From: Bacteroidota bacterium
Lineage (GTDB): Bacteria; Bacteroidota; Bacteroidia; B-17B0; Aurantibacillaceae
DNA: 64,000 nucleotides
Assembly: GCA_030692515.1 (NCBI GenBank)
Contig: JAUXZS010000056.1
Coordinates: 124,001-188,000 of the forward strand
Direction: 5' to 3'
Positions 1 through 64,000 of the stretch are shown one piece after another. The notes under the pieces were generated by a model. That model was not told where the DNA came from, ran no database searches, and worked only from the letters and a program-made list of their open reading frames with translations. Position numbers and translations under genes: made by a program. The stretch's first letter is position 1, and each line of letters opens with the position of its first letter.

Positions 1-2804
1 TTTAAATACCACTGATAACTTCCCGCCAAAACATAAGTAACCAAATAGCCTACAGCCACTATTACTGTTGGCGTTAATGGTGGCGGGCTTACAAAAAGTG
101 TTGAGCTTCCTGTTGTGCTACACGCACCTAAAGAAGCTGTAAAGTTATAAACCGCATCAACAGTGTTTGAAACTCCTATAGTAAGGCCTTGTTGACCCGT
201 ATCCCAATTAATAATATTAGCATTTGTATTTACACTTATGTTACCCGTTTGGTTAACACAAACTGATGCTGATACCGGCAAAACAGTTGGGGTGCTTACA
301 ACTGAGATAGTTGAAACATAAGGTAAACTTGGTCCGTTACCATTTACGGTTGTTAATGAAACCGAATAAATTCCTGTAGCGGTATAAGTAACCGATGGGT
401 TTTGAACCGTTGATGTTGAAGGGCTTCCACCTGAAAAAGCCCAGTTCCAAAATGTTGGTGTGTTGCCCGACATATCATTAAACTGTATTGGTGTGTTTAT
501 ACAAGCGGGAGAAAAAACAGTACTAAACGCAGAAACTGGTGCTGCGGTAGGATTGCTATAAAGATCGGTTTCCCATACACCTCTTGCGTAAGTGGCTGCT
601 CTTAATTTTCCTGTTGGATAATAAATTTCCATGTCCTGAACAACTATGTTTGGAAGACCATTAAAATAAGGTATCCAGCTTGTCATACTAGCTTCTCGGT
701 AGTATACGCCAACATCGGTTCCAACGTATAATGCCTGTGTAGAATTATTTGTGTAAACGATACAGTTTGTTGGGATGTTTGGTAGACCTGCAGAATAGTT
801 AGTCCATGTTGCCCCTCCATTACTCGAAGCAAAAACTTTGTTTCCATTAGAGTAGCCAGAAACCGTAACATAAATCTGGTTTGGATTTAAATTATCCATA
901 GCTAAATCTGTAATTTGTCCTGAAACCGTAGGAAGGCTTCCGTTAATATTTGACCATGTATTTCCACCATTTTGCGTTTTCCAAATTCCTCCAAAAGATG
1001 TTACATAAATAATATTTGGATTTGAAGGGGATACTTTTATTTCATCTAAAGAAGCGCCAATGTTACCAAGCTGAGTCCAAGTAGTCCCCTGATTTGTTGA
1101 TTTAAATAGTTGTTGATATCCGCAATAATATGTGGTTGGTGTTTGAGGGTCTTGAACAATTGGTGCAACCCAAGGTCCATTTCCGGTCAAGCCGTTTGTA
1201 ATTCCAACAAATGAAGCACCACCATTGGTAGATCTTGCAAAATTTCCATTTTGAGATGAGGCAACCATTGTATTATCATTGTTCCAATCAATAAAACAAT
1301 CCATTCCATCTCCCCCATAAACCGAACTCCAACTAGCCCCATTCAATAAATTCGTGCCATTATCTTGATGTCCAGTTATAATTTTATTGGGATTAGTTGT
1401 TGATTGCCCCATTTTATAAATCTGGGCAATGTTCATGTTTCCGTTAATGGTTGTCCATGAGGAACCGCTATTGGTTGTACGCGCCACGCCACCATCAGTT
1501 CCTAAATAACATGTTGTTCCGGATGTGTATAATACAAAGTGCAAATCGGCATGAACGTAGGGCTTTCCGCCTCCGCCATACCAATGTGTATTTAATGTCC
1601 AGCTTGTCCCGCCATTAAGCGATTTCCAACTATTAACACCGCCAACTGTAATTTCGTTTTTATTGGTTGGCGAAGCGTCAATAGCGATATCATACCAAGC
1701 CTGACCACCAACGTCGGAACCATTCGTAGACCATCCCATTATATTTGGAGAAGAGCTCATTAACGTCCAATTAGCACCTGTGTTTGTAGAGCGATATAAC
1801 CCACCAAAACCATTGTTTGTTGAACCTGCCATAATATAGATATAATTATCGTCTGCCGGAGTTACAGCTAAGGATAATCGTGAACTTTGTAATGAAGTTG
1901 CAATAGATATATTTGAATATGAAGATCCCCCATCTGTAGATTTTATAAAACCACCGTTGCTTACCGCATAAACAGTGGTTGTGTCGCCCGGACGATATTC
2001 AGCATCAACGAAATACCCAGTTTTAACTAAGCTCCAAGTGTTACCAGCATTAAGCGAGTGAAACATTCCATCACTTGTGGCAGCAATTAATGTGTTTGGG
2101 TTAATTGGATTAATTAACAAACGATAAATGCGTTTTTGCTGAGAAGGTTGCCAGGTTAAACCTGTTGGTCCCCAACTTAACCCGCCATCACCCGACCTCA
2201 AAACACCAGTGGAGTGAGTATCGCCGGCATCTTTATCACCAGTAGAAACATAAATAATATTTGTATTAAGGGGGTTTACCGCAATATCAGAAACGCCACA
2301 AGATGCAAACTGATCGGTAGTTGTAGTATAACTTATTCCTCCGTTATTACTCATCCAAAATCCGCCAGCTGCTGTTCCAACATAAATTGTATTTGGATCG
2401 CCAGGCTTGATATTAATTGTTTGTATTCGCCCGGCATCACCATTTACCGGCGACCCAAAGGGCCCTAACGGAGTCCAATTTGCCGTAGGCGCCGAAGCGT
2501 TTGTTGTTTTAAAATCTGGGTTTTCTTGGATGTATTTTTGATATTGTTCAAGCGCATATCCTCGAGAAGAAAATTTCATGTCTCCACTTGGATAAACTCT
2601 AGGCTCTACAAACCACTGCCACCTTTTAAAAGCTTTGTAGCCCTTTCCTCTTTCATAGCTTTTATCTTTCCAGTAATTATCAAATTCTTTAACAATATCA
2701 TAATAGTTTGCGTTAGGGTCACGCATCATTTCTGTCCATTTTTGTGCGAAAGAAAAATTATTAATTGTTAAAACAATAATTAAAGAAAATAGTATTTTTT
2801 TCAT
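1..2804 (-). CDS. Secreted BNR/sortilin-type beta-propeller protein with PKD domain, 3' end outside window
   Basis: I translated this frame directly. It is open from an ATG at 2804 to the left edge (about 934 codons) with no stop, so the gene is partial at its 3' end. The N-terminus is a signal peptide (MKKILFSLIIVLTI, then FSFAQ). The body carries many repeats of the form T-N-G-G-x-T/S-W-x-x-x and N-P-x-x-I/T-Y-V, typical of BNR/VPS10 (sortilin-like) propellers. Near the window edge is a PKD-like domain (F-x-D-M-S-G-N-T-P-x-F-W-N-W), then an SYQWY motif common just before C-terminal sorting domains. Such proteins are usually T9SS cargo displayed on the cell surface or released; the sorting domain itself would lie outside the window, so T9SS export is inferred. 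Ligand or substrate unknown. Confidence 0.85.
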   Translation of the reverse strand, partial: MKKILFSLIIVLTINNFSFAQKWTEMMRDPNANYYDIVKEFDNYWKDKSYERGKGYKAFKRWQWFVEPRVYPSGDMKFSSRGYALEQYQKYIQENPDFKTTNASAPTANWTPLGPFGSPVNGDAGRIQTINIKPGDPNTIYVGTAAGGFWMSNNGGISYTTTTDQFASCGVSDIAVNPLNTNIIYVSTGDKDAGDTHSTGVLRSGDGGLSWGPTGLTWQPSQQKRIYRLLINPINPNTLIAATSDGMFHSLNAGNTWSLVKTGYFVDAEYRPGDTTTVYAVSNGGFIKSTDGGSSYSNISIATSLQSSRLSLAVTPADDNYIYIMAGSTNNGFGGLYRSTNTGANWTLMSSSPNIMGWSTNGSDVGGQAWYDIAIDASPTNKNEITVGGVNSWKSLNGGTSWTLNTHWYGGGGKPYVHADLHFVLYTSGTTCYLGTDGGVARTTNSGSSWTTINGNMNIAQIYKMGQSTTNPNKIITGHQDNGTNLLNGASWSSVYGGDGMDCFIDWNNDNTMVASSQNGNFARSTNGGASFVGITNGLTGNGPWVAPIVQDPQTPTTYYCGYQQLFKSTNQGTTWTQLGNIGASLDEIKVSPSNPNIIYVTSFGGIWKTQNGGNTWSNINGSLPTVSGQITDLAMDNLNPNQIYVTVSGYSNGNKVFASSNGGATWTNYSAGLPNIPTNCIVYTNNSTQALYVGTDVGVYYREASMTSWIPYFNGLPNIVVQDMEIYYPTGKLRAATYARGVWETDLYSNPTAAPVSAFSTVFSPACINTPIQFNDMSGNTPTFWNWAFSGGSPSTSTVQNPSVTYTATGIYSVSLTTVNGNGPSLPYVSTISVVSTPTVLPVSASVCVNQTGNISVNTNANIINWDTGQQGLTIGVSNTVDAVYNFTASLGACSTTGSSTLFVSPPPLTPTVIVAVGYLVTYVLAGSYQWYL

Positions 2805-2950
2805 TTTTGGTGTTATTTGTTACGCTATAAAATTAAGCTAATAAAATCAATTTTCTTACGCCTTTTATGGGCTTTTAACTACCATTCAAAGAAGATATTT
2901 GGTAAAAATCAGGGTACCCACTAGTTTTATCTAGTTATTACAAGTATAAT

Positions 2951-2981
2951 TTTGCTTTTAACCCAATATTTAATACCTTTG
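2951..2981 (+). promoter_or_regulatory. Bacteroidota-type promoter for tatA
   Basis: TTTG at 2951-2954, a 19-bp spacer, then TACCTTTG at 2974-2981. This matches the published Bacteroidetes sigma-A consensus (TTTG, 19-21 bp, TAnnTTTG). It lies 18 bp before the tatA start, giving a short leader. It is the best promoter match seen in the window. Confidence 0.7.
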
Positions 2982-2999
2982 TGGTCAATAATTTAAAAC

Positions 3000-3194
3000 A
3001 TGACAGCAACTTTTATATTAGGAATTTTAGGCGGCTTAGGCGCACCAGAAATAATTATCATTTTAGTAATTGTATTATTAATGTTTGGAGGTAAAAAAAT
3101 TCCGGAATTAATGAAAGGTCTTGGAAGAGGCATTAAGGATTTTAAAGACGCAAGCAAAGGCGGCTCTGATAATTCTGAAATAGAAAAAAAATAA
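3000..3194 (+). CDS. tatA: Sec-independent protein translocase subunit TatA/TatE
   Basis: 64 aa, the usual size for a Bacteroidota TatA. TatA multimerises in the inner membrane to form the pore of the twin-arginine pathway, which exports folded proteins. Visible features are a short N-terminal segment, one membrane helix (about residues 14-29, rich in I/V/L), the hallmark F-G-G-K-K-I-P-E-L hinge, an amphipathic helix (G-x-G-R-G-I-K-D-F-K) and a charged tail. The ATG is well placed behind a consensus promoter. A hairpin terminator follows, so tatA is probably transcribed alone. No tatC is in the window. Confidence 0.93.
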
Positions 3195-3213
3195 TTTTAT
3201 TATTTGTAGATTT

Positions 3214-3247
3214 AAAGCGTTATTCATAAAGAGTAACGCTTTTGTTG
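3214..3247 (+). terminator. Hairpin terminator after tatA
   Basis: AAAGCGTTA at 3214-3222 pairs with TAACGCTTT at 3234-3242 around an 11-nt loop, followed by a T-rich stretch. It lies 20 bp after the tatA stop and 24 bp before gatA, so it could end tatA transcription or act as a leaky attenuator into gatA. Confidence 0.65.
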
Positions 3248-3266
3248 TTTTTAAAAATCAAACCTA

Positions 3267-4685
3267 GTGTATTCATTCTCAAACATAACCAATTTACAGG
3301 CCGACTTAAAAGCTGGTAAAACTACTTGTATTGCACTTGTAGAAGATGCTATTTCTTTAATAGAACAAAAAAAACATTTAAACGCTTTTTTAGAAGTGTT
3401 TGAACATTCTGCGAAAGAGCTTGCGAAAAAAACAGATGAAAAAATAAAAGCGGGCACTGCGGGTAAATTAGCTGGTGTAATTATTGGCTTAAAAGATAAT
3501 ATTTGTTATAAAGGACACAAAGTTTCTGCATCATCAAAAATATTAGAAGGTTTTGAATCACTATACTCCGCAACAGTTGTAGAAAAATTATTGGCAGAAG
3601 ATGCAATTATAGTTGGAAGATTAAACTGTGATGAGTTTGCAATGGGAAGCAGTAACGAAAATTCTGCGTTTGGAAATGTTTTAAATCCATTAAACGAAAA
3701 GCATGTGCCCGGTGGTTCATCCGGCGGCTCTGCTGTTGCTGTTGCAGCAAACATGTGTCATGTTACTTTAGGTTCCGATACTGGTGGTTCAATACGTCAA
3801 CCAGCATCATTCACCGGCACAATAGGTTTTAAACCAACGTATGGCCGAGTGTCGCGTTATGGCCTAATTGCCTATGCTTCTTCGTTTGACCAAATTGGCC
3901 CCATTACTAAAACAGTAGAAGATGCCGCAATCATTTTAGAAATAATTAGTGGTATAGATAAACATGATAACACTTCATCATCCCAAAAAGTTACGTCTTA
4001 CAGCAAAGAAATTACCGTTGACAAAAAATATAAAATTGCCTATTTAAAAGAGTGCGTTGAGGCTGATGGAATAGACCCTGAGGTAAAACAAAGCATATTA
4101 AATCAAATAAGCTGGTTAAAAGATAACGGCCACAGTGTTGAGGCAGTGAGCTTTCCCTACTTAGAATATTTAGTGCCCACCTATTATGTTTTAACAACAG
4201 CTGAGGCTTCTTCTAACCTTTCTCGGTTTGACGGAATTCATTATGGTTATAGAACAAAAAACGCAACTACGCTTGAAAGTACTTATAAAAAATCGCGCGC
4301 CGAAGGTTTTGGAAAAGAAGTAAAGCGTAGAATAATGCTTGGTACTTTTGTTTTAAGTGCAGGATATTATGATGCTTATTATAGTAAAGGTCAAAAAGTA
4401 CGAAGGGTTATCCAAGAAAAAACAAAAGAAATCTTAAATAATTACGATTTTATTTTAACGCCTTCTACGCCCGGCACCGCCTTTGAATTTGGGAAAAACA
4501 GTGCAGACCCAATAAAAATGTATTTAGAAGACATATTTACAGTGCAGGCAAATATTGCGGGAATTCCGGCTATATCTGTTCCTTGTGGCTTACATAGTAA
4601 TGGCTTACCAATTGGTTTACAATTAATGGCCAATTATTTTGAAGAAGCTAAACTTTTAAATCTTGCGTCAAAAATTAAGAGCTAA
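3267..4685 (+). CDS. gatA: Aspartyl/glutamyl-tRNA(Asn/Gln) amidotransferase subunit A
   Basis: 472 aa, close to the usual size of about 480. GatA is the glutaminase/amidase subunit of GatCAB, which converts misacylated Glu-tRNA(Gln) or Asp-tRNA(Asn) to the correct amide form in the cytoplasm. The amidase-signature Ser-cisSer-Lys triad is visible: Lys76 (G-L-K-D-N), Ser151 (P-G-G-S-S-G-G-S) and Ser175 (D-T-G-G-S-I-R-Q-P). The start is GTG at 3267: it gives an N-terminus starting M-Y-S, as expected for the family, and no ATG lies nearby. gatB and gatC are not adjacent, so the subunits are encoded separately here. It sits between the tatA terminator and an intergenic repeat. Confidence 0.95.
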   Translation: MYSFSNITNLQADLKAGKTTCIALVEDAISLIEQKKHLNAFLEVFEHSAKELAKKTDEKIKAGTAGKLAGVIIGLKDNICYKGHKVSASSKILEGFESLYSATVVEKLLAEDAIIVGRLNCDEFAMGSSNENSAFGNVLNPLNEKHVPGGSSGGSAVAVAANMCHVTLGSDTGGSIRQPASFTGTIGFKPTYGRVSRYGLIAYASSFDQIGPITKTVEDAAIILEIISGIDKHDNTSSSQKVTSYSKEITVDKKYKIAYLKECVEADGIDPEVKQSILNQISWLKDNGHSVEAVSFPYLEYLVPTYYVLTTAEASSNLSRFDGIHYGYRTKNATTLESTYKKSRAEGFGKEVKRRIMLGTFVLSAGYYDAYYSKGQKVRRVIQEKTKEILNNYDFILTPSTPGTAFEFGKNSADPIKMYLEDIFTVQANIAGIPAISVPCGLHSNGLPIGLQLMANYFEEAKLLNLASKIKS

Positions 4686-4697
4686 TTGTTTATTTAT

Positions 4698-4789
4698 GCC
4701 GCAGATTTCACAGATGACCCCGATTAATTTGTTTTAAGTGTAAATTAATAACAAATCAAATTGCTGTGTAAATCAGCCCAATTTGTGGC
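4698..4789. repeat. Imperfect palindromic intergenic repeat
   Basis: The left end reads GCCGCAGATTTCACAG. The right end, ending in TTTGTGGC, reads on the opposite strand as GCCACAAATTGGGCTGATTTACACAG. The two ends form an imperfect inverted repeat of about 33 nt per arm. The CACAGATTT/AAATCTGTG-like wording resembles short intergenic repeats common in Bacteroidota genomes (recalled, not searched). It fills most of the gatA-mdh gap and encodes nothing. Confidence 0.45.
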
Positions 4790-4880
4790 TTTTAAATTTT
4801 AGGGTCAAAAAATTATCAACACACTAGCAAAGTCTATATAAATCATTTAAATTTACATTAAAAATTAAACAATTAAACTT

Positions 4881-5819
4881 ATGAAAGTATCCGTTATTGG
4901 TGCAGGAAACGTAGGAGCAACATGTGCAGAATACATAGCGCTTAATCGCATTGCAAGCGAAGTAGTTATTTTAGATATTAAAGAAAATTTTGCTGAAGGA
5001 AAAGCATTAGATCTTATGCAAACCGCAACCTTAAATGGTTTTGACACGCGTGTTAGCGGAAGCACAAATGATTATACTAAAACAGCAAATAGTAAAGTTA
5101 TAGTTATTACAAGTGGTATTCCTCGTAAACCAGGTATGACTCGCGAAGAGTTAATTGGTATTAACGCAGGCATTGTAAAAACAGTTACAGAAAACGTATT
5201 AAAACATTCTCCTGAAGCAATTATAATTGTTGTTAGTAACCCAATGGATACTATGACTTATTTGGCTTTAAAAGAAAGTAAAATTTCTAAAAATAGAATT
5301 ATTGGAATGGGCGGCATTTTAGATAGCGCTCGTTTTAAATGTTATTTATCTTTAGCATTAAATGCTCCTGCTAGCGATGTTAGCGGTGTTGTTATTGGTG
5401 GGCATGGCGATACAACCATGATTCCTTTAACGCGTTTAGCTTCTTATACAGGAGTTCCTGTTTCTCAATTTTTAGATGCAGACGCTCTTAAAAAAGTTTC
5501 AGCAGATACAATGGTAGGTGGCGCAACTCTAACGGGCATGTTAGGAACAAGTGCTTGGTATGCTCCCGGAGCCGCTGTAGCTGCTTTAGTTAACAGCATC
5601 ATCAATGATCAGAAAAAAATATTTCCTTGCTGCGTGGCTTTAGATGGTGAGTATGGACAAAAAGATATTTGTTTAGGGGTGCCCGTTATTATTGGAAAAA
5701 ATGGTTGGGAAAAAATTGTTGATTATAAATTAAATGCTGAAGAACAAGCTGCATTCAATAAAAGCGCAGATGCGGTTAGAGCCATGAATCAGGTTTTAGC
5801 CGATATGAAAACAGTATAA
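4881..5819 (+). CDS. mdh: Malate dehydrogenase (NAD-dependent, LDH-like type)
   Basis: 312 aa. It interconverts malate and oxaloacetate with NAD in the TCA cycle (cytoplasm). The Rossmann motif G-A-G-N-V-G is at residues 7-12, and Asp32 at the end of the second strand favours NAD over NADP. The substrate arginines sit in I-P-R-K-P-G-M-T-R (Arg82, Arg88) and L-D-S-A-R-F (Arg151); the catalytic pair is Asp148 and His175 (G-G-H-G-D-T). This is the short LDH-like MDH typical of Bacteroidota. It is monocistronic: a repeat lies upstream and a strong hairpin terminator directly downstream. Arg82 in the mobile loop supports malate rather than lactate as substrate. Confidence 0.96.
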   Translation: MKVSVIGAGNVGATCAEYIALNRIASEVVILDIKENFAEGKALDLMQTATLNGFDTRVSGSTNDYTKTANSKVIVITSGIPRKPGMTREELIGINAGIVKTVTENVLKHSPEAIIIVVSNPMDTMTYLALKESKISKNRIIGMGGILDSARFKCYLSLALNAPASDVSGVVIGGHGDTTMIPLTRLASYTGVPVSQFLDADALKKVSADTMVGGATLTGMLGTSAWYAPGAAVAALVNSIINDQKKIFPCCVALDGEYGQKDICLGVPVIIGKNGWEKIVDYKLNAEEQAAFNKSADAVRAMNQVLADMKTV

Positions 5820-5840
5820 TTAAACTATATTTTATTTTAA

Positions 5841-5873
5841 AAACCGTTCTATCCAAACTAGAACGGTTTTTTT
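5841..5873 (+). terminator. Rho-independent terminator after mdh
   Basis: A perfect 11-bp stem (AAACCGTTCTA at 5841-5851 with TAGAACGGTTT at 5859-5869), a 7-nt loop and a run of T. It lies 22 bp after the mdh stop. Confidence 0.9.
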
Positions 5874-5922
5874 ATTTATAAATTAATTGACAATTTGTTT
5901 TTGCTTATTTTTACATAATAAA

Positions 5923-7524
5923 ATGAAAAAAGCCTTTGCCGCGTTATTCATAATTTTTTCTTTCTTTTCGTTTGGCCAATACGACCAAATGGCGCGCAAT
6001 GCTTTTATTTCGGGCAATATTGACCCCGCCTTTGATTATTGGAATATCTCTAAACCAACCACTGCTTTTCACTCTTCGTTTAAACCCTATTTAAGTAGTA
6101 CGTTTTCTAATGCAAGCGACTCTTCAATTCCATTTAAATTTTACGCGTTTAAAAATTTTTTTCTGAGCAAAACCTTAAACGAAAAACCCGAAAAAAGAAT
6201 TTGGTATAATATACAATTCCACCCTATTGTCGACGCAGAAATTGGATATGATGGTCTCACAAAAAAACCTTTAACCGATTTTGTTGGCGGTACCCATTTG
6301 AAAGTAAACATCAATAACGATTTTACTTTTGCAGGAACACTAATTGGCGGTAAAAGTATTTTGCCTTTTTATATGGATACGCTTCTATCAGCTCAAAAAA
6401 TATTGCCAACCTATGGTCAAGCATACGGAAATAACAAAAACGGTTACTCTTTTATGGATTATACCGGTTATGTTTCTTATTCTCCAAACAATAATAAAAT
6501 TTTTAATTTTCAATTAGGGCGCGACAAACATTTTATTGGCGATGGTTACAGAAGTTTATTGCTAAGCGATATTGCTCCTGCCTATCCTTTTTTTAGAATT
6601 AACACAAATATCTGGAGAATACAATATAATGTTTGGTATGCTTGGATGTACGATGTTTCTAATGCTAATGGTTTTCAGAAAAATTTTAAAAACAAGTTCG
6701 GGGCTTTTCATTATTTAAGTTATAATATAACCAAAGAGCTAAACGTTGGCTTGTTTGAGAATGTGGTTTTTAAAGGCTCAGATACAAATCAAACAAGAGG
6801 CTTTGAAGTAAATTATTTAAATCCAATTATTTTTTTCAGACCACAGGAATACTCAGTTGGCTCGCCAGACAATGCTTTTATTGGATTAAATTTAAATTAC
6901 AAATTATTTAATAAACTAAAACTTTATGGGCAATTAGGGCTCGACGAATTTTTCTTAAAAGAAATTAGAGCGCGCAGAGGATGGTGGGCAAATAAACAAG
7001 CTTGGCAACTAGGTATTAAATACGTTAATGTTGCAAATATAAAAGGGCTTAGTTTACAATTAGAATACAATCAAGCAAGACCATACACGTACACGCATGG
7101 AGTTGTTGAACAAAATTATGCGCATTATGGCGTGCCATTAGCGCACCCGTTGGGCGCAAATTTTAAAGAGTATTTAGGTTTTATATCCTATAGAAAAAAT
7201 AATTGGGAAATTAATTGGCAAGGCACTTATGTAATTGTTGGAAAAGATTCGTTAAACGGAAAATCCAATTTAGGCCAAAATATTTTTTTAAGTTATACTA
7301 CACGTCCTTATGAATATGGACACAAAACAACACAGGGAATTAAAACTACAATTCTACAAAGCAACTTAAAGTATACCTATTATTTAATTCCGGATATGAA
7401 TATGCGATTAGAACTTGGCTATATTCAACATTCAGAAAGCAACTCTTTAAAATATGTTTTACAAAACCCTTTTTTTTATGTTGGATTTAAAACTAGCTTT
7501 TGGAACAGGCAAAGAGATTTTTAA
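5923..7524 (+). CDS. Outer membrane beta-barrel protein, Wzi/RemB-like
   Basis: 533 aa from the ATG at 5923; a TTG further upstream would only add residues ahead of the signal peptide, so it was rejected. A signal peptide (M-K-K-A-F-A-A-L-F-I-I-F, ending F-S-F-G-Q) precedes a sequence rich in alternating aromatic/polar strands, ending in an aromatic strand (F-K-T-S-F-W-N-R-Q-R-D-F). The core motif D-G-Y-R-S-L-L-L-S-D with N-F-Q-L-G-R-D-K-H-F-I-G-D-G is one I associate with the capsule-assembly Wzi family and the flavobacterial gliding protein RemB. Likely role: surface polysaccharide or adhesin attachment at the outer membrane. Barrel location is well supported; the precise function is not. 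The 3' end overlaps the convergent recO stop by 4 bp. Confidence 0.75.
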   Translation: MKKAFAALFIIFSFFSFGQYDQMARNAFISGNIDPAFDYWNISKPTTAFHSSFKPYLSSTFSNASDSSIPFKFYAFKNFFLSKTLNEKPEKRIWYNIQFHPIVDAEIGYDGLTKKPLTDFVGGTHLKVNINNDFTFAGTLIGGKSILPFYMDTLLSAQKILPTYGQAYGNNKNGYSFMDYTGYVSYSPNNNKIFNFQLGRDKHFIGDGYRSLLLSDIAPAYPFFRINTNIWRIQYNVWYAWMYDVSNANGFQKNFKNKFGAFHYLSYNITKELNVGLFENVVFKGSDTNQTRGFEVNYLNPIIFFRPQEYSVGSPDNAFIGLNLNYKLFNKLKLYGQLGLDEFFLKEIRARRGWWANKQAWQLGIKYVNVANIKGLSLQLEYNQARPYTYTHGVVEQNYAHYGVPLAHPLGANFKEYLGFISYRKNNWEINWQGTYVIVGKDSLNGKSNLGQNIFLSYTTRPYEYGHKTTQGIKTTILQSNLKYTYYLIPDMNMRLELGYIQHSESNSLKYVLQNPFFYVGFKTSFWNRQRDF

Positions 7525-8228
7525 ACAGAACTTACTTCCTTTAAAACTTCTAAACTTTTTATTGTGTTAAAACCAGGAAAATGTAAGCGATAATAGGCCA
7601 ATAAAACATCCAATAAACTTTGTCTTTGCTCATTAGAAATTTTTGATTTGAGCGCATTTATTTTTAGAAATTCCGAAAACAAAAGAGAACTCTTTCTATC
7701 TAAACCTAAAGGAAAAGCTAAACTCATTTCGGAAAACTGCCCATTACGACAATCAAAATAGGGCGTTTGCAAGGAGTAATTGTTTTGTGGTTCAACTCCA
7801 AAATACTTTGTAAACTCTACCAGAAAATATAAATGCAAATTAATAAATTCAGTTTCTGTATCGTTTAAATATATCAAACACGACTCAATAAATTCGAACA
7901 AATGTCTATTCGTTGCGCTTTCTTTTATTGCTTTTATGAGTATTTCGTTTAAAAATTGCGCTATGCTAAGCTTGGTTAAAGAATTAGAAATGTTTGACAG
8001 AATATAATAACTTGACACTTCAGTTACTTGATGCACGTCTTTATTTTGTTTTAAAACAAGCTCAACATTAATTAAGCTTAAGGGAAAAATGTTACTTGCC
8101 CGAATATTTTTATTTAATGCAATTGAAGCCGTTATAAGACCGTTATTATGCGTGTAGATTTTAAGAATAAATTTTTTGTCGCCGTGTTTTATTGCTTGTA
8201 AAACAATGGCTTTATCAGAAACCCGCAT
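7521..8228 (-). CDS. recO: DNA repair protein RecO
   Basis: 235 aa, normal for RecO. It is a recombination mediator that loads RecA on SSB-coated gaps together with RecR. The N-terminal OB-fold start is typical (M-R-V-S-D-K-A-I-V-L, then H-G-D-K-K-F-I-L-K-I-Y-T); the remainder is the helical C-terminal domain. I chose the ATG at 8228 because the residues upstream of it in the same frame are low-complexity and overlap the porZ C-terminus. The start shares one base with the porZ stop (TAATG), so translation is probably coupled to porZ. Confidence 0.9.
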   Translation of the reverse strand: MRVSDKAIVLQAIKHGDKKFILKIYTHNNGLITASIALNKNIRASNIFPLSLINVELVLKQNKDVHQVTEVSSYYILSNISNSLTKLSIAQFLNEILIKAIKESATNRHLFEFIESCLIYLNDTETEFINLHLYFLVEFTKYFGVEPQNNYSLQTPYFDCRNGQFSEMSLAFPLGLDRKSSLLFSEFLKINALKSKISNEQRQSLLDVLLAYYRLHFPGFNTIKSLEVLKEVSSV

Positions 8229-10570
8229 TAATTTATAACCAAAATTTTTGAAACTGCTTTTTGATCGCCAGTTGTAGAAGTAGCATAAACAATATATACA
8301 CCAGATGATACACGATTTCCGGAAAGTGTTTTTACAGGCCATTCAATTTGCCCACCTTGTGATTTAGTTTCCCAAACAAGATTTCCGTTTTGATCAACTA
8401 TTTTTACGATAGAATTATCGATTAAACCTCTCACAAAAACCGTTCCTTGATAATTTGATCTTACGGGATTTGGATATGCAAAAACATTTTGATACGTTTC
8501 GTCAGCTTCAATAATAATGCTTCTAAAAGATTGTAACCCTAAACTGGTTCCAATAAAAACATCTCCAGAAATTTTCTCGTAATTAATATCAATGATTGTA
8601 TTTGAAATTAACGGACTATTTTCTTTTGTGAAATGATAAATTTGTGTTAATCCATCCGGACTAAAACAATAAAGACCACCATCTCGAGTACCAACCCATT
8701 TGTTATTGGCGCCATCAACAACTATTGCTGTAACAATATCTTTTTCTAATAACAACTCTACATTTCCATCTTGTACAATTTTTATTGGCTGGGCATCAAA
8801 ATTTGAACCATTAAAAATATTAGTAGGATTATAAAAAACTCGTATTCCGGCACTAGTTCCTACCCATATTTTACCATCTTTATCTTCTGCAATCGAGTAA
8901 ACAGCATTTGATTCTAAATTTCCATTTCCAACATCTTTTGTAAGTATTCTGTAGTTTACATTTTGAACCGGCGCAGAAAAGTTATTGTGCTTAAATACAG
9001 TAATTCCTCCGTTACGCTCGTGCAATGCCCAAACATAATTATTTTTATCAACTAAAATTCTTCTTGTAAATCTTCCTGCGTCAAAATAAAATGATTGAAA
9101 AGTTCCATCTTTCTTTTTTACATTTAAAAAGTTTTTAGAATCACTAGTTGCAAACCATAAATTACCAGCGGCATCCATGCTAAGGCCGCTGCATCTAGGC
9201 GCACCCGGATAAAGTTCTGGCATTGGTGTGTTTGACGCATTGTAAACTGCAACAATGCTATTATCTTTATATTCTAAAAGCCCAGCAGACCATGAGCTAG
9301 CATAAAAATGGTTTTTATCTTTTCTATCAAAATATACGTTATTTATATCATATATCTGGCCGTTTAAAGGATCGAGCGCTTTAATATAGGACCAATTATT
9401 GTCTTTGTATATGTTTATTCCTTCTGTGATGTAGCCTGTTCCTCCACCCTCGTCAGGAACAGATGGTGAAATAGCAACTTGGCCTTCAAAAACATCAATA
9501 TTACTTATTAAATAGCTATTGGTGCCGTTTACGTTAACAACACTTTGATAATAAAACGGATTACTTCCATTTGTTTGAAAAGCGCCATGAACGCGATCGG
9601 CAATCCAGAAGGAGAAATAATCAGATTTTATTTGATCAAAATATAAATCAGCAGGATTATAGCCGGGCAAATTATTAACGGCAGTAAAATATGCTAAAAG
9701 CGTTAACGCATTAACATCAACAACCCCCACGCCAAATTGATTAATAAAAGAAAAATAATTATTTACTGTTATTAATAGTTTTTTTATTGTTGTTGGGCTT
9801 TGGCTACTATATAACTTTGACCAAACATTATTTGATAACACATATAAAGTGTCCTTAAGTGTTTCTGCGGGGTTCGTTTTCCAAGGTGAGTATGCCGCAA
9901 TAATTTTTCCAGCAACGCCTACTACACTTCCAAAAGCACCGGCTGGCAAATTGGGTGGGGCAACCAAGCTCCAATTATTAAAATTGTTTAATATTTTGGT
10001 TTTGTAGTTAGATTTATATAACCCATTAGGAGTTGCCGCAAATATCAAAGAGTCATTTAAGGCAATTTGATAAACCTCTAGATTTGTACCATTGGGTCCA
10101 ATTATTAAAGTCTCTTTTACTTCAAGTTTTTCTGTGTCAAAAACAACAATTCCAAATCCACATGCTAAGTAGGCAAGTTTTTCCTTAAAGGTTACCTCGT
10201 TTATTATTTTTTTTCCATTTAATATTTTCAGTTTTATTTCAGAATAATTTTTTACTTCTTCACTGGCATCTATTACATCTATATTACTGTTATCATAAAT
10301 AACTAAAAGTTTATTGTTATAAGGATTTGCTCTGAGTAAACGAATACCAACATCATTTAACCCATTTATTTTATTTAATTTTTCGATACTGAAATCATCT
10401 TCGCTAATTTTTATGATACCATTATAATTTGAAGCATAAATTTTACCGTTAAATTTTGCAATAGAATTACAGTTATTTAGACTCAAATGATCTTGCCAAG
10501 AACGGGGACCGATTTGAGAGAACGCATTGAAAAACGCGAAACAAAAAATAATTAGGAAAATTCGATTCAT
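8228..10570 (-). CDS. porZ: T9SS attachment-complex protein PorZ homologue (beta-propellers plus sorting-like domain)
   Basis: 780 aa, close to the 776 aa of Porphyromonas gingivalis PorZ. PorZ belongs to the PorU-PorV-PorQ-PorZ attachment complex on the cell surface and delivers anionic LPS for cargo anchoring. Seen here: a signal peptide (M-N-R-I-F-L-I-I-F, ending F-S-Q), the family-typical start W-Q-D-H-L-S, two-component-regulator-type propeller repeats (G-K-I-W-V-G-T-S-A-G-I; N-K-W-V-G-T-R-D-G-G-L), and a C-terminal sorting-like domain from about residue 695 (A-Y-P-N-P-V, ending K-I-L-V-I-N). porZ-recO linkage also occurs in other Bacteroidota (recalled). Alternative: a generic propeller cargo protein, less likely given the start motif and context. 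Confidence 0.85.
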   Translation of the reverse strand: MNRIFLIIFCFAFFNAFSQIGPRSWQDHLSLNNCNSIAKFNGKIYASNYNGIIKISEDDFSIEKLNKINGLNDVGIRLLRANPYNNKLLVIYDNSNIDVIDASEEVKNYSEIKLKILNGKKIINEVTFKEKLAYLACGFGIVVFDTEKLEVKETLIIGPNGTNLEVYQIALNDSLIFAATPNGLYKSNYKTKILNNFNNWSLVAPPNLPAGAFGSVVGVAGKIIAAYSPWKTNPAETLKDTLYVLSNNVWSKLYSSQSPTTIKKLLITVNNYFSFINQFGVGVVDVNALTLLAYFTAVNNLPGYNPADLYFDQIKSDYFSFWIADRVHGAFQTNGSNPFYYQSVVNVNGTNSYLISNIDVFEGQVAISPSVPDEGGGTGYITEGINIYKDNNWSYIKALDPLNGQIYDINNVYFDRKDKNHFYASSWSAGLLEYKDNSIVAVYNASNTPMPELYPGAPRCSGLSMDAAGNLWFATSDSKNFLNVKKKDGTFQSFYFDAGRFTRRILVDKNNYVWALHERNGGITVFKHNNFSAPVQNVNYRILTKDVGNGNLESNAVYSIAEDKDGKIWVGTSAGIRVFYNPTNIFNGSNFDAQPIKIVQDGNVELLLEKDIVTAIVVDGANNKWVGTRDGGLYCFSPDGLTQIYHFTKENSPLISNTIIDINYEKISGDVFIGTSLGLQSFRSIIIEADETYQNVFAYPNPVRSNYQGTVFVRGLIDNSIVKIVDQNGNLVWETKSQGGQIEWPVKTLSGNRVSSGVYIVYATSTTGDQKAVSKILVIN

Positions 10571-10649
10571 TATTTAGTTTAAGTCTAAAAACACATATAT
10601 AACGTTAAAAATACAACAATATTATATTAAAAACCATAAAATATGATGT

Positions 10650-10657
10650 TATATTTG
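10650..10657 (+). promoter_or_regulatory. -7 box ahead of tRNA-Arg
   Basis: TATATTTG fits the Bacteroidota TAnnTTTG element and lies 9 bp before the tRNA, where a promoter is needed. No clear TTTG -33 box at the right distance. Confidence 0.5.
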
Positions 10658-10666
10658 CGCTTAATT

Positions 10667-10740
10667 GGCCTCGTAGCTCAACTGGATAGAGTGTCGGTTT
10701 CCGGAACCGAAGGTTATGGGTTCGACTCCCTTCGAGGTCA
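10667..10740 (+). tRNA. tRNA-Arg (anticodon CCG)
   Basis: 74 nt folding into a full cloverleaf: acceptor GGCCTCG with CGAGGTC, D-arm GCTC/GAGT, anticodon stem TCGGT/ACCGA with loop TTCCGGA (anticodon CCG, reading CGG arginine codons), and a T-arm containing GGTTCGACTCC. Discriminator base A at 10740. The 3' CCA is not encoded and must be added enzymatically. It stands alone; no integrase or duplicated 3' end was seen nearby. Confidence 0.96.
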
Positions 10741-10865
10741 CTTTTCTTTTTTCAATAAAACTGACTTGTTTTTATAATTTGGTATTTTTTTATAGAATAT
10801 ATCACCAAAGCCATCTAAGTATATCGCCATTCATCTAAAAATTAATTTCATGTCGGCTGCAATGT

Positions 10866-10873
10866 TAATTTTG
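10866..10873 (+). promoter_or_regulatory. Probable -7 box of the S46 peptidase gene
   Basis: TAATTTTG fits TAnnTTTG and lies 19 bp before the ATG at 10893. The -33 position holds only TTTC, so this is a partial match. Confidence 0.4.
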
Positions 10874-10892
10874 TGCTTTATTCTAAAAAATT

Positions 10893-13052
10893 ATGAAAAA
10901 AATATTTTCAATTTTATTTATTAGCCTTAGCTTTTTTTCTGTAAAAGCTGATGAAGGTATGTGGCTAGTGCAACTTATTGGTGAAAAAACATATGCCGAT
11001 ATGGTTAAAAAAGGTCTAAAACTAACTAAAGAACAGCTTTATAGCGCTAATAAAAACAGCATTAAAGATGCAATTGTTTTATTTGGAGGAGGATGCACAG
11101 CCGAAATAGTTAGTAAAGAAGGTTTGGTTTTTACTAACCACCACTGTGGATATGGAAGTATTGCGGCCGCTAGCTCTGTTGCGCATAACTATTTACAGGA
11201 TGGTTTTTGGGCAAAATCAAAACAAGAAGAAATTGCAAGCCCAGGCCTGAGCGTTCAGTTTTTATTAAACATTGAAGATGTTTCTGATAAAGTAAATGAA
11301 AAAATAAAAGATGTTCCCGCAAATGAACTTGCTGCAAAACTTCCTGGAATATTAGCGACAATGTCTGCTAAAGCTGCTGAAGGCTCTGGATATGAAATTA
11401 GAATTGGGAGCTTTTTTAAAGGAAATCAATTTTTACAATTTACTTATCAAAGATATACTGATGTGCGTTTAGTTGGCGCGCCACCCGAAAGCATTGGAAA
11501 ATTTGGTGGAGATACAGATAATTGGGAGTGGCCTCGTCATACAGGAGATTTTTCGATTTTCCGTGTTTATATGAGTAAAGATGGAAAGCCTGCAGATTAT
11601 AGCGCAGATAACATTCCTTATGTTCCAAAACATTTTTTGCCTGTTTCAATTAAGGGTGTAAAAGATGGTGATTTCTCAATGATTTATGGTTACCCAGGTG
11701 GAACAAATAGATACGAAACTTCTTATGGTGTTAAATTAAAAATTGATATTGAAAATCCGTTTACCGTTAGTTTGCGCGATGCTCGCTTAAAATTAATGAT
11801 GACAGAAATGTTAAAAGACCCTGCAAACAAAATTCAGTTAGCGAGTTATTATGCGCAAGTGGCTAACTACTGGAAATTTTTTGATGGAGAAACAAAACAA
11901 TTAATTAAATACAATGTTATTGAACAAAAACAAAAAGACGAAGCTGCATTTGAAGCCTGGGCAAAAGGGAAACCCGAATATGATAATTTATTTGCTAACA
12001 TAAAAAGTGCTTATGATAATTGGAGACCTTATGCTAAACATAGAGTTTATATTACAGAAGGCATTATGGGTTCTCCATTATTAGCTTTTGCTGCCGGTTT
12101 AAGAACGCTTGATGCTGCCTTAAAAGAATCTCCTGTAAATCAAGAAAAGATAAACAAAAGCATAGTTGCTTTAAAAGCAGCACACGGAAGATTCTTGAAT
12201 GATGAAAATGTTACTTCAGATAGAAACATTTTAGCAATTGTTACCAAACTTTTTTACACTGACATTGATGCAAGTCAAAGACCACAAAACTTTTATACTG
12301 CTCTAAAAAATACACATGGAAGTTTAGAAAAAGATGAAACCTATGAAAATTTTGCAAAACAGGTTTTTGAAAACACCATGATATTAAATAAAGATAAGTG
12401 GGCTGCGTTTATATCAAAACCAGACACCGCTACTCTTCATAAAGATTTAGCATACAGTACCGCAATTAGTTTTTTAAATAATTTTAATGATAATTACGGG
12501 AAATATTTTACAGATTTTAATGGCGCCACTTATGCCTTAAATAAAAAATATTTAAAAGGTGTTTTAGAGATGAAAAAAGGTAAGGCAATTTATCCTGATG
12601 CAAACCAAACTATGCGTATTTCATATGGTAATGTAAAATCTTATTCACCCAAAGATGGCGTAAATTACAATTATGTTTGTACGCTAAATGGTGTTATGGA
12701 AAAATATATTCCGGGCGATTATGAGTTTGATGCGCCAGCAAAACTAATTGAATTAATAAAGAATAAAGATTACGGACAATATGTTGATAAAGCAACTAAT
12801 GATATTGTTGTAACTTTTATTACCACCGATGATATTACTGGAGGAAACTCTGGCTCACCGGTTATCAATGCAAAAGGTGAACTAATTGGTTTAGCTTTTG
12901 ATGGCAACTACGAAGCGTTAAGTCACAAAATTGCATTTGATAAAAATTTAAATCGCACCATTTGTGTTGATGTTAGATTTGTATTATTTATAATTGAAAA
13001 ATTAGGTGGTGCTAAAAATATTATCGATGAATTAGTAATCATGAAAAATTAA
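10893..13052 (+). CDS. S46 family dipeptidyl peptidase, DPP7-like
   Basis: 719 aa, standard for S46. These periplasmic serine peptidases release dipeptides from oligopeptides for uptake. A signal peptide (M-K-K-I-F-S-I-L-F-I-S-L) ends near V-K-A-D. The chymotrypsin-fold triad is visible: His84 (T-N-H-H-C-G-Y), Asp219 (R-H-T-G-D-F) and Ser653 (G-G-N-S-G-S-P). The residue 18 after the catalytic Ser is Gly (F-D-G-N). In the family this position is Gly in DPP7 (hydrophobic P1) and Arg in DPP11 (Asp/Glu P1), so DPP7-type specificity is inferred. No sorting domain is present, consistent with a periplasmic location. A shared hairpin terminator follows. Confidence 0.93.
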   Translation: MKKIFSILFISLSFFSVKADEGMWLVQLIGEKTYADMVKKGLKLTKEQLYSANKNSIKDAIVLFGGGCTAEIVSKEGLVFTNHHCGYGSIAAASSVAHNYLQDGFWAKSKQEEIASPGLSVQFLLNIEDVSDKVNEKIKDVPANELAAKLPGILATMSAKAAEGSGYEIRIGSFFKGNQFLQFTYQRYTDVRLVGAPPESIGKFGGDTDNWEWPRHTGDFSIFRVYMSKDGKPADYSADNIPYVPKHFLPVSIKGVKDGDFSMIYGYPGGTNRYETSYGVKLKIDIENPFTVSLRDARLKLMMTEMLKDPANKIQLASYYAQVANYWKFFDGETKQLIKYNVIEQKQKDEAAFEAWAKGKPEYDNLFANIKSAYDNWRPYAKHRVYITEGIMGSPLLAFAAGLRTLDAALKESPVNQEKINKSIVALKAAHGRFLNDENVTSDRNILAIVTKLFYTDIDASQRPQNFYTALKNTHGSLEKDETYENFAKQVFENTMILNKDKWAAFISKPDTATLHKDLAYSTAISFLNNFNDNYGKYFTDFNGATYALNKKYLKGVLEMKKGKAIYPDANQTMRISYGNVKSYSPKDGVNYNYVCTLNGVMEKYIPGDYEFDAPAKLIELIKNKDYGQYVDKATNDIVVTFITTDDITGGNSGSPVINAKGELIGLAFDGNYEALSHKIAFDKNLNRTICVDVRFVLFIIEKLGGAKNIIDELVIMKN

Positions 13053-13071
13053 TTCCTAAGTAATTCAAATT

Positions 13072-13108
13072 AAAAAAGCCAGTGGTAAAATTTACAACTG
13101 GCTTTTTT
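13072..13108. terminator. Bidirectional terminator between S46 gene and the 13.1-kb gene
   Basis: AAAAAAGCCAGT (13072-13083) pairs with ACTGGCTTTTTT (13097-13108) around a 13-nt loop. The A and T runs flank the GC core, so it can work on both strands for these convergent genes. Confidence 0.88.
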
Positions 13109-13117
13109 GTTTTAACT

Positions 13118-13954
13118 CTAATATAAAAATGGTAAAATACTCGGGTCTAATTTATCAAGTTCTGGTTTAGGCGTTGATTGATGAAACTGAATAAGATTGT
13201 CGTTTAAAATTCCAATATAAAGTGCCAACTTCTCTTTACTAAATTGTTTACCAATTAAAACTTCTTTAATACTCCCATTAAAAATAATCTTTTCCGTAAC
13301 GTCTGCGTTGGCGCCTGCGTATGTTTTGTCTTTTACATAATAAGGAAAAGGCGCTTTTAGTTGGTGGCTATATTTATTCTTTACAACAACCGCCATTTCC
13401 TTCACAGGATTGCCATGTTCAGAGACAAACTTTGCAGAATCTTCTTTAACAAAACCAATAGAAGAATTGTACGCATAATCTCGCTCGGCAATTAAATAAA
13501 ATTTTTCATTCATTGTAATTAATGGGTCAACAATTAAATTGCTGTCTAAAAAAATTCCTGTTTTTGCTCCTTGTAATAAACTATCGCTGCTGTAACTATA
13601 CATGAAATAAACTTTACAAAAAGTAAGTTGTTTCCTATAAGCATCTAGCGTGTTTTTATCAATTGCAAATTGCTCAGCCTCTTTTTCTATAGCCAAACTT
13701 TCATTTCCTTGTTTCCTTAATGCTTCTATTAACTTTTGATTTGTTTTCAGTCTTACAACTATCGCTCCCTCTTTTAGTTGATTGATTTGCCAAGCAGCAA
13801 TTATCATTCTTCTTTTTCTGAATTTTTCAAATTGCGCCCTATCTTTATAGTCTTTAGGTCTATAAATTTCCGATTCCTCTTGGGCTTTGGCTAAAACAAA
13901 TACACAAAAGAAAAGAAAAAAAATAATTACTTTCTTACCTGATAACTGAGCCAT
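13118..13954 (-). CDS. Secreted hypothetical protein downstream of metG
   Basis: 278 aa, no recognised function. A signal peptide ([15 protein letters not shown], ending A-K-A-Q) is followed by a charged, helix-prone region (residues 30-110, many K/E/R) and a mixed C-terminal half with Y-A-Y-N-S-S and K-A-P-F-P-Y-Y. No membrane segment follows the signal, so it is probably periplasmic or on the outer membrane. The ATG at 13954 lies inside the 3' end of metG (20-bp overlap), so it is probably co-transcribed with and translationally linked to metG. Relatedness to a Bacteroidota conserved hypothetical family is likely but unverified. Confidence 0.75.
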
Positions 13955-15977
13955 TTTCTATTTCGTTGTTTAAGGATGAAACGAAACTTAATTCGCCTTT
14001 TGCATTTTCTGCCATTAAAATCATTCCCTGACTTTCAATACCTTTAATTTTTCTTGGCGCTAGATTTACTAATAAACATACCTTTTGCCCAATAATCTCT
14101 TCTGGCTTAAAATAGGCCGCAATGCCACTTACAACTGTACGTGTATCAATACCTGTATCAACTACCAATTTTAATAATTTATCTGTTTTAGGAACTGCTT
14201 CAGCTGCAATAATTGTTGCGGTTCTAATATCCATTTTTGAAAAATCATCAAACGTAGTTTCGGGTTTAAGTTCAATCGGACCAGCGCTCATTAAATTTTC
14301 TTCTTTATTTTTTTGCAAGCGGTTTAATTGAATTTGAATTTGTTCATCTTCTACTTTTGAAAACAATAATTCATCTTTATTAATTTTATGGCCATGAGCT
14401 ACATTTGATGTTTGACTTGCGGCAGCCCAACGTAAAGGTTGAATGTTTAGAAGCTTAAATAATTTAATTGCCGTAAATGGTAAAAATGGTTCGGCTAAAA
14501 TTGCCAAATTGCAAGAAATCTGAAGTGCAACATTCATAATTGTTGCAACACGTTGCTCGTCGGTCTTAATTAATTTCCAAGGTTCCGTTTCTGCTAAATA
14601 TTTATTTCCAATTCGTGCAACATTCATCCATTCACTAATTGCTTCTCTGAATCTAAATTGTTCTATTGATTTAGCAATTTTTGCCGGGGCTTTAGCCAAC
14701 TCTTCTAAAACAATAAGGTCTTCTTTATTATACGTTTTTGCTTCTGGTACTTTTCCTTCGTAAAATTTATGTGTTAAAACCAAAGTTCTATTAATAAAAT
14801 TTCCAAAAATGGCTACCAGCTCACTATTGTTTTTTGTTTGAAAGTCTTTCCACGTAAAATCATTATCTTTTGTCTCTGGTGCATTTGAGCAAAGTGTATA
14901 ACGTAATACATCTTGCATGCCAACAAAATCTTGTAAATATTCGTGTAGCCAAACAGCCCAATTACGGGAGGTTGAAATTTTATCTCCCTCCAGATTTAAA
15001 AATTCATTTGCCGGAACATTATCTGGTAAAATAAATTCTCCGTGTTCCATTAACATGGCAGGAAAAATTATACAATGAAAAACAATATTATCTTTTCCAA
15101 TAAAATGAATTAATCTGCTATCATCCTTTTTCCAATATGTTTCCCAACTATCTGGTAACAACTCTTTAGTTGCTGAAATATATCCAATTGGAGCATCAAA
15201 CCAAACATAAAGCACTTTTCCTTCTGCATCTTTAACAGGAACAGGAACGCCCCAATCTAAATCCCTTGTCATTGCCCTTGGCTGTAATCCGTCTCCACTT
15301 TCCATCCAACTTTTACATTGACCATAAACATTGGGTTTCCAGTCGCTATGCTTTTCTATGTAGGCTTTAATTTTTGGCTGAAGTTTATCTAAGGGTAAAA
15401 ACCAATTTTTGGTTTGTTTTAATATTGGCTTACTTCCAGATAGAGTTGATTTAGGATCAATTAATTCGGTTGGACTAAGAGTAGAGCCACACTTCTCGCA
15501 TTGGTCGCCATAGGCATTTGGGTTAGCGCATTTAGGACAAGTTCCTACAATATATCTGTCTGCTAAAAACTGCTTAGCCGTATCATCATAATATTGTTCG
15601 GTAACTTGTTCGGTAAAAACATTTTTATCATACAACACTTTAAAAAAATCGGAGGCAGTTTGATGATGAATTTTGGAAGACGTACGAGAATATACATCAA
15701 AAGAAATTCCAAAGTCCTTAAAAGAAGTTCCCATCATAGCGTGGTACTTATCTACTATCGCTTGGGGGGTTGTGTGCTCTTTTTTTGCTTTAATGGTAAT
15801 AGGCACGCCATGCTCATCGCTTCCACAGATAAATTTTACATCGTGGCCAATGCTTCGTAAATATCTAACATAAATATCTGACGGTAAGTAACAACCTGCA
15901 AGATGCCCAATATGAACCGGACCGTTTGCATATGGTAGCGCGGCAGTAACTAATGTTCTTTTAAATTTTGACTCCAT
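13935..15977 (-). CDS. metG: Methionyl-tRNA synthetase
   Basis: 680 aa, the long MetRS type with a C-terminal dimerising/tRNA-binding domain. It charges tRNA(Met) in the cytoplasm. The class I HIGH motif is at residues 22-25; the zinc knuckle uses Cys147, Cys150, Cys160 and Cys163 (C-P-K-C, then C-E-K-C); the KMSKS loop appears as K-I-S-T-S at 333-337, as is common in this subgroup; and the C-terminal EMAP/Trbp111-like domain spans about 570-680 ([19 protein letters not shown]). All parts look intact. ATG start; the next gene overlaps its end. Confidence 0.97.
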
Positions 15978-16098
15978 TTCTTCTTCTCCTAATGTGCAAC
16001 ACGTTATACATTTTCAATTTTTTTTGTTGAATATGCAAATCAACCATTTTATTATTATATTTATACAAAAGTAACCATAACTATTAAAATAAATAACA

Positions 16099-16905
16099 AT
16101 GAGCAACAAAAAAGAAATTTGGAAAACAATTACCGTTAATGGCAAAAAACCTTCGGTGCCATATGTAATTTCTAATCACGGCCATTTTGGTGTATTATTA
16201 GATAAAAGTGGCAAGGTTGAAAGAAGAAATTTTAAGCCTACAGCGGGCAGCTATCGCTTTAATGTAAGACAAGATGGAAAAGCTGCTGCAATTTTTTTAT
16301 ATAAAGAAACTGCAAAAGCATTTTTAAAAAAACCATCGCCAAAACATAAGTTTGTCATTCATAAAGATCATAATTATTTAAATGATCATGTAGATAATTT
16401 AAAGTGGGCAACTCAAGCAGAACACAGAGCGCACACAACCTTTAGCCCAAATGCAATATTATCAAGAAAGAAAAAAGCTATCGTAAAAAGTTCACACTCG
16501 CAAATTTTTAATGAGAAAAGTATTGTTACTTTAAAGAAAATGATTTGGGATCCTAAAAGAAAGCTATCTTATAAACAAATAGCTGAAAAATTTGGCGTTT
16601 CCGAAATGCAAATTTATCGTATTAAAACCGGCCAGTTTTGGTATCACGTAAGAGTTGAAAACGAACCAATTCATCCAAAATACAAGCAAAACTTAAGTAA
16701 TATTGAGTATCAAGAAAAAAAATCAAATGCCGAAGCTGCTAAAAAAGAAAAGCGTGAAGCATTATTGAAAAAAGCTGCAGAAAAACGTAAAAAAACTGCT
16801 GCTCCAAAAAAGAAAAAAGCAAAAGCAGTAAAAAAAGCTGTTGTCAAAAAATCTAAAAAAGTAAAGGCTAAAAAATCAAAATCGTCAAAGAAAAAAAAGA
16901 AATAA
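16099..16905 (+). CDS. NUMOD4/HNH-like and HTH protein with histone-like lysine-rich tail
   Basis: 268 aa in three parts. Residues 8-35 resemble NUMOD4 (W-K-T-I, then Y-V-I-S-N-H-G-H-F), and 86-105 resemble an HNH_3 finger (V-I-H-K-D-H-N-Y-L-N-D-H-V-D-N-L-K-W-A-T). In homing endonucleases this begins V-H-H; here the first His is Ile, so nuclease activity is doubtful. Residues 155-182 form a helix-turn-helix (K-Q-I-A-E-K-F-G-V-S). From about residue 205 the tail is Lys/Ala-rich like histone H1 or bacterial Hc1 proteins. It is not inside an intron or phage. I infer a domesticated DNA-binding, perhaps nucleoid-associated, protein. Only 4 bp separate it from ldcA. Confidence 0.8.
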   Translation: MSNKKEIWKTITVNGKKPSVPYVISNHGHFGVLLDKSGKVERRNFKPTAGSYRFNVRQDGKAAAIFLYKETAKAFLKKPSPKHKFVIHKDHNYLNDHVDNLKWATQAEHRAHTTFSPNAILSRKKKAIVKSSHSQIFNEKSIVTLKKMIWDPKRKLSYKQIAEKFGVSEMQIYRIKTGQFWYHVRVENEPIHPKYKQNLSNIEYQEKKSNAEAAKKEKREALLKKAAEKRKKTAAPKKKKAKAVKKAVVKKSKKVKAKKSKSSKKKKK

Positions 16906-16909
16906 TATA

Positions 16910-17806
16910 ATGGCTATTACTCCTTCTTATTTAAAAAAAGGCGATACCATTTTAATTATAGCAACAGCGCGCGCAAGGTCTGAAAACGAAATCAAACCTT
17001 CGGTTGAAATATTAAAAAGTTGGGGCTTAAAGGTTGAACTTGGCCCCAACATTTTCAAAAAACACCATCAATTTGCAGGAACAGATGAAGAACGGGCTGC
17101 AGATTTACAGTGGGCAATTAACCATAAAACTGCAAAGGCTATTTTAATAAGCGGTGGTGGCTATGGTTCGTTAAGAATAATTGATAAGGCTAATTTTAAA
17201 CCCTTTTTTAAAAACCCTAAGTGGCTTGTTGGTTATAGCGACACAACCGTGTTGCACAGCAGGTTAACTAATTTAAATATTGCTGCAATTCATGGCACCA
17301 TGGCTTTTCAGTTTCAAAAAAACGCAGAGGCTACCTTATCTATAAAAAAATTATTGTTTGGTGAAAAAGTAAACTACCAATTTCCTTACAGTACATTAAA
17401 CAGAATTGGTGTTGCCGAAGCTGAAATTGTTGGCGGAAATTTATCTTTATTGTATGCTTTAAGCGGAAGCGTTGACGATGTTTCAACAAAAAATAAAATT
17501 TTGTTTTTAGAAGATTTGGATGAACAACTTTATCACATTGATAGAATGATGTTGCAACTAAAGCGCAGCGGAAAACTAAAACATTTAAAAGGTTTAATTG
17601 TTGGTGGTATGTCGGACATGAAAGACAATGCCATTCCATTTGGTAAAACTGCCGAAGAAATAGTTTTAGATGCTGTTAAGGAGTATAATTATCCGGTGTG
17701 TTTTAACTTTCCTGCCGGTCATATCGAAAAAAACATGGCCATTTACTTAGGAAAAAAAGCAAAGTTAAGTGTAACAAAAAGCAAAGTGAGTTTAAACTAT
17801 TTATAA
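16910..17806 (+). CDS. ldcA: Muramoyltetrapeptide LD-carboxypeptidase (S66 family)
   Basis: 298 aa, the normal S66 length. It removes the terminal D-Ala from tetrapeptide stems during peptidoglycan recycling; it has no signal peptide and acts in the cytoplasm. The catalytic Ser-Glu-His triad is visible: Ser110 (V-G-Y-S-D-T-T), Glu201 (F-L-E-D-L-D-E) and His271 (P-A-G-H). The G-G-G-Y-G-S motif before it is also family-typical. It starts 4 bp after the HNH-like gene and its TAA overlaps the ATG of the next gene, so all three probably form one operon. Confidence 0.93.
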   Translation: MAITPSYLKKGDTILIIATARARSENEIKPSVEILKSWGLKVELGPNIFKKHHQFAGTDEERAADLQWAINHKTAKAILISGGGYGSLRIIDKANFKPFFKNPKWLVGYSDTTVLHSRLTNLNIAAIHGTMAFQFQKNAEATLSIKKLLFGEKVNYQFPYSTLNRIGVAEAEIVGGNLSLLYALSGSVDDVSTKNKILFLEDLDEQLYHIDRMMLQLKRSGKLKHLKGLIVGGMSDMKDNAIPFGKTAEEIVLDAVKEYNYPVCFNFPAGHIEKNMAIYLGKKAKLSVTKSKVSLNYL

Positions 17807-18603
17807 TGAAGTGTAAAACAGCCGATGATTTAAGTATTTATTATGAAGTTCAGGGAAATCTTGAATCTTCAGAAACAATTGTACTTTTAAATGGATTAAC
17901 ACAATCCACCGTTTCGTGGTTTTTTGTTTTGCAACACCTTAAAGAAAAATATAAAATTATTTTATTGGATTTTATTTTTCAGGGGCAAAGCGATAAGGCA
18001 GAGCATTGGCGAGATTTTGACCAACACGCCAACGACGTAAAACATGTTTTACAACACGAAAAAATAACTAAGGCAAATATTATTGGTTTATCATACGGTA
18101 GTTTAGTGGCACAAAATTTTGCTGTTAATTATCCAACATTTGTAAATAAATTAATTTTAATTTCAACGTTTGCTCATAAAACACCTTATTATGAAGCCGT
18201 TGAATTAGGATGGTGGCGAGCGTTAGAGATGGGTGGTTATAATTTAATGTTAGACATTATGTTGCCAAGTGTTTTAAGCGAAGATTATTTTTCAAACCCA
18301 ATTATCCCAATAAATTTAATGAAAGAAGCGCGTTTGGATGCGCAGCAAAACAAACAGGCCATTTTTAATTTAATGCAGGCAACAAAAGATAGAAAAGATT
18401 ACCGAAAGGAGCTCGAAAAAATAACGGCACCAACATTAATTATACAAGGAGAAAAAGATTTATTGTTACCTGTACATTTAGCAGAAGAAGTTCACAAACA
18501 CATTAAGAATTCTAAAATTAAAGTAATTAAAAACGCAGGCCATACTTTAAACTTAGAACACGTGCCGGAAGTGTGTGGAGATATAAAAGAGTTTTTACTT
18601 TAA
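17806..18603 (+). CDS. Alpha/beta-fold hydrolase
   Basis: 265 aa cytoplasmic hydrolase. The nucleophile elbow G-L-S-Y-G-S places Ser96, with the acid Asp218 (G-E-K-D) and the base His246 (N-A-G-H-T) in the expected order, and a lid region at about 125-185. The oxyanion region is L-N-G-L-T-Q-S. The substrate cannot be inferred: esterases, lactonases and haloperoxidase-like enzymes share this layout. Its ATG shares a base with the ldcA stop, so the two are translationally coupled. The 3' end overlaps the convergent bshB1 by 9 bp. Confidence 0.88.
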   Translation: MKCKTADDLSIYYEVQGNLESSETIVLLNGLTQSTVSWFFVLQHLKEKYKIILLDFIFQGQSDKAEHWRDFDQHANDVKHVLQHEKITKANIIGLSYGSLVAQNFAVNYPTFVNKLILISTFAHKTPYYEAVELGWWRALEMGGYNLMLDIMLPSVLSEDYFSNPIIPINLMKEARLDAQQNKQAIFNLMQATKDRKDYRKELEKITAPTLIIQGEKDLLLPVHLAEEVHKHIKNSKIKVIKNAGHTLNLEHVPEVCGDIKEFLL

Positions 18604-19311
18604 ATCAAACAAACTGTTTACACCAGGATAACGTTCTGTTGTAAATCCTTCAGCATAGGGCACACCAATCGTTCTACCCCACAATGCCATTTTACTGTTT
18701 ATGGTTTCAATAAAAGCTTTACTTGAAATGGGTGTTTCTGGTTCACTTGAATTTGAATTATAAAACTGAGAAGAAAAAGCCATAATAGCTTTGTGTTTTA
18801 TTTCCATAAAATCTGTAATGTCAATTACAAAATCGGGATGTATATAGTGGTCTTGTATATAATGATAAACCGCTTTTGGTCGCCAAGCGTTTTGTGTTTT
18901 TCCATTATCAGAGGTTTCTATTTTTATTAAACCACTGTAAAAACAAGCATCAGAAACTAACTTTGCAGCTCTTCCATGATCGGGATGCCTATCATTAATT
19001 GCATTACACAAAATGATTTCTGGTTGATGTTTACGAATTACTTCTATAATTTGTTTTTGATGTGTTTCATTATTTTCAAAAAAACCATCTTTAAATTTTA
19101 ATTGCGTTCTAAAAGAAACCCCTAAAATTTTAGCCGCCTCGGTCGCTTCTTTAGTCCTTAACTCTGCACTACCTCTAGTTCCAAGTTCTCCAAGAGTGAG
19201 GTCTAAAACGCCAACTTTTTTTCCTAACAAAATATGTTTGGCAATTGTTCCACTACAACCTAATTCAACATCATCTGGGTGAACGCCAATTGCTAATATA
19301 TCAATCTTCAT
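18595..19311 (-). CDS. bshB1: Bacillithiol biosynthesis deacetylase BshB1
   Basis: 238 aa PIG-L/LmbE-fold zinc deacetylase. BshB1 removes the acetyl group from GlcNAc-malate in the second step of bacillithiol synthesis, the main low-molecular-weight thiol of Firmicutes and Bacteroidota. Zinc-binding motif H-P-D-D at 11-14 and second motif H-P-D-H at 109-112; also family-typical are L-G-E-L-G-T-R-G and the C-terminal E-G-F-T-T-E-R-Y. Its start shares one base with the lpxD stop (TAATG), so it is coupled to lpxD. bshA and bshC are not in the window. Confidence 0.93.
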   Translation of the reverse strand: MKIDILAIGVHPDDVELGCSGTIAKHILLGKKVGVLDLTLGELGTRGSAELRTKEATEAAKILGVSFRTQLKFKDGFFENNETHQKQIIEVIRKHQPEIILCNAINDRHPDHGRAAKLVSDACFYSGLIKIETSDNGKTQNAWRPKAVYHYIQDHYIHPDFVIDITDFMEIKHKAIMAFSSQFYNSNSSEPETPISSKAFIETINSKMALWGRTIGVPYAEGFTTERYPGVNSLFDLK

Positions 19312-20351
19312 TATTGTTTTGAATTAAACAGTTTTGTTAACTCATTAATTTTATCGTTTAGTTTTGGAAGGCTGCGGAATAGAACATAACTTCTTTTGTA
19401 ATCACCAGCACTAAAGGCCGGAGAACCCTGAATGATTTCACCTTCCTTTAAAAAGCTGGAAGCTATTCCCGATTGTCCTGCAATTTTAACGCCATCTGCA
19501 ATTTTTAAATGCCCGGCAATTCCAACTTGCGCTCCAATCATGCAATTTTTACCAACTTTTGTTGATCCCGCAACGCCTGATAGGCCAGCAATTACAGTAT
19601 TCTCACCAATCTCTACATTGTGTGCTATTTGAACAAGATTATCTAATTTCACTCCTTTACGAAGTATTGTTGAGCCAAGTGTTGCTCTATCAATTGAAGC
19701 ATTTGAACCAACCTCAACATTATCCTCAATAATTACATTGCCAATTTGAGGTACCTTTGCAAATGCTTTCCCTGTATTTGTAGGAGCAAAACCAAAGCCA
19801 TCACTGCCAATTACAGTGCCAGCGTGAATAGTGCAATTGGCGCCAATAATACATTCGTGATAAACTTTAACCCCTGAAAACAAAACCGTGTTATCGCCTA
19901 CTTTACAATTATCTCCAATATAAACATGAGGATATAATTTTACGTTATTCCCGATAGTAACGTTTTCTCCTACATAAACAAAGGCACCAAAATAACAATC
20001 GGCACCAGTTTTAGCTGTTTCAGAAATAAAAGAAGGTTGCTCTATACCTACTTTACTTCCTTTAATTTCAGCATACATTTCTAAAAGTTTAGCAAATGAT
20101 TCATAAGCATTATCTACACGAATTAATGTGCAGGTAGGCTTTACAGATTTATCAAGAACTAAAGATTTGTTTACAATTACAATACTTGCATTGGTTGTAT
20201 AAATAAAATTATTATAAATGGGATTAGATAAAAAAGAAAGTGTTTTGTAGGAGCCCTCTTCAATTTTAGAAAGATTATTCACAGTAACATTAGCATCTCC
20301 TTCAATAGTGCCGTTTAATAACTGTGCGATTTGTTGAGCTGAAAATTCCAT
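19311..20351 (-). CDS. lpxD: UDP-3-O-acylglucosamine N-acyltransferase
   Basis: 346 aa, the normal length. LpxD adds the second acyl chain in lipid A synthesis at the cytoplasmic side of the inner membrane. The N-terminal uridine-binding domain (about 1-100) is followed by a long left-handed beta-helix of hexapeptide repeats (about 105-310) and a C-terminal helix. The catalytic His is His244 in Q-I-A-H-N-V-E-I-G, and the signature G-S-D-G-F-G-F at 182-188 is present. lpxA, lpxC and fabZ are not adjacent; bacteria of this phylum often carry extra lpxD copies, so this could be the second one. First gene of a two-gene operon with bshB1. Confidence 0.94.
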   Translation of the reverse strand: MEFSAQQIAQLLNGTIEGDANVTVNNLSKIEEGSYKTLSFLSNPIYNNFIYTTNASIVIVNKSLVLDKSVKPTCTLIRVDNAYESFAKLLEMYAEIKGSKVGIEQPSFISETAKTGADCYFGAFVYVGENVTIGNNVKLYPHVYIGDNCKVGDNTVLFSGVKVYHECIIGANCTIHAGTVIGSDGFGFAPTNTGKAFAKVPQIGNVIIEDNVEVGSNASIDRATLGSTILRKGVKLDNLVQIAHNVEIGENTVIAGLSGVAGSTKVGKNCMIGAQVGIAGHLKIADGVKIAGQSGIASSFLKEGEIIQGSPAFSAGDYKRSYVLFRSLPKLNDKINELTKLFNSKQ

Positions 20352-20449
20352 ATTTTTTAACTATCTAAATTTAAGTATTTTATTAATAGGTTATTCGTTT
20401 GGATAAATTAGACTCGGTTTTTCTATTTTTTTTAAAAAACAGTTTAACC

Positions 20450-21586
20450 TCATGTTGTTTTAAGGGTAACGCTTTTAATAACGGAAATTAATTTTTGTTT
20501 CTCGTTTGCCCAATTTAACTCTTTTGCCGCAAGTTTAGTGTTGTTTTTGTATTCCAATAATTTATCTGAAGAAAGCATTTCGTTAATTTTAAAAGCAATA
20601 TTTTCTGGTTGATGGTCAGCAATAAAATCCCCAATCTTATAATCATTAATTATTTTTTCAATTTCGGGCAAGCGGCTAGCTAAAATTGGCACACCCGCTT
20701 GTATGTAATCAAATATTTTATTTGGTAAACTATTAACATAATTCAGGTTTGTATTTTTATCAATACTCAAGCCTAAGTCGGCATTAAAAGTATAATGCAT
20801 TAATTCTTGTTTCGGAATTTTATCGATAAGAAATACTTTTTCTTCTAAATAATTTTTTTTTATCTTTTCTCTCAACGTTGTCCATACATCGCCACTACCA
20901 ATAATTAAAAGTATGGCGTTGTCTACTAGCCGCATTGCGTCTAACAACTCCTCTGCTCCTCTATCAATATTAATGCCTGCGCCCTGCAACAGTATTATTT
21001 TTTTATTATCCGGCAACCCTAATTCTCCTTTTGATTTCGGATTAAAATTTTCTATTGTGTTGGAAATGTTTCTAACTGCAACAAATTTTACCCCGTATTT
21101 TTTTTCGAAAATTTTTGCTATGCTATCGTTGACTGTTATGCAGAATTTCAATTTTGGGAGAATATGTTTCTCAACCCTTCTCCAAATATTTTGCTTAAAG
21201 GGCGCGTTTACTAATTCGGGTACTTCACAAAATAATTCGTGGCTATCATAAATTAATGGTAGTTTTTTAATTTTAGAAATTAAATAATTCGGCAACAAAG
21301 TATCCAAATCATTTGCATATAAAAGGTCGGCTTTTTTTATTAAAAGAATAAAAAACAATCTAAAATTAAAAAACAAATAAAATAAAGGTCCGGTTAAAAA
21401 CAACATGTGCATTCTGATTGTTTTGAATGGCCAAAATGGAATTTCCAATGAGTTAGGAAGTTTTCTCCCAATTAGAACTACGTTAAAGTCACATTCCATT
21501 AACGTAAAACAGGTTTTGTTTACGCGATTGTCGGTAACCAAATCGTTAATAACACTAACAATTGCTATTTTTTTTGTTGTAAACAA
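20450..21586 (-). CDS. Glycosyltransferase family 4-like protein
   Basis: 378 aa with GT-B fold features: N-terminal strand K-K-I-A-I-V-S-V, an early hydrophobic membrane-associating segment (about 55-85), A-N-D-L-D-T-L-L typical of GT4, and a C-terminal donor-binding half with G-A-G-I-N-I-D-R-G-A-E and L-P-N-K-I-F-D-Y-I-Q-A-G-V-P. It lies next to the polysaccharide cluster but on the opposite strand. The start is uncertain: the frame opens at a TTG at 21586, which is needed to include the first beta strand, yet that TTG overlaps a TATCTTTG promoter-like box. Acceptor and donor sugars are unknown. Confidence 0.82.
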   Translation of the reverse strand: MFTTKKIAIVSVINDLVTDNRVNKTCFTLMECDFNVVLIGRKLPNSLEIPFWPFKTIRMHMLFLTGPLFYLFFNFRLFFILLIKKADLLYANDLDTLLPNYLISKIKKLPLIYDSHELFCEVPELVNAPFKQNIWRRVEKHILPKLKFCITVNDSIAKIFEKKYGVKFVAVRNISNTIENFNPKSKGELGLPDNKKIILLQGAGINIDRGAEELLDAMRLVDNAILLIIGSGDVWTTLREKIKKNYLEEKVFLIDKIPKQELMHYTFNADLGLSIDKNTNLNYVNSLPNKIFDYIQAGVPILASRLPEIEKIINDYKIGDFIADHQPENIAFKINEMLSSDKLLEYKNNTKLAAKELNWANEKQKLISVIKSVTLKTT

Positions 21587-21638
21587 AGATATTGTTGATA
21601 TTGGCTTAAAGATAGAAATATTACACTTAATTTATTGT

Positions 21639-21646
21639 TATTTTTG
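21639..21646 (+). promoter_or_regulatory. -7 box very close to the murB start
   Basis: TATTTTTG matches TAnnTTTG and ends 7 bp before the murB ATG, so the message would have almost no leader. No good -33 box. It lies in the 67-bp gap between the divergent glycosyltransferase and murB genes. Confidence 0.35.
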
Positions 21647-21653
21647 TTTAAGT

Positions 21654-22673
21654 ATGTTGAATATCCAAGAAAATAAAAACCTAAAGTCATACAACAGCTT
21701 TAGTTTAGAGGTTTTTTGCACTTTTTTTGTGGAAATAAATTCTATAGAAGATTTTTTGTCTCTTCTAAAAACCGAAGTTTACCAAAATAATACTAAACTA
21801 ATTATTGGGGGAGGGAGTAACATATTATTTACTCAAAACTTTGAGGGAATAGTAATTAAAAATAATTTAAAAGGAATTGAGGTCGTTCATGAAAACAATA
21901 ACGAAATAATTATTAAAGCTGCGGCAGGAGAAAATTGGCATGAATTTGTACTATACTGTATCAAAAAAAATTATTATGGGTTAGAAAACTTATCGCTTAT
22001 TCCGGGTTGCGTGGGAGCAAGTCCGATGCAAAACATTGGCGCTTATGGTGTAGAAATTAAAGATTGTTTTTTTGAACTAGAAGCGACTAATGTTGTTAAC
22101 GGAGAAAAAAAAGTTTTCAAAAAAGAGGATTGTGAGTTTGGATATAGAGAAAGTGTTTTTAAAACAAAATATAAAAACCAATATTTTATTTCATCCGTTT
22201 CGTTTAAACTGAATAAAAACGCTGATTTAAATACAAGCTACGGAGCAATTAAGGAACAACTGGACGTAATGAAGGTTAAAAATCCAACGTTGAAAGATGT
22301 TTCAAATGCTGTAATTGCCATCCGCCAAAGTAAACTTCCTAATCCAAGTGAAATTGGAAATGCGGGTAGTTTTTTTAAAAACCCAGAAATATCGTTCGAG
22401 AAATATAAAGAACTTTCTAATAATTTTAAAGAAATTGTTTCTTATCCCTTGCCTAGCGGAAATTTTAAATTAGCTGCCGGTTGGCTAATAGAACAATGTG
22501 GTCTTAAGGGTTTTGAAAAAAACGGAGCCGCAGTCCATTCTAAACAGGCTTTGGTTCTGATAAATAAAAATAATTCATCTGGTAAAGCGATATTTGAATT
22601 ATCAAGTTATGTTTTACAAAAAGTATTTGATAAATTTGGAGTAACCCTTGAGCGTGAAGTAAATATTATCTGA
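21654..22673 (+). CDS. murB: UDP-N-acetylmuramate dehydrogenase (MurB, type I)
   Basis: 339 aa, matching the E. coli-type enzyme (342 aa). This FAD enzyme reduces UDP-GlcNAc-enolpyruvate to UDP-MurNAc in the cytoplasm. I chose the ATG at 21654; extending the frame upstream would overlap the divergent glycosyltransferase and add non-homologous residues. Key features: FAD-binding I-G-G-G-S-N-I-L, P-G-x-x-G-A-S-P-M-Q-N-I-G-A-Y-G, Arg165 (Y-R-E-S-V-F-K), the proton-donor Ser239 (G-N-A-G-S-F-F-K-N-P) and the C-terminal L-E-R-E-V that holds the catalytic Glu. The TGA overlaps the ATG of the polymerase-like gene, coupling it to the polysaccharide operon. Confidence 0.95.
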   Translation: MLNIQENKNLKSYNSFSLEVFCTFFVEINSIEDFLSLLKTEVYQNNTKLIIGGGSNILFTQNFEGIVIKNNLKGIEVVHENNNEIIIKAAAGENWHEFVLYCIKKNYYGLENLSLIPGCVGASPMQNIGAYGVEIKDCFFELEATNVVNGEKKVFKKEDCEFGYRESVFKTKYKNQYFISSVSFKLNKNADLNTSYGAIKEQLDVMKVKNPTLKDVSNAVIAIRQSKLPNPSEIGNAGSFFKNPEISFEKYKELSNNFKEIVSYPLPSGNFKLAAGWLIEQCGLKGFEKNGAAVHSKQALVLINKNNSSGKAIFELSSYVLQKVFDKFGVTLEREVNII

Positions 22674-23977
22674 TGATTGGTTTTTTAATTGATGTAGGAA
22701 TCTTTTCTAACTTATTTTATACTGGTTTCATTTTTTTTAAAGAGCCTTTAGAATTTTATTTTTCTTACATCCCAATTTTAATTTTATTACCAATATTTAT
22801 TTTAAAATATAAATTTTTTACGCCATCTCTCTACATTATTATTCCTTTATTAATTTTTGGAGTGTTTAATATACTTGTCGGAAATAACACTACGCCTCGG
22901 TTTTTAAAGATTTTTCTCAACATCAGTCTCAACCTAGTTTTTTATCAATATGTTATTCAATACTATAATTATGATGTAAAGCTTGTTTTTAAAAAATACC
23001 TCAATATTTCCTTTTTGGTTTGCGCATTAGGCTTGTTTCAACTATTTAGTTATTGGATTGGATTTACATATGGCTACAACCTTCGTTTAATTATGCCGCT
23101 TAACAAATGGGGTGTAAATTTAGGGGGTTTAGGTATTCGTATTAACAGCATTTTTAGCGAACCGTCTTCTTTAGGCATAGCTATTGCCCCGGCCTTTTTT
23201 GTAAGTATTTATCAATTATTACTTCGAACAAATGATTTTATTTCTTTAAAAAAATGTATTGTTATTGTTATTTGTTATTGTTTTTCGTTTTCCAGCTTGG
23301 CTTTCCTTGGCATATTTTTTTCGATTGTTTTAATTACGCTTAACTTTGGTGCTGTTCGTTATTTTTTATTAGCCATTCCAATTTCAGTTTTTTTATTTTT
23401 TACGGCCTACAATAATGCAACAGAATTTAAAGTAAGAGTAGATGGTATTAAAGAATTATTTGTTGATAATATACTCGACGAAGCTAAAGCAGGAGAAAAT
23501 CGTCCGGCTAAAGTAAAAAGAATTCAGAGTTTTTTAAAGCGCGTGCATGGCTCTTCTTTTGTGTTCTATAACAATTATTATATTGCAAAAAAGAATTTTA
23601 TTAAAAATCCCATTTTTGGAACCGGGCTTGGTTCTCATGAGTTTGCCTATGATAAATACACTTTAAATAAATTAATTGGAGGTATATATCAGTTTAATAC
23701 CGGTGATGCTAATTCACTTTTTTTAAGAACCCTTTCTGAAATTGGGTTGTTTGGGGCAGTTTTTTTAATATTATTTATTTTTAAATATTTTGTTTCGTAT
23801 GATTTAAATGGGCATGAGGATAATGTTTATTGGGTAATAAGTAATGCTCTTTTAGTTTTAATTCTTTTAACCTATATACGGCAAGGTAACTACACTTATA
23901 ATGGTTTTTTCCTATATGGCTGGCTCTATTTTTATAACTTAAAAAATTACAAAGACTATACCGAAAGTTTATCCTAA
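22673..23977 (+). CDS. O-antigen polymerase/ligase-like membrane protein
   Basis: 434 aa, highly hydrophobic, roughly 10-11 membrane segments. It resembles Wzy/WaaL-type proteins, which polymerise or ligate polysaccharide on the periplasmic face of the inner membrane. The large hydrophilic loop near residues 240-320 is typical, as are S-I-F-S-E-P-S-S-L-G and G-T-G-L-G-S-H before the last helices, with N-S-L-F-L-R-T-L-S-E-I-G-L-F-G. Wzy and WaaL cannot be told apart by sequence alone. It starts within the murB stop and is followed 2 bp later by a glycosyltransferase, so it sits firmly in the operon. Confidence 0.82.
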   Translation: MIGFLIDVGIFSNLFYTGFIFFKEPLEFYFSYIPILILLPIFILKYKFFTPSLYIIIPLLIFGVFNILVGNNTTPRFLKIFLNISLNLVFYQYVIQYYNYDVKLVFKKYLNISFLVCALGLFQLFSYWIGFTYGYNLRLIMPLNKWGVNLGGLGIRINSIFSEPSSLGIAIAPAFFVSIYQLLLRTNDFISLKKCIVIVICYCFSFSSLAFLGIFFSIVLITLNFGAVRYFLLAIPISVFLFFTAYNNATEFKVRVDGIKELFVDNILDEAKAGENRPAKVKRIQSFLKRVHGSSFVFYNNYYIAKKNFIKNPIFGTGLGSHEFAYDKYTLNKLIGGIYQFNTGDANSLFLRTLSEIGLFGAVFLILFIFKYFVSYDLNGHEDNVYWVISNALLVLILLTYIRQGNYTYNGFFLYGWLYFYNLKNYKDYTESLS

Positions 23978-23979
23978 AA

Positions 23980-25032
23980 ATGACGGTGCTATTTTTATAC
24001 ACAGAGCTTGCAGACTATTTTATCAAGTCTTGTGAAAACCTTTCGGAAACAGAAGAGGTTCATATTATTCGTTGGCCCGTGAATAAAGAAGCCCCTTTTG
24101 TTTTTTCGTTCTCCGAAAAATTAAAAGTGTATGAAAAAAACAACTATACCTTTTTACAATTAGAGCAATTAATAAAAAAAATAAATCCTGACATACTTAT
24201 TTGCAGCGGATGGATTGATAAAGATTATTTAAAGCTAACAAAACCTTATTTTAAAAAAATTCCAACAGTATTAACCTGCGATACTCATTGGTCTGCATCA
24301 ATTAAGCAATACATTGCCATTGTGTTAAGTCGCTTTTTTCTATTAAACAAGTTTACTTATTCGTGGGTTCCCGGAAAAAAACAATCGCAATATGTTTCTA
24401 AGCTTGGCTTTAAACAAAATAAAATAAAAACTGGATTTTACTGCTGCGACCTCGAAAAATTTAATTCATTTTATAAATCTCAATTAGCCCAAAAGAAAAA
24501 CAAATTTCCTAAAAGATTTTTGTTTGTTGGAAGATATTATGAATTTAAAGGAATTAAAGATTTATGGGAAGCCTTTACGCAATTACAAATAGAAGCGCCA
24601 AATGAATGGGAGCTTTGGTGTCTTGGAACAGGAAACACAATCCCCCCCATACATGAAAAAATTAAACACTTTGGTTTTGTTCAACCAAATAATCTTAGCG
24701 AGATTACGCATGAATGTGGTGTATTTGTTTTACCTAGCCATTTTGAGCCCTGGGGTGTAGTGGTTCAAGAATATGCTGCATCTGGATTTCCAATAGTTAC
24801 AAGTGCTGCCGTCGGTTCTAGCGAAATTTTTTTAGAAAATGGGAGCAATGGCTATTCTTTTGAAGCAAAAAACATTAAAGAATTAAAAGAAATTCTAAAA
24901 AAAATAATAACTTTAAGCGACTCTGATTTAATTAAAATGTCGATGGCTAGTCATTTAATTGCACAGAAAATTACTCCAAAAAAATGGAGCGATACAATTT
25001 TAGAAATTTACAATGAATTTAATACCAACTAA
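23980..25032 (+). CDS. Glycosyltransferase family 4 protein
   Basis: 350 aa GT-B enzyme. The second half carries F-L-F-V-G-R-Y-Y-E-F-K-G-I-K-D-L, typical of GT4, and the E-x7-E motif in H-F-E-P-W-G-V-V-V-Q-E-Y-A-A-S-G, which binds the nucleotide sugar. Upstream are I-C-S-G-W-I and C-D-T-H-W. It probably adds one sugar to the growing repeat unit on the lipid carrier. The last 20 bp overlap the next gene. Donor and acceptor are unknown. Confidence 0.88.
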   Translation: MTVLFLYTELADYFIKSCENLSETEEVHIIRWPVNKEAPFVFSFSEKLKVYEKNNYTFLQLEQLIKKINPDILICSGWIDKDYLKLTKPYFKKIPTVLTCDTHWSASIKQYIAIVLSRFFLLNKFTYSWVPGKKQSQYVSKLGFKQNKIKTGFYCCDLEKFNSFYKSQLAQKKNKFPKRFLFVGRYYEFKGIKDLWEAFTQLQIEAPNEWELWCLGTGNTIPPIHEKIKHFGFVQPNNLSEITHECGVFVLPSHFEPWGVVVQEYAASGFPIVTSAAVGSSEIFLENGSNGYSFEAKNIKELKEILKKIITLSDSDLIKMSMASHLIAQKITPKKWSDTILEIYNEFNTN

Positions 25033-25975
25033 AATATTAGTAACCGGCGGCGCTGGTAATATAGGTAGCGCCTTAGTCGACAAACTAATTCAAAACCCAC
25101 ATAATTTTGTAGTAATTGTTGATAATTTATCTACCGGCAATCTCTCAAAATTACCTTCGTCAAAACAAACTAATTGGAAGTTTATTAAAGGCGATGTAAA
25201 TCATTTGAATGACCTTTCGTCGATTATGCTCTCATATCATTTTGATTATGTTTTTCACCTTGCCGCTGTTGTTGGCGTTATTAGAACTCAAGAAAACCCT
25301 ATTGATGTTTTAGATGATATTGAAGGAATCAAAAACATATTAAACTTATCAAAAAACACCTCTGTTAAACACGTTTATTTTTCTTCTAGTTCCGAAGTTT
25401 ACGGTGAACCTGTTGAATTACCTCAAAATGAACACCTAACACCTTTAAACTCGCGAGTTCCTTATGCTGTTGTTAAAAATCTTGGCGAGTGTTTTTTTAG
25501 AAGTTATTGGCAAGTATATCATCTTCCATATACCATTTTTAGATTTTTTAATACATATGGTCCAAATCAAAGTGTAGACTTTGTAGTTGCTAGATTTTTA
25601 TCGGCAGCATTAAAAAATGAAGACATTACAATTTATGGCGACGGTCTTCAAACAAGAACTTTTACTTATGTTGACGATACCATAAATGTTTGTACTAAAA
25701 TATTTGAAGACAAATTATTAATTAACGATGTGATTAATATAGGTAACGATGCGTTAATGACTATAAAAGACCTTGCTGAATTAACAATAAAAATAGCAAA
25801 ATCAAATTCAAAAATAATTTATCTTCCGCCGCTTAAAGAAGGAGATATGACCAGAAGGCAGCCCGACAATACAAAAATGCGCCAAATACTAAACAAAAAA
25901 TTAATAAGTATAGATGAGGGAATCAAGTTAATGATGAATGACGAGAGATTTATTAATTTAATTGGATTAAAATAA
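25013..25975 (+). CDS. NAD-dependent sugar-nucleotide epimerase/dehydratase (extended SDR)
   Basis: 320 aa. The Rossmann motif T-G-G-A-G-N-I-G-S is at about residues 11-19, the active-site Y-x-x-x-K in P-Y-A-V-V-K, with the S-S-S-S-E-V-Y-G strand before it. G-D-G-L-Q-T-R-T-F-T-Y-V-D-D is shared by UDP-glucuronate decarboxylases (UXS) and UDP-glucose/GlcNAc 4-epimerases. It makes a UDP-sugar for the polysaccharide built by this cluster; which sugar is open. The start at 25013 lies within the end of the previous gene (20-bp overlap) and gives a proper N-terminus eight residues before the Rossmann strand. Confidence 0.88.
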   Translation: MNLIPTKILVTGGAGNIGSALVDKLIQNPHNFVVIVDNLSTGNLSKLPSSKQTNWKFIKGDVNHLNDLSSIMLSYHFDYVFHLAAVVGVIRTQENPIDVLDDIEGIKNILNLSKNTSVKHVYFSSSSEVYGEPVELPQNEHLTPLNSRVPYAVVKNLGECFFRSYWQVYHLPYTIFRFFNTYGPNQSVDFVVARFLSAALKNEDITIYGDGLQTRTFTYVDDTINVCTKIFEDKLLINDVINIGNDALMTIKDLAELTIKIAKSNSKIIYLPPLKEGDMTRRQPDNTKMRQILNKKLISIDEGIKLMMNDERFINLIGLK

Positions 25976-25979
25976 TTCT

Positions 25980-27869
25980 ATGTGTGGAATAAACGGTTTT
26001 GTATCAACAACTGTTTCAAAAGAAGAAAAAACAGCTATTGTTCAGAAAATGAACAAAAAATTAAGTCATCGCGGGCCTGATAATGATGGTTTTTGGTCAG
26101 AGGATAAAATTGTTCTTGGCCACAGAAGATTATCCATTATTGATTTAAGCGCAGATGGTAACCAACCTTTTTTTTCGAACGACAAACGTTATGTGATTAT
26201 CTATAATGGCGAACTATATAATTATAAAGAATTAAAATTAGAGCTTCAACGCTCTTCAAAAGGCTCAAACGATTTACCCTATTTTTTTAAAACAAACACG
26301 GATACAGAAGTTGTTCTTGCTGCGTTTATTCGTTATGGAACAAAATGCCTACAATTATTTAATGGCATGTATGCATTTGCCATTTACGATACACTCGAAG
26401 AAAAATTAACTATTGCAAGAGATCGTCTTGGCGTAAAACCAATTTATTATTATTTCGGCAAAGAAGGTTTTTTATTTTCAAGTGAAATTAGACCAATAAT
26501 TCATTCTAAAATAAAAACATTTACTTTAAACAAAGATGTGCTTAGTGAATATCTTATGTACCAAACAGTTTTTGCTCCAAACACAATTGTTAAGGGAATA
26601 AAAATGTTAATGCCTGGTCATTTTTTAGAATTTCAAAACGATAAAGCAAGCGTATCAGAATATTATTCGTTAAACAAATTTTCCACTTCTTTAAATGACC
26701 TTTCATATTTAGAAACCTGTAAAAAAGTGAATGAATTGTTAACGCAATCGGTGCAAAAACGGCTAGTGGCCGACGTTCCTTTTGGTGCTTTTCTTTCAGG
26801 AGGAATAGACTCAAGTGCGATTGTTGGATTAATGAGCAAGGTAAGTTCAGAAAAAATTCAAACATTTAATGTGAGCTTTGATGAAAGTGAATTTTCAGAA
26901 TCAAAATATGCAAAATTAATCGCTACAAAATTTAATACTGAGCATCATGAAATAAAACTAACACCTAAAGATTTTTTGAATCAATTACCGGAAGCTCTTG
27001 CGGCGATGGATCATCCAAGTGGAGACGGGCCTAACACATATATCGTTTCAAAAGCCACAAAAAAAGCCGGCGTTACAATGGCATTAAGCGGTATTGGAGG
27101 CGACGAAGTCTTTGCCGGTTACGATGTATTTAAGAGAATGTCTAAGCTGCATAAAAAAGCATGGCTTAACACAGTCCCTCTTTTTAGTCGTAAGACTGCT
27201 GGATATATCATTCAAAAAAGAAAAAAATCAGTTTCGGGAAATAAAATTCAAGAAATATTATCTCAAAATAAAATTAATTTTACTTCTGCTTATCCACTAA
27301 ACAGAAGTGTATTTACAGAAAAAGAACTTTCGAATCTTATAAAAAATTCGAATTCCAAAAATCAAATTGGCGCTATTGTTTCAGCAATTCCTCAAATCAA
27401 AAATTATTTGCTAAGCGCAGTTTCGCTTTGTGAAATAAATACCTACTTACAAAATATTTTATTAAGAGATGCCGATCAAATGAGTATGGCTGTCGCTCTT
27501 GAAGTAAGAGAGCCTTTTTTAGATTATAAATTAATCGAGTTTGTGTTAGGCGTTAGCGATGAAAAAAAATATCCACACACACCAAAAAAACTTTTAGTAG
27601 ATAGCCTAGGAGATTTGTTACCTGAAGAAATTGTTAATCGACCAAAAATGGGCTTTACTTTACCATGGCAAAATTGGTTAAAAACAGATCTCAAATTATT
27701 TTGCGAAAAAAACATAATCGAATTTTCAACTTATGATTTTTGTAACAAAACAGAATTATTAAATTTATGGAATGGCTTTTTAAATAATGAGCCAACCATA
27801 ACCTGGAGCAGAATTTGGCACATAGTCGTTTTAAACAATTGGCTTAAAGAAAATAATATCTCAATTTAA
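25980..27869 (+). CDS. asnB: Asparagine synthetase (glutamine-hydrolysing), AsnB type
   Basis: 629 aa, the usual length. The N-terminal class II glutaminase domain begins with the catalytic Cys2 (M-C-G-I-N-G-F), with R-G-P-D-N-D-G and the N-G-E-L-Y-N-Y loop; the ATP-pyrophosphatase loop S-G-G-I-D-S-S-A lies near residue 275. Known reaction: Asp + Gln + ATP to Asn + Glu. AsnB-like genes inside polysaccharide clusters often amidate a uronic acid or related group instead, so the role here may be sugar amidation (inference). It starts 4 bp after the SDR gene and ends 3 bp before the next glycosyltransferase. Confidence 0.92.
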   Translation: MCGINGFVSTTVSKEEKTAIVQKMNKKLSHRGPDNDGFWSEDKIVLGHRRLSIIDLSADGNQPFFSNDKRYVIIYNGELYNYKELKLELQRSSKGSNDLPYFFKTNTDTEVVLAAFIRYGTKCLQLFNGMYAFAIYDTLEEKLTIARDRLGVKPIYYYFGKEGFLFSSEIRPIIHSKIKTFTLNKDVLSEYLMYQTVFAPNTIVKGIKMLMPGHFLEFQNDKASVSEYYSLNKFSTSLNDLSYLETCKKVNELLTQSVQKRLVADVPFGAFLSGGIDSSAIVGLMSKVSSEKIQTFNVSFDESEFSESKYAKLIATKFNTEHHEIKLTPKDFLNQLPEALAAMDHPSGDGPNTYIVSKATKKAGVTMALSGIGGDEVFAGYDVFKRMSKLHKKAWLNTVPLFSRKTAGYIIQKRKKSVSGNKIQEILSQNKINFTSAYPLNRSVFTEKELSNLIKNSNSKNQIGAIVSAIPQIKNYLLSAVSLCEINTYLQNILLRDADQMSMAVALEVREPFLDYKLIEFVLGVSDEKKYPHTPKKLLVDSLGDLLPEEIVNRPKMGFTLPWQNWLKTDLKLFCEKNIIEFSTYDFCNKTELLNLWNGFLNNEPTITWSRIWHIVVLNNWLKENNISI

Positions 27870-27872
27870 AAT

Positions 27873-29027
27873 TTGACAAAACCAAAAATAGTTATTTTTA
27901 TGCACTGGTATTTGCCGGGAACAAAGGCGGGTGGCCCTGTGCGTTCTGTTTTTTCATTGGTAGAACTACTGAAAAATTATTTTGACTTTTATATTATTAC
28001 TTCAAATACTGATTTGGGAAATGATAAAGAATATTTAAACGTGAATCCCAATTCTTTATTCACTCAAAAAGAAATAAACTATTATTATTTCGATGTAAAA
28101 AATTTAAACAATCACAATCTATTAAAATTGTTGAGTGAAATAAACCCTGCAGTAATTTATTTAAATAGTTTTTGGTCTTTCCCTTTTTCTATAAACATCA
28201 TACGTTTAAAAAATAAAAAATTAATTGCTGCGCCAATTTTACTAGCGCCAAGAGGCATGTTAAGTAAAGGCGCATTAAGTCTTAAATCATTCAAAAAAAA
28301 TATCTATCTAACTTCGGCCAAGTTATTTGGTTGGTATAAAAATGTTCGTTTTCACGCAACTAACAAACAAGAAGAGCAAGATATTAGGGCTCATTTTTCA
28401 TCCGCCAATATTGCTGTGGCTTCAAATGTTAACGCGGGCACACAAATAAAAAACACTTCGCACAAAGACACAAACATCTTAAATCTTTTTTTCTTATCAA
28501 GAATATCAGAGGTTAAAAATTTACATTTTGCTCTAAGCATTTTAAACGATGTTCCTTCTGAAATTACAATCAATTATCATATTTATGGCAATATAGAAAA
28601 TCAAGATTATTGGAACAAGTGTTTAGAAATTATATCTCATTTACCTAAAAACATTACCGTTATCTACAAGGGAGAATTAGCCTTTAACGAGGTTCAAAAC
28701 ACTATTTCTAAATCTCATTGTTTATTCCTCCCAACTTTAAATGAAAATTTCGGTCATTCAATTGTAGAAAGTTTATTAAGTGGTTGTCCGGTTATTATTA
28801 GCGATCAAACTCCGTGGAATGATTTAGAAAAAAATGATGCTGGGTTTTCAATTCCGTTACATAATAAAAAAGAATTTTTAGAGGCAATTATAAAAATGGC
28901 TCGATTAAATCAAGAAGAATTTTCTCACAAAAGCCATGCAGCAAATAACTATATTAGCGGAAAAATAGAGATACAAAAAAGCATCAATTTATATAAAAAT
29001 TTATTTAATGAGTTTATTAAAAACTGA
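27873..29027 (+). CDS. Glycosyltransferase family 4 protein
   Basis: 384 aa. The N-terminus W-Y-L-P-G-T-K-A-G-G-P-V-R-S-V is a widespread GT4 start, and the donor site E-x7-E is visible in N-E-N-F-G-H-S-I-V-E-S-L-L-S-G. A-P-R-G-M-L sits mid-protein as in related enzymes. The start is a TTG at 27873 (M-T-K-P-K-I-V-I-F); the next ATG (27900) would delete the first beta strand, so TTG is preferred. Probably acts on the repeat unit of the same polysaccharide. The last 20 bp overlap the acetyltransferase gene. Confidence 0.87.
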   Translation: MTKPKIVIFMHWYLPGTKAGGPVRSVFSLVELLKNYFDFYIITSNTDLGNDKEYLNVNPNSLFTQKEINYYYFDVKNLNNHNLLKLLSEINPAVIYLNSFWSFPFSINIIRLKNKKLIAAPILLAPRGMLSKGALSLKSFKKNIYLTSAKLFGWYKNVRFHATNKQEEQDIRAHFSSANIAVASNVNAGTQIKNTSHKDTNILNLFFLSRISEVKNLHFALSILNDVPSEITINYHIYGNIENQDYWNKCLEIISHLPKNITVIYKGELAFNEVQNTISKSHCLFLPTLNENFGHSIVESLLSGCPVIISDQTPWNDLEKNDAGFSIPLHNKKEFLEAIIKMARLNQEEFSHKSHAANNYISGKIEIQKSINLYKNLFNEFIKN

Positions 29028-29571
29028 CCTTTCCACTTTTGACAACGAATGGTATAAACCGGGTAGACCTTTACTAGTAAGGGTACTTTGGTATTTTGTT
29101 AATTATTTTTTCTTCAAATCGCCTTTCCCGTTTTATGGTCCTAAAAGATTTTTATTGCGTTTGTTTGGAGCAAAAGTTGGAATTGGTTTAATAATAAAAC
29201 CACACGTATCAATTAAATATCCTTGGCTACTAGTTATTGGAGATCATGTTTGGATTGGAGAAGAAGTTTGGATTGATAATTTGGCAAAAGTAACTTTAAA
29301 GAGCCACTCGTGCGTTTCACAAGGAGCATTATTATTATGCGGAAACCACAATTACAAAAGAACAACCTTCGATTTGCTTGTTGGTGAAATTACTTTGGAA
29401 GAAGGTGCTTGGGCAGGAGCCAAAACTGTTGTTTGTCCGGGGGTTAGGTTAGGGAGCCATAGTCTACTAACGGTTGGCAGTATTGCCACAGCTTCCTTAG
29501 AAGAAAATTGGATTTATCAAGGCAATCCTGCAAAAAAACTGAAGCTTAGAGAATTTAAAACTAAGCGCTAA
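29008..29571 (+). CDS. WcaF-like hexapeptide acetyltransferase
   Basis: 187 aa with a left-handed beta-helix (about residues 60-165): repeated I-G-D-H-V-W-I-G, V-S-Q-G-A, G-A-W-A-G-A-K-T-V-V-C-P-G-V and C-G-N-H-N-Y, the latter holding the likely catalytic His. The N-terminus L-S-T-F-D-N-E-W-Y-K-P-G-R matches the colanic-acid acetyltransferase WcaF group. It probably O-acetylates a sugar of the polysaccharide using acetyl-CoA. Last gene of the forward block; its end overlaps the convergent rel gene by 4 bp. No flippase or export (Wza/Wzc) gene is seen in the block. Confidence 0.87.
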   Translation: MSLLKTDLSTFDNEWYKPGRPLLVRVLWYFVNYFFFKSPFPFYGPKRFLLRLFGAKVGIGLIIKPHVSIKYPWLLVIGDHVWIGEEVWIDNLAKVTLKSHSCVSQGALLLCGNHNYKRTTFDLLVGEITLEEGAWAGAKTVVCPGVRLGSHSLLTVGSIATASLEENWIYQGNPAKKLKLREFKTKR

Positions 29572-31769
29572 CCTTTTTCGTCAATTCTATCTACCTTTGT
29601 AACGCCCTTTACTTTTTTTAGAATCTCCATTAAATGGTTTAAGTGTTTTGTGTCGTGTACGTAAACCATAATAGTGCCTTCAAAGAGCCCGTCATCTGTA
29701 TCAAATTTAATTGAGCGCATGTTTATATTATTTTCGCTAGAAATTATTTTTGTAATATTATTTACTAAGCCTAACTCATCTGTACCAATAATTTTAATCC
29801 CTGCAAGAAACGATATAAGCTGATCGTTCATCCACTTTGCTTTTACAACACGGTACGCATAATTCGAAAGTAATTTTATTGCATTAGGGCAATTTACGCG
29901 GTGAATTTTTATTCCCTCTGCAACAGTTATAAAACCAAAAACATCATCGCCAGGAATAGGATTACAACAAGGAGAAAGTTTATAGTCTAATTTTTGCATG
30001 TCGTCGCCAATCACAAGCATATCACTACTTCCGCGTGCATTGGTAACTAATTGTTCGATTTTTGAAGCAACTGTTTTTCGACTTGGTTTTACCGGATTGT
30101 TTTTGTAGCGTATAAATTCTTTTATTTCTTTTAAATCAACGTTACCTAAAGCGGCTCTATAAAATAATTCTTGCGAAGATGGAATTTTTAAGAATTGGCA
30201 AAAATCATTTACGTTTTGAAGTGTAAAATCAAGTTTGTTTTTATAAAACTTTCGCTCCATAATTTCACGACCTTCTTCAGCAACTTTTTTTCTTTGCTCT
30301 TTTAAACTGCTTTTTATTTTCGATTTTGCTTTTGCAGTTATAACATATCCTAACCAGTCTTCTTTTGGGGTTTGTTTATTGCTGGTTAATATCTCAACTT
30401 GGTCGCCACTTTTTAATTCATAACTTAAAGGAACCAACTTAAAATTTACTTTGGCCCCTATGCATTGTTCTCCAACTTTTGTGTGAATTTCAAAAGCAAA
30501 ATCTAAGGCGGTTGCACCAACTGGTAAAGTTTTCATATCCCCTTTTGGCGTAAAGGCAAATAATTCGTCGCTAAATAAATTTAGCTTAAAATCATCCATA
30601 AACTCCAACGCGTTGGGGTCTGGGTTTTCAAGCATTTCTCTTATGCGCCCTAACCAATTTTCTAATTTACTTTCTTTATCAGCTGCGCTATCTTTATATT
30701 TCCAATGGGCGGCGTATCCTTTTTCGGCTAATTCATCCATTCTAACAGTACGAATTTGAACTTCAACCCATTTACCTTCCGGACCCATTACGGTAGTATG
30801 CAAACTCTCGTAACCGTTACTCTTTGGTGTACTAATCCAATCACGCAATCTTTCAGGGCTAGGGTGATAAAAATCTGTAATAATAGAATATACTTTCCAA
30901 CAGTCAGATTTTTCTAATTCGAGAGGGGTATCAATAATAATCCTAATTGCAAAAAGATCATAAATTTCTTCGAATGAAACACCCTTAGTTTTTGTCTTGT
31001 TGTAAATACTAAAAATAGATTTCGGCCTTCCAAAAATCTTAAATTTAAAACCTTGTTCTCCTAAAATTTCTTTTAATGGCTCAATAAATTTTTGAACAAA
31101 ACGTTTTCTTTCAGGCTCGGTTTCTTTAAGCTTTACAGAAATGTCGTTATAGCCATCAGGATTTGTATACTTTAAACCTAAATCTTCTAGCTCGGTCTTA
31201 ATATTATTAAGCCCCAATCTATGGGCTAAAGGCGCATATAAAAATAATGTTTCGCTTGCAATTTTCATTTGCTTCTCCCTAGCCATGTGTTCAAGAGTAC
31301 GCATATTGTGAAGTCTATCTGCCAATTTAATTAAGATAACGCGAATATCTTCACTCATGGTTAAGAGAACTTTTCTAAAATTCTCTGCTTGAATAGACGA
31401 AGTATTATCTATTACTCCCGAAATTTTTGTTAGACCATTAATAATTTGAGAAACCTTTTCGCCAAACAAACCTTTAACATCATCGAGTGTTAAATCTGTA
31501 TCCTCAACTGTATCGTGTAATAATGCGCAAACAATTCCTGTAGAGCCCAAACCAATTTCTTCTGCACAAATTTGAGCTACAGCAATAGGATGATAAATAT
31601 AAGGTTCTCCGCTCTTCCGACGCATTTCTTTATGCGCCTCAACAGCAACTTCAAAGGCTTTACGAATTAATTCTCTATCGCCTTTTACAATTCTGCGTTT
31701 ACAAGCATTAATTAAAAGTTTATAGCGATTTAAAATCTCTTTGCGTTCAGCTTCAATATCAATTTTCAT
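29568..31769 (-). CDS. rel: Bifunctional (p)ppGpp synthetase/hydrolase (Rel/SpoT family)
   Basis: 733 aa with all four domains. The HD hydrolase (about 40-190) has His60, H85-D86 and E89-D90 (L-H-D-T-V-E-D-T-D). The synthetase (about 240-360) has R-L-R-D-W-I-S, an R-x-R-D version of the R-x-K-D motif that marks bifunctional enzymes (E-x-D-D would mark a RelA-only enzyme), then N-G-Y-E-S-L-H-T and V-E-V-Q-I-R-T. TGS (about 395-455) starts F-A-F-T-P-K-G-D, and a C-terminal ACT domain follows. It controls the stringent response alarmone. ATG start; appears monocistronic. Confidence 0.96.
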   Translation of the reverse strand: MKIDIEAERKEILNRYKLLINACKRRIVKGDRELIRKAFEVAVEAHKEMRRKSGEPYIYHPIAVAQICAEEIGLGSTGIVCALLHDTVEDTDLTLDDVKGLFGEKVSQIINGLTKISGVIDNTSSIQAENFRKVLLTMSEDIRVILIKLADRLHNMRTLEHMAREKQMKIASETLFLYAPLAHRLGLNNIKTELEDLGLKYTNPDGYNDISVKLKETEPERKRFVQKFIEPLKEILGEQGFKFKIFGRPKSIFSIYNKTKTKGVSFEEIYDLFAIRIIIDTPLELEKSDCWKVYSIITDFYHPSPERLRDWISTPKSNGYESLHTTVMGPEGKWVEVQIRTVRMDELAEKGYAAHWKYKDSAADKESKLENWLGRIREMLENPDPNALEFMDDFKLNLFSDELFAFTPKGDMKTLPVGATALDFAFEIHTKVGEQCIGAKVNFKLVPLSYELKSGDQVEILTSNKQTPKEDWLGYVITAKAKSKIKSSLKEQRKKVAEEGREIMERKFYKNKLDFTLQNVNDFCQFLKIPSSQELFYRAALGNVDLKEIKEFIRYKNNPVKPSRKTVASKIEQLVTNARGSSDMLVIGDDMQKLDYKLSPCCNPIPGDDVFGFITVAEGIKIHRVNCPNAIKLLSNYAYRVVKAKWMNDQLISFLAGIKIIGTDELGLVNNITKIISSENNINMRSIKFDTDDGLFEGTIMVYVHDTKHLNHLMEILKKVKGVTKVDRIDEKG

Positions 31770-31915
31770 ATTCCGGCAGTTTATTTTTTAGTACTTTGTT
31801 GGATAAGTTACATGATGTAATTTATTTTTTGCTAGACGAACATGAATCTTCATAATTTGTTTAGAAATGTGACTATGAAGATATTAATTTTGTGTAACAT
31901 TAAAAAGGGTTTGTA

Positions 31916-32557
31916 GTGAAAGTTTTTATCTATATATATTATTTTTTTCGCTCTGTTATTTTGAGGGGATTTACTAATACAATTGAGCTAATTAGAGCAG
32001 AAAGCATAAATGAAAAAAAATATGGCATTACAACTTCGTCGATTAAAAAAAGTAATTCAACAGAGTTTTTTCATTATCAGGGCGCTGGCTATTTAATTTT
32101 ATTTAGGGTGCTAGAACAAATTGCAGCTCAAACAAAACAATTTGAGTTTGTAGATATTGGTTGCGGAAAGGGGCGTCCAGTGTTTGTAGCAGAATCTATT
32201 GGCTATAAAACTTTAACAGGAATTGACTTAGACGGTGAGTTAATATCCGTTGCCAAAGAAAATTTAAAAAATTATTTATTAAAAACTCAGGATTCTAAAA
32301 TTCAGTTTCTTCAGGTAAATGCATTAGAATACAGTTATAAAAACATGCCAACGGTTTATTTTTTATTTAATCCTTTTAATGAAGAAGTTTTAGAAAAGGT
32401 TTTACGTAAAATAATTTCTTCAACAAATTCTGAAACATGGTTTGTGTATATGAACCCAAAATATTCTCAGGTCTTTACTCCCGATAAATTTGATTTAATA
32501 AACGAAGTAAAAACAAAAAGGTATTTAGAAGCAAAAATATTTAGACTTAAAATCTAA
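31916..32557 (+). CDS. Class I SAM-dependent methyltransferase
   Basis: 213 aa. Motif I is F-V-D-I-G-C-G-K-G-R (residues 78-87), followed by the acidic residue ending strand 2 (G-I-D-L-D-G-E-L) and strand 4 with F-L-F-N-P-F-N-E, so the SAM-binding fold is clear. The N-terminal 50 residues are hydrophobic and basic and may touch the membrane. The substrate is unknown. It starts at a GTG (31916); no ATG upstream fits. It stands alone between divergent rel and the convergent histidine kinase gene, ending 3 bp before the kinase stop. Confidence 0.82.
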   Translation: MKVFIYIYYFFRSVILRGFTNTIELIRAESINEKKYGITTSSIKKSNSTEFFHYQGAGYLILFRVLEQIAAQTKQFEFVDIGCGKGRPVFVAESIGYKTLTGIDLDGELISVAKENLKNYLLKTQDSKIQFLQVNALEYSYKNMPTVYFLFNPFNEEVLEKVLRKIISSTNSETWFVYMNPKYSQVFTPDKFDLINEVKTKRYLEAKIFRLKI

Positions 32558-32560
32558 TGT

Positions 32561-34063
32561 TTATTCTCGCTTTAATTCTATTCTAAAAGTTGTGCCTTTA
32601 TTAATTTCACTTTTTAGAACAAATATTTTTCCGCCATGATATGTTTCAATAATTCGTTTACATAAACTAAGCCCTAAACCCCAGCCTCTTTGTTTAGATG
32701 TAAAACCTGGCTCAAATACTGTTTTAAATTTTGTTTTTGGAATTCCTTTTCCTGTATCCGAAATATCAACAAACAATCCTTCCGGTACATCAATCAACGC
32801 TATTTCTATTTCCCCTTTTCCTTCCATAGCATCAATTGCGTTTTTACAAATGTTTTCAATAACCCATTCAAAAAGCGGTACGCATAAGTGAACCTGTAAA
32901 ATCTCTTCTGGAAGTTTTAAGGTATACTTTGTGTTTTTTGAAGTGCGTTTTTTTAAATACTCAACAGAATCAATGAGTACTTGATTGATATTAGATGGGA
33001 CTAATGTTGGTTGGGATCCAATTTTACTAAATCTATCCGTTATTGTGTTTAAACGTTTTACATCTTGTTGCATCTCATTAACTATAGACTCGTCAACCCC
33101 CAGCGAAATCAAATGTTCGTTCCATGCCATTAAAGAAGACAAAGGAGTTCCTAGTTGATGCGCGGTTTCTTTACTCATCCCCACCCAAACTTGATCTTGC
33201 TCCGCTTTCCGGGCCGTGCTAAAAAGCACATAGGCTATCAATAAAAATAATCCAATAACTCCAAATTGTATATAAGGATAATACTTAAGCTGAGTCAATA
33301 ATTCAGAGGGTGCATAAAATATATAATCGCTGCTGCCTTCTCCCAAATCAACTTGTATTGGCAAGTTTTCAGAAGAAAGTTCCTCAAGTTTTTTCTTTAA
33401 TTTTTCTGGTGTGTCTACTTCACTACTATCAATTTTTCCTAATGCAATAATTTTATTTTTAGCGTTGTTGGTATAAATTACTGGCACAGCCGCAGAATTA
33501 ACAGCCACTTCATTAATAAAAGATTTTATTAAACTATCAAACACTAATTTTATATCGCTAAATACCCGACTATCTTTATGATATAATCTTTGTTTAATTC
33601 CTTTATAAACATTTATTTCTACAGGTTGATAAAGATTTTTCATGATCTGTAACTGCTCCTGCAAATAAACCTGATTTTTTTCTTTGGTTGAATCTAAATT
33701 TCGTGAAATTTGAATGTTGTCTTTCTCGTCTGTTAAAATTACCGGCACTGAAGTGTTTTCTTGTAAAACTTTTAAAACAAAAGAAACGTCTTGTGCATCT
33801 GCGCTAAGTTGTTTTGTTGCCTCAGCATAAAGCTCAGCCTTTTTTCTTTCGCCTGTTTTGATTTTTTCAAATAATTCGTTCGTAAACTTTACAAGGTTGG
33901 CTCTTTTTTGCACAGCCTTTGCCCACAACTCCACCTTTTCTTTTTCGTTGGCCGAAATCTTTTTAACTAAGTTTCTTGTATACCATAACGAGCTAATAAT
34001 AATTAACAATGCAGATGCCGCAAGCATTAATTTCCACCGTTGTTTTTTATTATAAATGTTCAC
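32561..34063 (-). CDS. Orphan membrane sensor histidine kinase
   Basis: 500 aa. TM1 is at about 11-28 and TM2 at about 265-282, enclosing a ~235-residue periplasmic sensor region with no recognised domain. The phosphoacceptor region reads E-T-A-H-Q-L-G-T-P-L-S-S with His302, a variant of the usual H-E-x-x-x-P-L. The ATPase domain has an N box (I-C-K-N-A-I-D-A-M), G1 (D-T-G-K-G-I-P) and F/G2 (F-x-x-G-F-T-S-K-x-R-G-W-G-L-G-L-S). GTG start at 34063. No response regulator gene is adjacent, so the partner is elsewhere. Confidence 0.9.
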   Translation of the reverse strand: MNIYNKKQRWKLMLAASALLIIISSLWYTRNLVKKISANEKEKVELWAKAVQKRANLVKFTNELFEKIKTGERKKAELYAEATKQLSADAQDVSFVLKVLQENTSVPVILTDEKDNIQISRNLDSTKEKNQVYLQEQLQIMKNLYQPVEINVYKGIKQRLYHKDSRVFSDIKLVFDSLIKSFINEVAVNSAAVPVIYTNNAKNKIIALGKIDSSEVDTPEKLKKKLEELSSENLPIQVDLGEGSSDYIFYAPSELLTQLKYYPYIQFGVIGLFLLIAYVLFSTARKAEQDQVWVGMSKETAHQLGTPLSSLMAWNEHLISLGVDESIVNEMQQDVKRLNTITDRFSKIGSQPTLVPSNINQVLIDSVEYLKKRTSKNTKYTLKLPEEILQVHLCVPLFEWVIENICKNAIDAMEGKGEIEIALIDVPEGLFVDISDTGKGIPKTKFKTVFEPGFTSKQRGWGLGLSLCKRIIETYHGGKIFVLKSEINKGTTFRIELKRE

Positions 34064-34094
34064 GCTATTATTTGATTAATTAAAGATACGGTTT

Positions 34095-36686
34095 TTAAAA
34101 ATCTTCATCGTCTTCTTTTTTCTTTTTTGCTTCTAACGTTTTTTTTGGCTTATTATTATCAGGGTTTTCTAATTCAAACGTCTGATCCGCCTTTTCTTTT
34201 TGCTTAACAGGCAATGAGTCTTTTTTAAATAGACCGAATTCCGTTTTAAGCAATTGTTTTAAATTTTGTTTTTCGTCTTTTAAATCCTGTTTAATGTTTT
34301 CTTTTAGCCCTTTTCTGTCATACTTTATAATCGGATTGTCAACCGTGCCAGTCATTAAAATAAAGGCGCTACGTTTATTATCCGGATCTTTTTCAACCGG
34401 ACCAAACTCCTCATCTTTATTCTTCCGTTTTTTTGAAAGCAATTCACTAATTAATAATTCTATATGGTAATTTATATCATTATTAAAAGAATGAGTGCCC
34501 CAAAAAATTATATTTAACGCCGAGTTTTTTATAGAAGTAGTTGGTAAAAAAATTGTTTTGTCTTTTATTTCAATATTACTTTTCAGATTCGAGAATTTTA
34601 TTTTTTGCAGTTCTTGCACGTCTACAAATTTTGCTAAACTTAATAGTGGTTTAAAATCTACTAACTCACCTTTATCTATTGTTAAGTTAATTGTTGATTT
34701 AATTGAATTTAGGTTTGGCTCTAAACTATTACTCCAGTTGCCAGAAAAACCTAATTCCGCTGTAGCAAATCCTTTAACGTTTTTTTCTTGAAGGGTTGTT
34801 TGCCCGAAGTTATTAAATTGAAAAAATAAATCGCTCAGGTTAATGTTTTTAAATTTTGCCTGCATAACTATATCTAGCGCGTTATGTGAGTTATCAGCAT
34901 AAGCATCTATTTCTGCTTCTCCTTGCATGGTTTGAAGCTTCATATCGCTAACAATTGCTTTTTGATTTTTAATCTCTATTTCTCCGGTTATAGCTTGTGC
35001 TTCGAATTTAGAATAACTAAATTTTAAAATTGCCGCATTTAATTTAAACTGAATGTTTTTTGGAATTAAAGGCGCGCTATTGTCTTTTGAATTTTCGTAC
35101 TTCATCATAAAATCTTCCAACTTAATATAGTTAGAAAATAAATTTCCGGTTATAATTAATGGTGCTGTTTTGTCTGATAGATAATTAAAGATTCCCGGAA
35201 GTTTCCCATTCAAAACAACATCCGAGTTACCTCTCTTTAATTTCAAATTTTTAACTTCTACCTCCCTATCTTTGGCTGTAACAGAACAATTTTCAATCGC
35301 AAATATATTCTCGTCTCCTTTAAACTGAGCCTCCAAATTTGATATTGTTGCCTCGATGTTTACTTTTACTTTAGTAGAAAAGGTTTGTTCTTTGAGGTCG
35401 CTTAATAATCCTTCTACCTCTGAGTTTATTTTCAAACTTCCTTGCAATTTAGCTAAAGTATCTATTGGCCAAAAGTTTTGAAGGTTTTCTAAATTGGCAT
35501 TTGCATCTACCGAAAAACGAATAAATGGATTGGCAAAATTTGTGATTGAAAAACTACCTTTTAATTCATCATTGTTCAGCTGCAGAAAAATATTTGTAAG
35601 GTCAAGTTTAGACATTGTGTTGGAATAAACTAAGTTGCCATTAACGTTAACATTTTTTGCAGTTGTAGATGTTGGCTTATAAATAATCTCAGCATTCTTT
35701 ATCCCAAACTCACTTTTCAAATTAAAATCTTTACCATTAGAGTATTTAAAACTGCCATTTGCATAAAAAACACCGCTGCTTTTATAATCATTTGCTTTTT
35801 GTTTTTGATCTTCGGGTAAAAGCGAAAGAAGTGTTTCAATGTCCAGGTCGCTTGCCGCATAATTCAAGTCCACTTTTTTTAAACTATCCTTATAATTAAA
35901 GTCCCCGTCTAAATTAAACTTCATATTATTAATGCTAACACTTGTATTTTGCAATAAATAATTATCTCCATTTACTTTTAAATCTATTTTAAGATTGCAG
36001 TTTTTATTTTTTAAAAAAGTTTTTTGTTTTGTTTTAACTAGATTTATTACAATTTTTCCTTTAGAGTTTAAATCATATTCATTATCACTAAAATTTCCTT
36101 TAAACTTTAAGCTTTGTATTAACAAATCTGTTTTAAATATTTTTACTTTATCGCGATAAATTAAATGGCAGTTTTCAATTTCGATAAGTTTTAAATTAAA
36201 ATTGATGGAATCGTTTTTATTTTCCTTTTTTGTTTCTTCCCAAAAAATATAATTAGGCTCACCCGTGTTTGTAATGCAAGGTTTGACAATTGAATTAGTG
36301 AGCTTTATTTTTTTGATGTTGTATTTTTTATTCCAGAGATCGCTAATGTTGAAATGTAAATTAAGTTTTTCGGCAAACAAAAGCGTGTCGCGTTTTTTTA
36401 TTTTTAAAGCCTCTAACATTAAAACTTCTTTAAATTCTAATGAGCAATCAGGAAATGTTTTTAAGATTGTAAGATCAATGTTTTTTGGATCAATTTTTAC
36501 TTCCGCTTTAAGGTGCTTGTTTATTTCTCCTAATAAAACTTGCTTAACTTCTTCTTGATATATAAATAATAAACTTACTAAAACAACACAAATAATAAAC
36601 ACCGTAGCGCTTAGGTATAAAATGGTTTTAACCAGCCTTTTAAAAAACGACTTCTTTTTTGGTGTTATTTCTGTGTTGTTTTCCAA
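34095..36686 (-). CDS. AsmA-family protein
   Basis: 863 aa. A short cytoplasmic N-terminus is followed by one membrane helix (about 20-45) and a long periplasmic part of repeated beta-strand units such as L-x-x-I-x-I-x-N-x-x-L-x-Y, typical of AsmA/TamB-like bridge proteins. The C-terminal AsmA_2-type region is about 560-770 (V-D-V-Q-E-L, G-T-V-D-N-P), then a Lys/Glu/Asp-rich tail. AsmA-like proteins are linked to lipid movement between membranes and outer membrane homeostasis; the exact cargo is unknown. It starts at TTG (36686): no in-frame ATG is available before the membrane helix. Confidence 0.82.
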   Translation of the reverse strand: MENNTEITPKKKSFFKRLVKTILYLSATVFIICVVLVSLLFIYQEEVKQVLLGEINKHLKAEVKIDPKNIDLTILKTFPDCSLEFKEVLMLEALKIKKRDTLLFAEKLNLHFNISDLWNKKYNIKKIKLTNSIVKPCITNTGEPNYIFWEETKKENKNDSINFNLKLIEIENCHLIYRDKVKIFKTDLLIQSLKFKGNFSDNEYDLNSKGKIVINLVKTKQKTFLKNKNCNLKIDLKVNGDNYLLQNTSVSINNMKFNLDGDFNYKDSLKKVDLNYAASDLDIETLLSLLPEDQKQKANDYKSSGVFYANGSFKYSNGKDFNLKSEFGIKNAEIIYKPTSTTAKNVNVNGNLVYSNTMSKLDLTNIFLQLNNDELKGSFSITNFANPFIRFSVDANANLENLQNFWPIDTLAKLQGSLKINSEVEGLLSDLKEQTFSTKVKVNIEATISNLEAQFKGDENIFAIENCSVTAKDREVEVKNLKLKRGNSDVVLNGKLPGIFNYLSDKTAPLIITGNLFSNYIKLEDFMMKYENSKDNSAPLIPKNIQFKLNAAILKFSYSKFEAQAITGEIEIKNQKAIVSDMKLQTMQGEAEIDAYADNSHNALDIVMQAKFKNINLSDLFFQFNNFGQTTLQEKNVKGFATAELGFSGNWSNSLEPNLNSIKSTINLTIDKGELVDFKPLLSLAKFVDVQELQKIKFSNLKSNIEIKDKTIFLPTTSIKNSALNIIFWGTHSFNNDINYHIELLISELLSKKRKNKDEEFGPVEKDPDNKRSAFILMTGTVDNPIIKYDRKGLKENIKQDLKDEKQNLKQLLKTEFGLFKKDSLPVKQKEKADQTFELENPDNNKPKKTLEAKKKKEDDEDF

Positions 36687-36808
36687 TCACGTAAATTTCA
36701 GTAAAACTATAACCCCTATTAGCCTTTAAGTTACTAGAAATAAACAATTGGCTTTTTATAAATTCTTACATGAAATTCCAATAAATCTCTGGTATATTCA
36801 AAAACAGT

Positions 36809-37987
36809 TTATTGAATTATTAGTTTTTGTGAAAAGGCATCCTGTGGGTCGGAGCCTGAAATCAAATAAATACCTTTAACTAAGTCTGAGATAAAGACTT
36901 CATTTTCTGCAGGAGCCTCCATTTTTAAAGAAACCTCTTTGATTTTTCTGCCGGTTATATCGTAAATAAAAACACTTTTGCTTTGTGGCATTTTTTCGTA
37001 GCCAATATTTAGAGCGTCTTTTGTTTGATTTACCCAAATTGTTGATGCATAAGCGCTTTTGAAATTAACCGCAATGGTTTTGTGAACCTCTACAGAACCA
37101 TCTTTTTCTACATGCATTAATCTATAATAATTTATTCCTTTAGATGGAAAACGGTCGTTTGTAAAGTAGGAAAGACTGTTTTGCTGGTTGGTAATTGCTA
37201 AAGAATAAACGGTGTTAAGTGGCGAGAATTCTATTCCATCCAAACTTTTTTCTACAAGATAGTAGGCCACATTTTTTTCTGTTTCAACAGACCACTTTAA
37301 AATTATTTCGCTTTCTAGTGGTTCAGCATAAAAATCTTTTAAGGTAATTGGTAAAACCCCACTGCAACTTGGGCCGCAAGTACCGCTTAAGTTTACTGTA
37401 AATGTAATTATTTCATCTGACCGATTAGACTTACCTCCAATATTGAAAGAACCCCCCGTTAAAATCATTTGAACGGTACCATCAGAATTCGCACAACCGC
37501 CAATTAAACTTGGCGTTCCTGTTGTGTACGTTCCCAAAGCTGTATAAGAGCCACAAGTTCCCACATTTACATCCATTGTTGATCCTTGAGCGCTTACAAT
37601 TCCACCAGTGTTTGTAATAAACACATCATCCCCAGAGTCCATTCCGCTATTGCTGCATCCTATCGCAGAAGTTGTTGTTGGCGCCCCTAAATAATTCCGT
37701 TTCATGTATTGTGCGGTAATCGTTGCAGTGCAGCCTGCTGGTAAAGAGTAAACCGTTGAATAATTATCAGTTGTACCACCACCAAGAACAACGGTACTGC
37801 AGCCCGTGGGTGAAAAAACCGGAACATATAGCGCGCTTAAATTACAATAATTGGCGCCACCATTGCCACAACCCGCTACCGCATTTTGGTTTAGCATAGC
37901 TCCGCTGATATTACAGCCAGAAAAAGACACTTGTGAATAAACAAGGCTAGTTGCTACGATTAAAAATATGGTATAAACTTTTTTCAT
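36809..37987 (-). CDS. Cysteine-rich secreted protein with T9SS type A sorting domain
   Basis: 392 aa from the ATG at 37987 (an upstream TTG was rejected because the signal peptide M-K-K-V-Y-T-I-F begins here and ends V-Y-S-Q). The first half (residues 20-210) is rich in Cys, Gly, Ser and Thr, with regularly spaced cysteines suggesting disulfides. Then comes a fibronectin-like/linker segment with L-P-I-T-L-K-D-F and L-K-W-S-V-E-T-E, a signature common just before T9SS sorting domains, and the sorting domain itself (V-F-I-Y-D-I-T-G-R-K-I, ending Q-K-L-I-I-Q). It should be exported by T9SS and surface-exposed. The function of the Cys-rich part is unknown. Confidence 0.88.
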   Translation of the reverse strand: MKKVYTIFLIVATSLVYSQVSFSGCNISGAMLNQNAVAGCGNGGANYCNLSALYVPVFSPTGCSTVVLGGGTTDNYSTVYSLPAGCTATITAQYMKRNYLGAPTTTSAIGCSNSGMDSGDDVFITNTGGIVSAQGSTMDVNVGTCGSYTALGTYTTGTPSLIGGCANSDGTVQMILTGGSFNIGGKSNRSDEIITFTVNLSGTCGPSCSGVLPITLKDFYAEPLESEIILKWSVETEKNVAYYLVEKSLDGIEFSPLNTVYSLAITNQQNSLSYFTNDRFPSKGINYYRLMHVEKDGSVEVHKTIAVNFKSAYASTIWVNQTKDALNIGYEKMPQSKSVFIYDITGRKIKEVSLKMEAPAENEVFISDLVKGIYLISGSDPQDAFSQKLIIQ

Positions 37988-38242
37988 TCTGTATTTCAAC
38001 AGTAAATTAAAAAAGCGGTTAAGGATTCTTCTTTTGAAATTAAAACAAAAAAGTCCTTTAGGGTATTCACTTCTTGATTAAGTGCATAACAAATTTAAGA
38101 TATTTATTATAACAGCCCGTTTTATTAATATTAAGTCATTATTAACTTTTGTCTTTAAAAGAAGTCAAATTCCGGTATTTTACTCAAATATTTGAAAAAT
38201 TAACAGTTTTGTTTTTTATTTTGGTCTCATTTTTGTAAATTC

Positions 38243-38860
38243 ATGGTTATGAAAAAAATAACATTATTCTTATCTCTTTTTGTTGCAGTTATTGCATCAC
38301 TTTCTTTTATCAATTCTCCACCTGAAGAATTAAAAATTAATGCCGCTATTCCACAAGCCGATTATAAAATGAAAGATGTAAGCGGGAAATCTATCTCTTT
38401 AAATGATGCAAAAACCACAAAAGGTTTATTGGTTATTTTTAGTTGTAATACTTGTCCATATGTTAAACTTAGCGAAACTCGTATTAAAGAATATTCAGAC
38501 TATTGCCTTGCAAACGGCATTGGTTGTGCCATAATTAATAGTAATGAAGGGCAGCGCTCCGAGGAAGATAGTTTTGATGAAATGGTTAAATATTTTGCTG
38601 CTCAACAATTAAAATGCACCTACGCGGTTGATGAAAAAAGTCAATTAGCCAATGCTTTTGGTGCTACTCGTACGCCCCAATGTTTTCTATTTAATGCAAA
38701 AGGATTAATTTACAAAGGCGCCATAGATGATAATGTAAAAGACCCCTCAGCAGTAAAAGCACCTTATTTAAAAGACGCCCTAACTTCATTAGTTAAAAAC
38801 GAAACTCCTAAAATGCAAGAAACCAAATCTATTGGTTGCACAATTAAACGTTTAGAATAA
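38243..38860 (+). CDS. Thioredoxin-fold (redoxin) secreted protein
   Basis: 205 aa. A signal peptide (M-K-K-I-T-L-F-L-S-L-F-V) precedes a redoxin domain with an active-site pair Cys68/Cys71 in F-S-C-N-T-C-P-Y, and the cis-Pro region T-R-T-P-Q-C. The layout fits AhpC/TSA-related, thioredoxin-like reductases/peroxidases acting in the periplasm; there is no lipobox. A further Cys near the C-terminus (I-G-C-T-I-K-R) may help resolution. ATGs at 38243 and 38249 are both possible starts; the second gives the cleaner signal peptide. It is followed by two small-gap genes, possibly an operon with hutU. Confidence 0.85.
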   Translation: MVMKKITLFLSLFVAVIASLSFINSPPEELKINAAIPQADYKMKDVSGKSISLNDAKTTKGLLVIFSCNTCPYVKLSETRIKEYSDYCLANGIGCAIINSNEGQRSEEDSFDEMVKYFAAQQLKCTYAVDEKSQLANAFGATRTPQCFLFNAKGLIYKGAIDDNVKDPSAVKAPYLKDALTSLVKNETPKMQETKSIGCTIKRLE

Positions 38861-39082
<222 letters not shown>

Positions 39083-39093
39083 ACTATACTCTT

Positions 39094-41115
39094 ATGTCAA
39101 ATCAAACTACTTCTCAATTATCTTTTGCCGACTTGGTTTTACAAGGAATTCCTAATGAATTACCTCAACAAAAAAATTACGACCCCGCTATTAATCATGC
39201 GCCAAAAAGGAAAGACATTTTAAACCAAGAAGAAAAAAAATTAGCCATTAAAAATGCATTACGCTATTTTGATAAAAAACATCATCCCATTCTTGCAAAA
39301 GAGTTTGCTGAGGAACTAAAAAAATACGGACGTATTTACATGTTTCGTTTTAGACCAGATTATAAAATTTATGCTCGTCCTATAAATGAATACCCGCATA
39401 AAAGTATTCAAGCGGCAGCCATCATGCACATGCTTAGCAATAATTTAGACTACGCTGTTGCACAGCACCCACATGAATTAATTACTTATGGCGGAAACGG
39501 TTCTGTTTTCCAAAATTGGGCGCAGTATTTACTTACGATGCAATATCTTGCAAAAATGACTAACGAACAGACATTGGTTCTATCTAGTGGTCATCCTACA
39601 GGTTTGTTTCCATCAAACATAGAGGCTCCGAGGGTGGTTATTACAAATGGGATGATGGTTCCAAATTATAGCAAACCCGATGATTTAGAAAAGTTTAATG
39701 CTTTAGGCGTAACACAATATGGACAAATGACCGCGGGTAGTTTTATGTATATTGGTCCGCAAGGAATTGTACACGGCACGACCATAACCGTTATGAATGC
39801 AGCTCGTAAAAAATTCCATACAGAAGAAGAGCGCAGAGGGAAGTTATTTGTTACCTGCGGCTTAGGAGGCATGAGTGGCGCTCAACCAAAGGCAGCTAAA
39901 ATTGCGGGTCTAGTTTCTATAACCGCTGAGATTAATCCAAAAGCAGTTGCTACACGTCATTCGCAAGGATGGGTAGATGAAGTTTTTGATAATTTAGATT
40001 CATTAATAACACGCGTACGAATTGCACAAAAAAACAAAGAGGCCATAAGTTTAGCCTATCAAGGTAATGTGGTTGATTTATGGGAAAAATTATTACACGA
40101 AAATGTTTTGGTTGATATTGGAACCGACCAAACTTCATTGCATAATCCATGGGCTGGAGGTTATTATCCGCAGGGTTTAAGCTTAGAAGAGTCTAACAAA
40201 CTTATGGTAGAAAGCCCAGATAAATTTAAAGAAGAAGTTCAAAAAACATTGCGCGCACACGCAGATTGCATTAATAATTTTGCCGCAAAAGGAATGTATT
40301 TTTTTGATTATGGTAATGCTTTTTTATTGGAGGCAAGTCGTGCTGGAGCTGATATTTTAGAAAAAAATGGTGATTTTAAATACAAAAGCTATGTGCAAGA
40401 TATTTTAGGGCCAATGTGTTTTGATTATGGTTTTGGTCCCTTTCGTTGGGTGTGCACAAGCGCTAATGAAAACGATCTTAAAAAGACAGATGAGTTAGCG
40501 CTTATTGTTTTAGAGGAAATTTATGCCACCGCACCAAAAGAAATTAAACAACAATTAATGGATAATATTTTGTGGATTAAAAATGCCATGAATAATAATT
40601 TAGTTGTTGGTTCGCAAGCGCGAATTTTATATGCAGACAGCGAAGGAAGAATAAAAATTGCAAAGGCAATTAACGAAGCCATTAAAGAGGGAAAAATAAC
40701 CGCCCCTGTTGTATTAGGCAGAGACCATCATGATGTAAGCGGTACAGATAGTCCTTATCGCGAAACGTCTAATATTTATGATGGAAGTAAGTTTACTGCA
40801 GACATGGCTGTGCAAAATTTTGTGGGCGATGCCTTTAGAGGTGCCACTTGGATTAGTTTGCATAATGGAGGTGGTGTTGGTTGGGGAGAAGTTATAAATG
40901 GTGGCTTTGGTTTGGTTTTAGATGGAACTGATGATGCAGAAAGAAGATTAGAACAAATGTTATTTTGGGATGTCAACAATGGTATTACTCGACGCGCCTG
41001 GGCTAGAAATGATGAAGCGTTATTTGCAATTAAAAGAGAAATGGAACGAACACCAAACTTAAAAGTAACCTTGCCTAATTTAGTAGACGATAAATTATTA
41101 GAGGGATTAGTTTAA
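39094..41115 (+). CDS. hutU: Urocanate hydratase (long form)
   Basis: 673 aa; the classical enzyme is about 555 aa, and the long form has an N-terminal extension (to about residue 75) and insertions. It hydrates urocanate to imidazolonepropionate with tightly bound NAD in histidine breakdown. Conserved segments: G-G-N-G-S-V-F-Q-N-W, L-S-S-G-H-P-T-G-L-F-P, Y-I-G-P-Q-G-I-V-H-G-T, C-G-L-G-G-M-S-G-A-Q-P, F-R-W-V-C-T-S and H-N-G-G-G-V-G-W-G. The catalytic region is intact. No hutH, hutI or hutG lies nearby. ATG start. Confidence 0.94.
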   Translation: MSNQTTSQLSFADLVLQGIPNELPQQKNYDPAINHAPKRKDILNQEEKKLAIKNALRYFDKKHHPILAKEFAEELKKYGRIYMFRFRPDYKIYARPINEYPHKSIQAAAIMHMLSNNLDYAVAQHPHELITYGGNGSVFQNWAQYLLTMQYLAKMTNEQTLVLSSGHPTGLFPSNIEAPRVVITNGMMVPNYSKPDDLEKFNALGVTQYGQMTAGSFMYIGPQGIVHGTTITVMNAARKKFHTEEERRGKLFVTCGLGGMSGAQPKAAKIAGLVSITAEINPKAVATRHSQGWVDEVFDNLDSLITRVRIAQKNKEAISLAYQGNVVDLWEKLLHENVLVDIGTDQTSLHNPWAGGYYPQGLSLEESNKLMVESPDKFKEEVQKTLRAHADCINNFAAKGMYFFDYGNAFLLEASRAGADILEKNGDFKYKSYVQDILGPMCFDYGFGPFRWVCTSANENDLKKTDELALIVLEEIYATAPKEIKQQLMDNILWIKNAMNNNLVVGSQARILYADSEGRIKIAKAINEAIKEGKITAPVVLGRDHHDVSGTDSPYRETSNIYDGSKFTADMAVQNFVGDAFRGATWISLHNGGGVGWGEVINGGFGLVLDGTDDAERRLEQMLFWDVNNGITRRAWARNDEALFAIKREMERTPNLKVTLPNLVDDKLLEGLV

Positions 41116-41163
41116 AATAGTAAGGGTTCAATACTTTTTCGATAAAAAAATTAATTGGTGTTT

Positions 41164-42021
41164 TTACCAATCGCTGCTGCTTCCGCCGCCGCCGGAATCA
41201 CCCCCGCCACCCCCGTCAAAACTTGATCCGGAATCGGATGAGGAAGAAGAATCATAACTGCTATAGGATGAGTCACTACTTGAACTGTAAGAGCCACCGC
41301 CACCACCGCTCGACTTTATTTCTCCTAAAAAAATAAGCATAAAAAACAAAATGATGGCGCCAATACAAGGCACTAAAGCCAACACTATTGCAAGTGTCAT
41401 TAAAACGTTTTTAGTTATAGGCTTTCTCTTTTTTGCTTTTTTACGTAATAGTAAATATAAATATATACACAGCAGCAAAAGGTTTGCGGCATAGCCAAAC
41501 ACCCAGCCTATCCAATCATCATTTTTAGCCTCTAGTTCCTCCGCTTTAAATTCATTTTGAGAATAATAAATGAGTTTATCAATTCCGTTATTGATACCTG
41601 CATAGTAATCTCCCTTTTTAAAATAAGGGCGCATTTCCTCATCTTGTATTTTTTTAGTTAAAATATCTGGCAATGCACCTTCTAAACCATAGCCGGTTTG
41701 TATTCTAAATTTGCGATCGTTAATAAATATGGCAACAAGTAAGCCGTTGTTTTTTTCTTTACCACCAATACGCCAAGCGTGAAATATTTCTTGGCTTAGG
41801 CTTGCCATATCGCTTCCGTTTAATGAAGGCGCGAGGTAAATGAAAATTTGGTTAGAGGTGCTTTTTTCAAAAGCGGCAAGTTTTGCGTTTAAACTATTTT
41901 GTTCCGAATTACTTAAGGTGCCGCTTAAGTCTGTAACATAATTAGATGGCTTTGTGGGGTAGTTTTGTGCAATTATAAAAAATGGCAAAAAACAGATTGT
42001 CAGAAATATTTTTTTAATCAT
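41164..42021 (-). CDS. TPM-domain membrane protein with Gly/Ser tail
   Basis: 285 aa. A signal peptide (M-I-K-K-I-F-L-T-I-C-F-L, ending I-I-A-Q) precedes a TPM domain (about 20-150: L-S-G-T-L-S, I-F-I-Y-L-A-P-S-L, G-L-L-V-A-I-F-I-N-D-R-K-F-R-I-Q-T-G-Y-G-L-E). Then come two to three membrane helices (about 165-235) and a C-terminal tail of Gly and Ser only, ending S-S-S-D-W. TPM domains face the periplasm; related proteins include YgcG and the plant photosystem II repair factor TLP18.3. Function unknown here. The tail is a common feature of this family, not an assembly artefact. Confidence 0.88.
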   Translation of the reverse strand: MIKKIFLTICFLPFFIIAQNYPTKPSNYVTDLSGTLSNSEQNSLNAKLAAFEKSTSNQIFIYLAPSLNGSDMASLSQEIFHAWRIGGKEKNNGLLVAIFINDRKFRIQTGYGLEGALPDILTKKIQDEEMRPYFKKGDYYAGINNGIDKLIYYSQNEFKAEELEAKNDDWIGWVFGYAANLLLLCIYLYLLLRKKAKKRKPITKNVLMTLAIVLALVPCIGAIILFFMLIFLGEIKSSGGGGGSYSSSSDSSYSSYDSSSSSDSGSSFDGGGGGDSGGGGSSSDW

Positions 42022-42073
42022 TTACTGCTAAGATAAAAAACTTTTATTTACTCATCATAAAATTTGGCTGAAA

Positions 42074-42105
42074 TAAAAAACCCATGCAATTAAATTGCAT
42101 GGGCT
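42074..42105 (-). terminator. Rho-independent terminator after the PiT gene (minus strand)
   Basis: Read on the minus strand: CCCATGCAA pairs with TTGCATGGG (around a 5-nt loop), followed by TTTTTT. It lies 22 bp after the PiT stop and separates it from the TPM gene. Confidence 0.85.
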
Positions 42106-42124
42106 TCAAAATTTTAAAAACAAT

Positions 42125-43528
42125 TTATAAAATTGCTCTAAACAACAAGAACAGTCCTCCCGATAAAATAACGGTTACTGGTAAAGTTAATATCCATGCG
42201 AGAGCAATTGTTTTAATTGTTTTTTTCTGCAGATTTTTTAATCCTTTTTTTGCCACCATTGAGCCTGCAATTCCAGAAGATAACATGTGTGTAGTTGAAA
42301 CCGGGAGGCCATATGTTGATGCCATTCCAATTCCGATAGAGGCAACAATTTCCGCACTTGCTCCTTGTGCGTAACTCATGTGCTGCTTGCCAATTTTTTC
42401 GCCAACGGTTTTTACAATTCGTTTCCAACCAACCATTGTGCCTAATCCCAAAGAAATTGAAATCATAATAATTACCCAAGACGGAGCAAACTCAATTAAT
42501 TTTTTTGCGCTCTTAATTTGCGCCGTTAATATTGAAGCGTCTTTTAATGAAACCGCAAAGTTTGGGCTTTTTAATAATTTTTCGGCCCCTTTTGTTATTT
42601 TAACGATATCTTTTCTAAGCTCAAATCTTTCAGCTAAAGGAACGTCTTTAGAAAAAGTTCTGTTTACAATTGCCGCATCATAGTGCTCTTTATATTTCTT
42701 GATATTATGGAAATTACTATACTCATCTTTTCCAAACTGTGATGTATCGGTAGACATAACAATCTTGTGTATTGTGCTTACGTTTGCATTTACACTTTGA
42801 AGATTAATTGTTTCGTCTAAAGAAAAGTGTGATGGGAGTATTGCAATTAGAACTAACATTATTAAACCAACTCCTTTTTGTCCGTCGTTAGATCCATGTA
42901 CAAAACTTACCATCCCGCAGGTAGCCCACAATAACATTCTAATCCATAGTGGTGGTTTTTTACCGGGAATAGGTTCTTTATAAATAATCTCGTTTTTTAC
43001 AAATCGTTTAAAAATGTACATCATAATAATAGCTAAAGAAAAGCCAACTAGTGGAGAAATTAAAAGTGCTAAACCAGTGTTCTTTGCCTTCCCCCAATTA
43101 ACAGCGGCACCGCCCACGCTATCTGGTAAAAAATAATATGCTAAACCTATTCCTAAAATTGCTCCTATTATTGTGTGTGAGCTAGATGAAGGGATGCCAT
43201 AATACCAGGTTCCAAAATTCCAAATAATTGCGCTAATAAGTAAGGCCATTACCATCGCAATGCCATGATAGGGATTGCTATCCACTAAAGCTTCCATGGG
43301 TAATAAATTAACTATACCCATTGCTACAGTAATTCCCCCTAATAAAACACCTGCAAAGTTTAATAAACCGCTGTAAATTACAGCAGCTGTTGGCTTCATT
43401 GAGTTGGTATAAATAACTGTTGCAACAGCGTTGGCTGTATCGTGAAAACCATTAATAAATTCAAAAAAACAAGCTAATAATAAGCAAGCAACTAAAAAAA
43501 TGGTTAAGGCAGTGGTTAATCCAAACAT
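42125..43528 (-). CDS. Inorganic phosphate transporter, PiT family
   Basis: 467 aa integral membrane protein with the duplicated PiT half-repeats: N-G-F-H-D-T-A-N-A-V-A-T in the N-terminal half, G-S-N-D-G-Q-K-G-V-G near residue 210, and the second PiT signature (G-A-S-A-E-I-V-A-S, V-S-T-T-H-M-L) at the C-terminus. It imports phosphate (or metal-phosphate) driven by the proton gradient. About 120 hydrophilic residues (approximately 235-350) are inserted between the halves. The expected PhoU-like DUF47 partner gene is absent. It sits 60 bp after a phosphate-selective porin, and the operon ends in a hairpin. Confidence 0.93.
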   Translation of the reverse strand: MFGLTTALTIFLVACLLLACFFEFINGFHDTANAVATVIYTNSMKPTAAVIYSGLLNFAGVLLGGITVAMGIVNLLPMEALVDSNPYHGIAMVMALLISAIIWNFGTWYYGIPSSSSHTIIGAILGIGLAYYFLPDSVGGAAVNWGKAKNTGLALLISPLVGFSLAIIMMYIFKRFVKNEIIYKEPIPGKKPPLWIRMLLWATCGMVSFVHGSNDGQKGVGLIMLVLIAILPSHFSLDETINLQSVNANVSTIHKIVMSTDTSQFGKDEYSNFHNIKKYKEHYDAAIVNRTFSKDVPLAERFELRKDIVKITKGAEKLLKSPNFAVSLKDASILTAQIKSAKKLIEFAPSWVIIMISISLGLGTMVGWKRIVKTVGEKIGKQHMSYAQGASAEIVASIGIGMASTYGLPVSTTHMLSSGIAGSMVAKKGLKNLQKKTIKTIALAWILTLPVTVILSGGLFLLFRAIL

Positions 43529-43588
43529 AAAATTTTTTAGCGAATTTATATAATAATTATAATTCTAATGTTAACTAAATGTTACCGA

Positions 43589-44815
43589 TTAAAAGTTTAA
43601 TTGTGCTTGTAAACGCAAAAACGAACCTTTTTGGTGATTGCTTTCCTTTGTTTTGTCAGAAGTCGTTCTGTCAGAATAAACGAAAGAAGCTGTAAACTCA
43701 AAGTTCTTAATTAGTAGGTACTCTATTCCTCCCTCTATTTCTTTAACATTGTATGCCCTTGCGTCTAACTCATGTTTTTTACCTCCCTCATATATTGTTC
43801 CCCTAACAAAAGGAATAATAGTTTGTTTTTTTATTTTTACTAAATAGCTTAGCGTAACATAACCCCCCTTCAGATCTTTTGTCATAATAGAATCTCTTGC
43901 AACATCATATTCCGGACCTTTTCCAATATTGTATTCTGCCTGAATTCCGAAAGGTTTTGGGTAGAGTATTAAAGAACCCGCATAACGCTCATCAAGATAT
44001 TCTAGGTTATTCGAAACCTTAGTGGTAGCGGTTATCTGATCTTTTGGCATAGTCCAAATACCGGTATACCCTTGTATTCCGGGTTCAATTACTTGTTCTT
44101 TGATCTTAAACGGATAACTTAGCCTAGCTACAAAATGTGAGTTATTGTTAAGTTCAGGTTTATTTGCAGTTTGCCCATTGTATAATCCACAAGCAAAAAC
44201 ACCATAATCTCCCGAGCCCTTATAACCATCATTAACTAAGGAACTATACAACTCTCTCACTTTCTTTGGCGCGTACATAAAAAAAACGCCCAGATCCCGC
44301 TCGTTTGAAACAGCGCTGTTTAATGCGTCGTTACGGTCTAGTGGCAATCGGTTTTGACTCGATTGCATGTTTTCAAATCCAAAAGGGACTTTACTCTGTC
44401 CAAATCTAAACCTAAACTCTCTTTTTTTATCTACAGAAACATCAAAGTATGCATCTCTAAGTTGACCAAAATGTAATCCAGTGCTTGACGCCGAAGATGC
44501 AAAGTCGGGTTGAATATAAAAATAAACGTGTTCATGCACTTGCCCGAAAATAATTACGCGAAGGCGTCGTATGAAAAAACCTCCTAAATTTCCAATCGAT
44601 TTATCTCCTTGCTCACTCTTTAAATTAGGGTTTGTTTCAAATAGCCTGTTATATCTAACTTGAGTGTATCCTCTAATTGATATTTTATCGTACCAGTTTG
44701 CCTTTTTTATTTCAACTTTGGGTTGCTCTATAATTATATTTTTTTGGATACTATCCTGAGAACTTAAATTTAAAATCAGAAAAAAAAATGCGGTCAACGA
44801 TGTAAATTTATTCAT
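43589..44815 (-). CDS. Phosphate-selective porin OprO/OprP family
   Basis: 408 aa. A signal peptide (M-N-K-F-T-S-L-T-A-F-F-F, ending L-S-S-Q) is followed by about 16 beta strands. R-G-Y-T-Q-V-R-Y-N, F-F-I-R-R-L-R-V-I-I-F-G and F-R-F-G-Q-S-K-V-P-F-G-F-E are OprP-family landmarks; the last residue region L-Q-A-Q-L-N-F ends in the Phe that closes a barrel. It forms an outer membrane channel for phosphate or polyphosphate. First gene of an operon with the PiT transporter, so both steps of phosphate entry are encoded together. Confidence 0.9.
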   Translation of the reverse strand: MNKFTSLTAFFFLILNLSSQDSIQKNIIIEQPKVEIKKANWYDKISIRGYTQVRYNRLFETNPNLKSEQGDKSIGNLGGFFIRRLRVIIFGQVHEHVYFYIQPDFASSASSTGLHFGQLRDAYFDVSVDKKREFRFRFGQSKVPFGFENMQSSQNRLPLDRNDALNSAVSNERDLGVFFMYAPKKVRELYSSLVNDGYKGSGDYGVFACGLYNGQTANKPELNNNSHFVARLSYPFKIKEQVIEPGIQGYTGIWTMPKDQITATTKVSNNLEYLDERYAGSLILYPKPFGIQAEYNIGKGPEYDVARDSIMTKDLKGGYVTLSYLVKIKKQTIIPFVRGTIYEGGKKHELDARAYNVKEIEGGIEYLLIKNFEFTASFVYSDRTTSDKTKESNHQKGSFLRLQAQLNF

Positions 44816-44904
44816 TATATAAATTAATTATTATTTAAAGGCAAAATAAAAGTTACGCTATTAATATAAATACAATTTAATGTTAAGAAATTGTTAAGTT
44901 GTAA

Positions 44905-44936
44905 ATAAAAAACCCCGCCTTTTTAAGTGCGGGGCT
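44905..44936 (-). terminator. Rho-independent terminator after the OmpA lipoprotein gene (minus strand)
   Basis: CCCCGC at 44913-44918 pairs with GCGGGG at 44929-44934. On the minus strand it is followed by TTTTTT. It lies about 45 bp after the OmpA-like stop. Confidence 0.85.
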
Positions 44937-44980
44937 GTATTAAGTTGGGATTTTTATCTGCTTTTTTTAAAGCTTCTTGA

Positions 44981-45988
44981 TTAATTATCGCCTAATACTT
45001 TTAACAACTCGTCTAATTTTGGTGTTAAAATAATTTCTGTGCGGCGGTTTTTCTTTCTTGCTTCAGCTGTTTTAGCCGGGTCTAAAGGAAAAAACTCTCC
45101 GCGACCTGCTGCTGTAATTCTTTGTGACTCAATTTTAGCGCTCGATAATAAAATTTTTGTTACAGAAGTTGCTCTCATTACACTTAAATCCCAGTTGTCT
45201 TTTATTTCTCCTGCGCCTTTCATTGGCACGTCATCTGTATGACCTTCAACTAAAACATTAATCTCTTCGTTTTGCTCTAACACTTTGGCAACATTTTTTA
45301 AGGCTTCAACTCCTCTTGCTTCAACATTTGTTTTACCACTTGCAAACAATAAACTTTCATCCAAACTCACATAAACTTTTCCGTTTTTTTGAGTAATTGT
45401 TAATCCTTTATTTTCAAAGCCCAATAAAGCATCGCTTAATTTTTTTCTTAAATCTGCGGCGGCCTGGTCTTTCTTTTTTAGAATGGCTTCTAATTCATTT
45501 ACGCGAGCTTCACGCTTTTTTAATTCAGCGCTCAATGCTTCTAAATCTAATCTCTGCAATAAAAGTTTTGCCTCAAGCGCCTTTAATTCGTCTTGCTTTT
45601 TAAGCAACTGCTCTTGTGTCATTTGTAAATCACCACTTAACTTACTATTATCTTTTTCGCTACCGCTTAATAGTTTATTTAAACGATCCATTAGTTGCTC
45701 GTTAAGTTGGTTTAACTTATCGTACTTAGAGGTAAGGTTTCTGTAATTGCTTCCAATAATAGAAGTATCTCTTTTTAAACCAATATTCTCTTTCTCGTTT
45801 TTAACCATTTGCTCTTTTAACTCTGCTATTTTTGCATCATTTTCTTGAGTAGCTTTTTTAAGCGCCGAGCGTTCTGTTTCGCACTCATTCAATTTTGCTT
45901 TTGATTCATCTAATAATCTTGCGGGAACACAAGAGGTTAAGGCTGCTATTATTATTACAGCACAAAAAATGGTGGCTTTTTTAATCAT
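44981..45988 (-). CDS. OmpA-family peptidoglycan-binding lipoprotein with coiled coil
   Basis: 335 aa. The N-terminus is a lipoprotein signal with lipobox A-L-T-S-C (Cys about residue 20). Residues 25-190 form a long coiled coil (repeated heptads rich in L, K, E). Residues 205-325 form an OmpA-like domain: L-L-F-A-S-G-K, V-E-G-H-T-D-D-V-P, N-W-D-L-S-x-x-R-A, and the closing N-R-R-T-E-I. It is expected to be anchored in the outer membrane and to bind peptidoglycan. No link to a specific pathway is visible. Confidence 0.92.
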   Translation of the reverse strand: MIKKATIFCAVIIIAALTSCVPARLLDESKAKLNECETERSALKKATQENDAKIAELKEQMVKNEKENIGLKRDTSIIGSNYRNLTSKYDKLNQLNEQLMDRLNKLLSGSEKDNSKLSGDLQMTQEQLLKKQDELKALEAKLLLQRLDLEALSAELKKREARVNELEAILKKKDQAAADLRKKLSDALLGFENKGLTITQKNGKVYVSLDESLLFASGKTNVEARGVEALKNVAKVLEQNEEINVLVEGHTDDVPMKGAGEIKDNWDLSVMRATSVTKILLSSAKIESQRITAAGRGEFFPLDPAKTAEARKKNRRTEIILTPKLDELLKVLGDN

Positions 45989-45992
45989 AACC

Positions 45993-46000
45993 CAAATTTA
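45993..46000 (-). promoter_or_regulatory. -7 box directly before the OmpA lipoprotein gene
   Basis: Read on the minus strand this is TAAATTTG, fitting TAnnTTTG, ending 4 bp before the ATG at 45988. Transcription would start at or near the ATG. No good -33 element was found. Confidence 0.35.
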
Positions 46001-46092
46001 AAGATTTGCTCTGCCCGTTTCATTTAAATTCAATTAGTTTATTAACAATTAAATAAACTTAAATATAAAAATTGTGAAAAATATAAAATGTC

Positions 46093-46100
46093 TAAATTTG
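46093..46100 (+). promoter_or_regulatory. Promoter -7 box of acs
   Basis: TAAATTTG matches TAnnTTTG and lies 28 bp before the acs ATG. A partial -33 (ATTG at 46071-46074) lies 18 bp upstream. Moderate support. Confidence 0.5.
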
Positions 46101-46128
46101 AAAAACAAACCCGTCCTAATACTATGCC

Positions 46129-48030
46129 ATGATAATTTCAACTTTTGAAGAATATAACGCCACTTATAAAAAAAGTGTAGACAAGCCGGAGGATTTTTGG
46201 TCAGAAATTGCCTCCGAATTTTATTGGCAAAAAAAATGGGACAAGGTTTTAGACTGGAATTTTGATGAGCCAAACATTAAATGGTTTATTAACGGAAAGT
46301 TTAATATTACCGAAAATGCTATAGATAGGCACTTACCGGAAAAAGCTAATAAAACCGCTTTTATTTGGGAAGCAAATTCTATAGATGCAAATCACAGAGT
46401 TATTACTTACCAAAACTTACATGATGAAGTTTGTAAAGTAGCCAACACCTTAAAATCTTTTGGTACAAAAAAAGGCGATCGCGTTTGCATATACATGCCA
46501 ATGATACCGGAAACTATTTTTGCGATGTTGGCTTGCGCAAGAATTGGGGCTATACACTCAGTTGTGTTTGCCGGCTTTTCGTCATCAGCCCTTGCCGGAC
46601 GAATACAAGACAGCGATTGCAAAATAGTACTGACAACAGATGGTGCTTGCCGAGGCGCAAAAGATATCCCCATTAAAGCGGTTGTAGATGAAGCTCTAGA
46701 AACCTGCCCTTGTGTAGAAAAAGTATTGATTTACAAACACACCAACACGCCAATTACAATCAATAAAGCAAAAGATATTATTTGGCAAGATGTTGTACCT
46801 AGTGCCTTGAGCACTTGTGAAGCTGAGCTAATGGATAGCGAGGATGTGTTGTTTATTTTATATACCTCCGGTTCAACCGGCAAGCCCAAAGGAGTTGTGC
46901 ATACTTGTGGAGGATATATGGTTTACACTTGTTACACTTTTAAAAATGTTTTTCAAATAAATACCGGCACCGATTCAAAGGATTTATTTTGGTGTACTGC
47001 CGATGTGGGTTGGATAACAGGGCACTCGTATATTACTTACGGTCCGCTATTAGCAGGAGCAAGTTCTGTTATATTTGAAGGGGTGCCCACTTTCCCAGAC
47101 GCTGGACGTTTTTGGAAAGTGGTTGATAAACATAAAGTAACCCATTTTTATACCGCGCCAACAGCTATTAGAGCCTTAGAAGCTTGTGGATTGGATTTTG
47201 TTACTCCCTACAAATTAGATTCTTTAAAAGTTTTAGGTAGTGTTGGCGAACCCATAAACGAAGAGGCTTGGCATTGGTACAACAACAATATAGGAAAAGG
47301 TAAGTGCCCTTTAGTCGATACTTGGTGGCAAACAGAAACCGGCGGCATTTTAATTTCCGCTTTAGCCGGGGTAACACCAACAAAACCAAGTTTTGCAACT
47401 TTACCACTGCCGGGTATTCAACCATTATTAGTGGATGATAAAGGAAATGAGCTTTTTGGAAATAATGTAGAAGGAAATTTATGCATACGCTTTCCATGGC
47501 CATCCATTATTCGTACAACTTATGGCGACCATAATCGTTGTAAAGAAGCTTATTTTTCTACTTACAAAGGATTATATTTTACTGGCGATGGTTGTAGGAG
47601 AGACGAAAATGGTTTTTACAGAATTACAGGTCGTGTTGATGATGTGATGAATGTTTCGGGACATCGTATAGGAACTGCTGAAGTAGAAAGTGCAATTAAC
47701 ATGCACGCTGATGTAGTGGAAAGTGCTGTAGTTGCATACCCACACGACATTAAAGGGCAAGGAATATATGCTTATGTTATTGTTCCGTCTACCACAAAAA
47801 ATCACGATAATTTGCGAAAAGAAATTCTTGCCGAGGTTACAAAAATTATTGGACCAATTGCAAAGCCAGATAAAATTCAAGTTGTAAGCGGCTTACCAAA
47901 AACACGAAGCGGTAAAATTATGCGCCGCATTTTACGTAAGGTTGCAGAAGGAGAGTTAACAAGCCTAGGAGACACCTCAACACTTTTAGACCCACTGGTT
48001 GTTGACGAAATAATTAAAGGAAGATTATAG
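46129..48030 (+). CDS. acs: Acetyl-CoA synthetase (AMP-forming)
   Basis: 633 aa, the usual length. It activates acetate to acetyl-CoA via acetyl-AMP in the cytoplasm. ATP/AMP motifs: Y-T-S-G-S-T-G-K-P-K-G (P-loop), W-W-Q-T-E-T-G-G, and F-T-G-D-G-C-R-R. The C-terminal P-K-T-R-S-G-K-I-M-R-R holds the catalytic lysine (Lys596), which in other bacteria is inactivated by acetylation. The C-terminal domain is complete. First gene of an acs-ogt-thioredoxin-like operon, with a promoter-like box upstream. Confidence 0.97.
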   Translation: MIISTFEEYNATYKKSVDKPEDFWSEIASEFYWQKKWDKVLDWNFDEPNIKWFINGKFNITENAIDRHLPEKANKTAFIWEANSIDANHRVITYQNLHDEVCKVANTLKSFGTKKGDRVCIYMPMIPETIFAMLACARIGAIHSVVFAGFSSSALAGRIQDSDCKIVLTTDGACRGAKDIPIKAVVDEALETCPCVEKVLIYKHTNTPITINKAKDIIWQDVVPSALSTCEAELMDSEDVLFILYTSGSTGKPKGVVHTCGGYMVYTCYTFKNVFQINTGTDSKDLFWCTADVGWITGHSYITYGPLLAGASSVIFEGVPTFPDAGRFWKVVDKHKVTHFYTAPTAIRALEACGLDFVTPYKLDSLKVLGSVGEPINEEAWHWYNNNIGKGKCPLVDTWWQTETGGILISALAGVTPTKPSFATLPLPGIQPLLVDDKGNELFGNNVEGNLCIRFPWPSIIRTTYGDHNRCKEAYFSTYKGLYFTGDGCRRDENGFYRITGRVDDVMNVSGHRIGTAEVESAINMHADVVESAVVAYPHDIKGQGIYAYVIVPSTTKNHDNLRKEILAEVTKIIGPIAKPDKIQVVSGLPKTRSGKIMRRILRKVAEGELTSLGDTSTLLDPLVVDEIIKGRL

Positions 48031-48033
48031 CGC

Positions 48034-48537
48034 TTGGAATCTATTCTTTATAATTATTATAACTCGCCATTAGGAGAAATAGAACTTGCGGCAAATAACG
48101 ATGCGTTGTTGTGGGTGAAATTTTTGGAAACTCAAAAAGCAACAAAACCAAAACAAACGGAAACAGAGTCTTTCCTTTTTAAAAAAACAATAGAGCAATT
48201 TGATTTATATTTTAAAAAGGACTTAGAGGTTTTTGATTTGCCATTAGCTATTCATGGAACAGAATTTCAAAAAAATGTTTGGCAAAAATTAACTTTAATC
48301 CCTTATAGCAAAACCATCAACTACTTAACTTTGGCAAAACAAATTGGTGATGTAAATGCAACAAGAGCTGTTGCATCATCGAATGGAAAAAATCGTTTTT
48401 GCATTATTATTCCCTGTCACAGAGTTATTGGATCAGATTGTTCTTTAACGGGTTATGCAGGAGATATTTGGCGCAAAAAATGGTTATTAGAACACGAAAC
48501 AAGAAACAAAAACTATCAAACAGATTTATTTTTATGA
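48034..48537 (+). CDS. ogt: Methylated-DNA-[protein]-cysteine S-methyltransferase
   Basis: 167 aa. It removes methyl groups from O6-methylguanine by a suicide transfer onto its active-site Cys. The motif I-P-C-H-R-V gives Cys128, and the helix-turn-helix region R-A-V-A-S-S-N-G-K-N-R precedes it. The N-terminal domain (S-P-L-G-E-I-E-L-A) makes it Ogt/Ada-C type. The start is TTG at 48034, 3 bp after the acs stop; the next in-frame ATG is much too far in. The stop overlaps the next gene's start (ATGA). Confidence 0.92.
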   Translation: MESILYNYYNSPLGEIELAANNDALLWVKFLETQKATKPKQTETESFLFKKTIEQFDLYFKKDLEVFDLPLAIHGTEFQKNVWQKLTLIPYSKTINYLTLAKQIGDVNATRAVASSNGKNRFCIIIPCHRVIGSDCSLTGYAGDIWRKKWLLEHETRNKNYQTDLFL

Positions 48538-49124
48538 CAAACTACATTTCAAAATCCATCAGCTACAACGACTATGTAACTCTTCTTGATAATTTAATGG
48601 CACAAGGAAAAACAACTGGCCAAAATCATAGCGATGATTATATCAACTACGCTAAATTAAATTTAGCGCGAATGCATCGTTTAAATAAAACCGCAAAACT
48701 TACTGATGATTTAAAAAACACATTGCAAAATGTAAAATCAAATTTTATTTTCTTAGTGCTAACAGAGGGTTGGTGTGGCGATGCTGCGCAGAACATTCCA
48801 ATTCTTAATTTAGTTGAGAACGAATGTAAAAATATTGACCTCAAATTAATTTTAAGAGATGAGAATTTAGAATTAATGGATAACTATTTAACTGATGGCG
48901 GTCGCTCTATTCCCAAATTAATTTGTTTAAATAAAACTACACTTAATGAGGTTTTTGTTTGGGGTCCCCGTCCCGCTGCGGCGCAACAAATAATGTTAGA
49001 GCTTAAAGAAAAAAACGTAACGCTTGCTGAAAAAGGTGAGGCAATTCACAAGTGGTATAACGAAGATAAAACTTTAAGTATGCAAGAAGAATTAAAAAAT
49101 TTAATTGAAAAACATTTGTGTTAA
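48534..49124 (+). CDS. Thioredoxin-like protein with W-C-G-D-A-A motif
   Basis: 196 aa. I start it at the ATG at 48534, which overlaps the ogt stop by four bases; the frame upstream of this is not part of the protein. The thioredoxin fold is indicated by N-F-I-F-L-V-L-T-E-G-W-C-G-D-A-A-Q-N-I-P and by S-I-P-K-L-I-C. In place of C-x-x-C there is a single Cys81 followed by G-D-A-A, so ordinary disulfide exchange is unlikely; such single-Cys forms may be reductases using a monothiol mechanism or simply binding proteins. No signal peptide, so cytoplasmic. Third gene of the acs operon. Confidence 0.82.
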   Translation: MTNYISKSISYNDYVTLLDNLMAQGKTTGQNHSDDYINYAKLNLARMHRLNKTAKLTDDLKNTLQNVKSNFIFLVLTEGWCGDAAQNIPILNLVENECKNIDLKLILRDENLELMDNYLTDGGRSIPKLICLNKTTLNEVFVWGPRPAAAQQIMLELKEKNVTLAEKGEAIHKWYNEDKTLSMQEELKNLIEKHLC

Positions 49125-49149
49125 AGTAACCACGCACCTTAATTAATGT

Positions 49150-49190
49150 CTCCTCCCCCGGCTTTCAGCCACCCCCTCCAGAGGGGGACA
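49150..49190. repeat. GC-rich intergenic hairpin
   Basis: CCCCCT at 49172-49177 pairs with AGGGGG at 49182-49187. It is preceded by CCTCCCCCGGC (49152-49162). The block is far richer in G/C than its surroundings and lies in the 73-bp gap between convergent genes, so it could serve as a terminator for both or be a mobile intergenic repeat. No T-run follows on either strand. Confidence 0.5.
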
Positions 49191-49197
49191 GAACCTG

Positions 49198-50307
49198 TTA
49201 AGCCAGCTCATACATTTTACCTGGGCGCGATTTTATTAAATTACTAAACTCTAATTGTAATAGTAATGCTGAGGTTTTACTGATTGTAAATTCTGTTGTG
49301 TGACAAATTTCGTCAACGTGTAAACTATTCTTTTTTGAAAACAAATCAATCACCATTTTTTCTTCGTCGCTTAAATTTAAAAGTAATGGAATTTGTTTTG
49401 ACGCTTTTGCTTTACTTTCTATTTCTTGCCATTGCATGGCGTATAATAAATCCGCGGCATTTTCAATTAACACTGCTCGGTTTTGTTTTATTAAACCATT
49501 ACAACCTTCTGCTAAAACCTCCCCTGCTCTACCGGGAAAAGCAAACACATCTTTATTATAGCTGTTGGCAATAGTTGCCGTAATTAAACTTCCTCCTCCT
49601 CGCTTGCTTTCAATTACCACTAAGGCATCGCACAAACCTGCAACAATTCTGTTGCGTTTAGGAAAGTTAACCGCATCAGGATTTGTGCCACTCATAAAAT
49701 CAGTAAGTATTCCGCCTTGCCCCATCATGCGTTTTGCAATATTGTCGTGCAGTTGTGGATATATTCTATCCAAGCCATGTGCCACAACACCAACTGTATC
49801 TAGTTCGTTTTCTAAAGCTGTTTTATGTGCCAACACATCTACGCCATAAGCTAAACCACTAATAATAATTGCTCCCGTTCCTTTTAATTCAGAAACAAAT
49901 TCTTTTGTTTTTTCTTTTCCATAATCACTGGGTTTACGAGTACCAACAACCCCAATTATTTTTTCTTGATTTAAATTTGCATTTCCTTTATAGTACATTA
50001 ATACCGGACTATCGCTACAATATTTTAAGCGAGTAGGATAATTTTCGTCAGTAAAAAAAAGTGGCGTAATTTTATATTTCTCAATAAATTTAATTTCTTC
50101 TTCTGCCTTTTTTAAAACATCTTTACTGTTAATAATTGATTGTGCCCATATTGAACCAATGCCCGGAATTTTTTCTAATTGCCCCTTTTTTTGTTTAAAC
50201 ACTTGGCTAGCGCTGCCACAATAGGCTAATAAGGATTTTGCATTAACATCTCCAATCCCCTCAATTAAGGTTAATCCAATCTGAAAAGGCAGCTCGTTTA
50301 AGTTCAT
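49198..50307 (-). CDS. dprA: DNA-processing protein DprA
   Basis: 369 aa. DprA binds incoming single-stranded DNA and loads RecA during natural transformation; it is present in many bacteria not known to be competent. Visible parts: an N-terminal helix-hairpin-helix region (L-I-E-G-I-G-D and K-I-P-G-I-G), the Rossmann DprA core from about 110 (G-V-V-G-T-R-K-P-S-D-Y-G, I-I-S-G-L-A-Y-G-V-D, G-L-D-R-I-Y-P, F-P-K-R-N-R-I-V-A-G-L) and a C-terminal winged-helix (about 305-369). ATG start at 50307. No competence pilus genes in the window. Confidence 0.95.
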   Translation of the reverse strand: MNLNELPFQIGLTLIEGIGDVNAKSLLAYCGSASQVFKQKKGQLEKIPGIGSIWAQSIINSKDVLKKAEEEIKFIEKYKITPLFFTDENYPTRLKYCSDSPVLMYYKGNANLNQEKIIGVVGTRKPSDYGKEKTKEFVSELKGTGAIIISGLAYGVDVLAHKTALENELDTVGVVAHGLDRIYPQLHDNIAKRMMGQGGILTDFMSGTNPDAVNFPKRNRIVAGLCDALVVIESKRGGGSLITATIANSYNKDVFAFPGRAGEVLAEGCNGLIKQNRAVLIENAADLLYAMQWQEIESKAKASKQIPLLLNLSDEEKMVIDLFSKKNSLHVDEICHTTEFTISKTSALLLQLEFSNLIKSRPGKMYELA

Positions 50308-50311
50308 ATTT

Positions 50312-50319
50312 TATGTTTG
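50312..50319 (+). promoter_or_regulatory. Candidate -7 box of the TonB-dependent receptor
   Basis: TATGTTTG fits TAnnTTTG, 47 bp before the receptor start. No -33 box. It is just outside the divergent dprA start. Confidence 0.35.
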
Positions 50320-50366
50320 TTTCAAAAAAACCATTTACTATATTGTAAACTTATTATTAGTTAAAC

Positions 50367-52736
50367 ATGAACAAATCTACAACTAAACTTATATTCGTTC
50401 TTGCTTTATTTTGTAGTATTTTAAAGTCGCAAACAAACTTTGGTTTTGTAAAAGGATTTGTAACCGATGCTAAAACTAACGACACCTTAATTGGCGCTAT
50501 CGTAAATGTAAGCGTCAAAAATGCTGTCACCACTAACCTCCAGGGCTTTTTTGAATTAAAGCTAATTCCCGGAACCTATACTTTACAGTGTAGTTTAGTT
50601 GGTTATAAAACTTTTAAAACTTCTATCGAAATAAAAGAAAACGAAACAATTACAACATCTATTTTATTAGAAGATGTAAATACCGCCCTCGACGAAGTAG
50701 TTATTAGTGCCGGAAAATTTGAACAGAAACTAAGTGATGTAACCGTGAGTATGGATATTATTAAACCAGCACTAATAGAAAACAAAAACGTTACTAATTT
50801 AGATGTCATTATAAATCAAGTGCCAGGAGTTACTGTTGCCGATGGCCAAGTTAGTATAAGGGGCGGAAGCGGTTTTAGTTATGGTGCTGGCAGTCGTGTA
50901 TTAATGTTGGTAGATGAAATGCCAATGATTAGTGCTGATGCCGGTGATATCAAATGGAATTATTTGCCCTTAGAAAATATTGAGCAAGTGGAGGTAATTA
51001 AAGGGGCCTCTTCTGCTTTATTTGGATCAAGCGCCTTAAACGGTGTAATTAATTTAAGAACCATTTATGCAAAGGAGAAACCAATTACAAAAATTATTTC
51101 GTTTTTTGGAAGTTATGATGCGCCAAGTAAAACATATAAATGGTGGAAAGGCACAACTCAATTTCAAAAAGGAATTAATATTTCGCACGCGCAAAAAATT
51201 GGCAATTTAGATTTTGTAATTGGCGCACATCAATTTACCGATGATGGTTTTAGAATGTTGGAAACAGAAGACAGACAGCGTTTTAATTGCAACCTTCGCT
51301 ACAACTTTAAAAAAATTCCGGGCTTGGCTGTTGGTGTAAATACCAATATGATGAACGTTCGGGGTGGTTTATTTTTCTTATGGCAGAGTTACGATTCTGC
51401 TTACATTCCTCAAGGCCGAACCATTCAAAAATATAATAACGACCGCTTTAATGTTGACCCATTTGTAACTTACTTTTGGAAAAATAATAAATTAAGTTTG
51501 CGTAACCGTTATTTTAAAACCGTTAACAGAAACGACAAAAACCAAGGAAGTAATGCAGAATTATATTATAGCGAATTACAATATCAAAAACATTTTGCTA
51601 ATAATCTAAATCTTACAACAGGCGCTGTTTATATGGAGCAACAAGTGTTAGGCGATTCTTTATACGGTAAACACAGCGGACAAAACATTGCCGCCTATGT
51701 ACAAGCAGACAGAAAATTTTTTAATAGACTAACGGTTTCGCTTGGTTTAAGGGGAGAGTTTTATAAACTAGACACAGCCAAAACCGTTGGCTATTTATTC
51801 CCACAAAATCGCAGCGTTACTTTGCCTTTTCAACCCGTTGCAAGAATTGGTTTAAATTATCAGGCTCTGGAGTATACTTTTATAAGGGCTTCGTTTGGCC
51901 AAGGTTATCGTTTTCCTACAGTTGCCGAAAAATTTGTAAGTACGGCTGTAAGCTCTTTAAAAATTTACCCTAATAACTCTTTGCAGCCGGAACGAGGATA
52001 CAGTACAGAAATTGGCGTTAAGCAGGGTTTTAAAATTGCCGGTTTTAAAGGCTTTTTTGATGCGGTTGCTTTTTATACAAAATACCAAAGTATGATTGAG
52101 TTTGTTTTTAATATCTATAAGCCCGGTGGCGCAACGGGTGTTTTTTATCAAGATATTGCTTATGCCGGTTTTAAATCGCAGAACATTGGCGAAGCACAAA
52201 TTTCTGGCTACGAAACTTCTGTAAGCGGCGCCGGAAAAATTGGTCCTATAAACGTAACTGTGTTTTCGGGTTATACTTATATCAACCCTATTAATCCAAA
52301 CTTTAATGCAGCTAAAGACACATTAGGTTTGCAGGGAGTAAAAACATTAAAATACAGAAGCAAACATCTAATAAAAAGCGATATACAATTAGACTATAAA
52401 TTTCTATCCATTGGATACAGCGCGCGTTTTCAAAGTAAAACAGAAAATATAGATAGGCGTTTTGTACAAAGTATTTTGCATGAATACAATGATATTGCCA
52501 ATGGTGTAAATTGGGATGAAGTTGACGCTACTTATATTTTACCGGGCTTAAATAAAAACTTTGGTGAGTTTCAAAAAAGCTTTTGGGTGCACGATGCAAG
52601 AATTTCGGTGAGCTTAAATAAATCTATAAAAATTTCGTTCATAGTAAATAATCTTACCAACGTATCGTATCAAGCTAGGCCAGGAGATTTACGCGCGCCA
52701 ACACAATATGTTGGGCAATTGGCAATTAAGTTTTAA
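50367..52736 (+). CDS. TonB-dependent receptor with carboxypeptidase-regulatory-like domain
   Basis: 789 aa. A signal peptide (M-N-K-S-T-T-K-L-I-F-V-L, ending L-K-S-Q) is followed by a CarboxypepD_reg-like domain (about 28-110: G-F-V-T-D-A-K-T-N-D-T-L-I-G-A), a plug domain (about 120-225: V-P-G-V-T-V, S-I-R-G-G-S-G-F-S-Y-G, V-E-V-I-K-G-A-S-S-A-L-F-G) and a 22-strand barrel ending in Phe. It imports an unknown ligand at the outer membrane using TonB energy. There is no SusD partner, so a metal, vitamin or siderophore is more likely than a glycan. ATG start. It is followed by an intergenic repeat. Confidence 0.92.
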   Translation: MNKSTTKLIFVLALFCSILKSQTNFGFVKGFVTDAKTNDTLIGAIVNVSVKNAVTTNLQGFFELKLIPGTYTLQCSLVGYKTFKTSIEIKENETITTSILLEDVNTALDEVVISAGKFEQKLSDVTVSMDIIKPALIENKNVTNLDVIINQVPGVTVADGQVSIRGGSGFSYGAGSRVLMLVDEMPMISADAGDIKWNYLPLENIEQVEVIKGASSALFGSSALNGVINLRTIYAKEKPITKIISFFGSYDAPSKTYKWWKGTTQFQKGINISHAQKIGNLDFVIGAHQFTDDGFRMLETEDRQRFNCNLRYNFKKIPGLAVGVNTNMMNVRGGLFFLWQSYDSAYIPQGRTIQKYNNDRFNVDPFVTYFWKNNKLSLRNRYFKTVNRNDKNQGSNAELYYSELQYQKHFANNLNLTTGAVYMEQQVLGDSLYGKHSGQNIAAYVQADRKFFNRLTVSLGLRGEFYKLDTAKTVGYLFPQNRSVTLPFQPVARIGLNYQALEYTFIRASFGQGYRFPTVAEKFVSTAVSSLKIYPNNSLQPERGYSTEIGVKQGFKIAGFKGFFDAVAFYTKYQSMIEFVFNIYKPGGATGVFYQDIAYAGFKSQNIGEAQISGYETSVSGAGKIGPINVTVFSGYTYINPINPNFNAAKDTLGLQGVKTLKYRSKHLIKSDIQLDYKFLSIGYSARFQSKTENIDRRFVQSILHEYNDIANGVNWDEVDATYILPGLNKNFGEFQKSFWVHDARISVSLNKSIKISFIVNNLTNVSYQARPGDLRAPTQYVGQLAIKF

Positions 52737-52750
52737 TCAAATGGTCTGTT

Positions 52751-52899
52751 ACGTCGAGAAGAAAATTTTGCCTCCTTGAATTTTCGTATCGAGACGCGTT
52801 TACAAAATCGTTCTCGATACAATTTTTGCAAGAGGCAGGCAAAAATCACTCGAACTGACAGCTTGCCGAATCTACAAATCACGTCGAATAGAAAATTCT
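52751..52899. repeat. Intergenic palindromic repeat with flanking direct repeats
   Basis: Inner inverted repeat GTATCGAGA (52786-52794) and TCTCGATAC (52812-52820); outer pair TTTTGCCT (52766-52773) and AGGCAAAA (52837-52844), plus CTTG/CAAG between them. A 19-bp near-direct repeat (16 of 19 identical) flanks it: 52751-52769 and 52881-52899, exactly 130 bp apart. The GTATCGAGA and AATCACTCGAA wording matches intergenic repeats I recall from Flavobacterium-like genomes; not searched. No coding frame. Confidence 0.6.
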
Positions 52900-52987
52900 A
52901 AGAGGGCCAAACAACGAAACCGAAAAATAAATTAACTCGTCTCGTGTCTTTTTTAAACTTATTCGTTATTAAGTTAAATATTACTAT

Positions 52988-53482
52988 ATGATAAAATCCA
53001 GATTCATACTTTTGACTTTTATTCTTTTCGCTATTTCTCTTTTAAAAAGCCAAGAACAGCAAAAGACAATATTATTGTTTTATATCACCGAAGCCAACAT
53101 CAACGGCGTTGACTTTAGCGAAGACTATATTAATAACGAAGCCTATATAACCTTTTATATGAACATAGATGATAGTGTTTTAACAATGGCAAACGTATTG
53201 TCATTAAATAAAAGCCAGAGCTACGGCTTTATTAAACCTTATGCGAAAATTGTGAATGATGAGCCATATGAATCTATACCCTCATTAAGGTCGTATTACA
53301 AATGGGCGTATATTAATTCATACGATAGCATCACCGGTTCTGCTCATATAGAGCTCATACAAATATTTAAAGAAGAAAAGAAATACCTTATATTAAAAAT
53401 GTACACTGATAAATATGAAGTTTGTGTCTATAAAGGATATTCTTACGATATGTTTGCTGGGTATATAACCGAAACAAAGTAA
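52988..53482 (+). CDS. Secreted hypothetical protein
   Basis: 164 aa, not recognised. A clear signal peptide (M-I-K-S-R-F-I-L-L-T-F-I-L-F, ending L-K-S-Q) is followed by a compact, aromatic-rich (Y/W/F) domain of about 140 residues with alternating strand-like segments (Y-I-T-F-Y-M-N-I-D-D, Y-K-W-A-Y-I-N, K-Y-L-I-L-K-M-Y). No lipobox, no sorting domain and no further membrane segment, so periplasmic or outer-membrane-associated. The ATG at 52988 follows the repeat. First gene of a string of unrecognised genes on the plus strand. Confidence 0.75.
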   Translation: MIKSRFILLTFILFAISLLKSQEQQKTILLFYITEANINGVDFSEDYINNEAYITFYMNIDDSVLTMANVLSLNKSQSYGFIKPYAKIVNDEPYESIPSLRSYYKWAYINSYDSITGSAHIELIQIFKEEKKYLILKMYTDKYEVCVYKGYSYDMFAGYITETK

Positions 53483-53565
53483 TCCAGCGTTCAAACTCTT
53501 CGTTTTTGCAGCATAATTAAATTGCCAACCAAATTTTAATACTAACTTAGTATTTACAAAACACT

Positions 53566-54309
53566 GTGGAAAAATCTCATACACTAAAAATCAATCGAAA
53601 GATTATTTACTTCCTAATCATCGGACTTACTGTCGGCTTTGTATTAACTTTATTGCTACAGCAAACTAAAACGTTTTCCTGCGCTTCAATTGTTGGACAA
53701 AATGACCGCTTGAAACAAAATGAAATCGAGGAACTAAAAAACAAGTATGTAGAATTTGAAAACTACCTTAATACTTTAAAAGAAAAAAAACCAAAAACCA
53801 AAGATGATTTAATCTTGGAAATAAATGAGTTCAACTATTATTTTTCGCATTACGCTGGAGCGAAGATGGCTTTAGAAGCTTCGAATCCTTATGCTGAAAT
53901 ACAATCGTTTTCTTCTAATCCATGTGAAACTCAAAGTTATCCCCAAGACTTTAACACTTATTTTGGAAATATTGTTCATGGCGATATTAATAAGTACACT
54001 AGTTTCAAATATGTCAACGAGGATGAGAGTAAGTTATTAAAGGGATCGGGCAAAATTGTTATCGCTGAAAATAAATATAAAATTGAAGATTATGGGCGGT
54101 ACCCACCTAAAGTTAAATATTTCGCAAAGTATAAAGTCTTCGACAATACATTTAGCCTTTGTGATTGTGGGTCTAAGTCCCAAAAAGGTAAAGTTTATAT
54201 TAAAGCTATGTTTGCAGACTTTATACCTGCCACTATAATTGGATTGATTATAGCTGTCATATTATCATTGGTTTGGAAATTTAATTTCAAAATAAAAATA
54301 ACAAAATAA
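53566..54309 (+). CDS. Hypothetical protein with two membrane helices
   Basis: 247 aa, not recognised. GTG start at 53566. TM1 is at about 14-31 and TM2 at about 217-238. Between them lies a ~185-residue region beginning with a coiled-coil-like charged stretch (residues 50-85) and then a Cys-containing part (N-P-C-E-T, S-L-C-D-C-G-S). Both ends should lie in the cytoplasm with the loop in the periplasm. The three cysteines near C-D-C-G and N-P-C could form disulfides. Followed 20 bp later by another unknown gene. Confidence 0.68.
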   Translation: MEKSHTLKINRKIIYFLIIGLTVGFVLTLLLQQTKTFSCASIVGQNDRLKQNEIEELKNKYVEFENYLNTLKEKKPKTKDDLILEINEFNYYFSHYAGAKMALEASNPYAEIQSFSSNPCETQSYPQDFNTYFGNIVHGDINKYTSFKYVNEDESKLLKGSGKIVIAENKYKIEDYGRYPPKVKYFAKYKVFDNTFSLCDCGSKSQKGKVYIKAMFADFIPATIIGLIIAVILSLVWKFNFKIKITK

Positions 54310-54329
54310 GGCTTCTTAGTTTATAAAAA

Positions 54330-54719
54330 ATGACAGGGTATATTGTTGTAATTGAAATAAAAAAAATTGGCTTTGTAAGTCGTATCTACAACGATTTTGC
54401 TCAGGCTGAAAGGGAAATGAATAGTACTTTTTCGTTAACAAATCATTTTGAGTTTGGGCAATGGAGAGACATTATTGATTGCTTATCAGGCTGCAAAGCT
54501 TACTCGAAATATAACATAAATGGAAATCAGGTGTACGTGGGTAAATCCAAAACAAGCATTTCAAATGGTGATGTTACGGCTTCTGTTTTGAAAGTTGATT
54601 CACAAGAATTTAATTTAAAAATGTTTATTAAGGAAAGGGAAAATCACTCGAATGTATTTAATGATTTTAGTCCGGAGTTTCTCGATCGATTTCCAAGAAT
54701 TGATACCGAAGCAAATTAA
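54330..54719 (+). CDS. Hypothetical protein
   Basis: 129 aa, no signal peptide or membrane helix, not recognised. A short beta-rich N-terminus (Y-I-V-V-I-E-I-K-K-I) leads into a mixed region with F-G-Q-W-R-D-I-I-D and N-G-N-Q-V-Y-V-G-K-S, looking like a small globular cytoplasmic domain. ATG at 54330, 20 bp after the previous stop. Proteins of this size beside each other often turn out to be immunity or toxin-neutralising proteins, but nothing in the residues proves that here. Confidence 0.6.
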   Translation: MTGYIVVIEIKKIGFVSRIYNDFAQAEREMNSTFSLTNHFEFGQWRDIIDCLSGCKAYSKYNINGNQVYVGKSKTSISNGDVTASVLKVDSQEFNLKMFIKERENHSNVFNDFSPEFLDRFPRIDTEAN

Positions 54720-54747
54720 TTTACATGGGTGAAAAAAGTATACAATT

Positions 54748-55029
54748 ATGAATACAAAAAAAACAAACCATTTAACACTTAAAAAGGCGAAAGAGCAAGC
54801 TGAGAGACATAGAAAGCAAGGCGAAGAGCGGTTTGCTAAAGAGGCTGTGGAGATTCAAAAAGAACTAAAGCTTATTGAAACACCGTTAAGCTTTTTAGAT
54901 GTTGTAATCATTTATAGATGGATTTTTAGGAAACAAATATCAATAGAAATGTTATCTAAAGATATATTAAAAGAATTCGAAAAAACAGAACAGTACAAAA
55001 CATTTGTAAAAAGAAAACAAGAGGAGTAA
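54748..55029 (+). CDS. Small charged, coiled-coil hypothetical protein
   Basis: 93 aa. Residues 8-45 form an amphipathic, strongly charged helix (A-K-E-Q-A-E-R-H-R-K-Q-G-E-E-R) and the rest is also helix-prone (I-E-M-L-S-K-D-I-L-K-E-F-E-K). No signal peptide; not recognised. It lies 28 bp after the 129-aa gene and 8 bp before the next one, so it is probably translated from the same message. Confidence 0.58.
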   Translation: MNTKKTNHLTLKKAKEQAERHRKQGEERFAKEAVEIQKELKLIETPLSFLDVVIIYRWIFRKQISIEMLSKDILKEFEKTEQYKTFVKRKQEE

Positions 55030-55037
55030 AAAAAATA

Positions 55038-55310
55038 ATGGAAAACAACTTACAAATCAATATTACTCAACACTTACGTGACGATTTATACATAGATCTT
55101 AAAATTACTTTATATTCAAAGTCAACGCTTTCTCCATGGAATAGCGAAACTCAATATGTTTGGGAAGGAAAATATAAAGAACAAAAGATTTTAGTTAAAC
55201 TAAACAGAAACGATCCCGCTGAATTTGCAAAAATTGATAAACCTTATGATTTAAGTATAACTGATCAAATTATAAGTGAAATTAAGAGCGTATTAAAAAG
55301 ATATGATTAA
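55038..55310 (+). CDS. Hypothetical protein
   Basis: 90 aa, not recognised. It has a beta-rich core (I-N-I-T-Q-H, I-D-L-K-I-T-L-Y-S, Y-V-W-E-G-K-Y) and an amphipathic C-terminal helix. No signal peptide or membrane helix. It starts 8 bp after the previous stop and ends 5 bp before the next start, fitting one operon of small cytoplasmic proteins. Confidence 0.58.
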   Translation: MENNLQINITQHLRDDLYIDLKITLYSKSTLSPWNSETQYVWEGKYKEQKILVKLNRNDPAEFAKIDKPYDLSITDQIISEIKSVLKRYD

Positions 55311-55315
55311 TTTTT

Positions 55316-56080
55316 ATGAAAATTAAAGAAATTAAAACGAAACTTTTTCAACTCAAACCTGAAAATGAAAGAGACATATCTGTCTTTTTAAAGAGACCTG
55401 ACTTAGTTGATTTTTTACGAGAAAATGCTGTTGTAATATTTGATGAAAAAGGTAATAAAACTGCGGCTCAGTTTTTTGATCAGGAGGGAAATACTATTTT
55501 AAAACACGAACATAAATATGATATCGATAATAATCTAATTGAAAGTATATATTTTGAGGAAGGGCAATTAATTAGTAGGATTAATTACTTAAAAATTAGG
55601 ACGAAATTATTAATCGAATACAATTATCGTCATGATGATTCTTTAAGAAATAGAATTGAAACGGAGTTTGATGAAAACGAAAATAAAATTTTATGCCAAG
55701 AATTTAATGAAAAAGACGAATTACAATCCAAGGTTATCTTCAAAAATTACGAGGATTCATTGCGGGTTGAAAAATTTGTATATAATTCCATCGGTACTTT
55801 AGTACTCCAAACGCTTTCTAAGTATGACATAAATAATAATTTAATAGAACAGATTTACTTTGACAAATCAAATAATATTGAGAGAAAGGAATTATATACA
55901 TATGATTCATTTAATAATATTATAGAAGAGATTGGGTTTAGGTCCGATGGCATTAAGTCTCGCCTACAGGAAAATAAATATAGTTACGATAATTATAACA
56001 ATTGGATTAAGAAAATTGAATATTATGATTGTAAATCCAAAAGCATTGAATTGCGTGAAATAACCTATTTTAATAACTAA
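55316..56080 (+). CDS. YD/RHS-like repeat protein, cytoplasmic
   Basis: 254 aa. After an N-terminal helix region (1-40) the protein is built of about seven units of the type Y-D-I-x-N-N-L-I-E-x-I-Y-F and F-D-E-x-x-N-K, resembling the YD repeats of RHS/teneurin-like proteins and the MORN-like variants of DUF-type repeats. No signal peptide is present, unlike secreted RHS proteins, and it is far shorter. It might be an immunity or adaptor protein for a polymorphic toxin (speculation), or an independent family. It is the last gene of the tight block 54748-56080. Confidence 0.62.
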   Translation: MKIKEIKTKLFQLKPENERDISVFLKRPDLVDFLRENAVVIFDEKGNKTAAQFFDQEGNTILKHEHKYDIDNNLIESIYFEEGQLISRINYLKIRTKLLIEYNYRHDDSLRNRIETEFDENENKILCQEFNEKDELQSKVIFKNYEDSLRVEKFVYNSIGTLVLQTLSKYDINNNLIEQIYFDKSNNIERKELYTYDSFNNIIEEIGFRSDGIKSRLQENKYSYDNYNNWIKKIEYYDCKSKSIELREITYFNN

Positions 56081-56271
56081 ATTAAATCATGACTTTCCGA
56101 TAAATAAAAAGTTAACCCCACAACAACCATTGAAAAAGAATAAGACTTTATAAATGAATTGCTTATGTTTGATGGGTGCGAAGCCAAAAACTGTTCAAGT
56201 TTTTTTGCATGCGAGGATTGACAAAAAATATGTTAGTTCGGTTTTATATTTTATCTTTAGTGAAAAATATT

Positions 56272-56493
56272 ATGAAAAACTTTATTTTAACTTTGACAAT
56301 GTTTGCATCTTTTGCAACATATTCGCAGACAGCAAAAGGCTCTCATAAATCCAATTCGAACTCAAACAATAAAACAAATACTAACGTAACAAGCCAAAAA
56401 CAATATAAAAGCGCAGAATCTGGGCGGTATATTACAAAAACTCAAGCTGAAAAATCTCCATCAACAACATATTCAACAAAAAGAAAAAAATAA
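56272..56493 (+). CDS. Small secreted basic protein
   Basis: 73 aa from the ATG at 56272; extension upstream only adds unconserved residues before the signal peptide M-K-N-F-I-L-T-L-T-M (ending T-Y-S-Q). The mature 50 residues are Ser/Asn/Lys-rich and end in S-G-R-Y-I-T-K-T-Q-A-E-K-S-P-S-T-T-Y, resembling a short tail motif (S-G-x-Y/F-V-T-K-x-x-A-x-x-x-P-x-T-T) that recurs at the end of small proteins in many bacteria (recalled). Function unknown; likely periplasmic. Confidence 0.6.
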   Translation: MKNFILTLTMFASFATYSQTAKGSHKSNSNSNNKTNTNVTSQKQYKSAESGRYITKTQAEKSPSTTYSTKRKK

Positions 56494-56804
56494 AATCGTA
56501 TTATTTATATTCATATCAAAGGACAAGCAAACACAATTAAATATTTTGTGTGGGCGTAGATTCTAACAGCAAACTGGCGCAAAACATTACATACTGAAAG
56601 CTACAAGCGCGCTCTAAAAAATGGTTCATTGTATTTAATTGTTCTATGAGTGAAGAAAGTGGCTGCCATAACCGTTAAAACATTTCGTTCAGCCTAACCG
56701 CCAAAATTCCACTTTTTAACACATCCCTAGGCGTAATAAAACCCGAAATCTAGTGTAACATTTCAAATAATATTTTATATTTAGTGTTTCAACACACACA
56801 CAAA
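56494..56804. other. Gene-free stretch of 311 bp
   Basis: No coding frame with convincing composition on either strand. It holds only a weak inverted repeat, AAAGTGG (56656-56662) with CCACTTT (56709-56715) across 46 nt, and a TATATTTA sequence at the right end close to a -7 box. It may be a leader region of the TPR gene or a decayed accessory gene. Confidence 0.4.
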
Positions 56805-57860
56805 ATGAAACACAACTATTTGTTAGCCATTATGGTTTTTCTAATGGTAAATGCTTATTCGCAAGACACAATCAAGGTTGCAAGCGACTTAACGCCTGAC
56901 CAAATTGCTGAATTAGATTATAACAATGGCCTAGCTGCCCTTAAGAAAAACGAAAGTTCAACCGCGGTTGAATTATTTACTAAGGCCTTGGCTGCTAAAC
57001 CTAATTTTGATAAGGCGCTTGCCAATAGAGCAATTGCTTACACAAATTTAAAAAAGCACTCTTTGGCTCTTGCTGATATTAATAGCGCAATTGTTATAAA
57101 CGCTCAAAATCCAGAATTTTATTTTAATAAAGGTTTAATTTTTTATAGCTTAAATCAAAACGATAGCCAGCAAGTTGCTCTTGATAAGTGCCTAAAAATA
57201 AATCCCTCTCATCCTGAGGCTTGTTATTATAAAGGCATTGCATTTTATGATACAAAAGATTACGACAAATCAATCGAGTTTCTTACAAAAGCAATTTCTG
57301 CAAACCCTAAATACGTTTACGCATACAACGACAGGGCGAGTGTAAAAAGAGCAAAAGGAGATTACGCCGGTGCAATTGCAGATTATGAAAAAGCAATTAG
57401 CTTAGATAACACGCTTGCTTTTATTCATAACAACTTAGGGTCGGCTTACCGTTTAAATAAAAATTATTCTAAAGCCACAGAAGCATATTCAAAAGCTATT
57501 CAAATAAACCCTACTTACTTAGTTGCTCTTAACAACAGGGGCTCAGCTAATTTTGAAAATAATAATTTAAGTGCGGCGCAAACTGATTTTGAAGCTGTAT
57601 TAAAAAAAGATCCTAAAAACTCTTTTGCTTATAACAATCTATCATCTATTGCTATTAAAAATAAAGATTATAAAAAAGCTAAAGACATGGCCTCGCGCGC
57701 TATTGAATCTGATGCAAAAAACGGCCCCGCTTATTACAACCGAGGTATTGCTCGCCAAATGTTGCGTGACGAGGCTGAATGTTGTGCCGACTGGAAAAAA
57801 GCATTAGAGTTGGGTGTTACGGGAGCGAAGCAATTTATTAATTCATCTTGCTTAGACTAA
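56805..57860 (+). CDS. Secreted TPR-repeat protein
   Basis: 351 aa from the ATG at 56805 (an upstream GTG was rejected because the signal peptide M-K-H-N-Y-L-L-A-I-M, ending N-A-Y-S-Q, begins here). Residues 35-345 are about nine tetratricopeptide repeats with the usual A-x-x-x-Y/F and A-L-x-x-x-P pattern. Such proteins are scaffolds for protein-protein contacts in the periplasm or at the outer membrane. It lies 36 bp before the PorE-like gene and may be co-transcribed with it, though both are common on their own. Confidence 0.85.
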   Translation: MKHNYLLAIMVFLMVNAYSQDTIKVASDLTPDQIAELDYNNGLAALKKNESSTAVELFTKALAAKPNFDKALANRAIAYTNLKKHSLALADINSAIVINAQNPEFYFNKGLIFYSLNQNDSQQVALDKCLKINPSHPEACYYKGIAFYDTKDYDKSIEFLTKAISANPKYVYAYNDRASVKRAKGDYAGAIADYEKAISLDNTLAFIHNNLGSAYRLNKNYSKATEAYSKAIQINPTYLVALNNRGSANFENNNLSAAQTDFEAVLKKDPKNSFAYNNLSSIAIKNKDYKKAKDMASRAIESDAKNGPAYYNRGIARQMLRDEAECCADWKKALELGVTGAKQFINSSCLD

Positions 57861-57896
57861 TTTATTTTAATTATACATTAATTCTTTTTTGTGAAT

Positions 57897-60038
57897 ATGA
57901 AAAATTTAATTTTTACACTAACTCTTTTTTTATTATCCTTTTTATCTTTTTCTCAATCAATAGAATTTGAAAAAGATAATTTTCCGGGAAAAAAAGATGA
58001 AATGAAAGCTGCTCGTAAACAAGTAGATATTGGCATCCAATTTTACATGCAAGGGCGAAAAGAATTTGATGATTTTAAAAAAGCTTATATTTCTGAGCAC
58101 AGATATTGTCCGGTTAGTCACTATGATTACCAAAAATCAGGATACCAAAGTTTTAGAGGCGCTATCTCTCCTCTTAATGAAGGGCAACGTTTTAATCCCA
58201 ATAATGCTCGTTTAAATTACATGCTTGGTTTTATTTCTTTTATCACCGATCCAACAACGCCTCAAACATTAACCTATTTTGAAACAGCTTACAAACTAGA
58301 CCCCAATGTTGAACCAGATGTTGCGTTTTGGTTGGCTTGGTCTTATCATTTAAATAGCCGTTGGGATGATGCTATTAAATATTATCAAATTTATCTTCAA
58401 TCGGGCTCTAAAAAAAGCACCTACGAAACAGATGATGTAAATAAAAAAATTGCCGAATGTAACAGTGGTAAAAAATTCAGCGCAACACCCGAAAGAGTTT
58501 TTGTAGACAACCTTGGGTCTGCTATAAATAGTTCCTTTCCAGAATACGGTCCTTCAATTTCCGCCGATGAGGAAACAATTATTTTTACAGCAAGAAGAGA
58601 TAATTCTACCGGCGCAAAACGCGATGAAAATGATAATGGTTATTATGAAGACGTATATTCTTCTATAAAAGTTAACGGAAAATGGCAGGCCTCAAAACAA
58701 TTAAGTAAAAATGTAAATACCGAAAACCATGATGCCGCGGCTGGTTTGTCATCAGATGGAAGTAAGTTATATGTTTATAGACATTCGGGTAAAGATGGTG
58801 GTGATTTGTACGAAAGCGTTTTGTTTGGAGCAGATTGGGAGGCGCCTGTTCATATGAATAAAAACATTAACACTAAATATCATGAGTCTAGCGTAAGTTT
58901 AAGTTTTGACGGTAAGCGTTTGTATTTTGTAAGTGATAAAGAATCTGGATTAGGTGATAGAGATATTTACTATAGCGATATGGATGTTAAAGGAGAATGG
59001 GGACCCTCAAAGAATATTGGCCCTGTAATAAATACAAAATATGCTGATGAGGCTGTTTTTATGCATCCTGACGGGGTAACACTTTACTTTAGCAGTAAGG
59101 GCCACAACACTATGGGTGGTTATGATATATTTAAAAGCACTTTGGTAAATGGTGTTTGGGGCGCTCCACAAAACTTAGGATACCCAATTAACGGTCCGGA
59201 CGATGACGTGTTTTTTGTTGTTAGCGGGAGTGGAAGTCGCGCTTATTTTGCTTCTTCAAAAACTGGAGGTTTTGGCGAAAAAGACCTTTATAAAATTACT
59301 TTTCTTGGGCCTGAAAAAGCGCCCTTATTAAACACGCAAGACCAATTAATTGCAATGGCGGCCAATCCTGTTAGTAATTTAAAAGTAGAAAACGCTGTGG
59401 AAGTTAAATCTGCTAAACTAACTATTTTAAAAGGTGTGGTAACAGACGCAAAAACAAATCAGACTTTAGAGTCTTCTATTGATTTAATTGATAACGATAA
59501 AAATATTGTTTTAGCAACGTTTAAATCAAATAGTTCAACCGGAAAATATCTAGTTACTTTACCAAGTGGTAAAAACTATGGTATTGCTGTAAAGCGCGAC
59601 GGTTATTTATTTCACTCCGAGAATTTTAATCTTCCTGACAATGCAGATTTTCAGGAATTTACAAAAGATGTAGCGCTTAAAAAGATTGAGATTGGAAGCA
59701 CAATTGTATTAAGAAATATTTTCTTTGATTTTGATAAAGCATCTATTCGTCCCGAATCAGCTAATGAATTAGAGCGTTTAATAAAATTATTAAATGATAA
59801 CCCAACTTTAAAAATTGAGCTTGGAAGCCATACAGATAGTAAAGGTTCTGATGATTATAATTGGAAGCTAAGCGAAAGCAGGTCTACCTCGGTTGTAGAT
59901 TATTTAATTGGCAAAGGAATTAGTACGTCGCGCTTGGTGGCAAAAGGTTATGGCGAAACTAAACCTATTGATACTAATGATACCGACGAGGGTAGACAAA
60001 ACAATAGAAGAACAGAGTTTAAAATTTTAGAGAAATAG
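57897..60038 (+). CDS. PorE-like OmpA-family protein (TPR, PD40 propeller, CarboxypepD_reg, OmpA)
   Basis: 713 aa from the ATG at 57897 (a GTG two codons earlier is less likely). Order of domains: signal peptide (L-I-F-T-L-T-L-F, ending S-F-S-Q), TPR-like helices (about 30-195), a PD40/WD40 propeller (about 205-450; repeats of the form D-G-x-x-L-Y-F-S/V-S, G-G-Y-D-I-F, L-G-x-x-I-N), a carboxypeptidase-regulatory domain (about 508-602) and an OmpA peptidoglycan-binding domain (about 603-713: F-F-D-F-D-K-A-S, G-S-H-T-D-S-K-G-S, N-R-R-T-E-F). This order is that of P. gingivalis PorE, a T9SS component. Several such paralogues usually occur per genome, so PorE identity itself is not certain. Confidence 0.87.
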   Translation: MKNLIFTLTLFLLSFLSFSQSIEFEKDNFPGKKDEMKAARKQVDIGIQFYMQGRKEFDDFKKAYISEHRYCPVSHYDYQKSGYQSFRGAISPLNEGQRFNPNNARLNYMLGFISFITDPTTPQTLTYFETAYKLDPNVEPDVAFWLAWSYHLNSRWDDAIKYYQIYLQSGSKKSTYETDDVNKKIAECNSGKKFSATPERVFVDNLGSAINSSFPEYGPSISADEETIIFTARRDNSTGAKRDENDNGYYEDVYSSIKVNGKWQASKQLSKNVNTENHDAAAGLSSDGSKLYVYRHSGKDGGDLYESVLFGADWEAPVHMNKNINTKYHESSVSLSFDGKRLYFVSDKESGLGDRDIYYSDMDVKGEWGPSKNIGPVINTKYADEAVFMHPDGVTLYFSSKGHNTMGGYDIFKSTLVNGVWGAPQNLGYPINGPDDDVFFVVSGSGSRAYFASSKTGGFGEKDLYKITFLGPEKAPLLNTQDQLIAMAANPVSNLKVENAVEVKSAKLTILKGVVTDAKTNQTLESSIDLIDNDKNIVLATFKSNSSTGKYLVTLPSGKNYGIAVKRDGYLFHSENFNLPDNADFQEFTKDVALKKIEIGSTIVLRNIFFDFDKASIRPESANELERLIKLLNDNPTLKIELGSHTDSKGSDDYNWKLSESRSTSVVDYLIGKGISTSRLVAKGYGETKPIDTNDTDEGRQNNRRTEFKILEK

Positions 60039-60060
60039 TTTCTGTTCTTATCTCATTTCA

Positions 60061-60099
60061 GACCCTGAAGGTTTTATAAAACTTCAGGGTCTTATTTTT
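60061..60099. terminator. Bidirectional terminator between the PorE-like gene and murI
   Basis: GACCCTGAA (60061-60069) pairs with TTCAGGGTC (60083-60091), and the stem continues with G-TTTT over AAAA-C around AT. A T-run follows on the plus strand and A/T sequence on the other side; the two genes converge. Confidence 0.85.
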
Positions 60100-60103
60100 A
60101 CAA

Positions 60104-60937
60104 TTAAAGTGCTAAGTGTTTCGATTTAACTTCTTTTCCATAAAAAAGTGTAGCCGATTTATCAAACGTTGCCGTTAGGTCGGTAGTATAAAAACTAACG
60201 ATTCCCGACTTACTGCAATTTATTTCCATTTCTGGATGGCGATGTAAATACTCCTTTAATCCTTTTGCTACAATGGTTCCTTGAGAAAGTAATTGAACGT
60301 TGTCGGGTAAATATTTTTTTATTTTGTCAATTATTAATGGGTAATGGGTACAGCCTAAAATAATAGCGTCGATGTTGGGCTGCTGTTGCATCAAGTGTTC
60401 AACATGTTTTTTAATAAAATACTCAGCCCCTTCGCTTTGGTGTTCGTTGTTTTCAATTAAAGGAACCCACATTGGACAAGCTTCTTGATATACATGAATG
60501 TTTGGAAAGAATTTTTCTATCTCAACCAAATAAGAACCAGAACTAACGGTTCCCGCTGTGCCTAAAACGCCAACATTACCAGACTTAGTATGGTTACCTA
60601 TAATTTCGGTAGTTGGTCTAATTACGCCGAGCACTCTTTTATTTGGGCCAATTCTTGGAAGGTCTTTTTGTTGAATTGTTCTTAGCGCTTTTGCCGAAGC
60701 GGTATTGCAGGCCAAAACAACAAGTTCACAACCCATATTAAATAAATGATTAACGCATTCTAATGTATACTCATAAACCGTTTCGAAGCTTCGTGAACCA
60801 TAAGGAGCTCGCGCATTATCTCCCAAATACAAATAATCATATTGCGGCATTTCTTTAACGATTTCTTTTAAAACAGTTAAGCCGCCAAAACCACTATCAA
60901 AAATACCAATAGGTTTATATGTAGATTTTTTACTCAT
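60104..60937 (-). CDS. murI: Glutamate racemase
   Basis: 277 aa. It makes D-glutamate for the peptidoglycan stem peptide. The active-site acid region is F-D-S-G-F-G-G (Asp14), and the two catalytic cysteines are Cys77 (A-C-N-T-A-S) and Cys196 (G-C-T-H-Y-P). All parts intact. It follows the porin-like gene by 3 bp, so both are transcribed together from the right. ATG start. Confidence 0.95.
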   Translation of the reverse strand: MSKKSTYKPIGIFDSGFGGLTVLKEIVKEMPQYDYLYLGDNARAPYGSRSFETVYEYTLECVNHLFNMGCELVVLACNTASAKALRTIQQKDLPRIGPNKRVLGVIRPTTEIIGNHTKSGNVGVLGTAGTVSSGSYLVEIEKFFPNIHVYQEACPMWVPLIENNEHQSEGAEYFIKKHVEHLMQQQPNIDAIILGCTHYPLIIDKIKKYLPDNVQLLSQGTIVAKGLKEYLHRHPEMEINCSKSGIVSFYTTDLTATFDKSATLFYGKEVKSKHLAL

Positions 60938-60940
60938 TAT

Positions 60941-62104
60941 TTAGAACCACAAATCTAAGCAAAGAATAAACTCATTACGTTGATTTAAAGTTTTATTCCC
61001 TTGTTTAAATATTAAGTTATCTGATTCAAGAATTCGCCACTCTGCGCTTAAGGCAGCTGTTTTTTGTGGTTTATACTCAACGCCTAAAGTAGTTCCATTT
61101 ATGTATTTACCAATGTTAACGTTTGTTGAAAGAATTTGGTCGGGATCAGAAAAATTTTCGACTCTTCCATAAACAGCTGTTTTTTTAACAAGCTGGTATT
61201 TAGCAACTATTAATCCGCTATACATTGTTGCTGTTTTTGTTGAATCTGATTTTAACGAGTTTTTTTGTGTGCCGTAGTTTGCCTCTAGGCCTAAAGTAAA
61301 TTTGTTTTTACTATAAGTTAAATAAAAATTATTATAAACGCGTTGGTGATTTGTTTTTTCGCTTGTTGGCGACTCATCTGAAGTTAAAAAATTATACGTT
61401 AAAGATGTGTTTTGGTTAAGACTGTATACTGCCGAGAAATTAAAAACTTTGTTTTTATTGAAATCTGAATAATCGCTATAACCGTTAAAAACATTTGCTT
61501 GAAGGCTTAATTTACTTGTTGCATAAAAAGTAAGTTTTGCTCCACTAAAATAATATGGCTCATGGTAATTTACAATAGACATGCTTGACGTGATGTTTTC
61601 TCTTGGCTGAAAACTCTCTAAACCAACATGCGTTTTAAAAAACCCTGCATCAAACCATATTTTTTTATGAATTCTAAAGCCTGCGTTTGCTTCTTGAATT
61701 AACTTAAAATTTGCTGGCCAAGTACTCTCAGCAACATCGCCATAATGAAAGCCAATATTCCCTCTTAAAAATTTACTTTTGTATTCCATTGTAATTAAGC
61801 CCATGTTTAGCGCAAACTGATTGTTTCTTGCCGCTAAAGTTGGGAACTGTACGAGGCCTTTGGATTCAGCCTCGTCGTCATAAATAGCATAGTAAGTAGA
61901 TATGTATCCGCCAATTTTTAATTCAGCCTGCGTTAACTCATCAACCTGACTGGTTATTTTGGCGCCATTAAAAGTAAGGTTTGTGTCGGCGTTTAATAAA
62001 ATTTCCGGGAAAAAACTGTTGTTTTTAAGTAAAGAATCGGGGTTTTGAGCCAAAAACAGCTCGGAATTGAGCAAAATAATGACTGTTGTGCTGATTCTTC
62101 TCAT
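60941..62104 (-). CDS. Porin-like outer membrane beta-barrel protein
   Basis: 387 aa. A signal peptide (R-R-I-S-T-T-V-I-I-L-L-N, ending F-L-A-Q) precedes a strand-rich region (I-G-G-Y-I-S-T-Y-Y-A, N-I-G-F-H-Y-G-D, W-F-D-A-G-F-F-K-T-H-V-G), ending I-L-C-L-D-L-W-F, a classic barrel closing strand. It resembles the putative beta-barrel porin-2 (OmpL-like, bbp2) group. The substrate is unknown. It is upstream of murI in the same operon, an unusual pairing. Confidence 0.8.
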   Translation of the reverse strand: MRRISTTVIILLNSELFLAQNPDSLLKNNSFFPEILLNADTNLTFNGAKITSQVDELTQAELKIGGYISTYYAIYDDEAESKGLVQFPTLAARNNQFALNMGLITMEYKSKFLRGNIGFHYGDVAESTWPANFKLIQEANAGFRIHKKIWFDAGFFKTHVGLESFQPRENITSSMSIVNYHEPYYFSGAKLTFYATSKLSLQANVFNGYSDYSDFNKNKVFNFSAVYSLNQNTSLTYNFLTSDESPTSEKTNHQRVYNNFYLTYSKNKFTLGLEANYGTQKNSLKSDSTKTATMYSGLIVAKYQLVKKTAVYGRVENFSDPDQILSTNVNIGKYINGTTLGVEYKPQKTAALSAEWRILESDNLIFKQGNKTLNQRNEFILCLDLWF

Positions 62105-62170
62105 TAATAGAAATGATTATAAAGCAAAAAAACACAATAAATCGTTTATTTTTACGTTTTATAAATTGAT

Positions 62171-62908
62171 TTGTTAAAAAGAACGTTTTCATATCTTTTA
62201 TTAATCTTAGCTTTTAGCAGTATTGCGCAAACTAAAAAACGAAATTTTCGTCAGCGGGAGATTGGGCTTTTTGGTGGCGCTTCTTATTACATAGGAGACC
62301 TAAACCCTCGCGGTCATTTTTTTATGTCTAAACCAGCTGTTGGTGCCTTTTTTCGATATTCTACACATTATCGTTATGCTTTTCGTTTTGGGTTTAATTA
62401 TGGAACTGTAATGGGCAATGATGCAAAAAGCAAAGAGTTAGATCAGCTCGAAAGAAATTTAAATTTTAGATCTCGCATTTATGATTTGCATGCAATAGCA
62501 GAATTTAACTTTGTTGATTATAGAATTGGTAACGATAAACACCGATTTACAATGTTTATTTTTGCCGGAATTGGCGGTTTTCTCTTCGACCCACAAAGCG
62601 ATATTGGTCAAGGCTACCAGTCATTAGATAATACGCATGGCGGTGTTCCAACCATACGCTATTCAAAATTTCAAATAAACATTCCTTATGGTATTGGTCT
62701 TAAATGGCACCTTACTGATATTTTTGGTTTAGGGGTTGAGTGGAGTCCGCGTAAACTTTTTACGGATTATTTAGATGATGTTGCCGGAGAATATGCTGAT
62801 GGAAGTATGCGCGGGAATCCCCGTACAAAAGATTGGTATTTCTTTTATGGCGCAACACTAACTATGAGGTTGCCAGCCCCTCATCGTCCTTGCTTTCAAA
62901 ATAATTAA
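62171..62908 (+). CDS. DUF6089-family outer membrane protein (PorG-like)
   Basis: 245 aa. A signal peptide (L-L-L-I-L-A-F-S-S-I-A-Q) is followed by E-I-G-L-F-G-G-A-S-Y-Y-I-G-D-L, the start typical of DUF6089, and an eight-to-ten-strand barrel (G-A-F-F-R-Y-S-T, F-T-M-F-I-F-A-G-I-G-G). P. gingivalis PorG, an outer membrane T9SS component, belongs to this family, so a T9SS role is possible but the family has several paralogues. The start is TTG at 62171; no ATG precedes the signal peptide. A bidirectional terminator follows. Confidence 0.83.
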   Translation: MLKRTFSYLLLILAFSSIAQTKKRNFRQREIGLFGGASYYIGDLNPRGHFFMSKPAVGAFFRYSTHYRYAFRFGFNYGTVMGNDAKSKELDQLERNLNFRSRIYDLHAIAEFNFVDYRIGNDKHRFTMFIFAGIGGFLFDPQSDIGQGYQSLDNTHGGVPTIRYSKFQINIPYGIGLKWHLTDIFGLGVEWSPRKLFTDYLDDVAGEYADGSMRGNPRTKDWYFFYGATLTMRLPAPHRPCFQNN

Positions 62909-62923
62909 TATTTTAATAAAAAC

Positions 62924-62962
62924 AAAAAAGCCTTTTCAAAACAAATTGAAACGGCTTTTTTT
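62924..62962. terminator. Bidirectional terminator between the DUF6089 gene and sdhB
   Basis: AAAAAAGCC (62924-62932) pairs with GGCTTTTTT (62953-62961), with the stem extended inward by TTTCAA/TTGAAA past a T-C mismatch. It has an A-run and a T-run on the outer sides, fitting two convergent genes. Confidence 0.87.
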
Positions 62963-62974
62963 ATACATCAATAT

Positions 62975-63742
62975 TTAAACTTTATTTTGAAACAAGCTAG
63001 CGCCTAAATATTCTCTATTCATTCGAGCAATGTTTTCTAACGAAATGCTTTTTGGGCATTCTGCTTCACAAGCTCCAGTGTTTGTACAATTTCCAAACCC
63101 TTCGTCGTCCATTTGTTTTACCATGTTTAAAACACGGTCTTGTTTTTCTATTTTGCCTTGAGGTAATAATGATAGTTGAGAAACTTTTGCGCTTACAAAT
63201 AACATTGCGCTTGAGTTTTTGCAAGCCGCAACGCAAGCCCCACAACCAATACAGGCTGCTGCATCAAAAGCGGTGTCTGCATCATCCTTTGGGATTAAAA
63301 TATTGTTTGCGTCTTTTGCATTACCGGTATTTACAGAAACAAAACCACCAGCAGCAATAATTCTATCAAACGAAGAGCGATCAACCGCTAAATCTTTAAT
63401 CACCGGAAAAGCAGCGCCTCTCCACGGTTCAACAACAATTGTATCGCCGTCTTTAAAACTACGCATGTGTAATTGACAAGTAGTAACGCCTTGTTTTGGC
63501 CCGTGTGGGCGTCCGTTAATGTACATACTGCACATTCCGCAAATTCCTTCGCGACAATCGTGATCAAAAGCAATAGGTTCTTTGCTCTCAGTTATTAATT
63601 GTTCGTTAAGAACATCAAACATTTCTAAAAAAGACATGTCGGGTGAAATTCCTTTTACACTGTATGTTTCAAAAGAACCTTTAGTATCTTTATTTTTTTG
63701 TTTCCAAACCTTTAAGGTTAGATTCATGTTTCCGTGACTCAT
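62975..63742 (-). CDS. sdhB: Succinate dehydrogenase/fumarate reductase iron-sulfur subunit
   Basis: 255 aa, the usual length. It carries electrons between the flavin of SdhA and the quinone in the inner membrane complex II. The 2Fe-2S ligands are Cys63, Cys68, Cys71 and Cys89; the 4Fe-4S set is Cys164, Cys167, Cys170 and Cys174 (C-I-G-C-G-A-C); and the 3Fe-4S set uses Cys219, Cys225 and Cys229 (E-C-P). It is probably the last gene of the sdh operon; the flavoprotein and membrane-anchor genes should lie beyond the right edge, with the four-helix-bundle gene in between. Confidence 0.96.
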
Positions 63743-63770
63743 AGCTACACTAGTTATTAGTTAATAGGGC

Positions 63771-64000
63771 TTAGCTCAAAGGCTGTACCTCTTGTATTAG
63801 TTTTGTTTTTTGTTGAACGCTTTTAATTAATCCTTGAAGAATTTTTCCAACCTCTTCAATATTAGTATTTATTTCTAAATATTCTTTTTCTGAAATGAAA
63901 TTCAAGTTTTTCGAAATTAAAATCATTGTTTCTACCTCCATTAAAGACCCTCGAGAAACTCTTAAAAACTGTAAATAATTTTTAGGTAACTCTCGTCCCC
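63771..64000 (-). CDS. Four-helix-bundle protein (S23/bAvd-like), 5' end outside window
   Basis: I translated this frame by hand: 76 codons are open from the right edge to the TAA at 63771-63773. The visible part reads L-P-K-N-Y-L-Q-F-L-R-V-S-R-G-S, then E-V-E-T-M-I-L-I-S, and ends L-S. This matches the four-helix-bundle (23S rRNA intervening-sequence S23/bAvd) family, widespread in Bacteroidota. The family is found in rRNA inserts, beside diversity-generating retroelements, or as isolated genes; here it lies 28 bp upstream of sdhB, inside what is likely the sdh operon. Its start is outside the window. Confidence 0.85.
   Translation of the reverse strand, partial: GRELPKNYLQFLRVSRGSLMEVETMILISKNLNFISEKEYLEINTNIEEVGKILQGLIKSVQQKTKLIQEVQPLS

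Follow-up and report, generated by a model that had tools for sequence, protein, structure and literature searches.

A probably nuclease-dead relative of I-HmuI-type HNH homing endonucleases in Bacteroidia, with a histone-like lysine tail in one lineage

The window analyzed here—a stretch of 64,000 nucleotides from the genome of a Bacteroidota bacterium (4.33 Mb in 68 contigs)—carries a gene whose product joins a NUMOD4-like N-terminal region and an HNH region to an HTH and a lysine-rich C-terminal tail (Table 1). Both sequence and profile searches found the gene in single copy in this genome. It is divergent from metG and heads a probable operon with an ldcA-like gene and a hydrolase gene.

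Table 1. Features at the locus, in window coordinates
Feature	Coordinates	Strand	Basis or remark
metG (methionyl-tRNA synthetase), divergent neighbor	13935..15977	-	
Divergent promoter region between metG and the gene, 121 bp	15978..16098	.	conserved box
Gene for the I-HmuI-type NUMOD4/HNH-fold protein with HTH and Lys tail	16099..16905	+	ATG to TAA, 268 aa; hmmscan, PHROG, profile alignment, model
NUMOD4-like N-terminal beta region, residues 5-66	16111..16296	+	homology, I-HmuI profile, model strands
HNH (beta-beta-alpha) region, residues 79-112	16333..16434	+	Pfam, I-HmuI alignment, model, family survey
Ile87 codon (I-HmuI D74 position)	16357-16359	+	profile alignment
HTH region, residues 139-187, family motif SEMQxYRIKxGxxW	16513..16659	+	Pfam, model, conservation comparison
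Lys-rich tail, residues 204-268, lineage-specific	16708..16902	+	composition, lineage survey
S66 LD-carboxypeptidase (ldcA-like)	16910..17806	+	4-bp gap, probably co-transcribed
Alpha/beta hydrolase	17806..18603	+	probably same operon

What kind of protein does this gene encode? Pfam HNH_3 matched residues 79-110 with 23.4 bits by hmmscan, slightly below the cut-off of 24.8, and with 26.1 bits—above the cut-off—when the same protein was searched as a genome frame. The HTH that an earlier note on this DNA had placed after the HNH part is borne out by HTH_23, which exceeds its cut-off at residues 148-176 (25.0 versus 24.6 bits). PHROG 59, an HNH endonuclease family, matched at 1.6e-15 over residues 2-263, spanning the NUMOD4-like, HNH, and HTH parts, and the best PADLOC match was “homing endonuclease.” Pfam NUMOD4 (PF07463) had no hmmscan match to the window protein at E ≤ 1 but did match 12 rows of the 17-row alignment A1 (best 7.1e-10), all of them relatives and none the window row. 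The NUMOD4 reading of the N terminus is thus by homology only: of the two domains named in the earlier note, HNH_3 held up, with scores on either side of its cut-off, and NUMOD4 matched relatives but gave no match in the window protein itself.

The fold leads to the same group of enzymes. A PDB search with a profile of 55 family members returned I-HmuI (1u3e), the NUMOD4/HNH homing endonuclease of a Bacillus phage, at 2.2e-12 as the sole homing enzyme, its match starting at position 21 of the profile; the other five matches up to E 1 all had E ≥ 0.36. The AlphaFold (AF2) model of the window protein (mean pLDDT 93.6) contains a beta-beta-alpha unit with strands at residues 85-88 and 101-104 and a helix at 106-114. 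I-HmuI was its top Foldseek match (3.5e-6), with no other match below 0.001, and VIA-align placed model residues 6-119—the N-terminal DNA-binding strands and the HNH fold—on residues 1-106 of the I-HmuI chain with Z 12.2 (3.1 A over 105 residues). The same enzyme came top, at 1.3e-6, for a tail-less relative from Carboxylicivirga (model pLDDT 88.4). The window protein is therefore homologous in both sequence and fold to an I-HmuI-type HNH homing endonuclease over its NUMOD4-like and HNH regions. VIA-align rows at the tail were long helices of large complexes and are meaningless for this protein.

How much of the nuclease site is left? Profile alignment pairs Ile87 of the window protein with D74 of I-HmuI, His88 with H75, and Asn100 with N87; counting along puts His109 at the N96 position. 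We take D74 and N96 of I-HmuI to hold the metal. The available part of a 2025 lactococcal phage paper (PMC12724721) identifies the conserved catalytic residues of I-HmuI as D74, H75, and N96, and D40 and N62, the counterparts in Endo VII, bind metal according to the accessible text of PMC6083498. The window protein, with Ile87, His88, and His109, does not have this catalytic set. Its lineage carries His at the N96 position, so that a literal H-N-H remains; what is missing is just the first member of the pair.

The loss is family-wide. In 105 unique family cores—collected from bacterial genomes by similarity to the window, so that rows unlike it are under-represented—the D74 position is occupied by Ile (92), Leu (8), or Val (5), and the Ile that the earlier note had read in place of the first His of a V-H-H-x-D motif belongs to this pattern. 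The H75 position has His in 97 cores, Arg in 5, Cys in 2, and Leu in 1; the N96 position has Met in 39, His in 29, Val in 28, and other residues in 9. Asn at the N87 position is present in 105/105 and His at the H112 position in 104/105. Of the family loci behind these cores, L001-L052 were the top matches to the window, each search contributing no more than 30; L053-L132 were the 80 most similar to the window of at least 571 relatives confirmed in a scan of genome contigs by an HTH pattern that does not involve the HNH site, and this selection leaves distant variants under-sampled. In contrast to the aliphatic-H..M/V/H pattern and conserved HTH of the family, the phage and plasmid relatives read (PHROG 59/959 type), which have divergent HTHs, were N-H..N in 9/9, with Asn at the D74 position; they comprised 8 of the top 40 among 271 phage records and the sole plasmid record (272 matching records in all). 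The D74 position was more mixed in 12 unique rows from viral contigs (Asn 4, Ile 3, gap 2, and Ala, His, and Cys 1 each). It was also mixed in the 20 unique rows added by an HNH_3 (PF13392) survey of 30 loci, two of which (L155 and L164) gave no aligned frame: Arg in 4, His in 3, Leu, Asn, Ile, and Ser in 2 each, and five other residues in 1 each, with Phe at the H75 position in 7.

Does the family still cut DNA? One alternative is an active but atypical homing endonuclease that would hold its metal with H109 and H112 and spread into empty metG-ldcA sites. An unusual metal site of this sort is possible, given that H88, N100, and H109 are intact in the window protein and that His at the H112 position is nearly invariant in the family; the retention of the former three makes nuclease loss likely rather than proven, and the doubt that the earlier note cast on nuclease activity stands in that form. 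Against an active site, the D74 position is aliphatic in every core, and the catalytic His is replaced by Arg or Cys in seven unique members of the window’s own lineage. The genes of these members are intact, so their retention probably does not depend on a functional nuclease site. Replacing the equivalent His with Ala in the GVE2 HNH enzyme (HNHE) removed 94% of nicking, as stated in the available part of PMC5304195. We therefore consider continued nuclease activity unlikely, and the genomic evidence below bears on it further.

The family occurs in many Bacteroidia. A single-sequence search at E ≤ 0.001 found it in 69 of 395 genomes of the class, own genome included, and a profile search at the same threshold in 107/395, also including the own genome; the latter is an upper figure, since it also counts weaker matches, some of them ordinary HNH proteins and some members of a different HNH-fold family, and profile-search loci L193-L222 were left out of further reading. 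A phylum survey at E ≤ 1e-25 matched 16 of 247 genomes—the own genome and 15 of the same class; of the 247, any number may lie outside the class. The closest named relatives, among the matches listed, were mostly unclassified Bacteroidia or Bacteroidetes metagenome bins. Two of the 80 kept records carry other labels, L110 (Beijerinckiaceae) and L096 (Chlorobiota); they are probably mislabeled or misbinned, because their neighborhoods (ligA and an arginine-proline run) are typical of Bacteroidota.

A tree was built from 63 rows, 33 of them selected from the family and 30 from elsewhere, after masking of the three catalytic columns. It is unrooted and required three changes of the aliphatic D74 label, versus a mean of 19.7 when labels were shuffled. 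The phage-type rows group together, 17 in number (support 89/91); with the root placed at that group, one change to the aliphatic state, with other variants arising later, could suffice. Two rows from the class survey with HNH_3, L161 (Gly) and L183 (Ser), fall within the family despite their D74-position residues and represent a longer subfamily of ~266 aa.

Where does the gene sit? Among 81 loci (the window and 80 named, with L078 left out of the neighbor table), metG, in divergent orientation, and/or the S66 ldcA lies beside the gene in 26, all in the window’s lineage. In 36 others the gene follows ligA—a DNA ligase by Pfam in one example (8.2e-58)—with DUF2461 next or next but one in 32 of these, and in seven it follows an argD-like aminotransferase, with proC next in six. 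The latter run also includes genes that appear, from reading their sequences, to be argG, proB, and proA. Thus 69 of the 81 loci fall into three neighborhoods, and the other 12 lie elsewhere. Gaps of -14 to 17 bp to ldcA (24 loci) and of 11 to 21 bp to argD (7 loci) suggest co-transcription; those to ligA are 29 to 241 bp. metG adjoins the gene at 28 of the 29 loci from the own genome and its genus (L001-L029), the exception, L029, lying elsewhere, and at the sister-genus loci L031 and L032. The gene order (ldcA, hydrolase) that the earlier note read as a housekeeping-looking operon is present in the window, but the ldcA side holds only in this lineage.

Fixed chromosomal neighbors of this kind, and an Rfam scan of the window that at gathering thresholds found one tRNA (10667-10740) and no intron, place the gene outside an intron, intein, or phage genome, unlike that of I-HmuI. 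The earlier note’s statement that the context is not an intron, phage, or mobile one holds for this gene but not for every relative. One Ile-type family member (L133, 7818-8384; also L134 and L135) was found on a contig that looks phage-like: downstream of it is a head maturation protease (phrog_53, 1.3e-42), and upstream a large protein that matches a phage protein family without an assigned function. The family is therefore not confined to chromosomes.

Is the gene inherited with its surroundings? Across 28 loci, patristic distances in the gene tree and in a metG+ldcA tree were correlated (r 0.62), with none of 2,000 permutations as high; after pruning of near copies, r was 0.41 over 19 loci, with 16 of 2,000 permutations as high. 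The two trees thus agree in part. L224 was omitted from the metG-based tree, its metG being cut. The gene is absent from 8 of 36 genomes of the same genus, and in all eight metG and ldcA adjoin cleanly. Its presence or absence changes at least five times on a tree that includes seven of the eight gene-less genomes and has several weak branches. The gene is therefore dispensable and has been repeatedly lost or gained. Occupied and empty sites within one genus, together with the repeated changes, also fit a homing-gene cycle, which is our main reason for keeping the active homing endonuclease as an alternative; the absence of an intron from the window and the same HTH at unrelated loci (below) speak against it. 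G016, a genome of the same genus, carries a partially matching frame of 263 codons in addition to its metG-linked copy.

The protein core is under strong purifying selection. For the first 200 residues, dN/dS (Nei-Gojobori) was 0.006-0.035 in 21 pairs from seven close genomes with dS of 0.52-1.38; most wider pairs are saturated at synonymous sites. Two pairs were outliers: L062-L063 (core 0.14, tail 0.58) and L055-L059 (core 0.063). These core values reject a pseudogene or decaying relic, although low dN/dS would also fit an active selfish gene. They bear on another alternative as well, a chromosomal guard—a dead nuclease that would sit on the sites used by related phage homing nucleases or keep phage genes repressed. 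The abundance of phage homologues, the Ile-type copy in a phage-like contig, and the dispensable, patchy gene would agree with such a role, but the identified neighbors are housekeeping genes and guard proteins tend to evolve fast, whereas this core does not; we regard the guard as very improbable.

If not the nuclease site, which part of the protein is held constant? The HNH part is equally conserved in 33 family rows and in a control of 15 phage-type rows with Asn at the N96 position, the mean pairwise identity being 0.51 in each. In the same rows, HTH identity is 0.56 in the family versus 0.27 in the phage type, and over residues 162-182 it is 0.72 versus 0.33, the low phage-type values perhaps partly reflecting misalignment. 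The most conserved part of the family is thus the recognition helix, about twice as conserved as in the phage-type nucleases, and constraint has moved from the HNH part to the HTH. Recognition has to differ between homing nucleases that occupy different sites, so the constancy of the family HTH argues against recognition of the insertion site; one helix kept at unrelated loci would instead point to a conserved target.

The conserved box between metG and the gene is near-palindromic in some congeners (e.g., TTACTTTTATACAAAGGTAA). It fits two back-to-back -7 elements, going by what we take to be the Bacteroidota consensus, although it might also be an operator. By eye, no palindrome common to lineages was found upstream of 25 metG-side loci (24 and the window) or of the ligA-side loci, where only promoter-like boxes were seen.

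The earlier note’s comparison of the last ~60 residues with histone H1 fits their composition: Lys makes up 46% and Ala 18% of residues 204-268. Could this be a by-product of A+T richness? Among 63 stop-to-stop frames of at least 100 codons in the window, the last 60 residues of this gene product are 47% Lys and the next best are 25%. Furthermore, at least 30% Lys in the last 40 residues was found in 17 of 316 proteins from 25 lineage loci, a total that counts the copies of this protein, and all 17 were this protein itself. Both comparisons reject base composition as the explanation. Tail sequence and length vary among carriers while the composition is kept, as in H1-type tails, and tail dN/dS (0.058-0.257 in the 16 of 21 pairs for which it was computable) indicates weaker sequence constraint than in the core. 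The AlphaFold model shows the tail as a single long, high-confidence helix. We give this helix no weight, since such helices are commonly predicted for low-complexity Lys/Ala sequence.

The tail is restricted to part of the window’s lineage. A lysine-rich tail—at least 30 residues after the HTH motif with at least 25% Lys—is present at 21 of 26 loci of this lineage versus none of the 55 others. The five exceptions are L061 (24% Lys), L065 (22%), and L074, L075, and L076 (24-27 residues); copies L026 and L027 extend only two or three residues beyond the lineage’s conserved segment. The tail is therefore not part of the domestication itself: of the earlier note’s picture of a domesticated protein with a histone-like tail, the recurrence of the tail holds within the lineage but not across the family.

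A nucleoid-associated protein—binding mostly non-specifically, relying on its tail, and shaping the chromosome rather than single promoters—is a rival to which the tail lends some weight, a lysine-rich C terminus being a feature of such proteins. Median predicted pI is 9.8-10.3 in four groups of loci, and HupB requires its PAKK/KAAK tail for nucleoid association according to the available text of PMC5676037. HupB likewise combines a DNA-binding core with an H1-like Lys/Ala-rich C-terminal tail (same source), although its core is an HU fold unrelated to that of the window protein. Against this role stand the tail-less loci outside the lineage, the almost tail-less L074-L076 within it, and the conserved recognition helix, which suggests a specific target; we judge the nucleoid role unlikely. 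The high pI and the metG neighbor might also suggest an RNA-binding or translation-linked factor, a basic protein divergent from metG. That neighbor is specific to one lineage and both the fold and the HTH are DNA-binding types, which leaves this reading with hardly any probability.

How can these observations be combined? The reading we prefer, and hold to be probable, is that the family is a domesticated I-HmuI-type HNH homing endonuclease that has lost its nuclease and is kept for DNA binding, most likely as a regulator of the WhiA type. The domestication proposed in the earlier note thus gains support from the family-wide Ile/Leu/Val, the fixed sites, purifying selection, and the conserved HTH. 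According to this reading, a family now spread through many Bacteroidia would have descended from a phage HNH homing endonuclease and lost the acidic or amide residue beside the catalytic His, by analogy a metal ligand. Its NUMOD4-like region, emptied HNH fold, and above all HTH would bind a specific DNA target conserved across the class. The Lys/Ala tail, added in much of the window’s lineage, would be expected to strengthen non-specific DNA binding, much as the H1-like tail does in HupB. Computation shows the fold, the lost residues, purifying selection, the lineage-specific gene neighborhoods, the conserved HTH, and the confinement of the tail to one lineage; from these we infer the absence of cleavage, the binding of DNA, the regulatory role, the conserved target, and the effect of the tail. 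The family is real and old, and probably nuclease-dead and DNA-binding, with a histone-like tail specific to one lineage. The preferred reading is weakened by the patchy presence, the lower correlation after pruning, the three changes of the aliphatic state, the phage-contig member, and the lack of a shared operator by eye.

WhiA (DUF199) offers the closest parallel in kind, not by homology. It is a domesticated LAGLIDADG homing endonuclease without metal binding and catalysis that binds DNA through its HTH, as described in the available part of PMC3781837. It shares with the window family a degenerate homing-nuclease domain and a C-terminal HTH, and differs in having a LAGLIDADG rather than HNH fold, a known regulon, and a Gram-positive distribution. 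Like WhiA, the family combines a degenerate site and an HTH with largely vertical chromosomal inheritance, here with repeated losses or gains. A stronger version is possible but tentative: transcription factors that arose from an HNH homing endonuclease and extend across the Bacteroidia, a Bacteroidota counterpart of WhiA. Their recognition helix and target would have stayed constant while the gene came to occupy different places in different lineages (near ldcA, ligA, or arginine-proline genes), and in one lineage a Lys tail added later would have made the protein histone-like. Among eukaryotes, the plant AP2/ERF DNA-binding domain is thought to descend from HNH homing endonucleases.

In the open-access literature, as far as its available text goes, we found no biochemistry or other experiment on any family member and no paper on NUMOD4 in Bacteroidetes; NUMOD4 domain-containing proteins appeared in this literature only in phage papers. 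Nor did we find there, including the available part of PMC8987985, a domesticated HNH-type DNA-binding protein of bacteria, which is weak evidence of absence. Profile libraries label the family “HNH endonuclease” (PHROGs) or “homing endonuclease” (PADLOC) despite the missing catalytic residue of I-HmuI. Should its members prove to be regulators, a group of DNA-binding proteins found in many Bacteroidia has gone unnoticed. The family would then provide a bacterial HNH parallel to WhiA, one whose phage nuclease relatives survive and can be compared, and a chance to follow the addition of a histone-like tail to a specific DNA binder.

Two other kinds of HNH-fold locus were seen. A second Bacteroidia family of ~190 aa has Phe in place of the catalytic His (7 unique rows; loci L165, L166, L170, L173, L175, L176, L177, and L180), and its five rows in the tree form a branch of their own. 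At L049/L179 (G103, contig C34), a 375-codon frame contains two tandem domain matches, one copy with Leu for the catalytic His.
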